From the IMG/VR virus record IMGVR_UViG_3300042406_000186, positions 1 to 39,654 of that record: DNA of 39,654 bases; one strand, written 5' to 3'. Position numbers and translations under genes: made by a program. Origin of the DNA: a virus. Positions 1-39,654 of the stretch are shown piece by piece (the stretch's first letter is position 1; every line of letters begins with the position of its first letter). Below the pieces are notes generated by a model, which saw only the letters and a program-made list of their open reading frames with translations, did not search any database and was not told the DNA's origin.

Positions 1-428
1 GCATCTCGGCTGCTGAGTACGAATGGAAGCAGTACGCTGCATCCATCGCAATCAGCGGTATTGAAGAAGCCAAGAACAACGGTGAACAAGAAATCATCAA
101 CTTGCTCGAAGCCAAGATTATGCAGGCAGAAGAGTCAATGCGTGAATCGTTCAACCAGATGTTCTTTGCTGACGGAACTGGCAACAGCGGAAAAGACTGG
201 AACGGCCTTGGCAACTTGGTTGAGACCGGCAACACCGTTGGTGGAATCAACTCAGCAACTTCAGGCAACGAGTTCTGGCGTTCATACGAAGAGAACACCG
301 CAACTGCGTTGACTCTTGCACAAATGAGCACCGCTTACAACAGCGTTTCGGTTGGTAATGACCACCCAGACACTTTGTTGACAAGCCAGACTTTGTTTGA
401 GAAGTACGAAGCATTGCTTCAGCCAAAC
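1..428. repeat. Left copy of imperfect 428-bp terminal repeat
   Basis: Aligns without gaps to 39227-39654. I counted about 18 substitutions by eye (near 96% identity), all between positions 128 and 387 and mostly at third codon positions. A replicative direct terminal repeat would be identical, so this is better read as the overlap of a circular assembly with two strain haplotypes meeting inside the capsid gene. A tandem duplication of the capsid gene is the alternative. Confidence 0.9.
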
Positions 429-707
429 CTCCGTTACACGGACACCAAGACCGCAGATGCTGGATTCCAGAACCTGTTGTTCAAGGCTGCTCCTGTAATG
501 TACGACGTGCATTGCACCGCTGGCGTGTTCTACTTCCTTAACACGAAGTACCTCACCTTGGTCGGTCACAGCAACAAGTGGTTCGCTCAGACGGACTTCA
601 TCAAGCCAGAAGACACCGATGCTCGCTATGCGCTCATCATGTGCTACGGCAACTTGACCTGTCGCAACCGTGCGAAGCAGGGCAAACTCACGGCAAAGAC
701 CGCCTAA
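1..707 (+). CDS. Major capsid protein, 3' part (gene cut by window start)
   Basis: C-terminal part of the major capsid protein, open from the first base (frame set by base 3) to TAA at 705-707. Its first 428 bases repeat the last 428 bases of the window, where the 5' end of the gene lies (38989-39654). Joining the two gives a protein of about 314 residues, a normal size for an HK97-fold capsid subunit. The text (EYEWKQYAASIAISG, then LLEAKIMQAEESMRE and FFADGTGN) resembles capsid proteins of other uncultured tailed phages as I remember them; the HK97 fold is inferred, not seen. It lies after scaffold and before a decoration-like gene, the expected order. It differs from the right-end copy by five amino acids (Q/L, A/S, G/S, T/S, S/T). 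Confidence 0.88.
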   Translation, partial: ISAAEYEWKQYAASIAISGIEEAKNNGEQEIINLLEAKIMQAEESMRESFNQMFFADGTGNSGKDWNGLGNLVETGNTVGGINSATSGNEFWRSYEENTATALTLAQMSTAYNSVSVGNDHPDTLLTSQTLFEKYEALLQPNLRYTDTKTADAGFQNLLFKAAPVMYDVHCTAGVFYFLNTKYLTLVGHSNKWFAQTDFIKPEDTDARYALIMCYGNLTCRNRAKQGKLTAKTA

Positions 708-735
708 GACCACTAACTAACAAGGAGAAAATGAA

Positions 736-1158
736 ATGCCACTATTAGCAAATGACACAGATGGTGCTCTTACCCGTAAGCGCATTGAAACATGGGCAGC
801 AAAGATGGAAAAGGTAACTGTTGTTGCCGCCACCGATGCAGCAACTGTTCAAGTAGCAGCAACTCTTGCTGGTGCACAACAGACTGTTTACACCATGACA
901 CCAACAGCAAGCCGTACCCTTACGACACCAACTGGTGCGGAACTGGGTGCAGCATTCACAGATGAGGGCGTTGGCTCTTCGTTTGAGTTCACTGTTGTGA
1001 ACGTAGCAGCAGCAACCCACCCAATCGTGGTAACTGCTGGTGCTTCGGGAGTGACACTTGTTGGTGTTGCAGCAACCTTCTCGGTTGCAGCAGCATCATC
1101 AGCATCGTATGTTGCGGTTTTCACTGCAGCAAACACGGTGTCCATCTACCGCAAGTAA
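736..1158 (+). CDS. Small Ala/Thr/Val-rich protein, probable capsid decoration protein
   Basis: 140 residues, directly downstream of the major capsid gene. Residues 1-30 are polar (LTRKRIETWAAKMEK); the rest is a beta-prone Ala/Thr/Val/Ser sequence with repeated VAAAT-like segments and no membrane helix or enzyme motif. Position and composition suit a head decoration (cement) protein or another small virion protein on the capsid surface; this is inference from context. The start is ATG 736 with AAGGAG at 722-727. The earlier ATG at 731 is out of frame and stops after five codons. A hairpin at 1167-1192 separates the gene from the next. Confidence 0.7.
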   Translation: MPLLANDTDGALTRKRIETWAAKMEKVTVVAATDAATVQVAATLAGAQQTVYTMTPTASRTLTTPTGAELGAAFTDEGVGSSFEFTVVNVAAATHPIVVTAGASGVTLVGVAATFSVAAASSASYVAVFTAANTVSIYRK

Positions 1159-1166
1159 TTGAATCT

Positions 1167-1192
1167 GGGGGGTGGGCAGAAACCCACTCCCC
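1167..1192 (+). terminator. Strong GC hairpin after capsid/decoration genes, possible terminator
   Basis: Left arm 1167-1176 (six G then TGGG) pairs with 1183-1192 (CCCACTCCCC) as a 10-bp stem with one G-U pair and a six-base loop (CAGAAA). The downstream tract TATTTC is only weakly T-rich, so termination may be partial. It lies between the highly expressed capsid genes and small genes of unknown role, where it could lower downstream expression or protect the 3' end of the capsid message. Confidence 0.6.
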
Positions 1193-1211
1193 TATTTCAA
1201 AAGGAGCAATA

Positions 1212-1361
1212 ATGCCTTACAAATACCCACAAGTTGACAGTCACGCTGATGCAGTAAAGAAGTCTGGAACCGTTACAGCCCCCGGCTTGTATGGTAAAAG
1301 TCCAACTCCTGTAAAGCAAGATGCAAATTACAAAGTTCGACCAAATTCAGACAAGAAGTAA
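1212..1361 (+). CDS. Small unknown protein (49 aa)
   Basis: ATG at 1212 with AAGGAG at 1201-1206, stop TAA 1359-1361. The product (MPYKYPQVDSHADAVKKSG...) is Lys/Pro-rich and polar, with no membrane segment or known motif. It lies between the hairpin after the decoration gene and two basic proteins, with a 12-nt gap to the next gene. Its strong ribosome site and its fit into an otherwise empty gap support it as real. Function unknown; a small virion component is possible from position. Confidence 0.7.
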   Translation: MPYKYPQVDSHADAVKKSGTVTAPGLYGKSPTPVKQDANYKVRPNSDKK

Positions 1362-1373
1362 AGGAAAATTAAA

Positions 1374-1661
1374 ATGGCACAAAGCAAAGCAAATAAGGCT
1401 TACACACTTCGTATGACGAAGCAAGCACAAAAGCCGTCAAAGAATGACAAGCCAAGTCAGTTCAAGAAGGTTGGAGATTTCCGACCGGGTGGAATGTTTT
1501 CAACCGGTCGTGCAATCAAGGCTCAGCCTGATACACGTGGACCCAAGAAGGCTGGTAAAGGTGCTGTAGCCTCAAAGGCGCAAGCAATGCGTAAGGCTGA
1601 TTCAGCCGACGCATCAAAGCGTCGTAAGAGTGGAACCACTCGTTCACGAAGTAAATACTAA
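1374..1661 (+). CDS. Basic Lys/Arg/Ala-rich protein (95 aa), unknown
   Basis: A small, strongly basic protein with KKAGKGAVASKAQAMRKA in the middle and a KRRKSGTTRSRSKY tail. It has no acidic patches, cysteines or hydrophobic core long enough for a membrane segment, so it is probably disordered and able to bind nucleic acid. The start has AAGGAAAA upstream. It is followed after 2 nt by a second basic protein, and both lie between capsid and head-tail connector genes. A role as a DNA-associated head protein is inference from charge and position. Confidence 0.7.
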   Translation: MAQSKANKAYTLRMTKQAQKPSKNDKPSQFKKVGDFRPGGMFSTGRAIKAQPDTRGPKKAGKGAVASKAQAMRKADSADASKRRKSGTTRSRSKY

Positions 1662-1663
1662 GA

Positions 1664-2116
1664 ATGGCGACTAAGAAGCAAAATCCTGCTGTAGCAAAAC
1701 GTGTTGCTGACCGCAAAGCGTTTGTTAAAGACAAGGTTGCTTCAAAGGGCATTACAGACAAACAGGCTCGTCAGCGGTTTTACGTTCAGACTAGAATTTC
1801 TGAATTGAAAGCCGCTGGCAAACCTGTGAATGCAGAAACCAGAAAAAAACTTCAACAGAAGTTTCAGTCTGGGAATATAGCACGAAAAGGATTTGCTGCA
1901 CCAACCAAGAAGGTTGGTGTTGTAAAGCCTGTTGTAAAGCCTGTTGTTAAGCCTTTGGCTAGTTCTTACACTTATACAAACCAGTCTGGCAAAGGAACTA
2001 AGTACACACTTACTCCTGACACCAAGAATAAGCCCGCTTATAGCCGTGCCCAAATTATAAGAAACAATGAGCAATCTGCGAATAAATCTAAAAAAGTGGT
2101 CAATCCTAAAAAATAG
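1664..2116 (+). CDS. Basic Lys-rich protein with VVKP repeats (150 aa), unknown
   Basis: Second basic protein of the pair. Residues 1-70 look helical and charged (AVAKRVADRKAFVKDK, then ARQRFYVQTRISELKAAGK). A VVKP-type tandem repeat follows near residues 86-97, then a polar tail ending KSKKVVNPKK. The ATG is 2 nt after the previous stop (TAAGAATG), which suggests translational coupling. It has no enzyme motif. Its place beside capsid and adaptor genes suggests a virion or head-assembly role; I do not recognise a family. Confidence 0.68.
   Translation: MATKKQNPAVAKRVADRKAFVKDKVASKGITDKQARQRFYVQTRISELKAAGKPVNAETRKKLQQKFQSGNIARKGFAAPTKKVGVVKPVVKPVVKPLASSYTYTNQSGKGTKYTLTPDTKNKPAYSRAQIIRNNEQSANKSKKVVNPKK
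1919..1954 (+). repeat. Three tandem 12-bp units coding VVKP
   Basis: Two exact copies of GTTGTAAAGCCT (1919-1930, 1931-1942) and one copy with a single change (1943-1954, GTTGTTAAGCCT). In frame, so slippage would change the length of the VVKP tract by four residues per unit without breaking the gene. Confidence 0.85.
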
Positions 2117-2117
2117 G

Positions 2118-2139
2118 TAACAAATTGGGTTAGTTGTAT
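2118..2139 (+). promoter_or_regulatory. TAACAAATTGGG intercistronic element before 2140
   Basis: TAAC at 2118, 22 nt before ATG 2140. The sequence TAACAAATTGGGTTAG matches similar elements at 6693, 29903, 33802 and 35835. No Shine-Dalgarno sequence is visible before this start. Confidence 0.4.
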
Positions 2140-2352
2140 ATGAAAAACGCCGTACAAGCCCAATCGTATTACGGAACGCCAGTATCTGGGTTCCGCCTAG
2201 CCCCAACAGCGGGAGCAAAGATTGCTGCTCCATCTGCGCCGTATATCGGGCGCAACCGTTGTATCGCCAATGAGGACACCTGTGAGGGTCCAAAGGCTAG
2301 GGGCACGGATTACTGCATCGGACATCTAAGGTCACAAGGTCAGGCTAAATGA
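2140..2352 (+). CDS. Small Cys/His zinc-binding-like protein (70 aa)
   Basis: Residues 1-38 are small and polar. The C-terminal half carries RCIANEDTCEGPKARG then DYCIGH, a C-x6-C-x9-C-x2-H pattern that could bind one zinc ion. I chose ATG 2140; a TTG two codons earlier is possible, and neither has a clear ribosome site. The stop overlaps the ATG of the adaptor gene (ATGA), so the two are coupled. Small Cys/His proteins of this kind are common between head genes of actinobacteriophages as I recall, but I assign no function. Confidence 0.65.
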   Translation: MKNAVQAQSYYGTPVSGFRLAPTAGAKIAAPSAPYIGRNRCIANEDTCEGPKARGTDYCIGHLRSQGQAK

Positions 2353-3044
2353 GCGTAACCCTTACCACTCTGCGTTCACAAGTTCGAAACATGGCTGACT
2401 TGGATGAGGTGGATTTGCCCGACACCATCATTGACCAGTTTGCTCGTGAGGGGTTTCAGCGTATTTTTGCATTAGAGCGTAGGTGGCCGTTCCTTCAGGA
2501 GACTTACACGTTCAACACGGTTGCCAACCAGCGTGAGTACACGATTGCCACCATTGGTGACATTCGAGAAATCATTTCCGTAATTGACAGTAGTACTTCT
2601 GGTGCTCGTCTTACTTTGATTCCGTATGACAATGCTGAAGAGATTTGGCTGGGCAACACAGATGTTGCCAGCCGACCATATTTCTATGCTTTTTGGGATA
2701 AGAAGATTCACCTGTGGGCTAAACCTGATGCGGTTTACCCAATGGTGGTTCGTGCTTACCGTAATCCTGTTTACACATGGTTGACGAACACATCAGAGAC
2801 AATTGACCTTGATGAGTGGTTCCATGCTTTGCTTCCTTATTTTGTTCTCGCCCGTGTGTACCAACGCCAAGAAGATGCACAGTTGTCACAAATGTACATG
2901 AACTCATTTGAAGAGGGTGTTGGTCTTGCTCGTCGTGACTTGATGAAGGCATCAAGTGCACAACCAGTTATTATGTCTGCTGGTCGCCAGTATCCAACTA
3001 TGAAGCGCTGGTTGCAGACGCTTGGAGCGACACTTGGACAATGA
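2349..3044 (+). CDS. Head-tail adaptor (connector) protein
   Basis: 231 residues. The start VTLTTLRSQVRNMADLD, the helical FAREGFQRIFALERRWPF segment, the beta-rich middle (QREYTIATIGDIREI, YFYAFWDKKIHLWAKP) and a C-terminal helical tail match the general pattern of podovirus adaptor proteins that sit under the portal (P22 gp4 / T7 gp11-like). The fit rests on sequence pattern and on the next gene being a nozzle-like protein. It overlaps its neighbours by 4 nt on both sides (ATGA), so connector and nozzle are probably made together. No catalytic motifs. Confidence 0.72.
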   Translation: MSVTLTTLRSQVRNMADLDEVDLPDTIIDQFAREGFQRIFALERRWPFLQETYTFNTVANQREYTIATIGDIREIISVIDSSTSGARLTLIPYDNAEEIWLGNTDVASRPYFYAFWDKKIHLWAKPDAVYPMVVRAYRNPVYTWLTNTSETIDLDEWFHALLPYFVLARVYQRQEDAQLSQMYMNSFEEGVGLARRDLMKASSAQPVIMSAGRQYPTMKRWLQTLGATLGQ

Positions 3045-4654
3045 GCAATGTATCCGTTGAACGCTACGACGACTTCACTGGTGGTCTAAACCTTAGGGCA
3101 GACCAGTTTCAGTTGGCTCGCAATGAGTCACCTGACATGTTGAATGTTGAGGTTGACCCTCGTGGTGGTTTGTTTACTCGTGGTGCTATGCGTGAGATTA
3201 ACTCAACTGCTGTGTCTGGTACGTGGACTCCGCACAAGTTGCATCCATTTTATGGTGCAACTCCACGAGTTATGTTGGCTAACAGTACTGCTGTGTGGCA
3301 TTCAACTGGTGGAAACTTTACGCAACTTGCTTATTCATCTGGAAACAACATTGTTGCTTCAAATGTTAATGGTGCTTCTTTTGCTAACTGGGGTGCAAAA
3401 CTTTATATTGCTACTGGTCATGATGGTACACAGGGTTATGTCTGGGAAACTGGTGACACATACGCAACTGCTATTACGGCGTTGACTGGTTCTAACTGGA
3501 ACAACAACTACAACTCTCCCGCTAGAAACAAGTTCCCAAAATGCGAACACATCATTGTTCATGCAAACAAACTGTTTGCTGCATCGGTTGATTATGCCGG
3601 AACGAACTACAAGAACAGATTGCATTACTCGCATGAAGCAGAACCACAAGACTGGGCTGAAACAGACTACTTTGACTTCCTTGGTGGTGGTGACGGTATA
3701 ACCGGTCTTGCTGTGTACGCAGGTCAGTTGATTGTGTTTAAGCCACGTTCTATTTATATTGTTTACGGTTATGAAACAGCAGATTTTTCTGTTGTTGAAT
3801 TAACCTCAACGCTTGGTGTTGATGCTCCAACCAAGATTGCAGTAGCAGAAAATGGTGTGTACTTTTATTCACATCCAAATGGTTTGTTCTTCTACAATGG
3901 TTCTAACATTGTTGATTTGTCAGATAACTTTAACTCTATCTACCCAAACAATTACGTCAATGACGCTGCTACATCAACGATTTCTGTGTCTTATGTCAAC
4001 CGTCGTGTTTGGTTGTCTTTGCCTTACTCAAAGACAACAACTGTTTCAAATGCAACTGTTAACTTGATTTTTGACCCAACCATTGGTCAGCGTGGTGCGT
4101 ACACAATCTTCTCAACCGCAGATAAATACGGTGTTATTGGTGGATGTGACTTTGTTTCATCTGCAGGAACAACATTCGGTCTTGCAATACATCCGGGTAT
4201 TCCACGTGTTCTAAAGGTTGATGCCTTTGAGGCTGAAACCGATTTGCTTGCAACAGTTGAAACCAACTTTAGTTCTTATTATAGAACTGGTTGGGTTGAT
4301 GGTCGTTCGTATTCTGCAAAGAAGATGTGGCGTAGACCAGACATTGTTATTAAACAGTCAGATACTGCAAGAACCGTGAATGTCAAGGTGTTTCATAACT
4401 TTGAGGAAGCAACTGGTAACGAGCGTAAAACGTTTGATATTTCAATTGAGGCATCTGCTTCTGGAATGTTATGGGGTGAAGGTTATTGGGGTGTTGGTAA
4501 ATGGGGTGTTCAGGCTGAAGGTGCACAGGTTGTCCGTGGCTCGAATCTTGGTCTTGCACGTTCTGTACAACTTTTATTCACTGGTCCAAATGGACTCTCT
4601 TGGGGTATTGACAGTATCTCATACAAATTTAATGCACGAAAGGTAACTGGATAA
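3041..4654 (+). CDS. Tail nozzle / DNA-stabilisation protein, podovirus type
   Basis: 537 residues, beta-rich throughout. The opening YDDFTGGLNLRADQFQLARNES followed by DMLNVEVDPRGGL is the typical start of podovirus tail proteins that form a beta-propeller nozzle (P22 gp10 / T7 gp12-like). Repeated blade-like segments follow (KLYIATGHDG, LIVFKPRSIYIVYGYE, NGVYFYSHPNGLFFYNG). It should form the distal end of the short tail and hold packaged DNA. It is coupled by 4-nt overlap to the adaptor gene and by 1 nt to a fibre-like gene. It is the main evidence for a podovirus rather than a long tail. Confidence 0.75.
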   Translation: MSNVSVERYDDFTGGLNLRADQFQLARNESPDMLNVEVDPRGGLFTRGAMREINSTAVSGTWTPHKLHPFYGATPRVMLANSTAVWHSTGGNFTQLAYSSGNNIVASNVNGASFANWGAKLYIATGHDGTQGYVWETGDTYATAITALTGSNWNNNYNSPARNKFPKCEHIIVHANKLFAASVDYAGTNYKNRLHYSHEAEPQDWAETDYFDFLGGGDGITGLAVYAGQLIVFKPRSIYIVYGYETADFSVVELTSTLGVDAPTKIAVAENGVYFYSHPNGLFFYNGSNIVDLSDNFNSIYPNNYVNDAATSTISVSYVNRRVWLSLPYSKTTTVSNATVNLIFDPTIGQRGAYTIFSTADKYGVIGGCDFVSSAGTTFGLAIHPGIPRVLKVDAFEAETDLLATVETNFSSYYRTGWVDGRSYSAKKMWRRPDIVIKQSDTARTVNVKVFHNFEEATGNERKTFDISIEASASGMLWGEGYWGVGKWGVQAEGAQVVRGSNLGLARSVQLLFTGPNGLSWGIDSISYKFNARKVTG

Positions 4655-4932
4655 TGGCTATAACTATTACACACTCGTTTACAAACGGAACTATTGCTGA
4701 AGCGTCAGAAGTGAATGCTAACTTTACTGATGTAAAACTTTATGTTGATGGTTTGTCAACTGGAGTAAACATTGATTCGTCTGCAATAACAGCAGCAAAG
4801 ATAGATACAAATGCTGTTACCACAACAAAAATTGCTGACGGTGCTGTGACTTATGCAAAGTTAAACGTAGATGTTCCAACCTCTTTGGCGGTAGATGACC
4901 AGATTATTTTGTCGAGTCAGGTGTTTGGCTGA
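4654..4932 (+). CDS. Short tail-fibre-like protein (92 aa)
   Basis: The sequence EASEVNANFTDVKLYVDGL, followed by repeating units of the form SSAITAAKIDTNAVTTTKIADGAVTYAKL, is the pattern seen in trimeric tail-fibre shafts and head-binding regions. At 92 residues it is far shorter than a full fibre, with no receptor-binding tip, so it may be an adaptor between the nozzle and a separate fibre (the Gly-rich protein at 31200-32123 is a candidate). The ATG overlaps the nozzle stop and its own stop overlaps the next ATG. Function is inferred from the repeat and from position. Confidence 0.65.
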   Translation: MAITITHSFTNGTIAEASEVNANFTDVKLYVDGLSTGVNIDSSAITAAKIDTNAVTTTKIADGAVTYAKLNVDVPTSLAVDDQIILSSQVFG

Positions 4933-5114
4933 TGGATTCCTTTTCAATTCCAGCATTAACTGCGTTGAAATCTACGGATGCCATTGTCATCCGTCAGATT
5001 GTCTCGTCTTTGGTTTCTGAGATTGACAAAATTAACAAACGATTAGATGATGCAGAAGCCACTCGCAAAAGAGTTTCTGAAGATAGAAAGGCTCTAAAAC
5101 AATATGGCGTATGA
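4932..5114 (+). CDS. Small coiled-coil protein (60 aa), unknown
   Basis: Starts at ATG 4932 in a 1-nt overlap with the upstream stop. Residues 20-55 (IRQIVSSLVSEIDKINKRLD, then EATRKRVSEDRKAL) form a clear amphipathic helix likely to make a coiled coil. There is no membrane segment. It overlaps the next gene by 11 nt. Short helical proteins here could be tail-assembly chaperones or minor virion proteins; the sequence does not decide. Confidence 0.65.
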   Translation: MDSFSIPALTALKSTDAIVIRQIVSSLVSEIDKINKRLDDAEATRKRVSEDRKALKQYGV

Positions 5115-5535
5115 TGCAAGTGCTTTCGAGGCACGTCGTAGAGGTCTTATGGACAAGTACGCATCTATTGGTTCAGCCAATACTTACGGTAACTTTGTTT
5201 CACAGCAAAGGGGTAATCGCAATCTTGCTGACATGAACAAGGGTTTTGAGAAGGCTCAGCCACAGATTATAACTTCTTTTGGTAAGAGGGGTTCGTTTAC
5301 TCCAAACGTAAAGACTGGCGCTTTTCAGAAAGCGCTGCAGGATTTTGCAAAGGAAAGAATTAGTACAACATCACGAGCACAGCAAGACCTTGCCCAACAG
5401 AACACAATGTTTAATTTGGGTCAAGCACAACTTGGCGATGAGTTCAAGGTTGGTTTACAAGATTTGGAAGCAGACAAGGCAAGGCAGATAGAGCAGGATG
5501 CTCTTGAGATAATGAGATTAAGGAGTGGTTTCTAA
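5104..5535 (+). CDS. Probable internal virion protein (143 aa)
   Basis: Polar, Gln/Ala/Arg-rich helical protein starting AYDASAFEARRRGLMDKY, with a C-terminal helix ERISTTSRAQQDLAQQN onward. It is first in a run of four overlapping genes (5104-16296) that are Gln/Ala-rich and helical and end in a giant protein, the layout of podovirus ejection-protein modules. The last base of its stop is the first base of the next ATG. No enzyme motif. The internal-virion role is inferred from order and composition. Confidence 0.6.
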   Translation: MAYDASAFEARRRGLMDKYASIGSANTYGNFVSQQRGNRNLADMNKGFEKAQPQIITSFGKRGSFTPNVKTGAFQKALQDFAKERISTTSRAQQDLAQQNTMFNLGQAQLGDEFKVGLQDLEADKARQIEQDALEIMRLRSGF

Positions 5536-6695
5536 TGGTTAACGAGGCAAACCCAAACGCATCAAAACAGAATCCTCGTGTACGCACGTGGGGTGGTAGT
5601 GCTGACAGACCTGTTGTTGCAACCGCACCTAAGCCGTATGCACCAACTGCTGGTGTTAGCGCACAACAGAATGCCCGCAATGCAGATGCGTATGCTTTAA
5701 CCGTTCCTTATGTGTCTGGAGTAAAGCAAGAAGCAGATAGACAAGTTGAGGCTGATAAAATTACTGCAGAGATTCTTGGTGGTAAAAGTTATGGTGGCAC
5801 TGGAACTCGTAGCGATACCGCATTCCAAAATGCATTGTCAATGCTTACTAGTGGTGGTACGGGTACTGGTAAATCTACTGCACCTAAAGCGTCAGACCGT
5901 CTTGCCAGAGATGAGTTCAATTACAAAAAAGAACAAGAAGCAGAAGCAAAAGCAGTTAGAGACCGTGCACTTCAAGGGATGATTGACCAGATTACATCTA
6001 ATTCTTATCGTGGAAATATTGATGACTTGATTGCACAGATTGAAGGAATGAGCACAACTGGTAAAGAAGATATTGGAGATATTTACAATACCACAATTGG
6101 AAATATCGGAGAAGGGTATGACACCGCTCAGGGTCTGTTGGACACTGGTTACGGTGCATTGGAACAATATCTAACCCAAAACCAAAACAACCCATACGCT
6201 GGGCTAAGTGCACAGATGCCAGCAGTTACCAACCCAATGGAAGAGTATTTGAATGCTTATGGCGCAATGTCACCAGACATTGCTAACCAGATGCAGGCTG
6301 AGCAGTTGGCTGGTCAGCAGAGCGCTGGAGCATTCCAGAGCCTTATTGACGTGCTTAGCGCTAATGCGAGGTCTAACGACCTCTCACGCTTGGCCGAGTC
6401 TCGAATGGCGCAGAACATGGCAAACACTGGTTTGGGCGCTCAGAGGGCTTCGTACACATCACAGGCGGGTAATGCAAGGCAACAGTCTTTGGCTGCTTTG
6501 GCTCAGCAGATTGCTCAGTCTAAGTTTGAGCAAGAGCAGGCTGCTGGTGGTCGCAAGCAAAGCATTATTGATGCGATTATTGCAGCGGGTGGAAGTATTC
6601 CACAACCACCTCCACCGCCAGTTGATTTAAGCAATTTGGATTTAAGCAAAATTGACTTCTCGGCTTTGAACAATATGTTCAATCCGGGTATGTAA
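5535..6695 (+). CDS. Gln/Ala-rich probable internal virion (ejection) protein (386 aa)
   Basis: N-terminal polar region, a Gly/Thr-rich linker near residues 90-115, a charged helix (EFNYKKEQEAEAKAVRD), a central region with repeated Tyr-Gly-Gln segments, and a long Ala/Gln-rich helix near residues 290-345 (SLAALAQQIAQSKFEQEQA). It ends with a proline run and SNLDLSKIDFSALNNMF. The composition resembles ejection proteins packed in the capsid and released into the cell at infection. It starts within the stop codon of the gene before it and is followed by a TAAC element at 6693. It contains a GxxxxGKS string in the linker that I do not consider a real ATP site. Confidence 0.6.
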   Translation: MVNEANPNASKQNPRVRTWGGSADRPVVATAPKPYAPTAGVSAQQNARNADAYALTVPYVSGVKQEADRQVEADKITAEILGGKSYGGTGTRSDTAFQNALSMLTSGGTGTGKSTAPKASDRLARDEFNYKKEQEAEAKAVRDRALQGMIDQITSNSYRGNIDDLIAQIEGMSTTGKEDIGDIYNTTIGNIGEGYDTAQGLLDTGYGALEQYLTQNQNNPYAGLSAQMPAVTNPMEEYLNAYGAMSPDIANQMQAEQLAGQQSAGAFQSLIDVLSANARSNDLSRLAESRMAQNMANTGLGAQRASYTSQAGNARQQSLAALAQQIAQSKFEQEQAAGGRKQSIIDAIIAAGGSIPQPPPPPVDLSNLDLSKIDFSALNNMFNPGM

Positions 6696-6712
6696 CAAAG
6701 GGCTTTAGATAT
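6693..6712 (+). promoter_or_regulatory. TAACAAAGGGCTTTAG element before 6713
   Basis: TAA at 6693-6695 is the stop of the upstream gene. The element TAACAAAGGGCTTTAGATAT runs exactly to ATG 6713 (20 nt). There is no convincing Shine-Dalgarno sequence. It shares TAAC(G/A)AA and GGCT(T/A)TAG with elements at 29903 and 33802. Confidence 0.45.
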
Positions 6713-7987
6713 ATGAGCATGCAACCAAACCCTTCTGGGCAAATGGATTTCAACTTGCTGTTACCAATCCTTGCCATGTATGCCAACCGCAAGGGCGGTG
6801 GCAACTCTGGCGATTTGAGCAACATCATGAACCCAACCTTGGGTCTTTTTTCTAATTCGTACACAGCACCGTCTGAGATGTCTGATGAGGAAATTGTCAG
6901 GTTGTATGCCCCGCAGACTTTGGCTATTCAGGGTAGCGATGACCCAATCTCAACCTCGATTCTTGAGTATATCAACAGGGGTTATCCCGCTGTTCAGATT
7001 AAAAGAATCCTGAGCGACGGTGTATACAAGACTGGAACCTTGGATGTTGGTGACGACATTGAGGGTGGTCTGACTATGTACAACAAACTCGTTGATGACT
7101 TGTTTGCTGAAAGCAAAACTGTTGATGAGAAGCGTTATCAGATTCAGAATCAGGACACCATCTTTGAAAAGGCTGGCATGCGTAATCCGAATGAGGATTA
7201 CGACCCAACACAGTTGTTCCCAGAGGTTTTCAATCCAATGATTGACCGTCTTGCTTCAACGCAAAAAGATGTTGATAAGCGTATGAAGGAAATTGACCTT
7301 GCTGCTGGAGACCCGACTGTTTATGCTGCTCCAGAAACGGAAAAAGGAAAAACTTTTGGTGACAAGGCAAGAAGAAAAAGTGTTACCGAAACAGCAAACC
7401 TTGGCATGGGTCGTATCCCGCAGATGATTGGTTTTCTCCAAAAAGGTTTAGACTTAATATCAACCGAAGGTGATGGTTCTTTGGAATCTGAATATCAATC
7501 AGACTTAAATATGACCGCATCAAATGCTGGTCTCTCGCCTCAACAGGTATTGACCGGTAACTCACCACAGGCACAGGCTGCACGTCGTAGTTATCAAATC
7601 AGAAAAAAGAACACCCTTGAAGAGTATGAAAAGAAGCAAAAGAAGGAAGCACCAAAAGTTGATGCACGTGCAACTGCAATGAATAAAGCAGCCATTGCAT
7701 ATCAGAAAGAACTTGCTGGTGCTGCAGCGCCACAGCGTACTGCCACCTTGAATGTTGCTGGATTGAAAGACCCAAACACTGGTAAAGATGTTGACATGTC
7801 TAGAGCAGTTCAGGGTTCGGTCACAAAGATTCCAACAGAGAATCTTCGTGACCCTGTATTACAGCAACAGAAGTTGATAAATTTAGTTGCACAGAAAGTG
7901 CAGGAAGGTTTGAGAGCCAGAGGAGAAACCCCATTTAACACAGACATGCTTAATAGGATTATTCTCAACAAAGCAATGGGTGGGTAA
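6713..7987 (+). CDS. Probable internal virion protein (424 aa)
   Basis: The N-terminus is mildly hydrophobic (FNLLLPILAMYANRKGGGN). A globular-looking region follows at about residues 50-200 (SDEEIVRLYAPQTLAIQG, then STSILEYINRGYPAVQIKRI), then a charged, helical C-terminal half (RRSYQIRKKNTLEEYEKKQK). No catalytic motif found. It overlaps the giant gene by 1 nt and is the penultimate member of the presumed ejection-protein module. It starts 18 nt after the upstream stop, without a clear ribosome site. Identity as an ejection protein is inference from context. Confidence 0.58.
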   Translation: MSMQPNPSGQMDFNLLLPILAMYANRKGGGNSGDLSNIMNPTLGLFSNSYTAPSEMSDEEIVRLYAPQTLAIQGSDDPISTSILEYINRGYPAVQIKRILSDGVYKTGTLDVGDDIEGGLTMYNKLVDDLFAESKTVDEKRYQIQNQDTIFEKAGMRNPNEDYDPTQLFPEVFNPMIDRLASTQKDVDKRMKEIDLAAGDPTVYAAPETEKGKTFGDKARRKSVTETANLGMGRIPQMIGFLQKGLDLISTEGDGSLESEYQSDLNMTASNAGLSPQQVLTGNSPQAQAARRSYQIRKKNTLEEYEKKQKKEAPKVDARATAMNKAAIAYQKELAGAAAPQRTATLNVAGLKDPNTGKDVDMSRAVQGSVTKIPTENLRDPVLQQQKLINLVAQKVQEGLRARGETPFNTDMLNRIILNKAMGG

Positions 7988-10900
7988 TGGCTTCTCAGCA
8001 AGAACTGCTTTCAGCACTTCAGGGTTTATCACAACAGTCTTCATCATCAAGGGGTAGGGCTCCAGCACCTGTTGCTATTGCTCCGACAACTCGCACCTCT
8101 GCACCACCTAGGGTTGGTGCTGGCGGTGCGCCTAACTTGTTTGACCAAGTTGTAAAACAATCAGGAGCAATGGCTTCGAATCCTCGTGATGCAAAGACTC
8201 GTACCGCAATCCGTGGCTTGGATGTGTACGCAAAGAAACAGGGTGCAAAGTATCCGAACGTTCTTGATGAGATTCAGGCTGCGAAAGAAGGTCAAGTAAA
8301 ACCTTCTGGCGCTCTTGGTGTTGTTGCCAACGTGTTGGACAATCCAATTGCTAAGGCTGTGTTGAAGCCACTTGAGATTCTTGATACTGGTCGTCGTGCC
8401 ATCATTTCTGGTGTTCGTGAAGTTGCAGACATCTTAGATACTGATGAAAAAACTACTGCAAGTTTTGGTGATTGGTTTGACCAGACCAAAGATGTGACTT
8501 ACGGTTTTGGTACTGCTTTCCCGATGAAGGGTTGGGGTGGAAGAATTGTTGGTCTTGTCGGAGACCTTGCTCTTGACCCAATTAACTGGTTAACGCTTGG
8601 TGCAAACATTCCAAAGAGTCTTGCAACCAGAAGCGTATCGAGTGCTTTGATGAAGGGTGCTGCAATGAGTGCAGACGAACTTGCAGCAATGGGTCCTGCT
8701 GCTCTTGCAAGGATGGCTGCAGAAGAAACAGCAAGAGTTGCTGCAACTAAAACTGGTGGTGAACTTCGTTTGCTTTTGGGTCGTAGACAAAGTGGCCGTG
8801 GTTTTGCAACCAATCTTGCCGGTCTTGCCGACAAGATGGGTGCATCAGCAGATTTGGTTCAAGACATTGCTTTGCGTGGAAGAACAGCGCTTGGAAGAAC
8901 TGAAGAAGGAATCCAATTAGCAAAGAAGATTGGTCTTCCAGATGCTGGTATTTATGTGATGGGTACACAGGTAAAGGTTCCTTTTACTGGTCCTGTTGCT
9001 GAAATGATTGAGCGTGGTCTTGTTGGTAGTCGTGTAGGAATTATGGGTAGCCGTTCAACTGAGTGGCTTGCTGAAAACTTTACGACAAAGGGAACTTCTG
9101 CTGCACGAAACATGCAACCTCTTCGTCGTGGTTTGCGTACTGGCAAATTGGTTGTTGATGGAAAGTTGCAGAGAATGGATGCCGAACTTGCACGTTATGC
9201 AGTTCGGCTGGAGTCAATGGATAATGCTGCTCGTGCGTTAGAGGGCATCATGATGGACACTTACGGTAAGCGTGTTGCTCCGTTCTTGCAAGAGGAAGAC
9301 ATCAAGGCTGCGGGCACAGAAGTGTATAAGTTCTTGGATACTCCACGGCTTAAGCCAGATGGAACAATGAACTGGGAACGTGAACTTACCGATGTTGAGC
9401 AAAGAGCGTATGACAAGATTCAGAAAATCTTTAAGGATTTTCACTCAGAGGTTGAGGCTAGATACCAGCAGGTTGACCCTAACTTCCAGATGAATTATGT
9501 GGAGAACTATCTTCCACACATGATGACGGATGAGGCACGTGATTGGTTGAACAGTTTGTCCACTCAGCGTGCAGAAGAGATTCGTCAGTACTTGAAGATA
9601 AACATGACTGACCCATCATCTTCTTTTAAGTCTCGTGGTCTTATCAAGGATGCAAACTTTTTTGGCAAGATTCTTGACGACGAGGACATGCTTAAGGGTG
9701 TTGCTGGTTTGAATGAAATAGCAAACAGGCCCGGAACTGGTTTTACTGGAAAGTTCTTTGAGACTGACATTGACAGAATCATGGCTAAGTATGGACAGCA
9801 TTATGCTCAGCAGTTTGGAACTGCCGAGTTTATGCGTCTTGCTGTTGATGGTGGAATCCTTGCAGAAGCAAAGCAGATGGGTTCGGTCACAAAGGACTGG
9901 TTGAAGTCAACCGCTGATTATGCACGTTCGGTAGAGAACGCAATGAATAAGGCTCATGGTCAGATGGCTGATGCTGGTAGAGCGTCTATATCTGCGTTCA
10001 CAGAGTACATGGATGGTCTTGCTTCTAAAACTGGTGAGGCTGGTTTGGAACTCGCTGCTCTTAAGCAGGGTTTGAAAGAAGTTGGAACACCAGAGCAACG
10101 TTTGCTGAAACTTCAAGCAGCACAGAAACTTGTTGACAAAGCAATAGAACAGCAGAAAAAGGCTTGGTACAACTTTACCAAGGCACGCAATACAACTACA
10201 GCGGTCATTGATGGTTTGTCTTCAATGATTGATGACTTGGATACAGCGTGGGATGATTTGTCTAAGTCAATCAATCAGGCAATCATTGACCATCCAGCAA
10301 TCATGGATGGACTTAACATGGGTCAGGGTGCTGGTGGAACACCGATTGTGTACAACGGTAAGAACTACACATACGATGAGTTAATCAAGAGTCTTGACTT
10401 GAAGCATCAGCGTGCAGCAAACGCATTGAAAGTTCTTGAAGAAAGTTTTGAAAGAACAAAGAAACTTGACAATCTTCTGAACGGAATTTATGAAGGTTAT
10501 TTGAAGAACGATGGCATGGATGACCTGATGGAGAACATTACTCAGGCTCTTCTTCGTGAGGGAATTGAAATCCCGGACACAAAAGTAATGAACACAAGAA
10601 ACATCGGAAGTGTTTGGAGTGATGGAAAAATCTCTCCAGACATGCGTACAATCAAATCTGTTCTTGACCCAACTGGCAGAATCAAAAACAGCACATTGTC
10701 CAAGTTGACAATCGAAGAGGTAAGAAGGCGTGCATCAAGCGCAGTTACATCCTCAGCAAATCTTCGTGATTTGCGTGAGGCTGGAATATGGCTTGTTGTT
10801 CGTGATGCTTTGAACGACCCAGAGTTTGCTTCGCTTCTTGCCAAAGATATTAAAAATATTGGTAGCACCGTTGAGGGTGCAACCCAATCTCGTTATGCGA

Positions 10901-13900
10901 ACCTAATTGAACTATTGCGTCAAGCAGATGCTACAGAGCGATACATGTTTGACCCTTTGTTGGAAAAGGGTCAGCCACCTGCTGTTATCTCTCTTCAAAA
11001 CAATATTGAAGAATCAGAAGGTCTTATTGAAGACCTTAAAAAAGGTTTAGATGAATTCTCCGACGAAGACGGGTATTTCGGAGATGTTCCAATTGAGGCG
11101 ATTCTTGGGCGTGTTGCAGAAGAAGAAGCAAAGATTACCAAATGGCAGAAAAGACTTAACAATCTAACTCCAAAAACAAACCCATATGAAGTAACTGGTA
11201 TTGCAAAAGCCAATGAACTAAATGGTTTTCGTGATGTGATTGCAGACCTTGGTGCAGGTATATCTGAGTACTACCTACATCGTGAAACATACCATCGTAT
11301 GAAGTCGCTTCAGGATGCTTTGGCTACTACTGGAATTATTGTTGACCAAAAGAATTACAATAAAATTCTTGCAGAAGTTGCTAAACCTGAGTTGGAACAA
11401 ACAATCAAATATCAACAAGGATTGCTTGAACTTGAAGAGTTCTTTAATGGTGTTCGTACACGTGTGAACGCTATTGGCAAGGGGAAGATGTCTGATTCCG
11501 CTAAGGCGGAACTCAGAGAAGATTTGTTAAACCAACAGGTTTCATTTCCAGAAATGGTTTTGTCATCTTCAACTCGAAAAATAAAGAATGCTTATGGCAA
11601 CATAGTTGAAGAATCAGTTACAAGAAGAACTGGAAGAATGTTGCAAGATGGTCCGGGTAGGTGGAGAGAGGGACCAAACGGTAAGGACAAGATTTGGGCT
11701 GCAAAACTTTCTGAACTTGAAGCACAGGGTGCTTCAAAGCAACAGATTGAAAAGGCACGTCAAGAGTTGTTAAACAGCACCCACAGGTATCCAGAGGTTG
11801 TGACCGAACGCAAGCAAGTACCTGCTCAAATCAAAGAGAACGCAGATGTGTTCCAGTATCAGTTCACTGGTCAGGGTAGAACAACTGAAGGCGCAGTAAT
11901 GAAGCCTACTGGTAGAACCATTACTGAAGAGGCTGGTGAGTGGGGTCCAAGAAAGCAAGAACTATTTGAGAAGCAAACTCGTCGTTCGTCTGATATTACT
12001 CGTTCAATCATTTTGCAAGAAGAACTATCAAAGATTTTCCGTGTTGAACCAGTTGGCAATCCGGGTTCTTTTCAGCCAAAAGAAATTGCAACTGCTCTGC
12101 GTACACAAGAACTCATTCGTGAGCATCTTCCAGAACTAGAGGCTGTTTGGTACCGTCAGAACATCGCTACAACCGACAGACTTTTCTATCGCCATCCAGA
12201 GTCTGCTTACCTTGAAGAAAAAGTTCTAGAACTTCTTCGCAAGTATGGTAAGAGACCAGCATGGGGTAGACCAACTAACAAGCAGGCAAGAGTTGTCAAC
12301 ATGAAGGGTGGAGTGCAGGATAGTGGTTTATCGAAGTACAGCGATGTAAAGGGTTACAGAAAAGAATCAATTAGTTCTGCTGGTCAGTACGACAAACTCC
12401 GTGGAAACATTCTTGCTGCAATTCAGGAGTTGAATACCGCACAACTTCCCTATCAGGCAAAGAGGACCAACTCGGTTAAGAAGGAAATAAAAGAACTTCA
12501 AGACCTTTACGATAAAATTGTAAAGGAAACAGAAGTAGACCAGAAGATTGCACAAAAAGTGGGTAAACGTCTAACTGGTCAGAGTTCAATTAAAAACATT
12601 AACGCCTCAATAAACAAAGCAATCAAAGGTGGCAAGCAATATGGCTTCTCATCTATTCTCAAGTCCGCATTCAACGGAAATGAAAAGGGTGTTGCCGACC
12701 TATTCGCAGAATTGCTTGGTGGTCAGACGTATGACTTCGCAGCAACTCGTGGTGTTCGTCAGTACAGAGATGTGCAAGTAGCCGACTCGTACTTTGGTAG
12801 ATTGATGGATAGAACATCTGGTCGTGTAAAAGGTCTTCGTGTTTTGACAGATGAAACAAACATCCCATTGGATGTTTTGTTGCAAGGTAATCCGGGCCAC
12901 TCTGTTGGTGGTAAGTACATACCGGGTTCTTGGTTGCTAAGAACAGAGTTGCGTGGTGCTAATGCTTCTGCAGACTTCTTGGAAGAATACGCCGATGAAC
13001 TACTGCGACGTATTGATGCAAAGAAAACTATCAATACTGCAGAAAGAACAGCCACCCGTGAAGTACAAAAACTCGAAGGTCAGTTTGCTCTTCCATTTAT
13101 TGGCGAACCAAAAACTGGCAAACCATTCATCTCAAGATTGTCTGATGAAGTTGAAATGGAAATACCAGACCAAGGTAGAATCATGCGCCAGAAGGTGCGT
13201 GAAGAAGTAGAGAATGACGCCGTGTTGCAACAACTCGATGAGTTGGCTGCAACTCCAGAGTATGCCCGTGCTGTTCGTCGTGAGGGAGAACATCGCTTTG
13301 CGATGGTTCTTGCAAGACTTGATAGTGATACTGCACGTGAACTTGGATTTACTGGACCAGAGTTTGAAGCACTATGGAACAATCCGCTGAAAGAAGTAAA
13401 GATTGATGCCCTGCGTTCACAGTTGAAGACGCTGGAGAAGACGAGAATACGTTTGCTCGGTAGGCGTAATGCAATGGTGCGTCGTTACGGCAATGAGTTT
13501 GCTGCAACCAACTTGGATGTTCAACTTGAAAGAGTTGAGAACTTGCTTCTTCAGGTTGAAGAAGAAGTTCTTTCGTATGATGCTTCTGGTTCTGCATTGA
13601 ATAAGTTGTCAAGACTGTATGACAACTTCAGCAGTTTGGATGGACAGAAAGAGATTAGCGCTGTGCTCGCAGAACAGCGTAGTGCCCCACTCAAGTTCAA
13701 GACTGGACCTGATGGCGAGATTGCTCTTGGCGCAGATGAAGCATTGCAACAGGTGTTGAATAACACTGGTTCACGTGCGCTTTCAACAGATGTTGATTCA
13801 CGCTTGAAGTATTTGCAGAAGGCAAGACTGTCAAGCGATGAATACAAGACCATCAAGGGTTATAAGGAAATTGAACAAAGACTGAACTTCAAGATGCAAA

Positions 13901-16296
13901 GAGAGTGGGCTAACCAACGCTCCAATGTTCTTTCATTCCAAGACAGAATCCGTGCAAGGGTTGACGGTCTGCGTGGTCGCAACATTGAAGAAGAAGCCAA
14001 TATTGCAAGACTTGAACAACAGATTTTTGATGAACTTGAACCAACTGGATTGAAGGCTCGTGCTACTGGTGGTGCAAAACTTGCTACAGAAGCACAGACT
14101 CTTTCAGAGTCGTTGCGTACACGACCAAAGCAACCTATTGCTGGTGCCGAGTGGGAAGGTCTTTCACCTGCTGAGATTGAAGCAAAACTTGGTGGCATGG
14201 GTGTTGAGACTGGTCCGGCAAGAGAGGGCAAGTTCTTTAGGGCTGACTCTGGTGCAATCGAGGCTGGCAACACACCGAAACAACTTGAAATTGCAGCGAA
14301 GAGAGCAGAGAAAGATGAAATCTTTGGTCTGCTTGAAGGCATGAAGTTTAGAAAGATTGTTGAAGAGGGTCGTGAGAAAGAGGCAATTGATTCACTTGCA
14401 AACATGACCAACCAACAGCGTTCAATAATTGCTAACAAGATGAAGGCTGTTCGTCAACTGGAAGATGCAAGAAAAGTTCAGTGGAAACTTGATGCTGGCA
14501 AGGATAAGAAGAAGTTGCTTGGTGCTGTTACGAAGCGTCGTTCGGAACTTGCTTCTGCACAGGACACCCTAAAGGGCGCACAGCAGGCTTATGACAGCGC
14601 TGTTGAGTTTGCAGAGTGGGGTCCAGAGGCTCTTGAGGATGCACGCAAGACGGTCACATCTCTGAAGGATTTGGCTATTGAGGGTCGCAAGGTCAGAGCA
14701 ACAATCAATAGAAGTAGTGTTGCATGGAACTCTGAAGTGAACAAGTTCATTGAAGATGCTTCTGGTCTTCTTAACAGTATTGATGGTGATGACATACCGA
14801 ATAGTATTCGTTCTGTCATTACTGATTACACCAACAAGCAGGCAGAGTACTTCAAGCAGTCTGCAAGATTGACTGAAGCACAAGAAGAACTGATGCTTGC
14901 TAAAGGTCTCAAGGGTCGTAGTTGGATTGCTGGTAGTGATGTTACTGGCAAAGTTGATAGAAGAGCACCTATTGGGTTCCGTGACCAGATACCAGAAGAT
15001 GCATACGAAATTGTTCCAATCTTCGACAAGGGCTTTGTTCAACTCAGCAAGTACTTCCCAACTATTGGTGTAAGGCAAGAGTTGGCATCAATTGTTCAGA
15101 GCGTTCACAGACTGAACGAGCCACAGGTTGTTCGTGAGATGAACAGGTTCATTGGTAAGTACACACGCTTCTTCAAAGCGTATGCAACTTTGTCGCCGGG
15201 ATTCCATGCACGAAACGCAATGTCAAACTCATTTATGATATTTGCTGCAGGTGCAAAGTTGAAGTGGATGAACGAAGGTCTTGATATGAGTAGGTCTTGG
15301 CTTGCCGCTTCACGTGAATCAAAGACTGTTGACCAGTGGATTGCTTCGCTATCTGCAGACATGCAGGTAAAAGCAAGGACTGCAATGGATGCATTCTTTG
15401 CATCTGGTGGCGGTATGTCAACGGACTTCTTTGATATTAGTCGTGTGCCTCGTGGAACAAAGAGGTCAAAAGAACTTGGTAAGTGGGTTGAAAACCATTC
15501 CCGTTTTGTGCTCGCATGGGATGGTGTTTCACAAGGGCTAGACATGAATGCAGCGTCTACACGGGTAAGAAAGTATCTGATTGACTACGCAGACGTTTCA
15601 ACTGGCGACCAACTGATGCGCCAGATTGTTCCGTTCTGGATGTGGACAAGTCGCAACCTTCCGTTGCAACTTGGAAACATGTGGCTCAATCCAAAGGCTT
15701 ACGCCATCTACAACACCATCAAACGAAACGTTGATGATGAAGAAGAAGGCGCTATTGTTCCACAGTGGATGAGAGAGATTGGTGCATTCAAGTTGCCATT
15801 CGGAAACAACCTGTATGCAACACCAGACTTCGGATTCAATCGTGTTGGTCAGCAGGTTCAAGAGTTGTCAGACCCACAGCGTTTGTTGTCAAACGTCAAC
15901 CCTTTGATTCGAGTCCCACTTGAGTTGATGGGTGGTAGGCAGTTGTACAACAACCGTCAGTTCTCCGACAAACCAGTTGAGGTGGGTAATGGTGCTGGAG
16001 CAATCCTGCAACCATTCCTTGCTGCAGCAGGTTATGGAGAAACACGAGATGGAAAACAGTTTGTTGACGACAAGGCTTACTATGCAATAAGAAACTTGGT
16101 TCCATTCCTTGGAACAGCAGAACGATTGACACCATCAATTGACACATATCAACAACGTGGATATGTGAACCCACTACTCGGATTCCTTGGTGTTCCGGGT
16201 CGTCAAGTCAAGGAACAAGAAATTCAATCTGAACTTGCAAGACGAAAAGGCAACATAGCGAAAATAACATCACGAGAGAAAGCATTAGGTGAATAA
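7987..16296 (+). CDS. Giant virion-associated protein (2769 aa), probable ejection protein
   Basis: About one fifth of the genome. Residues 1-60 are Ser/Pro/Ala-rich and probably disordered. A mildly hydrophobic region around 105-215 includes RIVGLVGDLALDPINWLTLG, and near residue 510 lies NYVENYLPHMM; both patterns recur in very large phage and polyvalent proteins as I remember them. Residues from about 650 to 2300 are mostly long charged helices and probable coiled coils. A conserved-looking C-terminal region follows: SPGFHARNAMSNSFMIFAAG (about 2400) and MRQIVPFWMWTSRNLPLQLG (about 2540), close to the LPD38-type signature of large polyvalent proteins, recalled without a search. I saw no HExxH, lysozyme or polymerase motif. 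It is followed after 1 nt by an M15 peptidase gene. The likely role is injection into the cell with the DNA. Confidence 0.72.
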   Translation: MASQQELLSALQGLSQQSSSSRGRAPAPVAIAPTTRTSAPPRVGAGGAPNLFDQVVKQSGAMASNPRDAKTRTAIRGLDVYAKKQGAKYPNVLDEIQAAKEGQVKPSGALGVVANVLDNPIAKAVLKPLEILDTGRRAIISGVREVADILDTDEKTTASFGDWFDQTKDVTYGFGTAFPMKGWGGRIVGLVGDLALDPINWLTLGANIPKSLATRSVSSALMKGAAMSADELAAMGPAALARMAAEETARVAATKTGGELRLLLGRRQSGRGFATNLAGLADKMGASADLVQDIALRGRTALGRTEEGIQLAKKIGLPDAGIYVMGTQVKVPFTGPVAEMIERGLVGSRVGIMGSRSTEWLAENFTTKGTSAARNMQPLRRGLRTGKLVVDGKLQRMDAELARYAVRLESMDNAARALEGIMMDTYGKRVAPFLQEEDIKAAGTEVYKFLDTPRLKPDGTMNWERELTDVEQRAYDKIQKIFKDFHSEVEARYQQVDPNFQMNYVENYLPHMMTDEARDWLNSLSTQRAEEIRQYLKINMTDPSSSFKSRGLIKDANFFGKILDDEDMLKGVAGLNEIANRPGTGFTGKFFETDIDRIMAKYGQHYAQQFGTAEFMRLAVDGGILAEAKQMGSVTKDWLKSTADYARSVENAMNKAHGQMADAGRASISAFTEYMDGLASKTGEAGLELAALKQGLKEVGTPEQRLLKLQAAQKLVDKAIEQQKKAWYNFTKARNTTTAVIDGLSSMIDDLDTAWDDLSKSINQAIIDHPAIMDGLNMGQGAGGTPIVYNGKNYTYDELIKSLDLKHQRAANALKVLEESFERTKKLDNLLNGIYEGYLKNDGMDDLMENITQALLREGIEIPDTKVMNTRNIGSVWSDGKISPDMRTIKSVLDPTGRIKNSTLSKLTIEEVRRRASSAVTSSANLRDLREAGIWLVVRDALNDPEFASLLAKDIKNIGSTVEGATQSRYANLIELLRQADATERYMFDPLLEKGQPPAVISLQNNIEESEGLIEDLKKGLDEFSDEDGYFGDVPIEAILGRVAEEEAKITKWQKRLNNLTPKTNPYEVTGIAKANELNGFRDVIADLGAGISEYYLHRETYHRMKSLQDALATTGIIVDQKNYNKILAEVAKPELEQTIKYQQGLLELEEFFNGVRTRVNAIGKGKMSDSAKAELREDLLNQQVSFPEMVLSSSTRKIKNAYGNIVEESVTRRTGRMLQDGPGRWREGPNGKDKIWAAKLSELEAQGASKQQIEKARQELLNSTHRYPEVVTERKQVPAQIKENADVFQYQFTGQGRTTEGAVMKPTGRTITEEAGEWGPRKQELFEKQTRRSSDITRSIILQEELSKIFRVEPVGNPGSFQPKEIATALRTQELIREHLPELEAVWYRQNIATTDRLFYRHPESAYLEEKVLELLRKYGKRPAWGRPTNKQARVVNMKGGVQDSGLSKYSDVKGYRKESISSAGQYDKLRGNILAAIQELNTAQLPYQAKRTNSVKKEIKELQDLYDKIVKETEVDQKIAQKVGKRLTGQSSIKNINASINKAIKGGKQYGFSSILKSAFNGNEKGVADLFAELLGGQTYDFAATRGVRQYRDVQVADSYFGRLMDRTSGRVKGLRVLTDETNIPLDVLLQGNPGHSVGGKYIPGSWLLRTELRGANASADFLEEYADELLRRIDAKKTINTAERTATREVQKLEGQFALPFIGEPKTGKPFISRLSDEVEMEIPDQGRIMRQKVREEVENDAVLQQLDELAATPEYARAVRREGEHRFAMVLARLDSDTARELGFTGPEFEALWNNPLKEVKIDALRSQLKTLEKTRIRLLGRRNAMVRRYGNEFAATNLDVQLERVENLLLQVEEEVLSYDASGSALNKLSRLYDNFSSLDGQKEISAVLAEQRSAPLKFKTGPDGEIALGADEALQQVLNNTGSRALSTDVDSRLKYLQKARLSSDEYKTIKGYKEIEQRLNFKMQREWANQRSNVLSFQDRIRARVDGLRGRNIEEEANIARLEQQIFDELEPTGLKARATGGAKLATEAQTLSESLRTRPKQPIAGAEWEGLSPAEIEAKLGGMGVETGPAREGKFFRADSGAIEAGNTPKQLEIAAKRAEKDEIFGLLEGMKFRKIVEEGREKEAIDSLANMTNQQRSIIANKMKAVRQLEDARKVQWKLDAGKDKKKLLGAVTKRRSELASAQDTLKGAQQAYDSAVEFAEWGPEALEDARKTVTSLKDLAIEGRKVRATINRSSVAWNSEVNKFIEDASGLLNSIDGDDIPNSIRSVITDYTNKQAEYFKQSARLTEAQEELMLAKGLKGRSWIAGSDVTGKVDRRAPIGFRDQIPEDAYEIVPIFDKGFVQLSKYFPTIGVRQELASIVQSVHRLNEPQVVREMNRFIGKYTRFFKAYATLSPGFHARNAMSNSFMIFAAGAKLKWMNEGLDMSRSWLAASRESKTVDQWIASLSADMQVKARTAMDAFFASGGGMSTDFFDISRVPRGTKRSKELGKWVENHSRFVLAWDGVSQGLDMNAASTRVRKYLIDYADVSTGDQLMRQIVPFWMWTSRNLPLQLGNMWLNPKAYAIYNTIKRNVDDEEEGAIVPQWMREIGAFKLPFGNNLYATPDFGFNRVGQQVQELSDPQRLLSNVNPLIRVPLELMGGRQLYNNRQFSDKPVEVGNGAGAILQPFLAAAGYGETRDGKQFVDDKAYYAIRNLVPFLGTAERLTPSIDTYQQRGYVNPLLGFLGVPGRQVKEQEIQSELARRKGNIAKITSREKALGE

Positions 16297-16297
16297 C

Positions 16298-16810
16298 ATG
16301 GCAAAGCGCAAATACACAGGAAACAAAGACGGGGCAGCAAAAGGTTTGCGCCCCGGCATGAAGGTGTTTATTGAAGAGACAATCAAGTTGTCTAACGGTG
16401 CGCTCTGGAATAATGGCGACTGGGGTGTAAGACCGATGCGTGGCAAGGAGTCTTTGTCTGTGCACGCAACTGGAAGAGCAGTTGACCTCTCGTTCAGGCA
16501 TATGCCACCTAAGAAGGGTGTGAAGAACGGTCGCTTGGAAGCAGTAAAGGTGTTGAAGATTATTGTCGCCAACGCTGAAGCGTTAGGCGTTGAAGCAATT
16601 TTTGATTACATCGTCAAGCCACACGGGCGTGCATGGAAGTGCGACCGTGGCGCTTGGTCAAACTACAAGAAAGAAACTATCCACGGGGGTGGTTCGGGTG
16701 ACTGGTTGCATTTTGAGATTTCACCTGAGATGGCGGATAACCCGGCAAAAATGCGGGAAGCGTTTGCGAATCTTGTGATTCCAGATTTGACTCCTCAGGA
16801 TTCTGAATAA
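16298..16810 (+). CDS. M15-type zinc peptidase (endolysin or virion peptidase)
   Basis: 170 residues from ATG 16298 (weak AGGTGA just upstream, inside the giant gene's end; an in-frame GTG at 16289 is a less likely start). The motif SVHATGRAVDLSF gives H56 and D63 in the HxxxxxxD arrangement, and GDWLHFEI gives D135 and H138, matching the [DE]xxH motif of M15/VanY D,D- or L-Ala-D-Glu peptidases. It should cut the peptide stems of peptidoglycan. There is no signal peptide or separate wall-binding domain. Lying after the giant ejection gene and away from the holin-like genes, it could act either during entry or as the endolysin. Its 3' end overlaps a converging minus-strand gene by 134 nt. Confidence 0.82.
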   Translation: MAKRKYTGNKDGAAKGLRPGMKVFIEETIKLSNGALWNNGDWGVRPMRGKESLSVHATGRAVDLSFRHMPPKKGVKNGRLEAVKVLKIIVANAEALGVEAIFDYIVKPHGRAWKCDRGAWSNYKKETIHGGGSGDWLHFEISPEMADNPAKMREAFANLVIPDLTPQDSE

Positions 16811-17093
16811 ACACAACTGGTTGTTCCAGTATCTTTGTGTCAATCACCATCCCTACGGGGATGTGGATTGGCATACCAACAGTCTTAGGGTCTTCAACTT
16901 CATCTGGAAAGTATGAGTTGACGAGGGTGATGTACCCTTGAAGTACGTCTGGGATTAGCCATCCTACGGTCACAACCGTTGCTTCCTTGGGCTCATACTT
17001 TTCTAGGTCTGTCCAACCGTTCTCTCCATCGAATGCATCCATCCAGTGGATTGCAACGAGAGCCCATTCTGATTTGACTGGTTTAGTCCTCAT
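16677..17093 (-). CDS. Conserved-looking phage protein (138 aa), unknown, converging with the M15 gene
   Basis: Last gene of the minus-strand replication operon. Residues 1-90 look like a compact folded domain (ALVAIHWMDAFDGENGW, then TVVTVGWLIPDVLQGYITL and HIPVGMVID) that I recall seeing in other actinobacteriophages without known function. The last 45 or so residues are polar, Pro/Ser-rich and antisense to the end of the M15 peptidase gene, so this tail may be a recent extension. GAAGGA precedes the start, and the ATG overlaps the upstream stop by 11 nt. Confidence 0.65.
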   Translation of the reverse strand: MRTKPVKSEWALVAIHWMDAFDGENGWTDLEKYEPKEATVVTVGWLIPDVLQGYITLVNSYFPDEVEDPKTVGMPIHIPVGMVIDTKILEQPVVFIQNPEESNLESQDSQTLPAFLPGYPPSQVKSQNATSHPNHPRG

Positions 17094-17361
17094 AAGGATT
17101 TATTCCTTCTTCGCTTAGATGTTCCTCTATTGTTCCGATTATTCCTGATACGAACGAACTTATCTTTATCCACGCCATTGCATTACCGTGTAATGCTTCT
17201 TGCCATGTACGGCATATCTCAACAGCGGATTCATCGTTGGCACTCATCACGATTGTTACACCGTTCTGTGAACGCTGTTCAATCTGTTCCATTTTTTCGT
17301 GCATGTCATCGGCTTGCTCTTTGGGAATGATGCTGTAAATCCAATCGTTCTGGTCAGACAT
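17083..17361 (-). CDS. Small unknown protein (92 aa) in replication operon
   Basis: Starts at ATG 17361 (MSDQNDWIYSIIPKEQADD). The frame stays open further upstream to 17499, but that stretch is better explained by a 51-aa gene in another frame. The product is acidic and helical, with a hydrophobic patch near residues 62-77 (AWIKISSFVSGIIGTI) that is probably buried rather than membrane-spanning. The A/G-rich leader (AAAGAAAGAAAAAAA) gives only a weak ribosome site. It overlaps both neighbours by 8-11 nt. Function unknown. Confidence 0.6.
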   Translation of the reverse strand: MSDQNDWIYSIIPKEQADDMHEKMEQIEQRSQNGVTIVMSANDESAVEICRTWQEALHGNAMAWIKISSFVSGIIGTIEEHLSEEGINPYED

Positions 17362-17509
17362 TTTTTTTCTTTCTTTTCTTATTAGCAACATATATACTCC
17401 CGATGGGCAGACCATTTTCCTGTACTCCCGTACCCACAGTAACGTCGCCATACACAGAAGCAAGAAGCGTAGCAATCGCTTGCGGGCTAACTTCAACATC
17501 AAAACCCAC
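17354..17509 (-). CDS. Small unknown protein (51 aa), GTG start
   Basis: GTG at 17509, stop TGA 17356-17354. The product starts MGFDVEVSPQAIATLLASVY, continues VYGDVTVGTGVQENG, and ends in a basic KKRKKKNV tail. It overlaps the stop of the sigma-like gene by 11 nt and the start of the 92-aa gene by 8 nt, the same short-overlap style as the rest of this operon. The amino-acid mix looks protein-like, whereas the competing in-frame extension of the 92-aa gene reads as an Arg/Leu-rich shadow. No clear ribosome site; translation is probably coupled. Function unknown. Confidence 0.5.
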   Translation of the reverse strand: MGFDVEVSPQAIATLLASVYGDVTVGTGVQENGLPIGSIYVANKKRKKKNV

Positions 17510-17861
17510 CGTTATCTGTCGTGTCTTCAAGTCCGAGCCTTTCTCTAATAATAGGATTCTCTAAGAGGTGGAATCGTAACCGCTCATAAGCAGCATTCCT
17601 TAGTCTCCAAGCATGAGGTTTGGACACGCCAAGCCTTCCCCCAAGTTCTTCAAGTGAAATCATTTCTGAGTTGATTGCGTCAATAATGAAACGGTCTTGT
17701 TCTCCAAGTTGTTCAATGCATTCCGCTATTGCCTCTCGCAGTGGTTGGAGTTCTACTACAGACTCAACAAGGTTCTCACCGCTGGCAGCCATCATCAACG
17801 CCTCCATCGGCGTTTCTGGTCTCCTAGTTCCACGAAGGTTTGCTTCGTGGAACGGAGTCAT
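17499..17861 (-). CDS. Sigma-70 region-4-like helix-turn-helix protein (120 aa)
   Basis: Residues 40-67 (LREAIAECIEQLGEQDRFII) and the helix-turn-helix at about 69-95 (SLEELGGRLGVSKPHAWRLR then NAAYERL) match the pattern of sigma factor region 4, which contacts the -35 element. There is no region 2, so it is not a full sigma factor; it could redirect or co-activate host RNA polymerase for phage promoters. I chose ATG 17861 because AGAGAAG precedes it and it follows a small gene by 10 nt; a GTG 14 codons upstream is possible. Similar short proteins occur in actinobacteriophages as I recall. It is a candidate reader of the plus-arm TAACGA elements, which is speculation. Confidence 0.7.
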   Translation of the reverse strand: MTPFHEANLRGTRRPETPMEALMMAASGENLVESVVELQPLREAIAECIEQLGEQDRFIIDAINSEMISLEELGGRLGVSKPHAWRLRNAAYERLRFHLLENPIIRERLGLEDTTDNGGF

Positions 17862-17871
17862 CGATACTTCT

Positions 17872-17964
17872 CTATTCTTCAAAGTCGTCTGGCTTATCTC
17901 CACAAGATGGATTACGTGGAACTACTCCACGATAAACACAGCAACAAAGTTTTGCATTACTCAT
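17872..17964 (-). CDS. Cys-rich micro-protein (30 aa)
   Basis: ATG at 17964 overlaps the stop of the upstream nuclease gene by 8 nt (ATGAGTAA). Stop TAG 17874-17872 lies 10 nt before the sigma-like ATG. The product has a CCCVYRG run plus a fourth cysteine (PSCGDKPDDFEE), enough to bind one metal ion. Support is the tight fit between two coupled genes and the Cys pattern; a chance reading frame of this length is possible. Confidence 0.4.
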   Translation of the reverse strand: MSNAKLCCCVYRGVVPRNPSCGDKPDDFEE

Positions 17965-18391
17965 TTAGGTCATACTCCGGGTTTATCATCATGTCCATTA
18001 CTTCTTCTGGTAGAAGCAAGAAACCTTTTGCTGGGTTGGCAGAGTTCCAAGCAAATGTTTTCATTCTGTTTTTAGGAAGTGTTGAAATGTACCGCTTCAG
18101 TCTTTCAACTGAAACGGCAAGCATTGCACCATCAAGACAGTAGATGTATACCCACCATTTTGCTTCTGTTACTTCAAGACCACTTGGTTTCCAACCATTG
18201 CCTCTTGGGTTCTGTTCAGTCTCAACGACCATGCGACCATTGCGGTAGCGGTCTGTCTTGACTTCAAATGAACCATCAGCAATTGATTGTAGGAAATCAC
18301 GGGTGAGTTCCTCACCCTTCTTTCCAAACTTCAAGTCGTCGGAGAAGTTGTATCTGCGTTCTGCTGGGAAGTCCCAGCGTGACTCTTTCAT
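17957..18391 (-). CDS. PD-(D/E)XK-type nuclease (144 aa)
   Basis: FGKKGEELTRDFLQSIADGS (residues 22-41) followed by FEVKTDRY (E43-x-K45) and RMVVETEQ fits the small PD-(D/E)XK endonuclease fold: a helix with Glu, then the ExK strand, then another acidic strand. A polar loop and EAKWWVYIY follow. This pattern occurs in resolvase- and restriction-like nucleases, so it probably cuts DNA in phage replication or host DNA breakdown; the substrate cannot be read from sequence. It lies between RusA plus a micro-gene and the sigma-like gene in one operon, with ATGA-type overlaps at both ends. Confidence 0.68.
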   Translation of the reverse strand: MKESRWDFPAERRYNFSDDLKFGKKGEELTRDFLQSIADGSFEVKTDRYRNGRMVVETEQNPRGNGWKPSGLEVTEAKWWVYIYCLDGAMLAVSVERLKRYISTLPKNRMKTFAWNSANPAKGFLLLPEEVMDMMINPEYDLNE

Positions 18392-18447
18392 GTGAACAAC
18401 ACAGTTGCGATTATGAGAGTACCAAGAACAAACATTACTTTTATCAT
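18388..18447 (-). CDS. Hydrophobic micro-peptide (19 aa), possible membrane peptide
   Basis: ATG at 18447 overlaps the RusA stop (ATGA) and its TGA at 18390-18388 overlaps the ATG of the next gene. The product, VMFVLGTLIIATVLF with a short MIK start and a final Thr, is one continuous hydrophobic stretch able to span a membrane. It exactly fills the gap between two coupled genes with ATGA overlaps on both sides. That fit is the main support; at 20 codons a chance frame cannot be excluded. Confidence 0.4.
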   Translation of the reverse strand: MIKVMFVLGTLIIATVLFT

Positions 18448-18800
18448 GCCTTCTCCAAATACAGACAAACGATTTGTTTGTCGTCTGTGTACGCTACGCC
18501 ATTCAAGGCATCAAGTACAGCCTTTGCATAGTTGTCAATGTCCCCTGTGAGTTTCCCCTTGGGTAAATCTACGTTCACATTCGGTTGAACAGGTTCAATG
18601 AATATTTCTGTTCCCGCTGTTGTGAACGCAAGTTTTACTGACAGTAGTTCGGTCTCGTAAAGAGGGCCCTCGTACAGTTCGGCAAAGTCTTGCTCGTACT
18701 TTTTGGTTTCCTTTGGGGTGAATGCATGACCAGTCTTGGTTACTCGTGGTCTGCCCTTCGCTCTTGGGCGAAGTGCAATCATCTGATGGAATGGCTTCAT
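18444..18800 (-). CDS. rusA: RusA-family Holliday junction resolvase
   Basis: 118 residues, the usual RusA length. The N-terminal RPRAKGRPRVTKTGHAFTP and the C-terminal GDIDNYAKAVLDALNGVAYT followed by DDKQI match the family signature. Expected metal-binding acidic residues are D87, D89 and D106/D107, with K93 nearby. RusA cleaves four-way DNA junctions as a dimer and would resolve recombination intermediates or branched DNA before packaging. It overlaps the primase stop by 4 nt and belongs to the replication operon. Confidence 0.9.
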   Translation of the reverse strand: MKPFHQMIALRPRAKGRPRVTKTGHAFTPKETKKYEQDFAELYEGPLYETELLSVKLAFTTAGTEIFIEPVQPNVNVDLPKGKLTGDIDNYAKAVLDALNGVAYTDDKQIVCLYLEKA

Positions 18801-19693
18801 GGTCTAAATGCTCCAGTCGTATCTAATCCGTAAACGTCTTCAACTATCTTCACTAACTGTTCTACTGAATCAGTACGCAGATGAAACTTTCCCCAACGCT
18901 TGTCAGCATCAACGAGTATTACATATGCATGGTTCATTGGAGTACCTAAGTTGCGCATCTTGTGCACCATCCTGACCAACGTTGTTGACCTGTCGCTTCC
19001 ATCAAGAGGTCCGTGCCTCCAGATGGTTGCAACATATCCATCAACATGGTCAAGTGCTTCCTGAACGGAAACACCAACTGGAAGGTTGTCAAGTTGTGCC
19101 TTGCTCTTTGGTCTGTGCATCTCTGCCAATGGCAACAGCGTCTTTGCAGAAACCCTGCTTATCAAAGCAGAGTTTAGAAAAGTACTGAGCGTCATCGGAA
19201 CATCATCTGAATCAAAAAGAATATAACGATTCTCTGGAATCACATGCATACCGTTTGGATACGGTAAGCGAACATAGTTCCCAAGTCCGGTTGTTTCTTC
19301 TTGCTTTGGATTGACTTCCTTTGGCGGTAAACCAATGGCTTCGTGTGCCGACAGGAATGCTCTACGCATTACTGCTGCAGATATCCAGTCGCTGGCAAAC
19401 ACCCACACATGAAAACCCTTGCGGGTTTTCTCAACGAATGACGGTATGCCTTTGACCATGAGTGCTGTTTGTAGATTGCGTGCAGAGTCAATGTCATCAA
19501 CATCAATATCTGAACACCCCCACTTGACTGTGTTGCCAAGTGTGAGCGGGTAGATACCAATGAGTTCTTTGCCATTGAGATGATTGGCAAATGTTTCTGC
19601 GGTCACAACTGACTTCACAGCACCACCTTCCCAAGTCCCGTAAGCATCTGTACGACCTTCAAACAGTGTCTTGAACATCTCTACTTCAGTCAT
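18797..19693 (-). CDS. Archaeo-eukaryotic-type primase / primase-polymerase (298 aa)
   Basis: The catalytic-type segment KWGCSDIDVDDIDSARN carries D62 and D64 (the hhhDhD motif). KTRKGFHVWVFA (residues 89-100) carries the second motif with H95, and GNYVRLPYPNGMH (138-150) follows, as in the AEP superfamily used by plasmids and phages. It should make primers for replication, possibly with polymerase activity. The start is ATG 19693, overlapping the helicase stop by 8 nt with GGGA inside the helicase end; the frame is open 14 more codons upstream, but those run antisense-style through the helicase end and look spurious. No DNA polymerase gene is seen, so extension probably relies on the host or on this protein. 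Confidence 0.8.
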   Translation of the reverse strand: MTEVEMFKTLFEGRTDAYGTWEGGAVKSVVTAETFANHLNGKELIGIYPLTLGNTVKWGCSDIDVDDIDSARNLQTALMVKGIPSFVEKTRKGFHVWVFASDWISAAVMRRAFLSAHEAIGLPPKEVNPKQEETTGLGNYVRLPYPNGMHVIPENRYILFDSDDVPMTLSTFLNSALISRVSAKTLLPLAEMHRPKSKAQLDNLPVGVSVQEALDHVDGYVATIWRHGPLDGSDRSTTLVRMVHKMRNLGTPMNHAYVILVDADKRWGKFHLRTDSVEQLVKIVEDVYGLDTTGAFRP

Positions 19694-20714
19694 AAGCCAT
19701 TCCCATCTGCAGGTATTGCTCTGGCAGTTCACCATCTAGTTCACGAAGACGACCAGTTGCTGTGTCTAACTCAAAGTCAATGTCGTCAACAAGTTGCCCT
19801 GCTGGTCGTTTGTTCTTGAGTAGCGACACGGTGACTGTGTGTTCGTGCACCTTGGCTTCATGGCGTAGCAATTCGAGCCTGTCTTGTGCACGCTCTGAAT
19901 GTGAACGGTCAAGTTTCTCAATCAGTTCGTACATCTCGTGCGCAATCTGATATTTCTTGCGACGGACACCGATGATTGATGTTGCTTGTTGTTCTCCACC
20001 GAATGAACCAGATGACATGGTGAGTTTCGCACCATCAGCGCCAGCATGGCGTGATGTTTGGTGCAACACGAGAATCGGCACATCATGCCGACGACCGAAA
20101 CCTTTGAGGAAGGTTGCTTTGTCTGGAACTGTTTCTCCTGCTTCAACTAGGTCTAGGTAGTCAACCACAACCAGTTCAGGTACTTGTCCCCACACATCAC
20201 AAACTTCACCGTAGGCACGTTCCATGTCGGAACTTGTCAGTGGCTGGTCAAACACAGCGAGGTTTGGAAAATCTTCCTCTGCTGTTCGGCGTAGCAAGTC
20301 AATGGCTTCTTGGTCATCGGCTGCAACACGTGCTTCCAGTTCTCGTGCATCAATTCCATGATGCATACAGGTGAGTTTGGTCAATACGAGTTGGCGTGGC
20401 TCGTCAGGTATGAACATTGCAATGTGTTTGTCACGGTTGTTGCGAAGTGCATGAAGTAGTAAGAGTGTCTTACCGCCGTGTGCAAATCCCAACATCATGG
20501 CAATTTCGCCCGGTGCAATGCCTCGTAGTTCTTTATCTATCCGACCGATACCAAGATGTACTCTGTCTTGCGGTGACTGTGCCCAACGCACAAATGAGTC
20601 AGCCGCTTCTGAAAGAGGTGTGTACATTCGGTACTCAGAGAGTTGTGGAGCGACCGCGGATGGTCGCCCCACATTCTCCCAGCCAGCAGATATTTCTTCT
20701 GCTGATAGTCTCAT
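19686..20714 (-). CDS. DnaB-type (RecA-fold) replicative helicase/ATPase (342 aa)
   Basis: Walker A GFAHGGKT at residues 76-83, Walker B-type strand PELVVVDYLDLV, and VPILVLHQTSRHAG as the sensor-like motif define a DnaB/RecA-fold ATPase. GSFGGEQQATSIIGVRRKKY and the later SLLKNKRPAG match the helicase core's C-terminal part. At 342 residues it lacks the usual N-terminal primase-interaction domain of DnaB, which fits with the separate AEP primase encoded next to it. It should unwind DNA at the fork as a ring. ATG overlaps the upstream TAA by 1 nt. Confidence 0.85.
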   Translation of the reverse strand: MRLSAEEISAGWENVGRPSAVAPQLSEYRMYTPLSEAADSFVRWAQSPQDRVHLGIGRIDKELRGIAPGEIAMMLGFAHGGKTLLLLHALRNNRDKHIAMFIPDEPRQLVLTKLTCMHHGIDARELEARVAADDQEAIDLLRRTAEEDFPNLAVFDQPLTSSDMERAYGEVCDVWGQVPELVVVDYLDLVEAGETVPDKATFLKGFGRRHDVPILVLHQTSRHAGADGAKLTMSSGSFGGEQQATSIIGVRRKKYQIAHEMYELIEKLDRSHSERAQDRLELLRHEAKVHEHTVTVSLLKNKRPAGQLVDDIDFELDTATGRLRELDGELPEQYLQMGMAYD

Positions 20715-21172
20715 TACTTGGCTCGTGGTGGCCAGTAAGCCTTTTCCGCATCTACTGCACGGAATGAAGGGCGCTTTGGATTCTCGGCTAGACCATCACG
20801 GTTGTCGTACACAACGGTTACACCGTCACGCTTGCAAGCCTTGATGAGCCAGTCTGGAAGTGGACCATGTTGTGTTCCTTTTACGGTCACGGTTGCAGTT
20901 GAGGAAGATGATGAAGACGAGAACGACTTCGCTGGTGCTTGAACTTCTTCAGCACCTAGTTCCTGCTTCAACATGCTAATCACAGCGGTGTTCTGCTGGA
21001 CTGCCTGACTGTTTGTTGTGCCACCGTAAATGGTGTCCATCATGATTTCGTTGATTGATGAGAACAAAGTTGCAAACTCACCCAAACGGGTGTCTACATC
21101 TGTGGTCTTGTTGGTGAGGTCTGCAGCGATTTTTGCTGAGACTTGGGTGATGATTGCTCTGTCTTTATCCAT
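20714..21172 (-). CDS. Unknown replication-operon protein (151 aa)
   Basis: The N-terminal half is helical (DRAIITQVSAKIAADLTNKT). A serine tract and Thr/Val linker follow near residues 84-98. The C-terminal domain has PLPDWLIKACKRDGVTVVYD and ends AYWPPRAK. The shape, a multimerising helix joined by a linker to a small domain, and the position between a Cas4-like nuclease and a helicase suggest a DNA-binding or accessory replication protein, but I do not recognise a family. The start is ATG 21172, coupled to the upstream stop (TAATG) with GAGG upstream; a longer frame to 21259 lies inside the upstream gene and is unlikely. Confidence 0.65.
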   Translation of the reverse strand: MDKDRAIITQVSAKIAADLTNKTTDVDTRLGEFATLFSSINEIMMDTIYGGTTNSQAVQQNTAVISMLKQELGAEEVQAPAKSFSSSSSSSTATVTVKGTQHGPLPDWLIKACKRDGVTVVYDNRDGLAENPKRPSFRAVDAEKAYWPPRAK

Positions 21173-22041
21173 TAGTTTGCCTCCTCGGCATTTGTTGTTT
21201 CGCTCGTGATGTACGAGCCTTTGCACATTGACCATACAGGACACCAACGCTGTGAGCATAGGTAATGCTGGTCATTTACTATCCATCGTGTTGATGGCAT
21301 TTTCGCTTGAACCGTCAACAGGTTGTTGACGAGTGCGATTGTTTGGTCAATTATCCATTGACCGTGTTCTGGTGTTCGTGTAATAGAAACGATTTGTCCT
21401 GTTGACGAAGCGTTCCTAATCATGACGCCGAAGTTGAATTCAACCGGGTAATCAATCATGCCCATTGCATGAGATGCTTCTGCGTACACAGATGATTGAA
21501 CATTCTGTGTTTGCTTCTCCGCTTGATAATACTTTCGAGCCGCTGTCTTCCAGTCCCAAATACCTTTCGGGTGGAAGTAATCCATCGTGCCCTCAAACCA
21601 GAGTTCATACTCAAACAGTTCGTTGTCCACATGAGCAACTTTAGTCTCAAACTTGTACTCACACTCGCCACCTTCAGGAACGCTGGGCATGATGTCTCGT
21701 GCCCATGCTTCTGCCATTGATGCAATGTGTTTGTCCCAGTTCTTCGGGTCTGTGTTGGTGATGTTGATTGACTTGCCCTCAGCCTTGAGATGCGCTTCCT
21801 TGGTGCGGAATGCGTACACAGAGCGTTCGGCAATGTCTCGTATGTCAATTTCTCCACGCAAATAATTCTCAATCCCTGCGTGCACAGCCGTGCCCATCAT
21901 TGCTGAGTCGTTTTCTTTGCGTGTCTCAGGGTGTAACGCCGTGAGCCTTGCTCGTTCGGGACACATCAAAGCATCACCAAGCCATGACTGGCGGATGAAA
22001 ACTTTGGTTACGTCGTAGCCATTGTTGTTATCTAATCTCAT
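21172..22041 (-). CDS. Cas4/RecB-like PD-(D/E)XK exonuclease with Fe-S-type cysteines (289 aa)
   Basis: Motifs in order: C27 in ALMCPERARL, H54 in GTAVHAGIE, D154 in EGTMDY, D163-x-K165 in IWDWKTA, Q182xxxY186 in VQSSVYAEA, then C262, C267 and C273 near the end (LCSQRWCPVWSMCKG). This is the order of Cas4/AddB-type nucleases, in which one N-terminal and three C-terminal cysteines hold a 4Fe-4S cluster; C-x4-C-x5-C differs slightly from the commoner spacing. It should resect DNA ends in recombination. I chose ATG 22041 because AAAGGA lies 6 nt upstream; ATG 22074 is in frame but less well placed. First gene of the operon running to 16677. Confidence 0.82.
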   Translation of the reverse strand: MRLDNNNGYDVTKVFIRQSWLGDALMCPERARLTALHPETRKENDSAMMGTAVHAGIENYLRGEIDIRDIAERSVYAFRTKEAHLKAEGKSINITNTDPKNWDKHIASMAEAWARDIMPSVPEGGECEYKFETKVAHVDNELFEYELWFEGTMDYFHPKGIWDWKTAARKYYQAEKQTQNVQSSVYAEASHAMGMIDYPVEFNFGVMIRNASSTGQIVSITRTPEHGQWIIDQTIALVNNLLTVQAKMPSTRWIVNDQHYLCSQRWCPVWSMCKGSYITSETTNAEEAN

Positions 22042-22078
22042 GTTTTTCCTTTGTTTGTTTTTGTGTACGTACATGTTT

Positions 22079-22103
22079 GCGCCGTTGCCTAAGCAACAGG
22101 CGC
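22079..22103 (-). promoter_or_regulatory. GC-rich leader hairpin before the replication operon
   Basis: GCGCCGTTGC (22079-22088) pairs with GCAAC-A-GGCGC (22093-22103) around the loop CTAA: ten base pairs with one bulged A. It lies 38 nt upstream of the nuclease ATG and has no T tract after it on the minus strand, so it is not a standard terminator. Confidence 0.6.
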
Positions 22104-22176
22104 ATAACTACTGGCTAGACCCCCCCCTTTCCCCCCCATTGTGACAGACAATGAGAGGGAATGCTGGGGTGGTCAG

Positions 22177-22198
22177 AACTGATATTGAAGTATCAGTT
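22177..22198. promoter_or_regulatory. 22-bp palindrome, copy 1 of 6
   Basis: AACTGATAT-TGAA-GTATCAGTT on the plus strand; the 8-bp arms AACTGATA/TATCAGTT are shared by all six copies. It begins 2 nt past the lysozyme-like stop (TAA 22203-22201) and 135 nt before the ATG of the replication operon. Candidate operator or processing site. Confidence 0.85.
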
Positions 22199-22200
22199 TT

Positions 22201-22620
22201 TTACAGACCCCACGGACCAAATCCGTTGTCATATCGGGCTTCTGCATAGTTGTGAATAGCAAGTGCTGCTCTCAGGTTGCGGTAAGGACCGAACAGCCCC
22301 TCAGAACGGCTTACAATGCCTCTAGAAGCCAACCACGGTGTCCAGAAGCCATTGATTTGCACCAATCCTCTTGAACCACCCATTGGGTCTTCGGTGTTGT
22401 GAGCGCCTGTGTTGCATCGGCTTTCTCTCCACATCAGATAATCCAGTGTTGGTAGAAGTGACGGTTTCCACCCTGCATCAACAGCGGTTTGCCACCACTG
22501 AGGACAACGGGCAGAGGCAGAAATTTCGACCGGCTCTGGAACATCGTGCTTGGTAAAAGAAGTGGGGGGCACGAAGCCCCCCACACCTAATGAAATTGAG
22601 ATAAGTATTTTTGCTATCAA
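22201..22620 (-). CDS. Secreted lysozyme / SLT-like murein hydrolase (139 aa)
   Basis: Residues 1-20 (MIAKILISISLGVGGFVPPT) look like a signal peptide or anchor. The domain from about 38 on has YLMWRESRCNTGAHN with the expected catalytic E66, then GSRGLVQINGFW and NLRAALAIHNYAEARY, the pattern of transglycosylase/lysozyme-like folds that cut the glycan strand. The predicted start is TTG 22620, directly after the upstream TAG, with a strong AAGGGGGG site; no ATG lies upstream in frame. A terminator-like hairpin lies in the signal-peptide codons (22555-22584). Encoded on the minus arm with WhiB and the amidotransferase, away from the holin-like genes, so it may remodel the wall rather than only lyse. 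Confidence 0.75.
   Translation of the reverse strand: MIAKILISISLGVGGFVPPTSFTKHDVPEPVEISASARCPQWWQTAVDAGWKPSLLPTLDYLMWRESRCNTGAHNTEDPMGGSRGLVQINGFWTPWLASRGIVSRSEGLFGPYRNLRAALAIHNYAEARYDNGFGPWGL
22555..22584 (-). terminator. Intragenic terminator-like hairpin in the lysozyme signal-peptide codons
   Basis: On the minus strand GTGGGGGGC pairs perfectly with GCCCCCCAC (9 bp, positions 22584-22562) around the loop TTCGT, followed by TTCTTTT (22561-22555). This has all parts of an intrinsic terminator but lies 36-58 nt inside the lysozyme-like gene. It may attenuate that gene until antitermination, or end the upstream operon. Confidence 0.6.
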
Positions 22621-22845
22621 CTATTCCCCCCTTAGTGCTTCCAATAAAACATCTTCCATCTCGCCTTTGGCGGACAGAAGTTCTTCCAACTCTGCATGAG
22701 TTGAGTCGGCTCTCCGACCATCACCTAGACGCTGGGTTTTCTTTGCCAGTTGGTCTACGCCGATAGCCAAAGACTTGACGACAGCACGTAACTCAGAGAG
22801 AGTTAGTGTCACCTCAAGGGTTGGTTCTTCTTTGCGATTACTCAC
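22621..22845 (-). CDS. Small helical protein (74 aa), unknown
   Basis: GTG start at 22845 overlapping the upstream stop (GTGA). The sequence LEVTLTLSELRAVVKSLAIG then HAELEELLSAKGEMEDVLLE is charged and helical with heptad-like spacing, so probably a coiled coil. No membrane segment or motif. Last gene before the lysozyme-like gene, which begins directly after its TAG. Function unknown. Confidence 0.6.
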   Translation of the reverse strand: MSNRKEEPTLEVTLTLSELRAVVKSLAIGVDQLAKKTQRLGDGRRADSTHAELEELLSAKGEMEDVLLEALRGE

Positions 22846-23375
22846 GGTAGTTGCCTTTCATTTTCTTTTGCGGATGAGACTTTCAGCGCACGAACAACGT
22901 CGTACATGTCTTGCATGGCACTTGCTAATGAGCCCATTGCGTTACCTTCGTCGTATGTAACGGTTTCGCTGTCCGTAAATCGGATAGACGAACCCATTTT
23001 TCCGTTGTGCATCATTGTCATAAGACGAACACGCTTACGTTCAGGGTGTTGTGATGGTGCAATTTCGTTGTTTGCATCATTGTCTTTGTCAATCGGTGAA
23101 GCCCAACCTGTAGTAACAACAGCAAAGCCGTTGTATTCCATGCTGAACAACCTGACTGCATTCAATGTGTCGTCAAGCATTTCGTAGATGTCTCCCTGCT
23201 CATCAATGTTCTTGATAGCCGGGACTTCACCACGAACATAATCAACAGCAAACAAAATTGATTTGCCTAAGTTGAATGGGTCTGTGGTCAGACTTTCTAC
23301 CTTGCTTGCTACTGCTTGGTCAATCTCTCTGAGAGTTTGCTCAAACTTTTCTGTGTATGTGATTGCTGTGTTCAT
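22842..23375 (-). CDS. Unknown protein (177 aa) following WhiB
   Basis: The N-terminal half is helical (KFEQTLREIDQAVASKVESL, then AIKNIDEQGDIYEMLDDTLN). A beta-rich centre FAVVTTGWASPIDKDNDANN is followed by ERKRVRLMTMMHNGKMGS and ends in a helix. It looks like a folded cytoplasmic protein, and I recall similar unassigned proteins in other actinobacteriophages. ATG 23375 overlaps the WhiB stop by 4 nt, with AGAAAG upstream. No catalytic motif; function unknown. Confidence 0.65.
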   Translation of the reverse strand: MNTAITYTEKFEQTLREIDQAVASKVESLTTDPFNLGKSILFAVDYVRGEVPAIKNIDEQGDIYEMLDDTLNAVRLFSMEYNGFAVVTTGWASPIDKDNDANNEIAPSQHPERKRVRLMTMMHNGKMGSSIRFTDSETVTYDEGNAMGSLASAMQDMYDVVRALKVSSAKENERQLP

Positions 23376-23623
23376 TTCTTTCTATTCTTTCTGTAGTCGG
23401 CTTTGCCGTTGGTTAGTGTGATACCACCCCAAATACCCCATGAGTTGGTTGCTTTGCCATAAGCAAGGCATTCAACTTTCATCGGACATTCAGAGCAAAT
23501 TGCTTTCGCTTGCTTCCATTCTTTCATTTTCTGTTTAGTTGGTGGCCATTCTGGAAACCACCATACAGTTGGTTGGGACTTACACTTTGCTCTAGTGAAG
23601 TCTACAGTCACAGGCTCAAACAT
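23372..23623 (-). CDS. WhiB-family iron-sulfur transcription regulator (83 aa)
   Basis: Four cysteines in WhiB spacing: C14, then AICSECPMKVEC with C43, C46 and C52 (C-x2-C-x5-C), followed by the G-rich turn SWGIWGG (61-67) and a basic tail KADYRKNRKK. WhiB proteins hold a 4Fe-4S cluster, bind the main sigma factor's region 4 and adjust host or phage promoters; they occur in Actinobacteria and their phages, which is the best evidence for the host. I chose ATG 23623; a TTG four codons upstream is possible. It lies mid-operon between two unknown genes, downstream of the amidotransferase. Confidence 0.9.
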   Translation of the reverse strand: MFEPVTVDFTRAKCKSQPTVWWFPEWPPTKQKMKEWKQAKAICSECPMKVECLAYGKATNSWGIWGGITLTNGKADYRKNRKK

Positions 23624-24149
23624 CTGAACCTGCAACCAAACGATTCTGAATGACCTTGAGAACTTTCTCTGCTATCTCATTAGAGAGATTGCTTGTGACC
23701 GACTCAACCTTTTCGTCAACCATGTCCCTGATAGTAGAGATATCGAATGTTGAAGATATGTTTGCAGCAACTTGGGTATTCACCAAGTTTCTGAAACGGT
23801 TGTTGTTGAGCAGATGACGCAGGAACGCTTCGTTCTCCCACAACGGTGCTGTTAGGTCAATGAGTTGCTGGTAGTCAATGTTGTCACGAACCTCACTCGC
23901 AATCTGAGTGTAGTCAATGCTTTCAAGAACCCAGTTACGCACCTTGCGTGTGTAATCACGGTCTTCCATCATTGTTGAAGACACATCATCAACAACCATC
24001 TGCAAGTTTGGGATACGACCGTTTACCTGTCGCTCAACTTCCTCAATGATTTGTGTCTCCATTGACTGACTGAATAGTGATGGCATTGAGGCACTATCTA
24101 CAGATACCTCAAATTCCATTGTTGATGGGATTAGTTTGATTGTTGTCAT
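23616..24149 (-). CDS. Unknown helical protein (177 aa)
   Basis: The start TTIKLIPSTMEFEVSVDSAS is followed by mostly helical, acidic sequence (QIIEEVERQVNGRIPNLQMV; TFDISTIRDMVDEKVESVTS). No cysteines, membrane segments or motifs. A good ribosome site (AAGGAGAAAG) lies inside the upstream 49-aa gene, and ATGA overlap couples the two. Its position between amidotransferase and WhiB puts it in the same transcription unit; its role is unknown. Confidence 0.62.
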   Translation of the reverse strand: MTTIKLIPSTMEFEVSVDSASMPSLFSQSMETQIIEEVERQVNGRIPNLQMVVDDVSSTMMEDRDYTRKVRNWVLESIDYTQIASEVRDNIDYQQLIDLTAPLWENEAFLRHLLNNNRFRNLVNTQVAANISSTFDISTIRDMVDEKVESVTSNLSNEIAEKVLKVIQNRLVAGSDV

Positions 24150-24295
24150 TTGCTTTCTCCTTGTGTGTTTGTTTCTGTTTTGAGTGAATCGGGAATAAGG
24201 TCATCAAACGTGACTTCATTCAGACGGATATTGTTTTGTGCAAAGCCACGCTGAAATGCGTTCAGGTAGTATGCGTATCTTTCTTCTTGGTTCAT
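24146..24295 (-). CDS. Small unknown protein (49 aa)
   Basis: ATG 24295 with a full AGGAGG site just upstream, stop TGA 24148-24146 overlapping the next ATG. The product (MNQEERYAYYLNAFQRGFAQ, then NNIRLNEVTFDDLIPDS) is compact, amphipathic and Tyr/Phe-rich at the start. The near-perfect ribosome site and the exact fit between two genes make it very likely real. It directly follows the amidotransferase-like gene (7-nt gap) and might be a partner or peptide substrate; that is speculation. Confidence 0.72.
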   Translation of the reverse strand: MNQEERYAYYLNAFQRGFAQNNIRLNEVTFDDLIPDSLKTETNTQGESK

Positions 24296-24302
24296 GTTCC
24301 TC

Positions 24303-25316
24303 CTAGTTGTAACTTGGGTGTGTGGTTGATTGTGATTGAACTGGAATGATTACTGAATTCGCAGCGTAGATGTCATCATTGAAGCCATCAAGGTCGTAGA
24401 CCTGATAGATGGCAGACCAACAAGCACATGGATACTGTGCACCACAGAAGTGACACGCACCGCACTCATCGCAATGAGTTTCCAACACACCATTAGGTGT
24501 CTTGTGTGCATGAGCACAGTTGTAACACTCAATGAGTTGCTCGTTGTCAGTCAGTTCAGTGGTGAACACAGTGAACTGGTTCATCTGTTCTTCACACAGA
24601 TACTCAAGTTCGTCATCATAATCAGGAATGATTAGACCATTGTCTTTCTTATCCCATGATGATGCATACGAAGTCTTGCCGTATCCATAATCCCAATCGT
24701 CATAACCCCAAAGACTGCCACTTGATTTGTATGAAGTGCCAGCGTAAGGCTTGTAAGTCACAGCCTCATATGAATAGTTAGACCACCACATATCTTTATC
24801 CCAGTGACCAGACTTCTCATTGAGAATGTACCAGTCTTGCTTGGCTTCATCATGAGTGGTGAGGAATACCAACTTAGAACCAGTAGCCCATGCTTCTAGT
24901 TTCTTGTAGTACTCATCATCATCAAGTGAAGTAATGCCACCAACGCTAGGCATGATGTCTTGTGCAAACACTTTTGTGTCCGAACGAGTATCGCCCTTTG
25001 GTATGGCAACTGGAAGTATGCCGTTGTGACCAACGACTGATTGGTTGTCTTTACCCAAGAAGAATGGGTGACAATTAGAAACAGTCTCGCTACCGTGAGT
25101 TGCCCAACGGAAGTGAAACACAGCAGGACCTTGATGTGTGCGACGCAAGTCCGTGAACTTGTTTGCGACCTCATCGAAGTCCATGCTGTGGCAAGTCACA
25201 ATGGTCTTGCCTGTTGATATTGCGAAACCAAACCCGTCAGGGTTTGCGGTCGCCGCAACTTTGAACCTGTCCATGTCTGGTGAGACATAATCAGGAATGA
25301 ATGTTAGTAAACACAT
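24303..25316 (-). CDS. Class II glutamine amidotransferase-like protein with Cys-rich tail (337 aa)
   Basis: Starts MCLLTFIPDY, so C2 would be the Ntn-type nucleophile once Met1 is removed. Class II motifs follow: NPDGFGFAI (25-33), FHFRWATHGSE (67-77), NCHPF (81-85), VGHNGILP (95-102) and SDT (112-114). This family frees ammonia from glutamine or hydrolyses related amides. Residues 180-240 are Tyr/Trp/Asp-rich and probably flexible. A C-terminal cysteine module (264-299) begins LIECYNC and continues HCDECGACHFC, likely binding two metal ions; a CYNC module also starts the amidoligase encoded just upstream. AAAGGA precedes the ATG, and a palindrome lies 38 nt upstream. First gene of the unit running to 22201. 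I see no synthetase domain, so it probably works with the amidoligases. Confidence 0.8.
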   Translation of the reverse strand: MCLLTFIPDYVSPDMDRFKVAATANPDGFGFAISTGKTIVTCHSMDFDEVANKFTDLRRTHQGPAVFHFRWATHGSETVSNCHPFFLGKDNQSVVGHNGILPVAIPKGDTRSDTKVFAQDIMPSVGGITSLDDDEYYKKLEAWATGSKLVFLTTHDEAKQDWYILNEKSGHWDKDMWWSNYSYEAVTYKPYAGTSYKSSGSLWGYDDWDYGYGKTSYASSWDKKDNGLIIPDYDDELEYLCEEQMNQFTVFTTELTDNEQLIECYNCAHAHKTPNGVLETHCDECGACHFCGAQYPCACWSAIYQVYDLDGFNDDIYAANSVIIPVQSQSTTHPSYN

Positions 25317-25354
25317 ATTGTGTTCCTTTCTTGTTTGTTGTTTGTGTGATTAGA

Positions 25355-25376
25355 AACTGATACTGGAGTATCAGTT
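25355..25376. promoter_or_regulatory. 22-bp palindrome, copy 2 of 6
   Basis: AACTGATAC-TGGA-GTATCAGTT, a perfect inverted repeat with 9-bp arms. The TGA stop of the amidoligase gene (25373-25371) lies inside it. It ends 38 nt before the amidotransferase ATG, with an A/C-rich leader (CACAAACAACAAACAAG) and AAAGGA between. Confidence 0.88.
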
Positions 25377-26435
25377 GTCATTGGTGATTGTTGTAGTGAT
25401 GGAATCGCAACGCTCAGCGAGGCGACTAGACAGAATGGCATAACGCTCTTGTGTGGCAACCCATGAACGGAATGAACGGAACGCCAAAGCATTACCAGAC
25501 ATAACTTTCTGAGTGTCACACTCTGTCTCGGTGTAGTTGAAGACTGCATCACAGAACTGCAACGCAGACTGCACAGTCTTGGGATTGAGTGATGGCTTGA
25601 AGAAACGCAACTCAACTGTGTGGCGGTTCTGCAAATTGACAGCGCAGTAACGATTGTCGTTGCGACTTTCGTTCTTTGCATGCTTCATCAACGATGAATT
25701 GGTACGAGTGACATAGTTGCCATCGTCGTTGTACTCATTCCACGCATTGAGGAAATAACCCTTGTCAAAGTTAGCCCAACGCTCACTATCACGACCTGCG
25801 AAACGCTTCACATCTGTTGCGTTATCAAGTATCAACTTGAAGAACTTGAACAAATGCTTTTCGTCTTTGAATGCAGAGCGTGACAAGTGAACATGCAGAC
25901 CACAAGTGCCTGTGTCCCACGACTTGCAACCTTTCTTGATAAGACCAGATATGCCAGCCCAATCAAAGTGTTCCATTGCAAAGCCCAATGTCATCGGATG
26001 CGAAACAATCTCGAATCCATGTTCCAATGAACCATCTTCCTTGAGATAAACAATGTCGTTGCTCTGCGTGTTGATTGTGTCAAGCACGAAACGTGCACAA
26101 TCCTCACGAGGGAAACGACCTGTCTCTAACTCCAACTCAAAGCCCATGTACAACGATGTACGGTTCAATGATGTTGTCTGGTCAATGACTGTTGCATAGT
26201 ACGATTTATGCCCGTCATCATTGAGGAATATTGCAGTTGGCTTGGCAGAGTAAGACATGATGAGACTGTCATCTTCGTCTTGGTTCTGTTCTTCCATCTC
26301 GCAAACGAAGTCCTCGTTACAACCACAGCAACGGCGCTGGATATCCCAGTCGTTGGTGTAGAGGTCGTCTTCTTCGTATTCCTCACCACAGTTGTAACAC
26401 TGAATGAGTACTTCTTCTTCTTCACTTGCAGGCAT
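25371..26435 (-). CDS. Amidoligase-like protein A with N-terminal Cys module (354 aa)
   Basis: Residues 10-45 hold a metal-binding module (LIQCYNCGEEYEEDD and RRCCGCNEDFVC). The main domain has GFELELE (98-104), LKEDGSLEHGFEIVSHP (131-147), CGLHVHLSR (178-186), RYCAVNLQN (262-270) and HTVELRFF (272-279), the order of putative COOH-NH2 amidoligases (Amidoligase_2 type) as I recall. Such enzymes are thought to use ATP to join a carboxyl to an amine; no activity can be read directly from sequence. I chose ATG 26435 (AAAGGG upstream); the open frame extends further up but runs into the leader hairpin. It is a paralogue of 26894-27700, alone in its unit, and its neighbour is the amidotransferase-like gene with the same CYNC motif. 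Confidence 0.78.
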   Translation of the reverse strand: MPASEEEEVLIQCYNCGEEYEEDDLYTNDWDIQRRCCGCNEDFVCEMEEQNQDEDDSLIMSYSAKPTAIFLNDDGHKSYYATVIDQTTSLNRTSLYMGFELELETGRFPREDCARFVLDTINTQSNDIVYLKEDGSLEHGFEIVSHPMTLGFAMEHFDWAGISGLIKKGCKSWDTGTCGLHVHLSRSAFKDEKHLFKFFKLILDNATDVKRFAGRDSERWANFDKGYFLNAWNEYNDDGNYVTRTNSSLMKHAKNESRNDNRYCAVNLQNRHTVELRFFKPSLNPKTVQSALQFCDAVFNYTETECDTQKVMSGNALAFRSFRSWVATQERYAILSSRLAERCDSITTTITNDN

Positions 26436-26488
26436 GATTAGCCCTTTCTGTTTGTTGTTTGTATGTTTGTCCCACAGCCGAAGCCGTA

Positions 26489-26533
26489 GGCGAGAATGCA
26501 CCAATGTATGGGGGACACTGATGCACTCTCGCC
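26489..26533 (-). promoter_or_regulatory. Leader hairpin before amidoligase A
   Basis: GGCGAGA-A-TGCA (26489-26500) pairs with TGCA-C-TCTCGCC (26522-26533): 11 base pairs with one A/C mismatch and a 21-nt loop. It lies between palindrome copy 3 and the start codon, in the same place as the hairpins before the replication operon and the 79-aa membrane protein. Confidence 0.55.
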
Positions 26534-26539
26534 CACGCA

Positions 26540-26561
26540 AACTGATATCGCAGTATCAGTT
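26540..26561. promoter_or_regulatory. 22-bp palindrome, copy 3 of 6
   Basis: AACTGATAT-CGCA-GTATCAGTT. It lies 14 nt past the stop of the 58-aa gene (26576) and 104 nt before the amidoligase A ATG. Confidence 0.85.
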
Positions 26562-26575
26562 TGTATGAGCGTTGT

Positions 26576-26752
26576 TCACGCTGATTGCTCTGCGTGCACA
26601 TCACCTGATTTACGCAATGCAAACAGTAGTAGTTTGTGTTGGTAATCTCGTTCTTCTTGTGACTGATTGTATGCCTTGACCATCTTCCATGCAAACTCAA
26701 CGAGTTCGTCTTTCTTCATTGCATACAACGCTGTCTTACTTGTCTTATTCAT
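26576..26752 (-). CDS. Small helical protein (58 aa), unknown
   Basis: ATG 26752 overlaps the stop of the 50-aa gene by 8 nt; stop TGA 26578-26576. The product (MNKTSKTALYAMKKDELVEF, then AWKMVKAYNQSQEERDYQHK and a LLLFALRKSG segment) is basic and helical. It ends the transcription unit that starts with amidoligase B and is followed by palindrome copy 3. Function unknown; a partner or substrate of the amidoligase is only a guess. Confidence 0.62.
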   Translation of the reverse strand: MNKTSKTALYAMKKDELVEFAWKMVKAYNQSQEERDYQHKLLLFALRKSGDVHAEQSA

Positions 26753-26897
26753 TTACGCTCTCCATTTCTTTCGTTAGTTCTGCAATTTGCTTGAGCAGAC
26801 GCTTGTTCTCTTCTTGCAACAACTGAATATCAGTCTCTGCATTATCCAATGTTGCTCTGATTTGTTTGAGTTGCATCTTGATGTAACTACTTGTCAT
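26745..26897 (-). CDS. Small coiled-coil protein (50 aa), unknown
   Basis: ATG 26897 overlaps the stop of amidoligase B by 4 nt, with AGGAGAA inside the end of that gene. The product (MQLKQIRATLDNAETDIQLL then QEENKRLLKQIAELTKEMES) has clear heptads with Leu/Ile at a and d positions, so a coiled-coil dimer is likely. It is tightly coupled to amidoligase B and to the 58-aa gene. Confidence 0.68.
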   Translation of the reverse strand: MTSSYIKMQLKQIRATLDNAETDIQLLQEENKRLLKQIAELTKEMESVNE

Positions 26898-27700
26898 TGC
26901 TGTTCTCCTTTTGTTTTTTCTTGTGTGTCTAACATGTATTGCATGTAAGTTAGAATTTGACCCTTTGTAGGCACTGGCTCAAAGCAACGAACCTCAACAG
27001 TATTTCTGTGCAATAAGTTCACTGCACAGTATCTACCAATACTGTCATCTGGGTTGGAACTTCTTGTTGCACAATAACGGTGTTCAGGTGCAAAGAAACT
27101 ATCGACCGCTAATCTTTGGAACATTTTCACATCAGCAACGATTGCGTCAGCAAATCTTTGCGTATGTGCTTCATCAACAAATGAAGCCCTGTTGATATGA
27201 ATATGAAAACCACGCTCACCAATTCCATTGACCTTGAAATCTGATTTGATTATCGGGCTAGTCCAACCCCAGTTGAAATGATTTTCGTAGTAGAAGAATG
27301 TCGCAGGTTGCGAAATAATTTCGAATCCCTGTTCCAACGAACCATCTCGCTTGCACATCACATCTTCCGTGTAAGAAAGAATATTTGCAGCGAGTTCTTC
27401 CGACTCAAGTGCATGAGGTGTTCGCTTGCTTGCTTCTAATTCCAACTCAAACCCCATAACAGGTGTCTCCGTGCCATAAGCAAATGGTGAATCGCCATTG
27501 TTGTGATACAGACGCATTCTGTCGTGGATACCGTGACCAAACTTGAACTCTCTGCTGAAACTACTTGAGTATGGGCGAAGAACACTGAGTTCGTCACGTG
27601 CAAAATCTTCCAACTCCTGAAGAAGTTCATGCTTTGATAATTCGTCAGCGTTGTTGATTAGGTGGATAAAACTACGCAAAATTGCCACTTGATTATTCAT
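26894..27700 (-). CDS. Amidoligase-like protein B (268 aa)
   Basis: Carries the same motif series as protein A: GFELELE (83-89), RDGSLEQGFEIISQP (118-132), GFHIHINR (164-171), RYCAVNLLH (223-231) and TVEVRCF (234-240). Spacing and local identity show the two genes are paralogues, though diverged over most of their length. B lacks the N-terminal Cys module and is about 85 residues shorter; instead it has a helical start (FIHLINNADELSKHELLQEL). It begins a unit with two small helical genes. Palindrome copy 4 lies 38 nt upstream of its ATG, exactly as for the amidotransferase. The pair may act as a heteromer or on two substrates; activity is inferred from family resemblance. Confidence 0.75.
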   Translation of the reverse strand: MNNQVAILRSFIHLINNADELSKHELLQELEDFARDELSVLRPYSSSFSREFKFGHGIHDRMRLYHNNGDSPFAYGTETPVMGFELELEASKRTPHALESEELAANILSYTEDVMCKRDGSLEQGFEIISQPATFFYYENHFNWGWTSPIIKSDFKVNGIGERGFHIHINRASFVDEAHTQRFADAIVADVKMFQRLAVDSFFAPEHRYCATRSSNPDDSIGRYCAVNLLHRNTVEVRCFEPVPTKGQILTYMQYMLDTQEKTKGEQQ

Positions 27701-27738
27701 GTCTGTTTCTCTTTTCTGTTTGTTTGTTTGTGTACGAA

Positions 27739-27760
27739 AACTGATACCGAAGTATCAGTT
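27739..27760. promoter_or_regulatory. 22-bp palindrome, copy 4 of 6
   Basis: AACTGATAC-CGAA-GTATCAGTT, perfect 9-bp arms. As minus-strand RNA this is C-UUCG-G, a very stable tetraloop. The TGA stop of the 79-aa gene (27757-27755) lies inside it. It lies 38 nt before the amidoligase B ATG, with CACAAACAAACAAACAG between. Confidence 0.88.
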
Positions 27761-27994
27761 CCAGTCCTTTAGTTCCCATGTCTTTGGGTCTAGTTCCCAT
27801 TCTCCACCCAAATAAACATTATTCGTTGGGTGATTACGCTTAGACCAATTCCTGTTTTCCATTTCGAGACGGTCAAGCCATTCTTTGCTCATTGTCCAAT
27901 CTTTCTCGGCTTTCTCGTAGCCCCATTCGTATGCAAAACCCCATACGATTAGCACCACAATCATTCCGATAGTGAATAGTCCGAACCAATTCAT
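27755..27994 (-). CDS. Small membrane protein (79 aa), one N-terminal helix
   Basis: Residues 3-22 (WFGLFTIGMIVVLIVWGFAY) form one transmembrane helix; the rest is polar and Trp/Glu-rich (EKAEKDWTMSKEWLDRLEME, then a WELDPKTWELKDWN end). A good ribosome site (AAAAGGAGAAA) precedes ATG 27994. It could be a holin-like or superinfection-related membrane protein; one helix and a large polar tail do not decide. It is alone between palindrome copies 5 and 4. Confidence 0.68.
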   Translation of the reverse strand: MNWFGLFTIGMIVVLIVWGFAYEWGYEKAEKDWTMSKEWLDRLEMENRNWSKRNHPTNNVYLGGEWELDPKTWELKDWN

Positions 27995-28037
27995 TTCTGT
28001 TTCTCCTTTTGTATTTGCTCACTTGTGTGAACATGAC

Positions 28038-28094
28038 GCAACACCATGCAGAGGGTCACATGATGTTGCGGTAACTCACACAGAGTTACGCAAC
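28038..28094 (-). promoter_or_regulatory. Two mutually exclusive leader hairpins
   Basis: Hairpin 1: GCAACA-C-CAT (28038-28047) pairs with ATG-A-TGTTGC (28060-28069). Hairpin 2: GTTGC-G-GTAACTC (28065-28077) pairs with GAGTTAC-GCAAC (28083-28094), 12 base pairs with one bulged G. Both need GTTGC at 28065-28069, so only one can form. They lie in the leader of the 79-aa membrane protein next to palindrome copy 5. Confidence 0.5.
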
Positions 28095-28113
28095 TGATAT
28101 CGCAGTATCAGTT
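28092..28113. promoter_or_regulatory. 22-bp palindrome, copy 5 of 6
   Basis: AACTGATAT-CGCA-GTATCAGTT, identical to copy 3. It overlaps the TAA stop (28114-28112) of the 145-aa gene and lies 97 nt before the ATG of the 79-aa membrane protein. Confidence 0.85.
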
Positions 28114-28549
28114 ATTTGTTAGCAAGCATTGCTTGCAACTGTGCTTTGGTGTACTTGCTTGCTTCTTTCTTAGCGTCAAAGCGCTTTGCTTTGCTTGTCT
28201 TTGCACGCTGTCCGTCACCCGCAACCAATGTCTTCAGGCTATTCCATGAAGCGGTGGCGTATGTCTTTTCGCAAGCAAGAATTGCTTTCTCAACTGTGCC
28301 GTACTTCTTTAGCAACTTCACACCTGCCGTAACATTCTGGCGAATTGTGTTGTCACTGTGTCGTGCTTCGCCTGCATTGCAAACCGACAGGCTTGCTTTT
28401 GCGTACTCGCTTGCGGACACTTTCAGTTTCATTGCTTCATTGCTTGCACCAAACCAACCAAGAATGATGTCGTACTGTCCGCCAAGAATCTTTGGCTCAT
28501 GTACTGTCATGTAGTTGGTCTTGATGGTCTTCTTCTGTGTTGCTTTCAT
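28112..28549 (-). CDS. Unknown basic protein (145 aa)
   Basis: The N-terminal 40 residues are beta-prone (NYMTVHEPKILGGQYDIILG). A helical middle follows (NEAMKLKVSASEYAKASLSV; NVTAGVKLLKKYGTVEKAIL), then a Lys-rich tail (AKRFDAKKEASKYTKAQLQA). Two cysteines are present but not in a metal-site pattern. AAAAGGAAAA precedes ATG 28549. Its own unit, bounded by palindromes 6 and 5. I do not recognise a family; nucleic-acid binding is possible from charge. Confidence 0.62.
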   Translation of the reverse strand: MKATQKKTIKTNYMTVHEPKILGGQYDIILGWFGASNEAMKLKVSASEYAKASLSVCNAGEARHSDNTIRQNVTAGVKLLKKYGTVEKAILACEKTYATASWNSLKTLVAGDGQRAKTSKAKRFDAKKEASKYTKAQLQAMLANK

Positions 28550-28622
28550 GTTTCTATTTTCCTTTTTTGTTTGGCGTTGTTCCGCAACGACTCACGGAGT
28601 GATTACTCACTAGACAACACAC

Positions 28623-28644
28623 AACTGATACCGCAATATCAGTT
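28623..28644. promoter_or_regulatory. 22-bp palindrome, copy 6 of 6
   Basis: AACTGATAC-CGCA-ATATCAGTT, 8-bp arms plus one near match. It lies 22 nt past the stop of the 56-aa gene and 73 nt before the ATG of the 145-aa gene. Confidence 0.85.
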
Positions 28645-28666
28645 ATGTGTTGGTACTAAGTAACGA

Positions 28667-28837
28667 CTACTTACTTGCGCTTGCAATCAAATATTCTTTT
28701 GCGTACGCAACTGTATGCGGATTCACTGGCAGATTATTCTTCACGCAATGAAGTAGATACTTGCGAAGTAGTTGGGCGTATATTGTTCGTTCACTGTTCA
28801 CGATAGGTTCTCCGTTTGTGTATGTATGACTCGCCAT
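28667..28837 (-). CDS. Small unknown protein (56 aa)
   Basis: From ATG 28837 the product is MASHTYTNGEPIVNSERTIY followed by a helical AQLLRKYLLHCVKNNLPVNP and YAKEYLIASASK. AGAGG lies 10 nt upstream. The frame stays open to a GTG at 28936, but that stretch has a poor ribosome site and crosses G/C-run sequence, so I prefer the shorter start. First small gene of the accessory block after the divergent-side genes. Function unknown. Confidence 0.5.
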   Translation of the reverse strand: MASHTYTNGEPIVNSERTIYAQLLRKYLLHCVKNNLPVNPHTVAYAKEYLIASASK

Positions 28838-29054
28838 GTTTGGCGTGCCTCTTACAACAAGTGTGGGGTCGGATTTGTGAAACGGGCTTGTTGCGATATG
28901 CGCCCCTTTTACTGGTGTTTTGCGAACACAGGACACAGGGGAGGGTGGGCCCCCCCGGCACCCAGCGAATAAAAGGATGGCGATAAGACAGAGCCGTACA
29001 ACTGATTTTCTAGAAAGGGGGTGGGGATAGAAGAAAAGGGTACCTTTTCCTTAT
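28838..29054. other. Non-coding stretch with G/C runs and a degenerate half-palindrome
   Basis: Between the 56-aa gene and the hairpin at 29055. It holds a G/C-run segment (28937-28957), a half-site AACTGAT (29000-29006) matching one arm of the 22-bp palindromes, a TTTCTAGAAA palindrome (29007-29016), a G-rich tract (29016-29027), and a small hairpin GAAAAGG-GTA-CCTTTTC (about 29033-29049). Probably the promoter region of the 56-aa gene, but no sigma-type boxes are clear. Confidence 0.45.
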
Positions 29055-29080
29055 ATAATATAGGTTTTGTTCTATATTAT
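29055..29080 (-). terminator. A/T-rich 9-bp hairpin at the end of the 134-aa gene
   Basis: ATAATATAG (29055-29063) pairs perfectly with CTATATTAT (29072-29080) around an 8-nt loop GTTTTGTT. The stop of the minus-strand gene (TAA 29079-29077) lies in one arm. It is A/T-rich, so weak as an intrinsic terminator; a second small hairpin follows it on the minus strand. Confidence 0.45.
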
Positions 29081-29481
29081 GAACGTGCTTGTTTGCCAGC
29101 CTGTTTTGCTGGCTTTGTGTTTGCCACAAATTGCTTACCCTGCTTGGATGCGGCTATCTTTTTCTTGTTGGTAGCAGCCTTTTGGGCGGGTGTGAGTTTG
29201 TCCCACGCTTTGTCTGGTAGGTAGCGTGTTGTGCCACCTGCACGTTGTGCTGGTTTGCCATCTGATGTGCGCCACTTTTCTCCAGTCCACTTTGTGAGAC
29301 TTGATTGGGTTGCTGTTTTGGCACCAGAGTAACCACCGCCAGCCTTCTTGTATTCTGAGGCTAGTAGTTGTGCTTTGCGTGCTGACCATTGTCCGGGTTT
29401 GCCACCTTTGGAACCAGCCATGATTCTGTTTTTGATTCTTTCTCGTTTGGCTGGGTTTGTGTACGCCACTAGCAGTTCCAT
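29077..29481 (-). CDS. Basic DUF5872-like protein (134 aa)
   Basis: RIKNRIMAGSKGGKPGQWSA, followed by RKAQLLASEYKKAGGGYSG, SLTKWTGEKWRTSDGKPA, RYLPDKAWDKLTPAQKAATN and a Lys-rich tail, match a small basic protein found in many phages and large algal viruses that I recall as DUF5872. Function is not known to me; charge suggests nucleic-acid contact. ATG 29481 overlaps the upstream stop by 13 nt. Together with the next gene it forms the first pair of the minus arm. Confidence 0.75.
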   Translation of the reverse strand: MELLVAYTNPAKRERIKNRIMAGSKGGKPGQWSARKAQLLASEYKKAGGGYSGAKTATQSSLTKWTGEKWRTSDGKPAQRAGGTTRYLPDKAWDKLTPAQKAATNKKKIAASKQGKQFVANTKPAKQAGKQARS

Positions 29482-29750
29482 TTCTTGAGTGCAAGAGCCT
29501 TGCGGGTTGGTCTACCTTTTTCGTCTTTCATTGGTCCCGGCATACCACCCATACGGGAACAAAAATTCTTCCTACGGTTCGCTGCTTTGGAACCGGGTTT
29601 AAGTTTGGATGGCTTTGTTGTGACCGCCATCTGTAGTTTAGAACCGGGGTTCTCTTTACGGTAAGACGCAACACCTTTACGGTTCAAGCCCCCTTTAGGG
29701 TCTTTCCCTTCCTTGCGTTGCCATGCAGCAGTTTTCTTTTTCGTTGCCAT
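29469..29750 (-). CDS. Basic DUF6321-like protein (93 aa)
   Basis: The sequence WQRKEGKDPKGGLNRKGVAS, followed by YRKENPGSKL, RRKNFCSRMGGMPGPMKDEK and GRPTRKALALKKWNC, closely matches a short phage protein family that I remember as DUF6321. It is basic, Gly/Pro-rich, with two cysteines. AAAGG lies 8 nt before ATG 29750. First gene of the minus arm. Its role is unknown; it pairs with the DUF5872-like gene, and the two families are often neighbours in viral genomes to my recollection. Confidence 0.75.
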   Translation of the reverse strand: MATKKKTAAWQRKEGKDPKGGLNRKGVASYRKENPGSKLQMAVTTKPSKLKPGSKAANRRKNFCSRMGGMPGPMKDEKGRPTRKALALKKWNC

Positions 29751-29787
29751 GTCTTTACCTTTTGAAACTGTGTTCGTAGCCTGCGAG

Positions 29788-29816
29788 CCAACCTTCGCTC
29801 TCAGGAGCGAGGTTGG
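29788..29816. promoter_or_regulatory. Hairpin in the divergent region
   Basis: CCAACC-T-TCGCTC (29788-29800) pairs with GAGCGA-GGTTGG (29805-29816) around the loop TCAG: 12 base pairs with one bulged T. No T tract follows on either strand. Confidence 0.55.
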
Positions 29817-29830
29817 ACATGTCTTGCCTT

Positions 29831-29854
29831 CCCCCCATCCCTACCCTTCCCCCC
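29831..29854 (-). other. Four-run G tract (G-quadruplex motif) on the minus strand
   Basis: On the plus strand C6-AT-C3-TA-C3-TT-C6. The minus strand therefore has four runs of at least three G with 2-nt loops, a canonical quadruplex motif, in the middle of the divergent region. Confidence 0.55.
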
Positions 29855-29902
29855 ATTCCGTTACATATCTTTCTGCGTTCACATCACCACTCACAGTGGT
29901 CG

Positions 29903-29923
29903 TAACGAAACGGCTTTATAGCA
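29903..29923 (+). promoter_or_regulatory. TAACGAAACGGCTTTATAG element before the terminase small subunit gene
   Basis: TAAC at 29903, 21 nt before ATG 29924, with CTTTATAGC just ahead of the start. No Shine-Dalgarno sequence. This is the one copy that does not overlap a stop codon, so stop-codon bias does not explain the motif. Confidence 0.5.
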
Positions 29924-30358
29924 ATGAAACAGAACGAAGAACTGACGCTCACAAGCCAACAGCAAGAGTACCTTGATTGGCTTCTCACAGCCCCTAGCGA
30001 GCGTGTACCGCCTTCCAAGAAGCAGATGGCTGTGCACGTAGGCGTCGATGTCAAGACACTCCGCCGATGGGAAAAGAAAGAAGTGTTCCTCAGTCAGTGG
30101 AAAGAGGCGGTTGACGAAGTTCAGGGGTCGCCTGAGCGTACTCAGCGACTCCTAGACACTTTGTATGCCAAGGCTCTTGATGGCGATACCAAATCTGCAC
30201 AGTTGTACTTGCAGGCAACTAACCGTATGGCTCCGCCTACGGTAACGGTTCAGTCTAATAAGAAAGCAGCAGAACTTTCTGATGCTGAGTTGGATTCTTT
30301 AATCGCTGCGGTAGCGGAGCGAGAGAAGGCTCAACGTACACACTTGAAGGCATTGTGA
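29924..30358 (+). CDS. Terminase small subunit (144 aa)
   Basis: A helix-turn-helix at about residues 29-51 (PPSKKQMAVHVGVDVKTLRR) would bind the packaging site. A helical oligomerisation region follows (ERTQRLLDTLYAKALDGDTK then SAQLYLQATNRMAPP) and a charged tail. Length and layout fit small terminase subunits. It is the first gene of the plus arm, about 4 kb ahead of the large subunit gene, with fibre and holin-like genes between, a separation seen in some phages. Packaging start sites are often near this gene. Confidence 0.78.
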   Translation: MKQNEELTLTSQQQEYLDWLLTAPSERVPPSKKQMAVHVGVDVKTLRRWEKKEVFLSQWKEAVDEVQGSPERTQRLLDTLYAKALDGDTKSAQLYLQATNRMAPPTVTVQSNKKAAELSDAELDSLIAAVAEREKAQRTHLKAL

Positions 30359-30360
30359 AC

Positions 30361-30495
30361 ATGGTTGAATGTCCTGAGTGTGGCGAGGAGTATCCACCTG
30401 TGGCAACACATTGGATTTGTCCAGCGTGCGGGATTGATGACAGGGCACAGCCGAAGATGGCGGTGTTTGAATTGAGGGATTATGGCGACAACTAA
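30361..30495 (+). CDS. Small zinc-ribbon protein (44 aa)
   Basis: ATG 30361, stop TAA 30493-30495. Four cysteines in two knuckles (VECPECGEEY and WICPACGIDD, C4/C7 and C20/C23) form a typical zinc ribbon, with a short tail. GAAGG lies upstream. It overlaps the next gene by 14 nt and follows the terminase gene after 2 nt. Probably a nucleic-acid- or protein-binding adaptor; its function is unknown. Confidence 0.68.
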   Translation: MVECPECGEEYPPVATHWICPACGIDDRAQPKMAVFELRDYGDN

Positions 30496-30793
30496 CGATG
30501 CGATGTTTACGGCCCTTTCGGGCTCGTATCCATCTGCCGGTCAGACCCTTGGTGACTTGTTGTATGCGTTTTGGTCTGAGAAGGGTTTGCAGTATCGTGG
30601 CACTTTGGAGTATGACTGGTATGTAAGTCAGGGTGCTACTGGCACAACTCTTGGTGACTTGGCTAACGATTACTTTGCAAACCTGTACGACCTTGTAACC
30701 TTCGATATATCTGACCCAGATGAGTGGTTAGAACTACAAGTATTTGACCGTTACGATACGGTTGAACAGCAAATATTCACTTTACTTTGGTAA
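30482..30793 (+). CDS. Unknown acidic protein (103 aa), structural region
   Basis: Acidic and Tyr/Trp-rich, with repeats of Thr-Leu-Gly-Asp-Leu (GQTLGDLLYAFWSEKG, TTLGDLANDYFANLYD), suggesting two related helical segments. No membrane segment or motif. It lies among plus-arm virion genes ahead of a beta-rich protein and the Gly-rich fibre, so a minor virion or fibre-accessory role is plausible. GAGGGATT lies upstream, inside the zinc-ribbon gene. Confidence 0.6.
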   Translation: MATTNDAMFTALSGSYPSAGQTLGDLLYAFWSEKGLQYRGTLEYDWYVSQGATGTTLGDLANDYFANLYDLVTFDISDPDEWLELQVFDRYDTVEQQIFTLLW

Positions 30794-30795
30794 TG

Positions 30796-30816
30796 TAACG
30801 ATTTAGGAGAACATAT
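30796..30816 (+). promoter_or_regulatory. TAACGATTTAGGAGA element before 30817
   Basis: TAAC at 30796, 21 nt before ATG 30817. Unlike most copies it includes a Shine-Dalgarno sequence (AGGAGA at 30805-30810). Confidence 0.4.
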
Positions 30817-31188
30817 ATGGCAACTTTCACAAAACTCGCACTTCAACCAGCAGGCACAACGGGAACAGGTCTTGGCATTCTTGTCGCTGCTACCTCAACT
30901 GCTGGCACAGCGATTCACACGGCTTCAGCAACGGCTACCACGATTGATGAAATCTGGTTGTATGCAGTTAACACCCACACATCAGATATTAAGTTGACGA
31001 TTGAGTGGGGCGAAGCAACTGAACCAAACGGAAATATCGAATATACGGTTAAGGCTGAAAACGGTCTGTACCTAATTGTTCCGGGTCTTTTGCTGCAGGG
31101 CAACGCAACAGCAAAGGTTGTTCGTGCTTTTGCCGCAACAGCAAACGAAATTGTAATTCACGGGTACGTTAACCGCATCACAGCGTAA
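30817..31188 (+). CDS. Beta-rich protein (123 aa), probable virion or fibre component
   Basis: Alternating Ala/Thr/Val sequence with strands such as LTIEWGEATEPNGNIEYTVK and AKVVRAFAATANEIVIHGYV, and no cysteine or catalytic motif. This is typical of beta-sandwich virion proteins (decoration, fibre base). It has an AGGAGA ribosome site. It sits directly before the Gly-rich fibre gene (11-nt gap). Confidence 0.6.
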   Translation: MATFTKLALQPAGTTGTGLGILVAATSTAGTAIHTASATATTIDEIWLYAVNTHTSDIKLTIEWGEATEPNGNIEYTVKAENGLYLIVPGLLLQGNATAKVVRAFAATANEIVIHGYVNRITA

Positions 31189-31199
31189 GGTCATCTCAG

Positions 31200-32123
31200 A
31201 TGCCTTCCTTCATTAGAAACACATCAGGTGGTAAAGCCATCAGCGGTGGAGCGTTGGCTCCACGCTCACGCCGTGGTAATAACACTGACCAAGTAGCGTC
31301 TTACTGGTCTGGTGGTGTATCTGCTGTATCAGAAATTGAATACTTGGTCATTGCGGGTGGCGGTGGCGGTGGAACATTTACTGGTGGTGGCGGTGGCGGT
31401 GCTGGTGGTTATCGCACATCTGTAGTTGGTGCAACCTCTGGTGCAAACAGTTCTGCCGAGTCTAAATTGGCTGTTTCTGCTGGAGTTGCATATACGGTCA
31501 CTGTTGGCGGTGGAGGCGGTGCAGTAACTAACGGCTCTGATTCTGTATTGAGCACGATTACTTCTGTTGGTGGTGGTGCTGGAGGAAACTACAATAACCC
31601 TCGCAACGGTCAAAGCGGTGGTTCAGGTGGCGGTGGTTGCGGTGGAACATCTAGCGGTACTTCAGGTGGTTCAGGAACCGCAAACCAAGGAACATCAGGT
31701 GGTACAAACTGGACTGCATCACAATATGGTGCAGGCGGTGGCGGTGGAGCAAGTGGTGGTGGTGGACAAGGTTCTGCGTCTGTTGGTGGTGCTGGTGGTG
31801 CTGGTCTATCTAACTCAATTACTGGTACTGCTGTAACCCGTGGTGGCGGAGGTGGTGGTGGTGGAGACTTTATTACTGGTGGTAGCGGTGGTTCAGGCGG
31901 CGGTGGAAGCAGTAGTGGTGGAAGCGGTTCAGCAAACACTGGTGGCGGTGCAGGTGGAGCAACCTACGGTGGTGGTGGTGGAACAGGTGGTTCAGGAGTT
32001 GTTATTATTCGTTATGCAGATTCTTTTCCTGCTGCATCTGCAACTACTGGTTCACCAACAATTACGACAACTGGTGGATTCCGTATCTATCAATTTACTG
32101 GTTCAGGAACGATAACTTTCTAA
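31200..32123 (+). CDS. Gly-rich tail fibre / receptor-binding protein (307 aa)
   Basis: A short polar start (PSFIRNTSGGKAISGGALAP) is followed by EIEYLVIAGGGGGGTFTGGG and long glycine runs separated by Ser/Ala/Asn to about residue 268, ending in GVVIIRYADSF and RIYQFTGSGTITF. Such glycine-rich domains form polyglycine-II bundles in phage adhesins (as in some fibre-tip proteins), which present variable loops to the receptor. The start and end motifs match the common 'glycine-rich domain' proteins of phages. Length variation in the glycine runs could change receptor choice. It overlaps the next gene by 1 nt. Confidence 0.78.
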   Translation: MPSFIRNTSGGKAISGGALAPRSRRGNNTDQVASYWSGGVSAVSEIEYLVIAGGGGGGTFTGGGGGGAGGYRTSVVGATSGANSSAESKLAVSAGVAYTVTVGGGGGAVTNGSDSVLSTITSVGGGAGGNYNNPRNGQSGGSGGGGCGGTSSGTSGGSGTANQGTSGGTNWTASQYGAGGGGGASGGGGQGSASVGGAGGAGLSNSITGTAVTRGGGGGGGGDFITGGSGGSGGGGSSSGGSGSANTGGGAGGATYGGGGGTGGSGVVIIRYADSFPAASATTGSPTITTTGGFRIYQFTGSGTITF

Positions 32124-32476
32124 TGGCACATTTTGCACGCATAGAAAACAACATTGTTGTTAATGTCATTGTTATTCATAACAATGAACTTATAGTTAAT
32201 GGTGTTGAAAACGAAACAAAAGGTAAAGAGTTCTGTCACAACCTATTTGGTGGTGAGTGGATTCAAACTTCTTACAATGGCAATATTCGCAAACAGTACG
32301 CTGGTATTGGATATACATATAATTCAGAAGCAGATGTGTTTGTTCAACCACAACCTTTTCCGTCTTGGTCATTAGATAGTAACCATGATTGGCAGCCACC
32401 TACTCCAAAACCAGATGGTGCTTTTTACTGGGATGAAAGTTCATTGTCATGGCTTCCAATTCCAGACGCTGGATAA
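32123..32476 (+). CDS. Fibre-associated protein of aquatic phages (117 aa)
   Basis: The pattern AHFARIENNIVVNVIVIHNN, FCHNLFGGEWIQTSYNGNIR, YAGIGYTYNSEADVFVQPQP and SWSLDSNHDWQPPTPKPDGA closely resembles a small protein I have seen repeatedly in marine and freshwater phages beside fibre genes. The function is not known to me; a fibre tip cap or chaperone is likely from position. ATG 32123 overlaps the stop of the Gly-rich fibre gene (TAATGG). Its 3' end overlaps the next gene by 28 nt. Confidence 0.7.
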   Translation: MAHFARIENNIVVNVIVIHNNELIVNGVENETKGKEFCHNLFGGEWIQTSYNGNIRKQYAGIGYTYNSEADVFVQPQPFPSWSLDSNHDWQPPTPKPDGAFYWDESSLSWLPIPDAG

Positions 32477-33804
32477 TTTTTGTTCCAGTAGCCTTACTGG
32501 CATTATGGTCAACGGTTGCTAAAGCAGATGGCTTAGGCGACTGGACCGCTTCGCAGTCCTGTGCCACTGGTTCTGTGAACGTAGTTGAAAACTCGATTGT
32601 TATTACAGGTCCTGACGGTGGTGGGTGTCAGGGTGCCAACTGGGTTCAGGTTGAGACCACAATCCCGGAGGGTGTAAATAGTGTTTCGTTTACATGGTCG
32701 TATTGGACTGCTGATGGCTGGGTCTACGACCCGCCACAGTATGGTGTTAATGGCGCATACACATTGCTTACACGGTTGAACCAAGCCACAGGGTCTTTGA
32801 CGGTTGAAGTAACGGCTGGTGATATATTTACATTCAGACAGTATTCAATTGATTCGTGTTGTCAGCCGGGTCACTTAACGATAAGCGACCTTTCATTATG
32901 GGAATTTACAACAACATCCACACCACAGACGACGACGAGTATTACTACTGTTCTAGAAACGACTGTCCCTGTCACGGACACGACTTCTACGACGCTTCCA
33001 GAAACCTCAACATCAAGTACGAGTACAACGACGAGCACAACGTCTACTTCAACTACGACAACCACGACGACAAGTACGACGACTACAACATCGTCAACGA
33101 CAACTACTACAACAACAAGTTCAACTCTTCCAGCACCCGTTGAAATCTACGTTCCTGAAGAGCCTGAAGAAACAACGACAAGCACCACAGAGCCAGTAGA
33201 AGAGGAACCCATTCCAGAGGAGACGCTTCCAGAAGAAACAACCACGACAGTTGAAGAAGTGACCACAACAACTGAGGAAGTGACCACAACATCTGAAGCA
33301 CCTGAAGAAACTAGCACAACGGTAGAGCCAAATTTGGAGCCAAATTTAGAGCCATTGGCTGAAGAAGAAGTAGAGGCTTTGATTGCTGAAGCCACAACTG
33401 TGGAAGAACTTCAGGAAGCCTTAGAGGAGTTAACCCCTGAACAAGTTGAGCAGGTTGTTGACCAGATTCTGGAACAGGAAGAACCACCTACCCCTGAGCA
33501 GGCTGTCGCTCTGGCGACCAGCCCAGAGGTACTATCGGTTATCAGCCCACAGCAGGCGGTTGAAATCTTTGAGTCTTTGGATGTGGCAGAGATAAGCGAA
33601 GAAGAAAAGACTGCGGTCACAGAGGCTGTCCAGTCTGCACCCCTAGAGGTGCGACAAGCATTTGAAGAAACCATTGACATCTTCTCCGACGACTTTGGTG
33701 ACTACGTGCCTCTGGGGTCTTCTGTGCCAGTAGATACCCGTCGCACCCTTATTGCCGTAGCGGCTGGTGCTACAGCCATTGCTGTGTCTTCACGCAAACC
33801 GTAA
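32449..33804 (+). CDS. Secreted/anchored Thr-rich surface-type protein (451 aa)
   Basis: In order: a signal peptide (residues 1-26, WIIFVPVALLALWSTVAKA with a likely cut before DG), a Trp/Cys-containing beta domain (27-153), a nearly pure Thr/Ser tract (154-228), a Pro/Glu/Thr stretch (229-302, with EPNLEPNLEP), acidic helical repeats (303-415) and a hydrophobic C-terminus (433-447, TLIAVAAGATAIAVS). This is the layout of exported, wall-spanning and probably O-glycosylated actinobacterial proteins, not of a virion protein, so it may have come from a host and act on the infected cell's surface. It sits between fibre and holin-like genes. No enzyme motif seen. Confidence 0.72.
   Translation: MASNSRRWIIFVPVALLALWSTVAKADGLGDWTASQSCATGSVNVVENSIVITGPDGGGCQGANWVQVETTIPEGVNSVSFTWSYWTADGWVYDPPQYGVNGAYTLLTRLNQATGSLTVEVTAGDIFTFRQYSIDSCCQPGHLTISDLSLWEFTTTSTPQTTTSITTVLETTVPVTDTTSTTLPETSTSSTSTTTSTTSTSTTTTTTTSTTTTTSSTTTTTTTSSTLPAPVEIYVPEEPEETTTSTTEPVEEEPIPEETLPEETTTTVEEVTTTTEEVTTTSEAPEETSTTVEPNLEPNLEPLAEEEVEALIAEATTVEELQEALEELTPEQVEQVVDQILEQEEPPTPEQAVALATSPEVLSVISPQQAVEIFESLDVAEISEEEKTAVTEAVQSAPLEVRQAFEETIDIFSDDFGDYVPLGSSVPVDTRRTLIAVAAGATAIAVSSRKP
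32908..33132 (+). repeat. Low-complexity Thr/Ser codon tract
   Basis: About 75 codons, nearly all Thr or Ser, built from imperfect AC(A/G/T) and AGT triplets. The triplet repeats could expand or shrink in frame. Codons vary, so it is not a recent pure expansion. Confidence 0.8.
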
Positions 33805-33821
33805 CGAATTGGGCTATTAGC
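33802..33821 (+). promoter_or_regulatory. TAACGAATTGGGCTATTAG element before 33822
   Basis: TAA at 33802-33804 is the stop of the Thr-rich gene, and the element runs 20 nt to GTG 33822. No Shine-Dalgarno sequence. Close match to 29903 and 6693 (GGCT(T/A)T). Confidence 0.45.
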
Positions 33822-33989
33822 GTGAAGAAACTTCTATCTGAAATCCATGCTTTGACTTGGACACTTGCAGGTACCGGTATGGTGCTTATCACGTTGTCTG
33901 GTCAGACCAAGGTTTTGGGTTGGGGAATCACCGTAATAGCCGTGATAATCCATTTACTCGGCGTAATGTTCAAGGAGAACAATGAATAA
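33822..33989 (+). CDS. Small two-helix membrane protein, holin-like (55 aa)
   Basis: GTG 33822, stop TAA 33987-33989. Two hydrophobic segments (about 12-27, TWTLAGTGMVLITLSG; 31-50, VLGWGITVIAVIIHLLGVMF) with a short turn and a charged end KENNE fit a small two-helix holin, which would open the membrane for lysis. It overlaps the next gene by 8 nt and supplies its AAGGAG site. Holin function is inferred from topology and pairing. Confidence 0.6.
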   Translation: MKKLLSEIHALTWTLAGTGMVLITLSGQTKVLGWGITVIAVIIHLLGVMFKENNE

Positions 33990-34251
33990 GGCAAAAGATA
34001 TTGCAGGCAGAATTGTTGCACTTTTCCTCACCAACGCCCTCGGCGTGGTGACTGGTGCTGCGGTAATCGCTCCTGACTTGGAAGTATGGAAGTCAGCATT
34101 GATTGCTGGCGCAGTTTCCATCTTCAAGGTTGCAGAAGGTCTTGCCAAGGCAAGCATTGATGGTGTTCTCACCAAAGATGAAATTGATGCAGCATTTGGT
34201 GCAAGCCCTAAAAAGATTGCAGCAAAGAAGGCAGCCGTTAAGAAGGCATAA
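33982..34251 (+). CDS. Probable holin (89 aa)
   Basis: Hydrophobic segments at about 10-30 (RIVALFLTNALGVVTGAAVI) and 37-53 (KSALIAGAVSIFKVAEG), then an amphipathic region and a Lys/Ala tail (KKIAAKKAAVKKA). This resembles small holins of actinobacteriophages, with two helices and a basic C-terminus. AAGGAGAAC precedes ATG 33982. Together with the 55-aa protein it may form a holin/antiholin pair. The wall hydrolases are elsewhere (16298 and 22201). Its stop overlaps the terminase large subunit ATG. Confidence 0.65.
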   Translation: MNKAKDIAGRIVALFLTNALGVVTGAAVIAPDLEVWKSALIAGAVSIFKVAEGLAKASIDGVLTKDEIDAAFGASPKKIAAKKAAVKKA

Positions 34252-35837
34252 TGGAACTCACTGACCTTCTCAATGAGAAGGAGTGGAGGAAATGCAAAGG
34301 TAGTGAGGGTGCAACCACCGAGGAATTGGTGGCTGCATTTTCACACTTTTGTTCTACCCATTGGATGATTCGACACCCTGAGCGGGGTCGCATTAAGTTT
34401 GTGTTGCGTGAAGCGCAAGAAGAAACTGTAAGAGTCTGGATTGACTCTCGCTACAGCATTGTTCTAAAAGCACGACAGATTGGGTTCTCCACTCTGGCTG
34501 CTGCATTCACATTTTGGGAAACATTCTTTTGGCCTGACCGTTTTACGGTCATGCTTTCACGTACCGAGCGTGAAGCATCCAAGTTGTTACAGAAGACTAA
34601 ATATGGGTACAAGATGCTTCCTGCATGGATGCGTGTGCGTGGACCAGACCTACTTTCTGACAACCAGTTAAAGATGGTGTTTGCTAATGACTCTGCTATT
34701 GAGTCTTTACCATCTGGAAATGACCCTGCTCGTGGTGAGTCTGTGTACCGAGTAATCATTGACGAAATGGCGTTTTTGCCCAACGCTGAAGAAGCGTGGG
34801 CATCCATTGAACCAATTGCTGACGTTGGTGGTCGTGTTATCTGTTTGAGCACAGCCAACGGTGAGGGCAACATCTTCCACCAACTATGGGTTGGTTCGCA
34901 GACTGGTGTAAACCGATTTACTGGTGTGTTTTTTCCGTGGTCTGCTGGAGACCGTGACGAGGATTGGTATGAGGCTAAGAAGCGTGACCTTCCTGACTGG
35001 CAGTTGGCACAGGAATACCCGGACAATGCTGAGGAAGCCTTTATCCGTTCTGGTCGCCCAGTATTTGACCTTGAATCATTAAGGAAGATAGAAGCGGTTG
35101 ACCCAGACTGTGGCTATCTAAAAAATGAGTTAGGCAAGAATGTTTATACTTTCATCAAAGATGGTGGAGAGTTGTCAATCTGGGATTTTCCAACTCTTAA
35201 TGAAAACTATGTGATTGGGGCTGACGTTGCAGAAGGTCTTGGACATGGTGACTATTCATCTGCCCACATTATTTCTGCGGACACAGGTTTGGTTGTGGCT
35301 CATTGGCATGGGCATGTTGATGCCGACATCTTTGGCGAAGATGTTCTTAGGGCTTTGGGTTATTACTACAATCATGCTCTTATTGGGGTTGAGTCAAACA
35401 ACCACGGTTTGACGACAATCAAAGGGCTTCAGCGTGCTGGTTATCGCAACACTTATCGCCAGCGCAAGATGAATGCCCGTAATCCAGTGGCAAGTGAGAC
35501 TATGGGTTGGAGAACTACTTCGGTTTCTAAGCCTTTGGCAATTGACGAGTTGAATGCGTCAATCCGTGATGAGGCTATTTTGCTGTACGACTTCAAGACC
35601 ATTGCTGAACTCCGTTCATTTGTTCGTGAAGCCAATGGCAAGATGCATGGTTCCCCACATGACGACCGTGTTATGTCGTTAGCCATTGCAAACCAGATGC
35701 TGAAGTATGTTTGGTTGCCAGAATACCGATACGACCCAGCACCACCTAAAAACACTTTAGGATGGTGGGAACAACACATAATCAAAGAGAAACAGGAGAA
35801 AACTTTACCCATTGGTGCGTTTAATATCCGAGGGTAA
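34251..35837 (+). CDS. terL: Terminase large subunit (528 aa)
   Basis: ATPase: the Walker A-type KARQIGFST (residues 73-81), Walker B VYRVIIDEMAFL with D171/E172, and the coupling motif CLSTANGEGN (198-207). Nuclease: IGADVAEGLGHGDYS with D325, VESNNHG with E381, and HDDRVMSLAIA with D471/D472, the three acidic residues of the RNase H-like fold. It pumps DNA into the head and cuts it at start and end. Length is normal. ATG 34251 overlaps the holin stop (TAATGG). Confidence 0.93.
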   Translation: MELTDLLNEKEWRKCKGSEGATTEELVAAFSHFCSTHWMIRHPERGRIKFVLREAQEETVRVWIDSRYSIVLKARQIGFSTLAAAFTFWETFFWPDRFTVMLSRTEREASKLLQKTKYGYKMLPAWMRVRGPDLLSDNQLKMVFANDSAIESLPSGNDPARGESVYRVIIDEMAFLPNAEEAWASIEPIADVGGRVICLSTANGEGNIFHQLWVGSQTGVNRFTGVFFPWSAGDRDEDWYEAKKRDLPDWQLAQEYPDNAEEAFIRSGRPVFDLESLRKIEAVDPDCGYLKNELGKNVYTFIKDGGELSIWDFPTLNENYVIGADVAEGLGHGDYSSAHIISADTGLVVAHWHGHVDADIFGEDVLRALGYYYNHALIGVESNNHGLTTIKGLQRAGYRNTYRQRKMNARNPVASETMGWRTTSVSKPLAIDELNASIRDEAILLYDFKTIAELRSFVREANGKMHGSPHDDRVMSLAIANQMLKYVWLPEYRYDPAPPKNTLGWWEQHIIKEKQEKTLPIGAFNIRG

Positions 35838-35855
35838 CGATTAAAGCCTATAGTT
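35835..35855 (+). promoter_or_regulatory. TAACGATTAAAGCCTATAG element before 35856
   Basis: TAA at 35835-35837 is the terminase stop; the element runs 21 nt to ATG 35856. No Shine-Dalgarno sequence. It ends in CTATAG, which is reminiscent of T7-type phage promoters, but no such polymerase gene is present. Confidence 0.45.
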
Positions 35856-36083
35856 ATGAAAGAATTCCGCTGTTTAGAGTGTTTGACGACTTTTGAAGCA
35901 GATGAATTGCCCCGTCGTGGTTCAATTTGTTTCAAATGCCATATCAAGTCAGTCCGTCTTGGATTTACTTATGGGCAAGAAGACTTCCACGGCCCAACTG
36001 TGAAAGAACGTGCAGATGAGCAGGTTCGTGTAGCCAAAGAGGCTGGCATTAATGCCGAGCCAGTAGGCAGTCGTTGGGTTTGA
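35856..36083 (+). CDS. Zinc-ribbon protein between terminase and portal genes (75 aa)
   Basis: FRCLECLTTFEADELPRRGS followed by ICFKCH gives C6/C9 and C25/C28, a four-Cys zinc ribbon. The C-terminal half has RLGFTYGQEDFHGPTVKERA and ends EPVGSRWV, a pattern I remember from small proteins beside terminase genes in actinobacteriophages. A role in packaging or head assembly is inferred from position only. No ribosome site; the TAACGATT element lies before it. Confidence 0.72.
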   Translation: MKEFRCLECLTTFEADELPRRGSICFKCHIKSVRLGFTYGQEDFHGPTVKERADEQVRVAKEAGINAEPVGSRWV

Positions 36084-36084
36084 G

Positions 36085-36285
36085 ATGGAGGTGGTCTGGG
36101 TCCCGATTATTGTCGCAATCATCTCGGGACCGCTCGTTGTTGTACTACAAAAACTTAGGAAAGAAAATACCAGCCAGCACGCAGAAGGACAAATCCTTCT
36201 TCGAATGGTTGGGACAAAGGTTGACAAAATTGCTAGCAAACTTGATAACCATATTGGTTGGCACGAAGGACAAGAGGACAAATAA
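36085..36285 (+). CDS. Small membrane protein with helical tail (66 aa)
   Basis: Residues 1-20 (MEVVWVPIIVAIISGPLVVV) form a membrane helix; the rest (ENTSQHAEGQILLRMVGTKV then DKIASKLDNHIGWHEGQ) is a heptad-like helix. The same layout occurs in small phage proteins between terminase and portal genes as I recall. It could be a minor head or lysis-related protein. The last base of its stop is the first base of the portal ATG, and AGAGGAC near its end serves as the portal's ribosome site. Confidence 0.65.
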   Translation: MEVVWVPIIVAIISGPLVVVLQKLRKENTSQHAEGQILLRMVGTKVDKIASKLDNHIGWHEGQEDK

Positions 36286-38132
36286 TGGCTCGGAAATCTA
36301 ATTCGGAAATCATTACAAGTTATAGAAACAAGATTGAACAAACAAAGCGTTGGAGGCGTGAAGAACGCTGCGACGACCTTTGGGCACGAATGATTGACAT
36401 GTATCGTGGAAAGCATTTTAAGACCGAAACCCAAGAAGACCGTTTGCTTGTCAACATTGCTTTTGCAACTATCAACGTAATCTCACCTAGCGTTTCTGTT
36501 AACTATCCAAAGATTACTGTTAATGCTCGAAAGTATGAAGATGCTCCTCGTGCTGTTGTGACCGAAGCCGTAGTTAACTACTGGTGGAAACACTATGAGT
36601 GCCAGAAAGAATTTCGTACAGCAGTAAAAGACATGCTGATTATTGGTCATGGTTTCTTGAAAACTGGTTATCGCTTTGTAGAAAAGGATGGTTCGGATTA
36701 CGAAGCATCCGATGAACTTGCCTCAGCAGCACCAGAATCAATTACCGAGTCTGACTTCATCATTACTGAAGACCGACCATTCGTTGAGCGCATTTCACCA
36801 TTTGATGTTTTTGTTGACGCTGATGCAACATCCATGCAAGACATGCGATGGATTGCTCAGCGAGTCCGTCGCCCTTTGAAAGATGTAAAGAAAGACAAGC
36901 GTTACAACTCTGCTGCACGAAATGAAGCAGCACCTTCACATTATTCTAAGTGGGGAATTGACGATTGGCGTGGGTCAGTAAGACCACGCCGTAGCGAAAA
37001 CGAAGATGACGCTTATGTGGAAATCTGGGAATACTACGACATTGAAACAGGCAAGATGTCTGTGTTCTGTGACGGTGGTGACAAGTTCCTTGTCAACCCA
37101 ACAACAATCCCATTCTCGTTTGGACATCCATTCGTGATGTTGCGCAACTATGAAGTGCCAGAGCATTTCTACCCAATGGGTGAACTAGAAGCAATTGAAC
37201 CGTTGCAAATGGAACTCAACCAAACACGTACACAGATGATGAACCATCGCAAGCGTTTCTCACGCAAATGGTTGTACAAGGAATCAGCCTTTGACGCTGA
37301 TGGTCGTGCAGCGTTGGAATCAGATGAAGACAACGTAATGGTTCCAGTTATCTCTGAAGAACCACTTGGCGGTGTGATTACACCAATGCCAGCGGTAATC
37401 AGCCCACCAGAGTTCTACAACCAGTCGAATCTTATTTCTGGAGACATTGACCGTGTATCAGGTATTTCTGAATACCAGCGTGGTGGAATGCCAGAGATTC
37501 GCCGTACCGCAACTGAAGCAGCAATTTCACAAGATGCATCCAACGCCCGTTCTTCAGACAAGTTGGCAATCATTGAACGTGGTATTGGTGAATGCGCCCG
37601 TCGCTTGGTGATGCTTGCACAGCAGTACATGACAGCAGAAGGCGCTGTTCGTGTGGCTGGCAAAGATGCACAACCAATCTGGGTGAACTTTGACCGTGAC
37701 TACATTCAGGGCGACTTTGACTTTGAAGTAGAAGGTGGCTCAACTCAGCCAGTCAACGAATCATTCCGTCGTCAGATGGCTTTGCAAGTTGTTGATGCAA
37801 TGGCACCGTTTGCTTCGGCTGGAATCATTGACATGCCGAAGTTGGCAACTTATGTTCTCCAATACGGTTTTGGTATCAAGACTGCCGCTTCGTTTGTGAC
37901 CGCAGCACCTCCTCCAATGCCACCAGAGATGGCTGGAGCGCCTCAGGGCGCTCTGCCACCGGGTATGCCACCACAGGGACCTCCGCCAGAAGCAATGATG
38001 CAGGGAGCACCACCGCAAGGTGGAGCGCCAGCAGGATTACCACCAGAGTTGGCAGGATTGCCACCTGAGGTTCTCATGCAACTCATGCAACAAATGCAAC
38101 AAGGCGGGGGCATGCCTCCTCAGGGTATGTAA
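36285..38132 (+). CDS. Portal protein (615 aa)
   Basis: Starts at ATG 36285 (MARKSNSEIITSYRNKIEQT) with AGAGGAC upstream; a longer in-frame reading lies inside the previous gene and is unlikely. The core shows INVISPSVSVNYPKITVNAR, MLIIGHGFLKTGYRF, SPFDVFVDADATSMQDMRWI and a long helical stretch GELEAIEPLQMELNQTRTQM, the pattern of podovirus-type portals. The last 80 residues are Pro/Gly/Met-rich (PPPMPPEMAGAPQGALPPGM) and probably disordered. It forms the DNA channel at one head vertex and the docking point for terminase and adaptor. Confidence 0.85.
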   Translation: MARKSNSEIITSYRNKIEQTKRWRREERCDDLWARMIDMYRGKHFKTETQEDRLLVNIAFATINVISPSVSVNYPKITVNARKYEDAPRAVVTEAVVNYWWKHYECQKEFRTAVKDMLIIGHGFLKTGYRFVEKDGSDYEASDELASAAPESITESDFIITEDRPFVERISPFDVFVDADATSMQDMRWIAQRVRRPLKDVKKDKRYNSAARNEAAPSHYSKWGIDDWRGSVRPRRSENEDDAYVEIWEYYDIETGKMSVFCDGGDKFLVNPTTIPFSFGHPFVMLRNYEVPEHFYPMGELEAIEPLQMELNQTRTQMMNHRKRFSRKWLYKESAFDADGRAALESDEDNVMVPVISEEPLGGVITPMPAVISPPEFYNQSNLISGDIDRVSGISEYQRGGMPEIRRTATEAAISQDASNARSSDKLAIIERGIGECARRLVMLAQQYMTAEGAVRVAGKDAQPIWVNFDRDYIQGDFDFEVEGGSTQPVNESFRRQMALQVVDAMAPFASAGIIDMPKLATYVLQYGFGIKTAASFVTAAPPPMPPEMAGAPQGALPPGMPPQGPPPEAMMQGAPPQGGAPAGLPPELAGLPPEVLMQLMQQMQQGGGMPPQGM

Positions 38133-38152
38133 CGAAAAATCCCAACATATAG
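38130..38152 (+). promoter_or_regulatory. TAACGAAAA...CATATAG element before the scaffold gene
   Basis: TAA at 38130-38132 is the portal stop. TAACGAAAAATCCC is followed by CATATAG (38146-38152). The scaffold ATG is 49 nt from TAAC and has its own AAAAGGA site, so spacing differs from the other copies. Confidence 0.35.
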
Positions 38153-38178
38153 AGCAACCCGAAAAGGACTCCTAAAAA

Positions 38179-38964
38179 ATGAGCGATATAAATAGCAATG
38201 AAATCACAGCCGATGTGACCCCAGAAGAACTGGGACAATCACAGGAAGTTGCGGATGTAGTTGATGCCTTAACCGAGGAACAAATTGATTTGCTCCCTGT
38301 TGATGAGTACGGAGACAAGTATGTTTCTGTAACTGTTAACGGCGAGGAAATTAGTGTGCCACTCAAAGAGGCGCTTTCTGGATACCAGCGTCAAGCGGAC
38401 TATACCCGCAAGACACAGGAACTTGGAGAGCAACGGCGACAAGTGCAATTTGGTGCCGCTTTGCAAGAAGCCTTGCAAAACGACCCACAGGGTACTTTAA
38501 GTCTGCTTTCACAGCATTACGGCGTTGTGCAACAACCTTCTGAAGAAGAAGAATTGTACATGGACCCAGTTGAGAAACAGTACCGACAATTGGAAAGTCG
38601 GGTTCAAGCCTTTGAGCAAGAAAGAGCAAGGGCAGAACTTGAGCGGACAATACAGTCGCTGCAAACACGATACGGCTCGGACTTCGATGCCAATGAAGTT
38701 GTGTCAAGGGCTTTAGCCATTGGCTCATCTGATTTGGAAGCGGTGTACAAGCAAACGGCGTTTGACAAGGTGTACGAAGATGCTTCGGCTGTTCGTCAAC
38801 TTCGTGAGAAGCGGGCAACTGAGAATAAGCAGATTACGGACTCAAAGCGTCAAGCATCTGTTGCTTCAACTACTTCCTCGGCTGGAAGTGCGGATGTATC
38901 AGCACAACCCATTAAATCATTGCGAGACGCATTTGAAGCCGCAAAACGGCAACTAAGCGTTTAG
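38179..38964 (+). CDS. Capsid scaffolding protein (261 aa)
   Basis: Acidic N-terminus, the motif LKEALSGYQRQADYTRKTQE near residues 62-81 that is typical of phage scaffold proteins, then long charged helices (QYRQLESRVQAFEQERARAE) and a Ser-rich linker before a basic-acidic tail (KSLRDAFEAAKRQLSV) that would contact the capsid protein. It guides capsid assembly and leaves the head before DNA fills it. Directly before the capsid gene, with AAAAGGA upstream. Confidence 0.82.
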   Translation: MSDINSNEITADVTPEELGQSQEVADVVDALTEEQIDLLPVDEYGDKYVSVTVNGEEISVPLKEALSGYQRQADYTRKTQELGEQRRQVQFGAALQEALQNDPQGTLSLLSQHYGVVQQPSEEEELYMDPVEKQYRQLESRVQAFEQERARAELERTIQSLQTRYGSDFDANEVVSRALAIGSSDLEAVYKQTAFDKVYEDASAVRQLREKRATENKQITDSKRQASVASTTSSAGSADVSAQPIKSLRDAFEAAKRQLSV

Positions 38965-38988
38965 CGTTCTAACTAAGGAGAAATCATC

Positions 38989-39654
38989 ATGGCATCAGCC
39001 AATAGTAACTTTGACCAGTTGCTCTCAACGACGCTTGCGAACTACCGCAGCCAGTTGACAGACAACGTGTTCACTGCACGCCCACTCACCTACCAACTCA
39101 TGGACAAGGGTCGCATTCGTATGCTTAACGGCGGTACGAAGATTGTTGAACCTCTTATCTACGGCAAGAACTCAACTGTTGCTTCATACAGCGGTTACGA
39201 TTCACTTGCTTTGACCCCACAAGAAGGCATCTCGGCTGCTGAGTACGAATGGAAGCAGTACGCTGCATCCATCGCAATCAGCGGTATTGAAGAAGCCAAG
39301 AACAACGGTGAACAAGAAATCATCAACTTGCTCGAAGCCAAGATTATGCAGGCTGAAGAGTCAATGCGTGAATCTTTCAACTTGATGTTCTTCTCTGACG
39401 GAACTGGCAACAGCAGCAAGGACTGGAACGGCCTTGGAAACTTGGTTGAATCCGGCAACACTGTTGGTGGAATCAACTCAGCAACTTCAGGCAACGAGTT
39501 CTGGCGTTCATATGAAGAGAACACCGCAACTGCGTTGACTCTTGCACAAATGAGCACCGCTTACAACAGCGTTTCGGTTGGTAATGACCACCCAGACACC
39601 TTGTTGACAACTCAGACCTTGTTTGAGAAGTACGAAGCATTGCTTCAGCCAAAC
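38989..39654 (+). CDS. Major capsid protein, 5' part (cut by window end)
   Basis: ATG 38989 with AAGGAG at 38975-38980; 222 codons to the window end, in frame. The N-terminus SNFDQLLSTTLANYRSQLTD, then RIRMLNGGTKIVEPLIYGKN and VASYSGYDSLALTPQEGISA, matches a capsid family common in uncultured phages as I recall. The last 428 bases match window positions 1-428 with substitutions. It continues as 1-707 to give about 314 residues. Confidence 0.9.
   Translation, partial: MASANSNFDQLLSTTLANYRSQLTDNVFTARPLTYQLMDKGRIRMLNGGTKIVEPLIYGKNSTVASYSGYDSLALTPQEGISAAEYEWKQYAASIAISGIEEAKNNGEQEIINLLEAKIMQAEESMRESFNLMFFSDGTGNSSKDWNGLGNLVESGNTVGGINSATSGNEFWRSYEENTATALTLAQMSTAYNSVSVGNDHPDTLLTTQTLFEKYEALLQPN
39227..39654. 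repeat. Right copy of imperfect 428-bp terminal repeat
   Basis: Same as window 1-428, no indels, about 18 base changes counted by eye. Five change the protein (Q/L, A/S, G/S, T/S, S/T, left versus right copy). It ends exactly where the assembly ends, which favours an assembly overlap of two strains over a biological repeat. Confidence 0.9.

Follow-up and report, generated by a model that had tools for sequence, protein, structure and literature searches.

Why should a structure with the shape of a transcription terminator lie within the first translated codons of a phage gene? The locus that raises this question is a lysozyme-like ORF of 139 aa on the minus strand (22201..22620) of the window, the whole 39,654-nucleotide stretch of viral DNA analyzed here. 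The ORF starts with TTG, has a signal-peptide-like N terminus, and matches two Pfam families, SLT_3 at 30.9 bits (cut-off, 27) and SLT at 21.3 bits (cut-off, 21.3); among the window ORFs scanned against Pfam, no other muralytic domain was found. Directly upstream lies a 74-aa gene (22621..22845, minus strand), whose stop codon adjoins the start of the SLT ORF or overlaps with it. The lineage of the window encodes a P22/SU10-like portal, a terminase, and WhiB. WhiB is a marker of actinophages in the literature (PMC10202952), and from this marker the host of this family of uncultured phages is probably a freshwater actinobacterium. Scans of genome contigs found no copy of the SLT gene in host genomes, and two SLT queries found no match to the protein among the named phages of GenBank.

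The hairpin in the SLT gene

The core of the hairpin (hairpin 1) occupies 22562..22584 on the minus strand, i.e., +37..+59 of the SLT ORF, with an outer extension spanning 22558-22588 on the same strand. Read along the minus strand from 22584 to 22562, it consists of GTGGGGGGC, the loop TTCGT, and GCCCCCCAC; the T-rich tail TTCTTTT (22555..22561, minus strand) follows, and the whole is translated in frame as GVGGFVPPTSF. The 9-bp stem is perfect, has eight G-C pairs, and amounts to about -21 kcal/mol, and the site is by far the strongest combination of a hairpin with a T-run in the 39.6-kb window. The hairpin that a sequence-only reading had described in this lysozyme-like gene is thus real in stem, loop, tail, and encoded peptide. 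A Shine-Dalgarno-like AGGGGGG (22626..22632, minus strand) precedes the TTG and falls outside the stem; hence, the SLT start is not hidden by hairpin 1.

The codons that form the stem are rare in the window genome, GGG making up 5.6% of the Gly codons and CCC 5.7% of the Pro codons, and only 5/2000 synonymous recodings of the window sequence fold equally well; hence, codon use does not explain hairpin 1. The fold of the whole 101-nt region around it is ordinary when set against dinucleotide shuffles (z, -0.8), because such shuffles retain the runs of G and C; the informative tests are therefore codon-aware and comparative ones, rather than whole-region shuffling. An Rfam search of 21900-23000 returned only a chance match, far under the gathering score, and no curated family.

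Selection on the RNA structure

All 13 close relatives of the window SLT in IMG/VR (74-99% amino acid identity) have GGG GGC at codons 14-15 and CCC CCC at codons 18-19, with every third position of the 7-bp core invariant; in 14 close sequences, these four codons are among the 11 invariant columns of the 48 that are comparable. In L014 and L015, the 3' arm lies in a different reading frame and encodes GGFTAP instead of GGFVPP, and the stem is still kept. Remoter sequences, missed by the first search, were reached with the 74-aa gene as bait together with a diverse SLT profile. Across about 24 relatives, the hairpin is found at about +28..+65, the strong ones having -20 to -26 kcal/mol, and nearly all carriers of the 74-aa gene have one at the matching place built from different stems, the alternatives including ACGGGGGGCTC/GAGCCTCCCGT, TTGTTGGGGGC/GCCCCCAACAA, TCTTGGGGGGC/GCCCCCCAAGA, and ATGGGGGGC/GCCCCCCAT. 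The hairpin is weakened in L168, L170, and L173 and is lacking in L209, L212, L216, and L217. Distant SLT genes in other neighborhoods are mostly without a comparable hairpin, L016 having a weak one. The TTG start, which had earlier been pointed out as weak, is shared by nearly all relatives, L172 having GTG instead. In the SLT gene of L171 (2219-2662, plus strand), the lysozyme-like catalytic domain has diverged very far (30% identity, on a very long branch), yet the gene retains the usual signal-peptide region and hairpin 1, which suggests that a domain exchange may have occurred downstream of the hairpin.

Under synonymous recoding, the strong SLT hairpins had z scores between -2.2 and -6.0 and the weakened ones scores of -2.1 (L173), -1.5 (L168), and -0.8 (L170), with no signal in the four hairpin-free relatives. 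In a gap-free alignment of 20 sequences, 96.1% of the stem cells are paired (85.0% in shuffles), 13 cells are double changed (2.9 in shuffles), and the covariation score is 0.271, against 0.086 when shuffled and at most 0.133 in slid versions. These values of pairing and covariation were reached in 0/500 shuffles, counts of this kind not being exact probabilities, as the compared sequences share kinship. For 21 distinct arm pairs anchored by hand, arm swaps matched the observed pairing in 0/1000 cases, with two weaker measures being less striking (35/1000 and 156/1000). By relatives, covariation, and recoding alike, the stem is conserved beyond the codon constraint, a check that the sequence-only reading had itself put forward, and the regulatory role that it had assigned to the hairpin is likely.

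A second hairpin in the helicase gene and other elements of the window

A scan of gene starts flagged a comparable hairpin in the gene for a DnaB-like helicase (19686..20714, minus strand), which lies three genes downstream of the SLT gene in the same operon and whose ATG start overlaps the upstream stop (TAATG). The core of this hairpin 2 is a 12-bp stem, TGTGGGGCGACC/GGTCGCTCCACA, at 20644..20673 on the minus strand (+42..+71 of the helicase ORF); with its outer helix, it spans 20640-20678 on that strand (+37..+75). It has no U-run. The helicase hairpin is better conserved than the SLT hairpin, being present in 28/28 diverse sequences with a mean recoding z of -6.2 and each value at -3.4 or lower. 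Its stem cells are paired in 94.2% of cases (79.9% shuffled), 32 cells are double changed (11.2 shuffled), and its covariation score is 0.444 (0.206 shuffled; slid versions, ≤0.130). Helicases that are 74-76% identical have wholly different stems, for instance, GAGGGTCAGGTGAA/TTCACCTGACCTTT or GTTGAGAGTCAGGC/GCCTGATTCTCAAC, and encode peptides differing there in both sequence and length; across these differing stems, the strength (-22 to -28 kcal/mol) and the place (+35..+82) stay constant. The sole match of the helicase to a named phage, MW202803.1, has a different, weaker hairpin at +74 and no equivalent of hairpin 2.

Taking both genes together, the stem has its base about 33-46 nt past the start codon, and loops measure between 3 and 12 nt. 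Both hairpins contain G-U pairs when read in the coding sense, while the A-C cells that the opposite strand would be expected to give are missing from the conserved helix core, which identifies the sense RNA as the molecule under selection. A hairpin is thus present at a set position in these genes, selection acts on the RNA of the coding-sense strand, and the conservation is of structure and not of sequence. When eight operon genes were scanned by codon shuffling in 17 phages, a consistent 5' hairpin emerged in the SLT and helicase genes only. As the element recurs in the helicase gene, lysozyme, a signal peptide, toxicity, or lysis timing does not suffice to explain it. Indeed, the link that had been drawn between hairpin 1 and the signal peptide of a toxic wall-degrading product is weakened by a like hairpin at the same distance from the start of a cytoplasmic helicase gene.

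A candidate hairpin 3, GTTCCACGAAG..CTTCGTGGAAC (17827..17853, minus strand), is partly conserved near the start of a gene weakly resembling sigma-70 region 4 (17499-17903, minus strand); the GTG start at 17903 is wrong, because relatives show in-frame stops, and the real start is probably the TTG at 17870. Hairpins in the genes at 30482 and 31200 were rejected, having no consistent conservation; the DNA at both places is near-identical between phages, and recombination is possible there. The gene at 31200-32123 (plus strand), which encodes a glycine-rich domain, is nearly identical over its first 100 nt in phages that differ elsewhere and diverges in the remainder, which looks like a recombination hot spot exchanging the downstream part.

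The window further holds six copies of the palindrome ACTGATA-N6-TATCAGT (22178-22197, 25356-25375, 26541-26560, 27740-27759, 28093-28112, and 28624-28643), each of them within, or bordering on, a short gap that precedes a leftward gene; six copies were reached in 0/100 shuffles. Relatives have three to seven copies, with L004 and L007 showing a concertedly changed version, ACTGAGA-N-TCTCAGT, and the set is a candidate for the operators of one regulator. The strongest hairpin of the window, with a 23-bp stem and -38.6 kcal/mol (26485-26537, minus strand), directly follows one of these palindromes and lies upstream of an amidoligase-like gene; the TTG annotated as the start of that gene, at 26540, is probably too early. 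The gap between the SLT and exonuclease genes (22075-22200, minus strand) contains a strongly conserved ACAATGGGGGGGAAAGGGGGG, with TGT before it in several relatives and an extended -10-like TGTACAAT in L010; this element is a possible promoter of the exonuclease-helicase unit.

Possible roles of the hairpins

The hairpin is a selected, cis-acting element of the sense mRNA within the opening 20-25 codons of the SLT gene, and the helicase gene carries another member of its class. Selection maintains a stem-loop of about 9-14 bp with -20 to -28 kcal/mol and leaves sequence, loop, and encoded peptide nearly free. Such near freedom of stem sequence and loop fits a physical barrier, be it to the ribosome, to a 3'-to-5' exonuclease, or to RNA polymerase. 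Of these, we lean toward the translating ribosome, in line with the stalling that the sequence-only reading had named as its second option, at a confidence somewhat short of even: the hairpin may pause early ribosomes and thereby throttle the genes that carry it, the pausing and its effect on dose being what we infer. A ribosome would meet the stem with about codon 8-10 in its P site, pause, and slow the translation of that gene. The rear edge of the paused ribosome would still be near the start codon, hindering the next initiation, a step that we infer here and that is marginal for the farthest stems (some helicases, with the base at +46). Two low-dose proteins would in this way be throttled inside a tightly overlapping operon.

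Bacterial ribosomes are known to be paused by stem-loops of 11-12 bp located 11 nt from the P-site codon, and neither the sequence nor the length of the loop affects this pausing (Bao et al. 2022, PMC8861025). By analogy, the constraint pattern of the phage hairpins matches that of these pausing stem-loops: they are independent of sequence, have loops of 3-12 nt, and agree approximately in length. The likeness extends to Escherichia coli dnaX and HIV gag-pol (PMC8861025), in which stem-loops of ~11-12 bp lie in the coding region and structure matters over sequence; the phage hairpins differ in being placed just after the start codon, without a slippery site or a conserved alternative frame. 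Programmed frameshifting was rejected, as the number of codons to the first stop varies from 2 to 69 without a pattern and no slippery heptamer was seen upstream of the stem. Several observations count against pausing: the stem is not fixed at 11-12 bp but varies from 9 to 14 bp; the tails in the window clade have an excess of T, which pausing does not need; and the SLT hairpin co-occurs with a recognizable 74-aa gene and could serve the upstream message. Further, the SLT hairpin is dispensable, as it is weak in three relatives and missing in four.

A precedent at a phage lysozyme gene is gene e of T4, where an mRNA helix hides the start region on early transcripts (review, PMC3014915). Both are RNA hairpins at such a gene, able to restrain read-through expression (PMC3014915); however, the T4 helix sequesters the Shine-Dalgarno sequence or the AUG, whereas hairpin 1, with its stem at about +28..+65, lies wholly inside the ORF and leaves the start region free, and in the window phage family a helicase gene has a hairpin too. 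Two other candidates were rejected. An internal start after hairpin 1 (GTG at codon 17) varies between GTG, CTG, and ATG or is missing among relatives, and a G-rich Shine-Dalgarno sequence competing with the C-rich arm is not conserved, many relatives having AAGGAGAT there.

The main rival to pausing is segmental protection of the upstream gene, which we consider a real possibility but an unlikely one. Here, the hairpin would block 3'-to-5' decay, so that the upstream message outlives the downstream one, and its place within the following ORF would be due to gene overlap that leaves no gap. Intercistronic hairpins that stabilize mRNA, such as the REP elements and those of the Rhodobacter puf operon, are tolerant of sequence and lie between genes at the junctions of polycistronic messages. 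The phage hairpins share their sequence tolerance and their position at junctions and differ in being translated. Sequence-independent stems would suit a barrier to an exonuclease, and both hairpins begin about 35-45 nt past the upstream stop, which places them clear of a ribosome terminating there. All bearers of hairpin 1 have the 74-aa gene upstream, an association that is biased because many of them were found with that gene as bait. L212, L216, and L217, without a recognizable 74-aa gene, lack hairpin 1 and keep the helicase hairpin; however, L212 and L216 have an unrecognized small gene in its place, L209 has the 74-aa gene but no hairpin, and other overlapping junctions of the operon are without one.

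An in-ORF attenuator or intrinsic terminator, suppressed by closely following ribosomes or by an antitermination factor, is in our estimate rather improbable. In the window, a G/C-rich stem is directly followed by a U-tract, as in Rho-independent terminators, and this is the only strong hairpin with a T-run in 39.6 kb. The tails of 13 close sequences contain 4.92 T per 10 nt where codon choice predicts 3.68 (0/5000), and those of a second group of eight show a weak excess (3.88 against 3.12 expected; 82/5000), these statistics coming from related, non-independent sequences; the excess over synonymous expectation is a feature of the window's clade only. Hairpins of the form GGGGGGC-N5-GCCCCCC are widespread in viral contigs (pattern scan, L025-L144), often in intergenic gaps with A-runs before and T-runs after them, and are likely a common two-way terminator shape. 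Across relatives, however, the U-tract is not conserved with the stem: it is absent in L167, L168, L170, L173, L174, and L175 (0.50 T, against 1.00 expected), and the "textbook" terminator of the sequence-only reading does not extend to these, T-enriched as the window clade is. Given these six relatives without T, termination is possibly a property of the window clade rather than what family-wide selection has kept. The phage site also differs from known terminators and attenuators in lying in coding sequence, and the helicase copy lacks a T-run; a terminator there would cut the replication genes off.

Less probable still is a translational operator bound by an RNA-binding regulator of phage or host. 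A conserved hairpin close to the start of a gene is typical of operators, and most of the phage hairpins have a G-rich 5' arm; however, loops and stems vary freely in sequence, no motif is shared within or between the two sites, and this near freedom makes a sequence-specific operator unlikely. Finally, the hairpins can hardly be an incidental result of protein constraint, of codon bias, or of a palindrome at the level of DNA: GG and PP codons do permit runs of G and C, but the recoding tests, the covariation, loops of 3 to 12 nt, and G-U pairs on the coding sense only contradict this.

Returning to a barrier to the ribosome or to decay, we see an even chance that this lineage uses in-ORF, sequence-tolerant hairpins of set strength and place as a general device for setting expression, in the SLT and helicase genes and perhaps in the sigma-like gene, with the protein following the RNA. 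In both an essential replication helicase and a wall-degrading enzyme, it is RNA structure and not the protein that dictates codons and even amino acids, a case that spans dozens of environmental phages. It also counsels caution, as "terminator-like" hairpins in coding regions need testing across relatives before they are labeled terminators. These phages offer a natural series of stems, differing in sequence and alike in strength and place, that is suited to testing whether, on polycistronic phage messages, stem-loops early in an ORF set gene dose.
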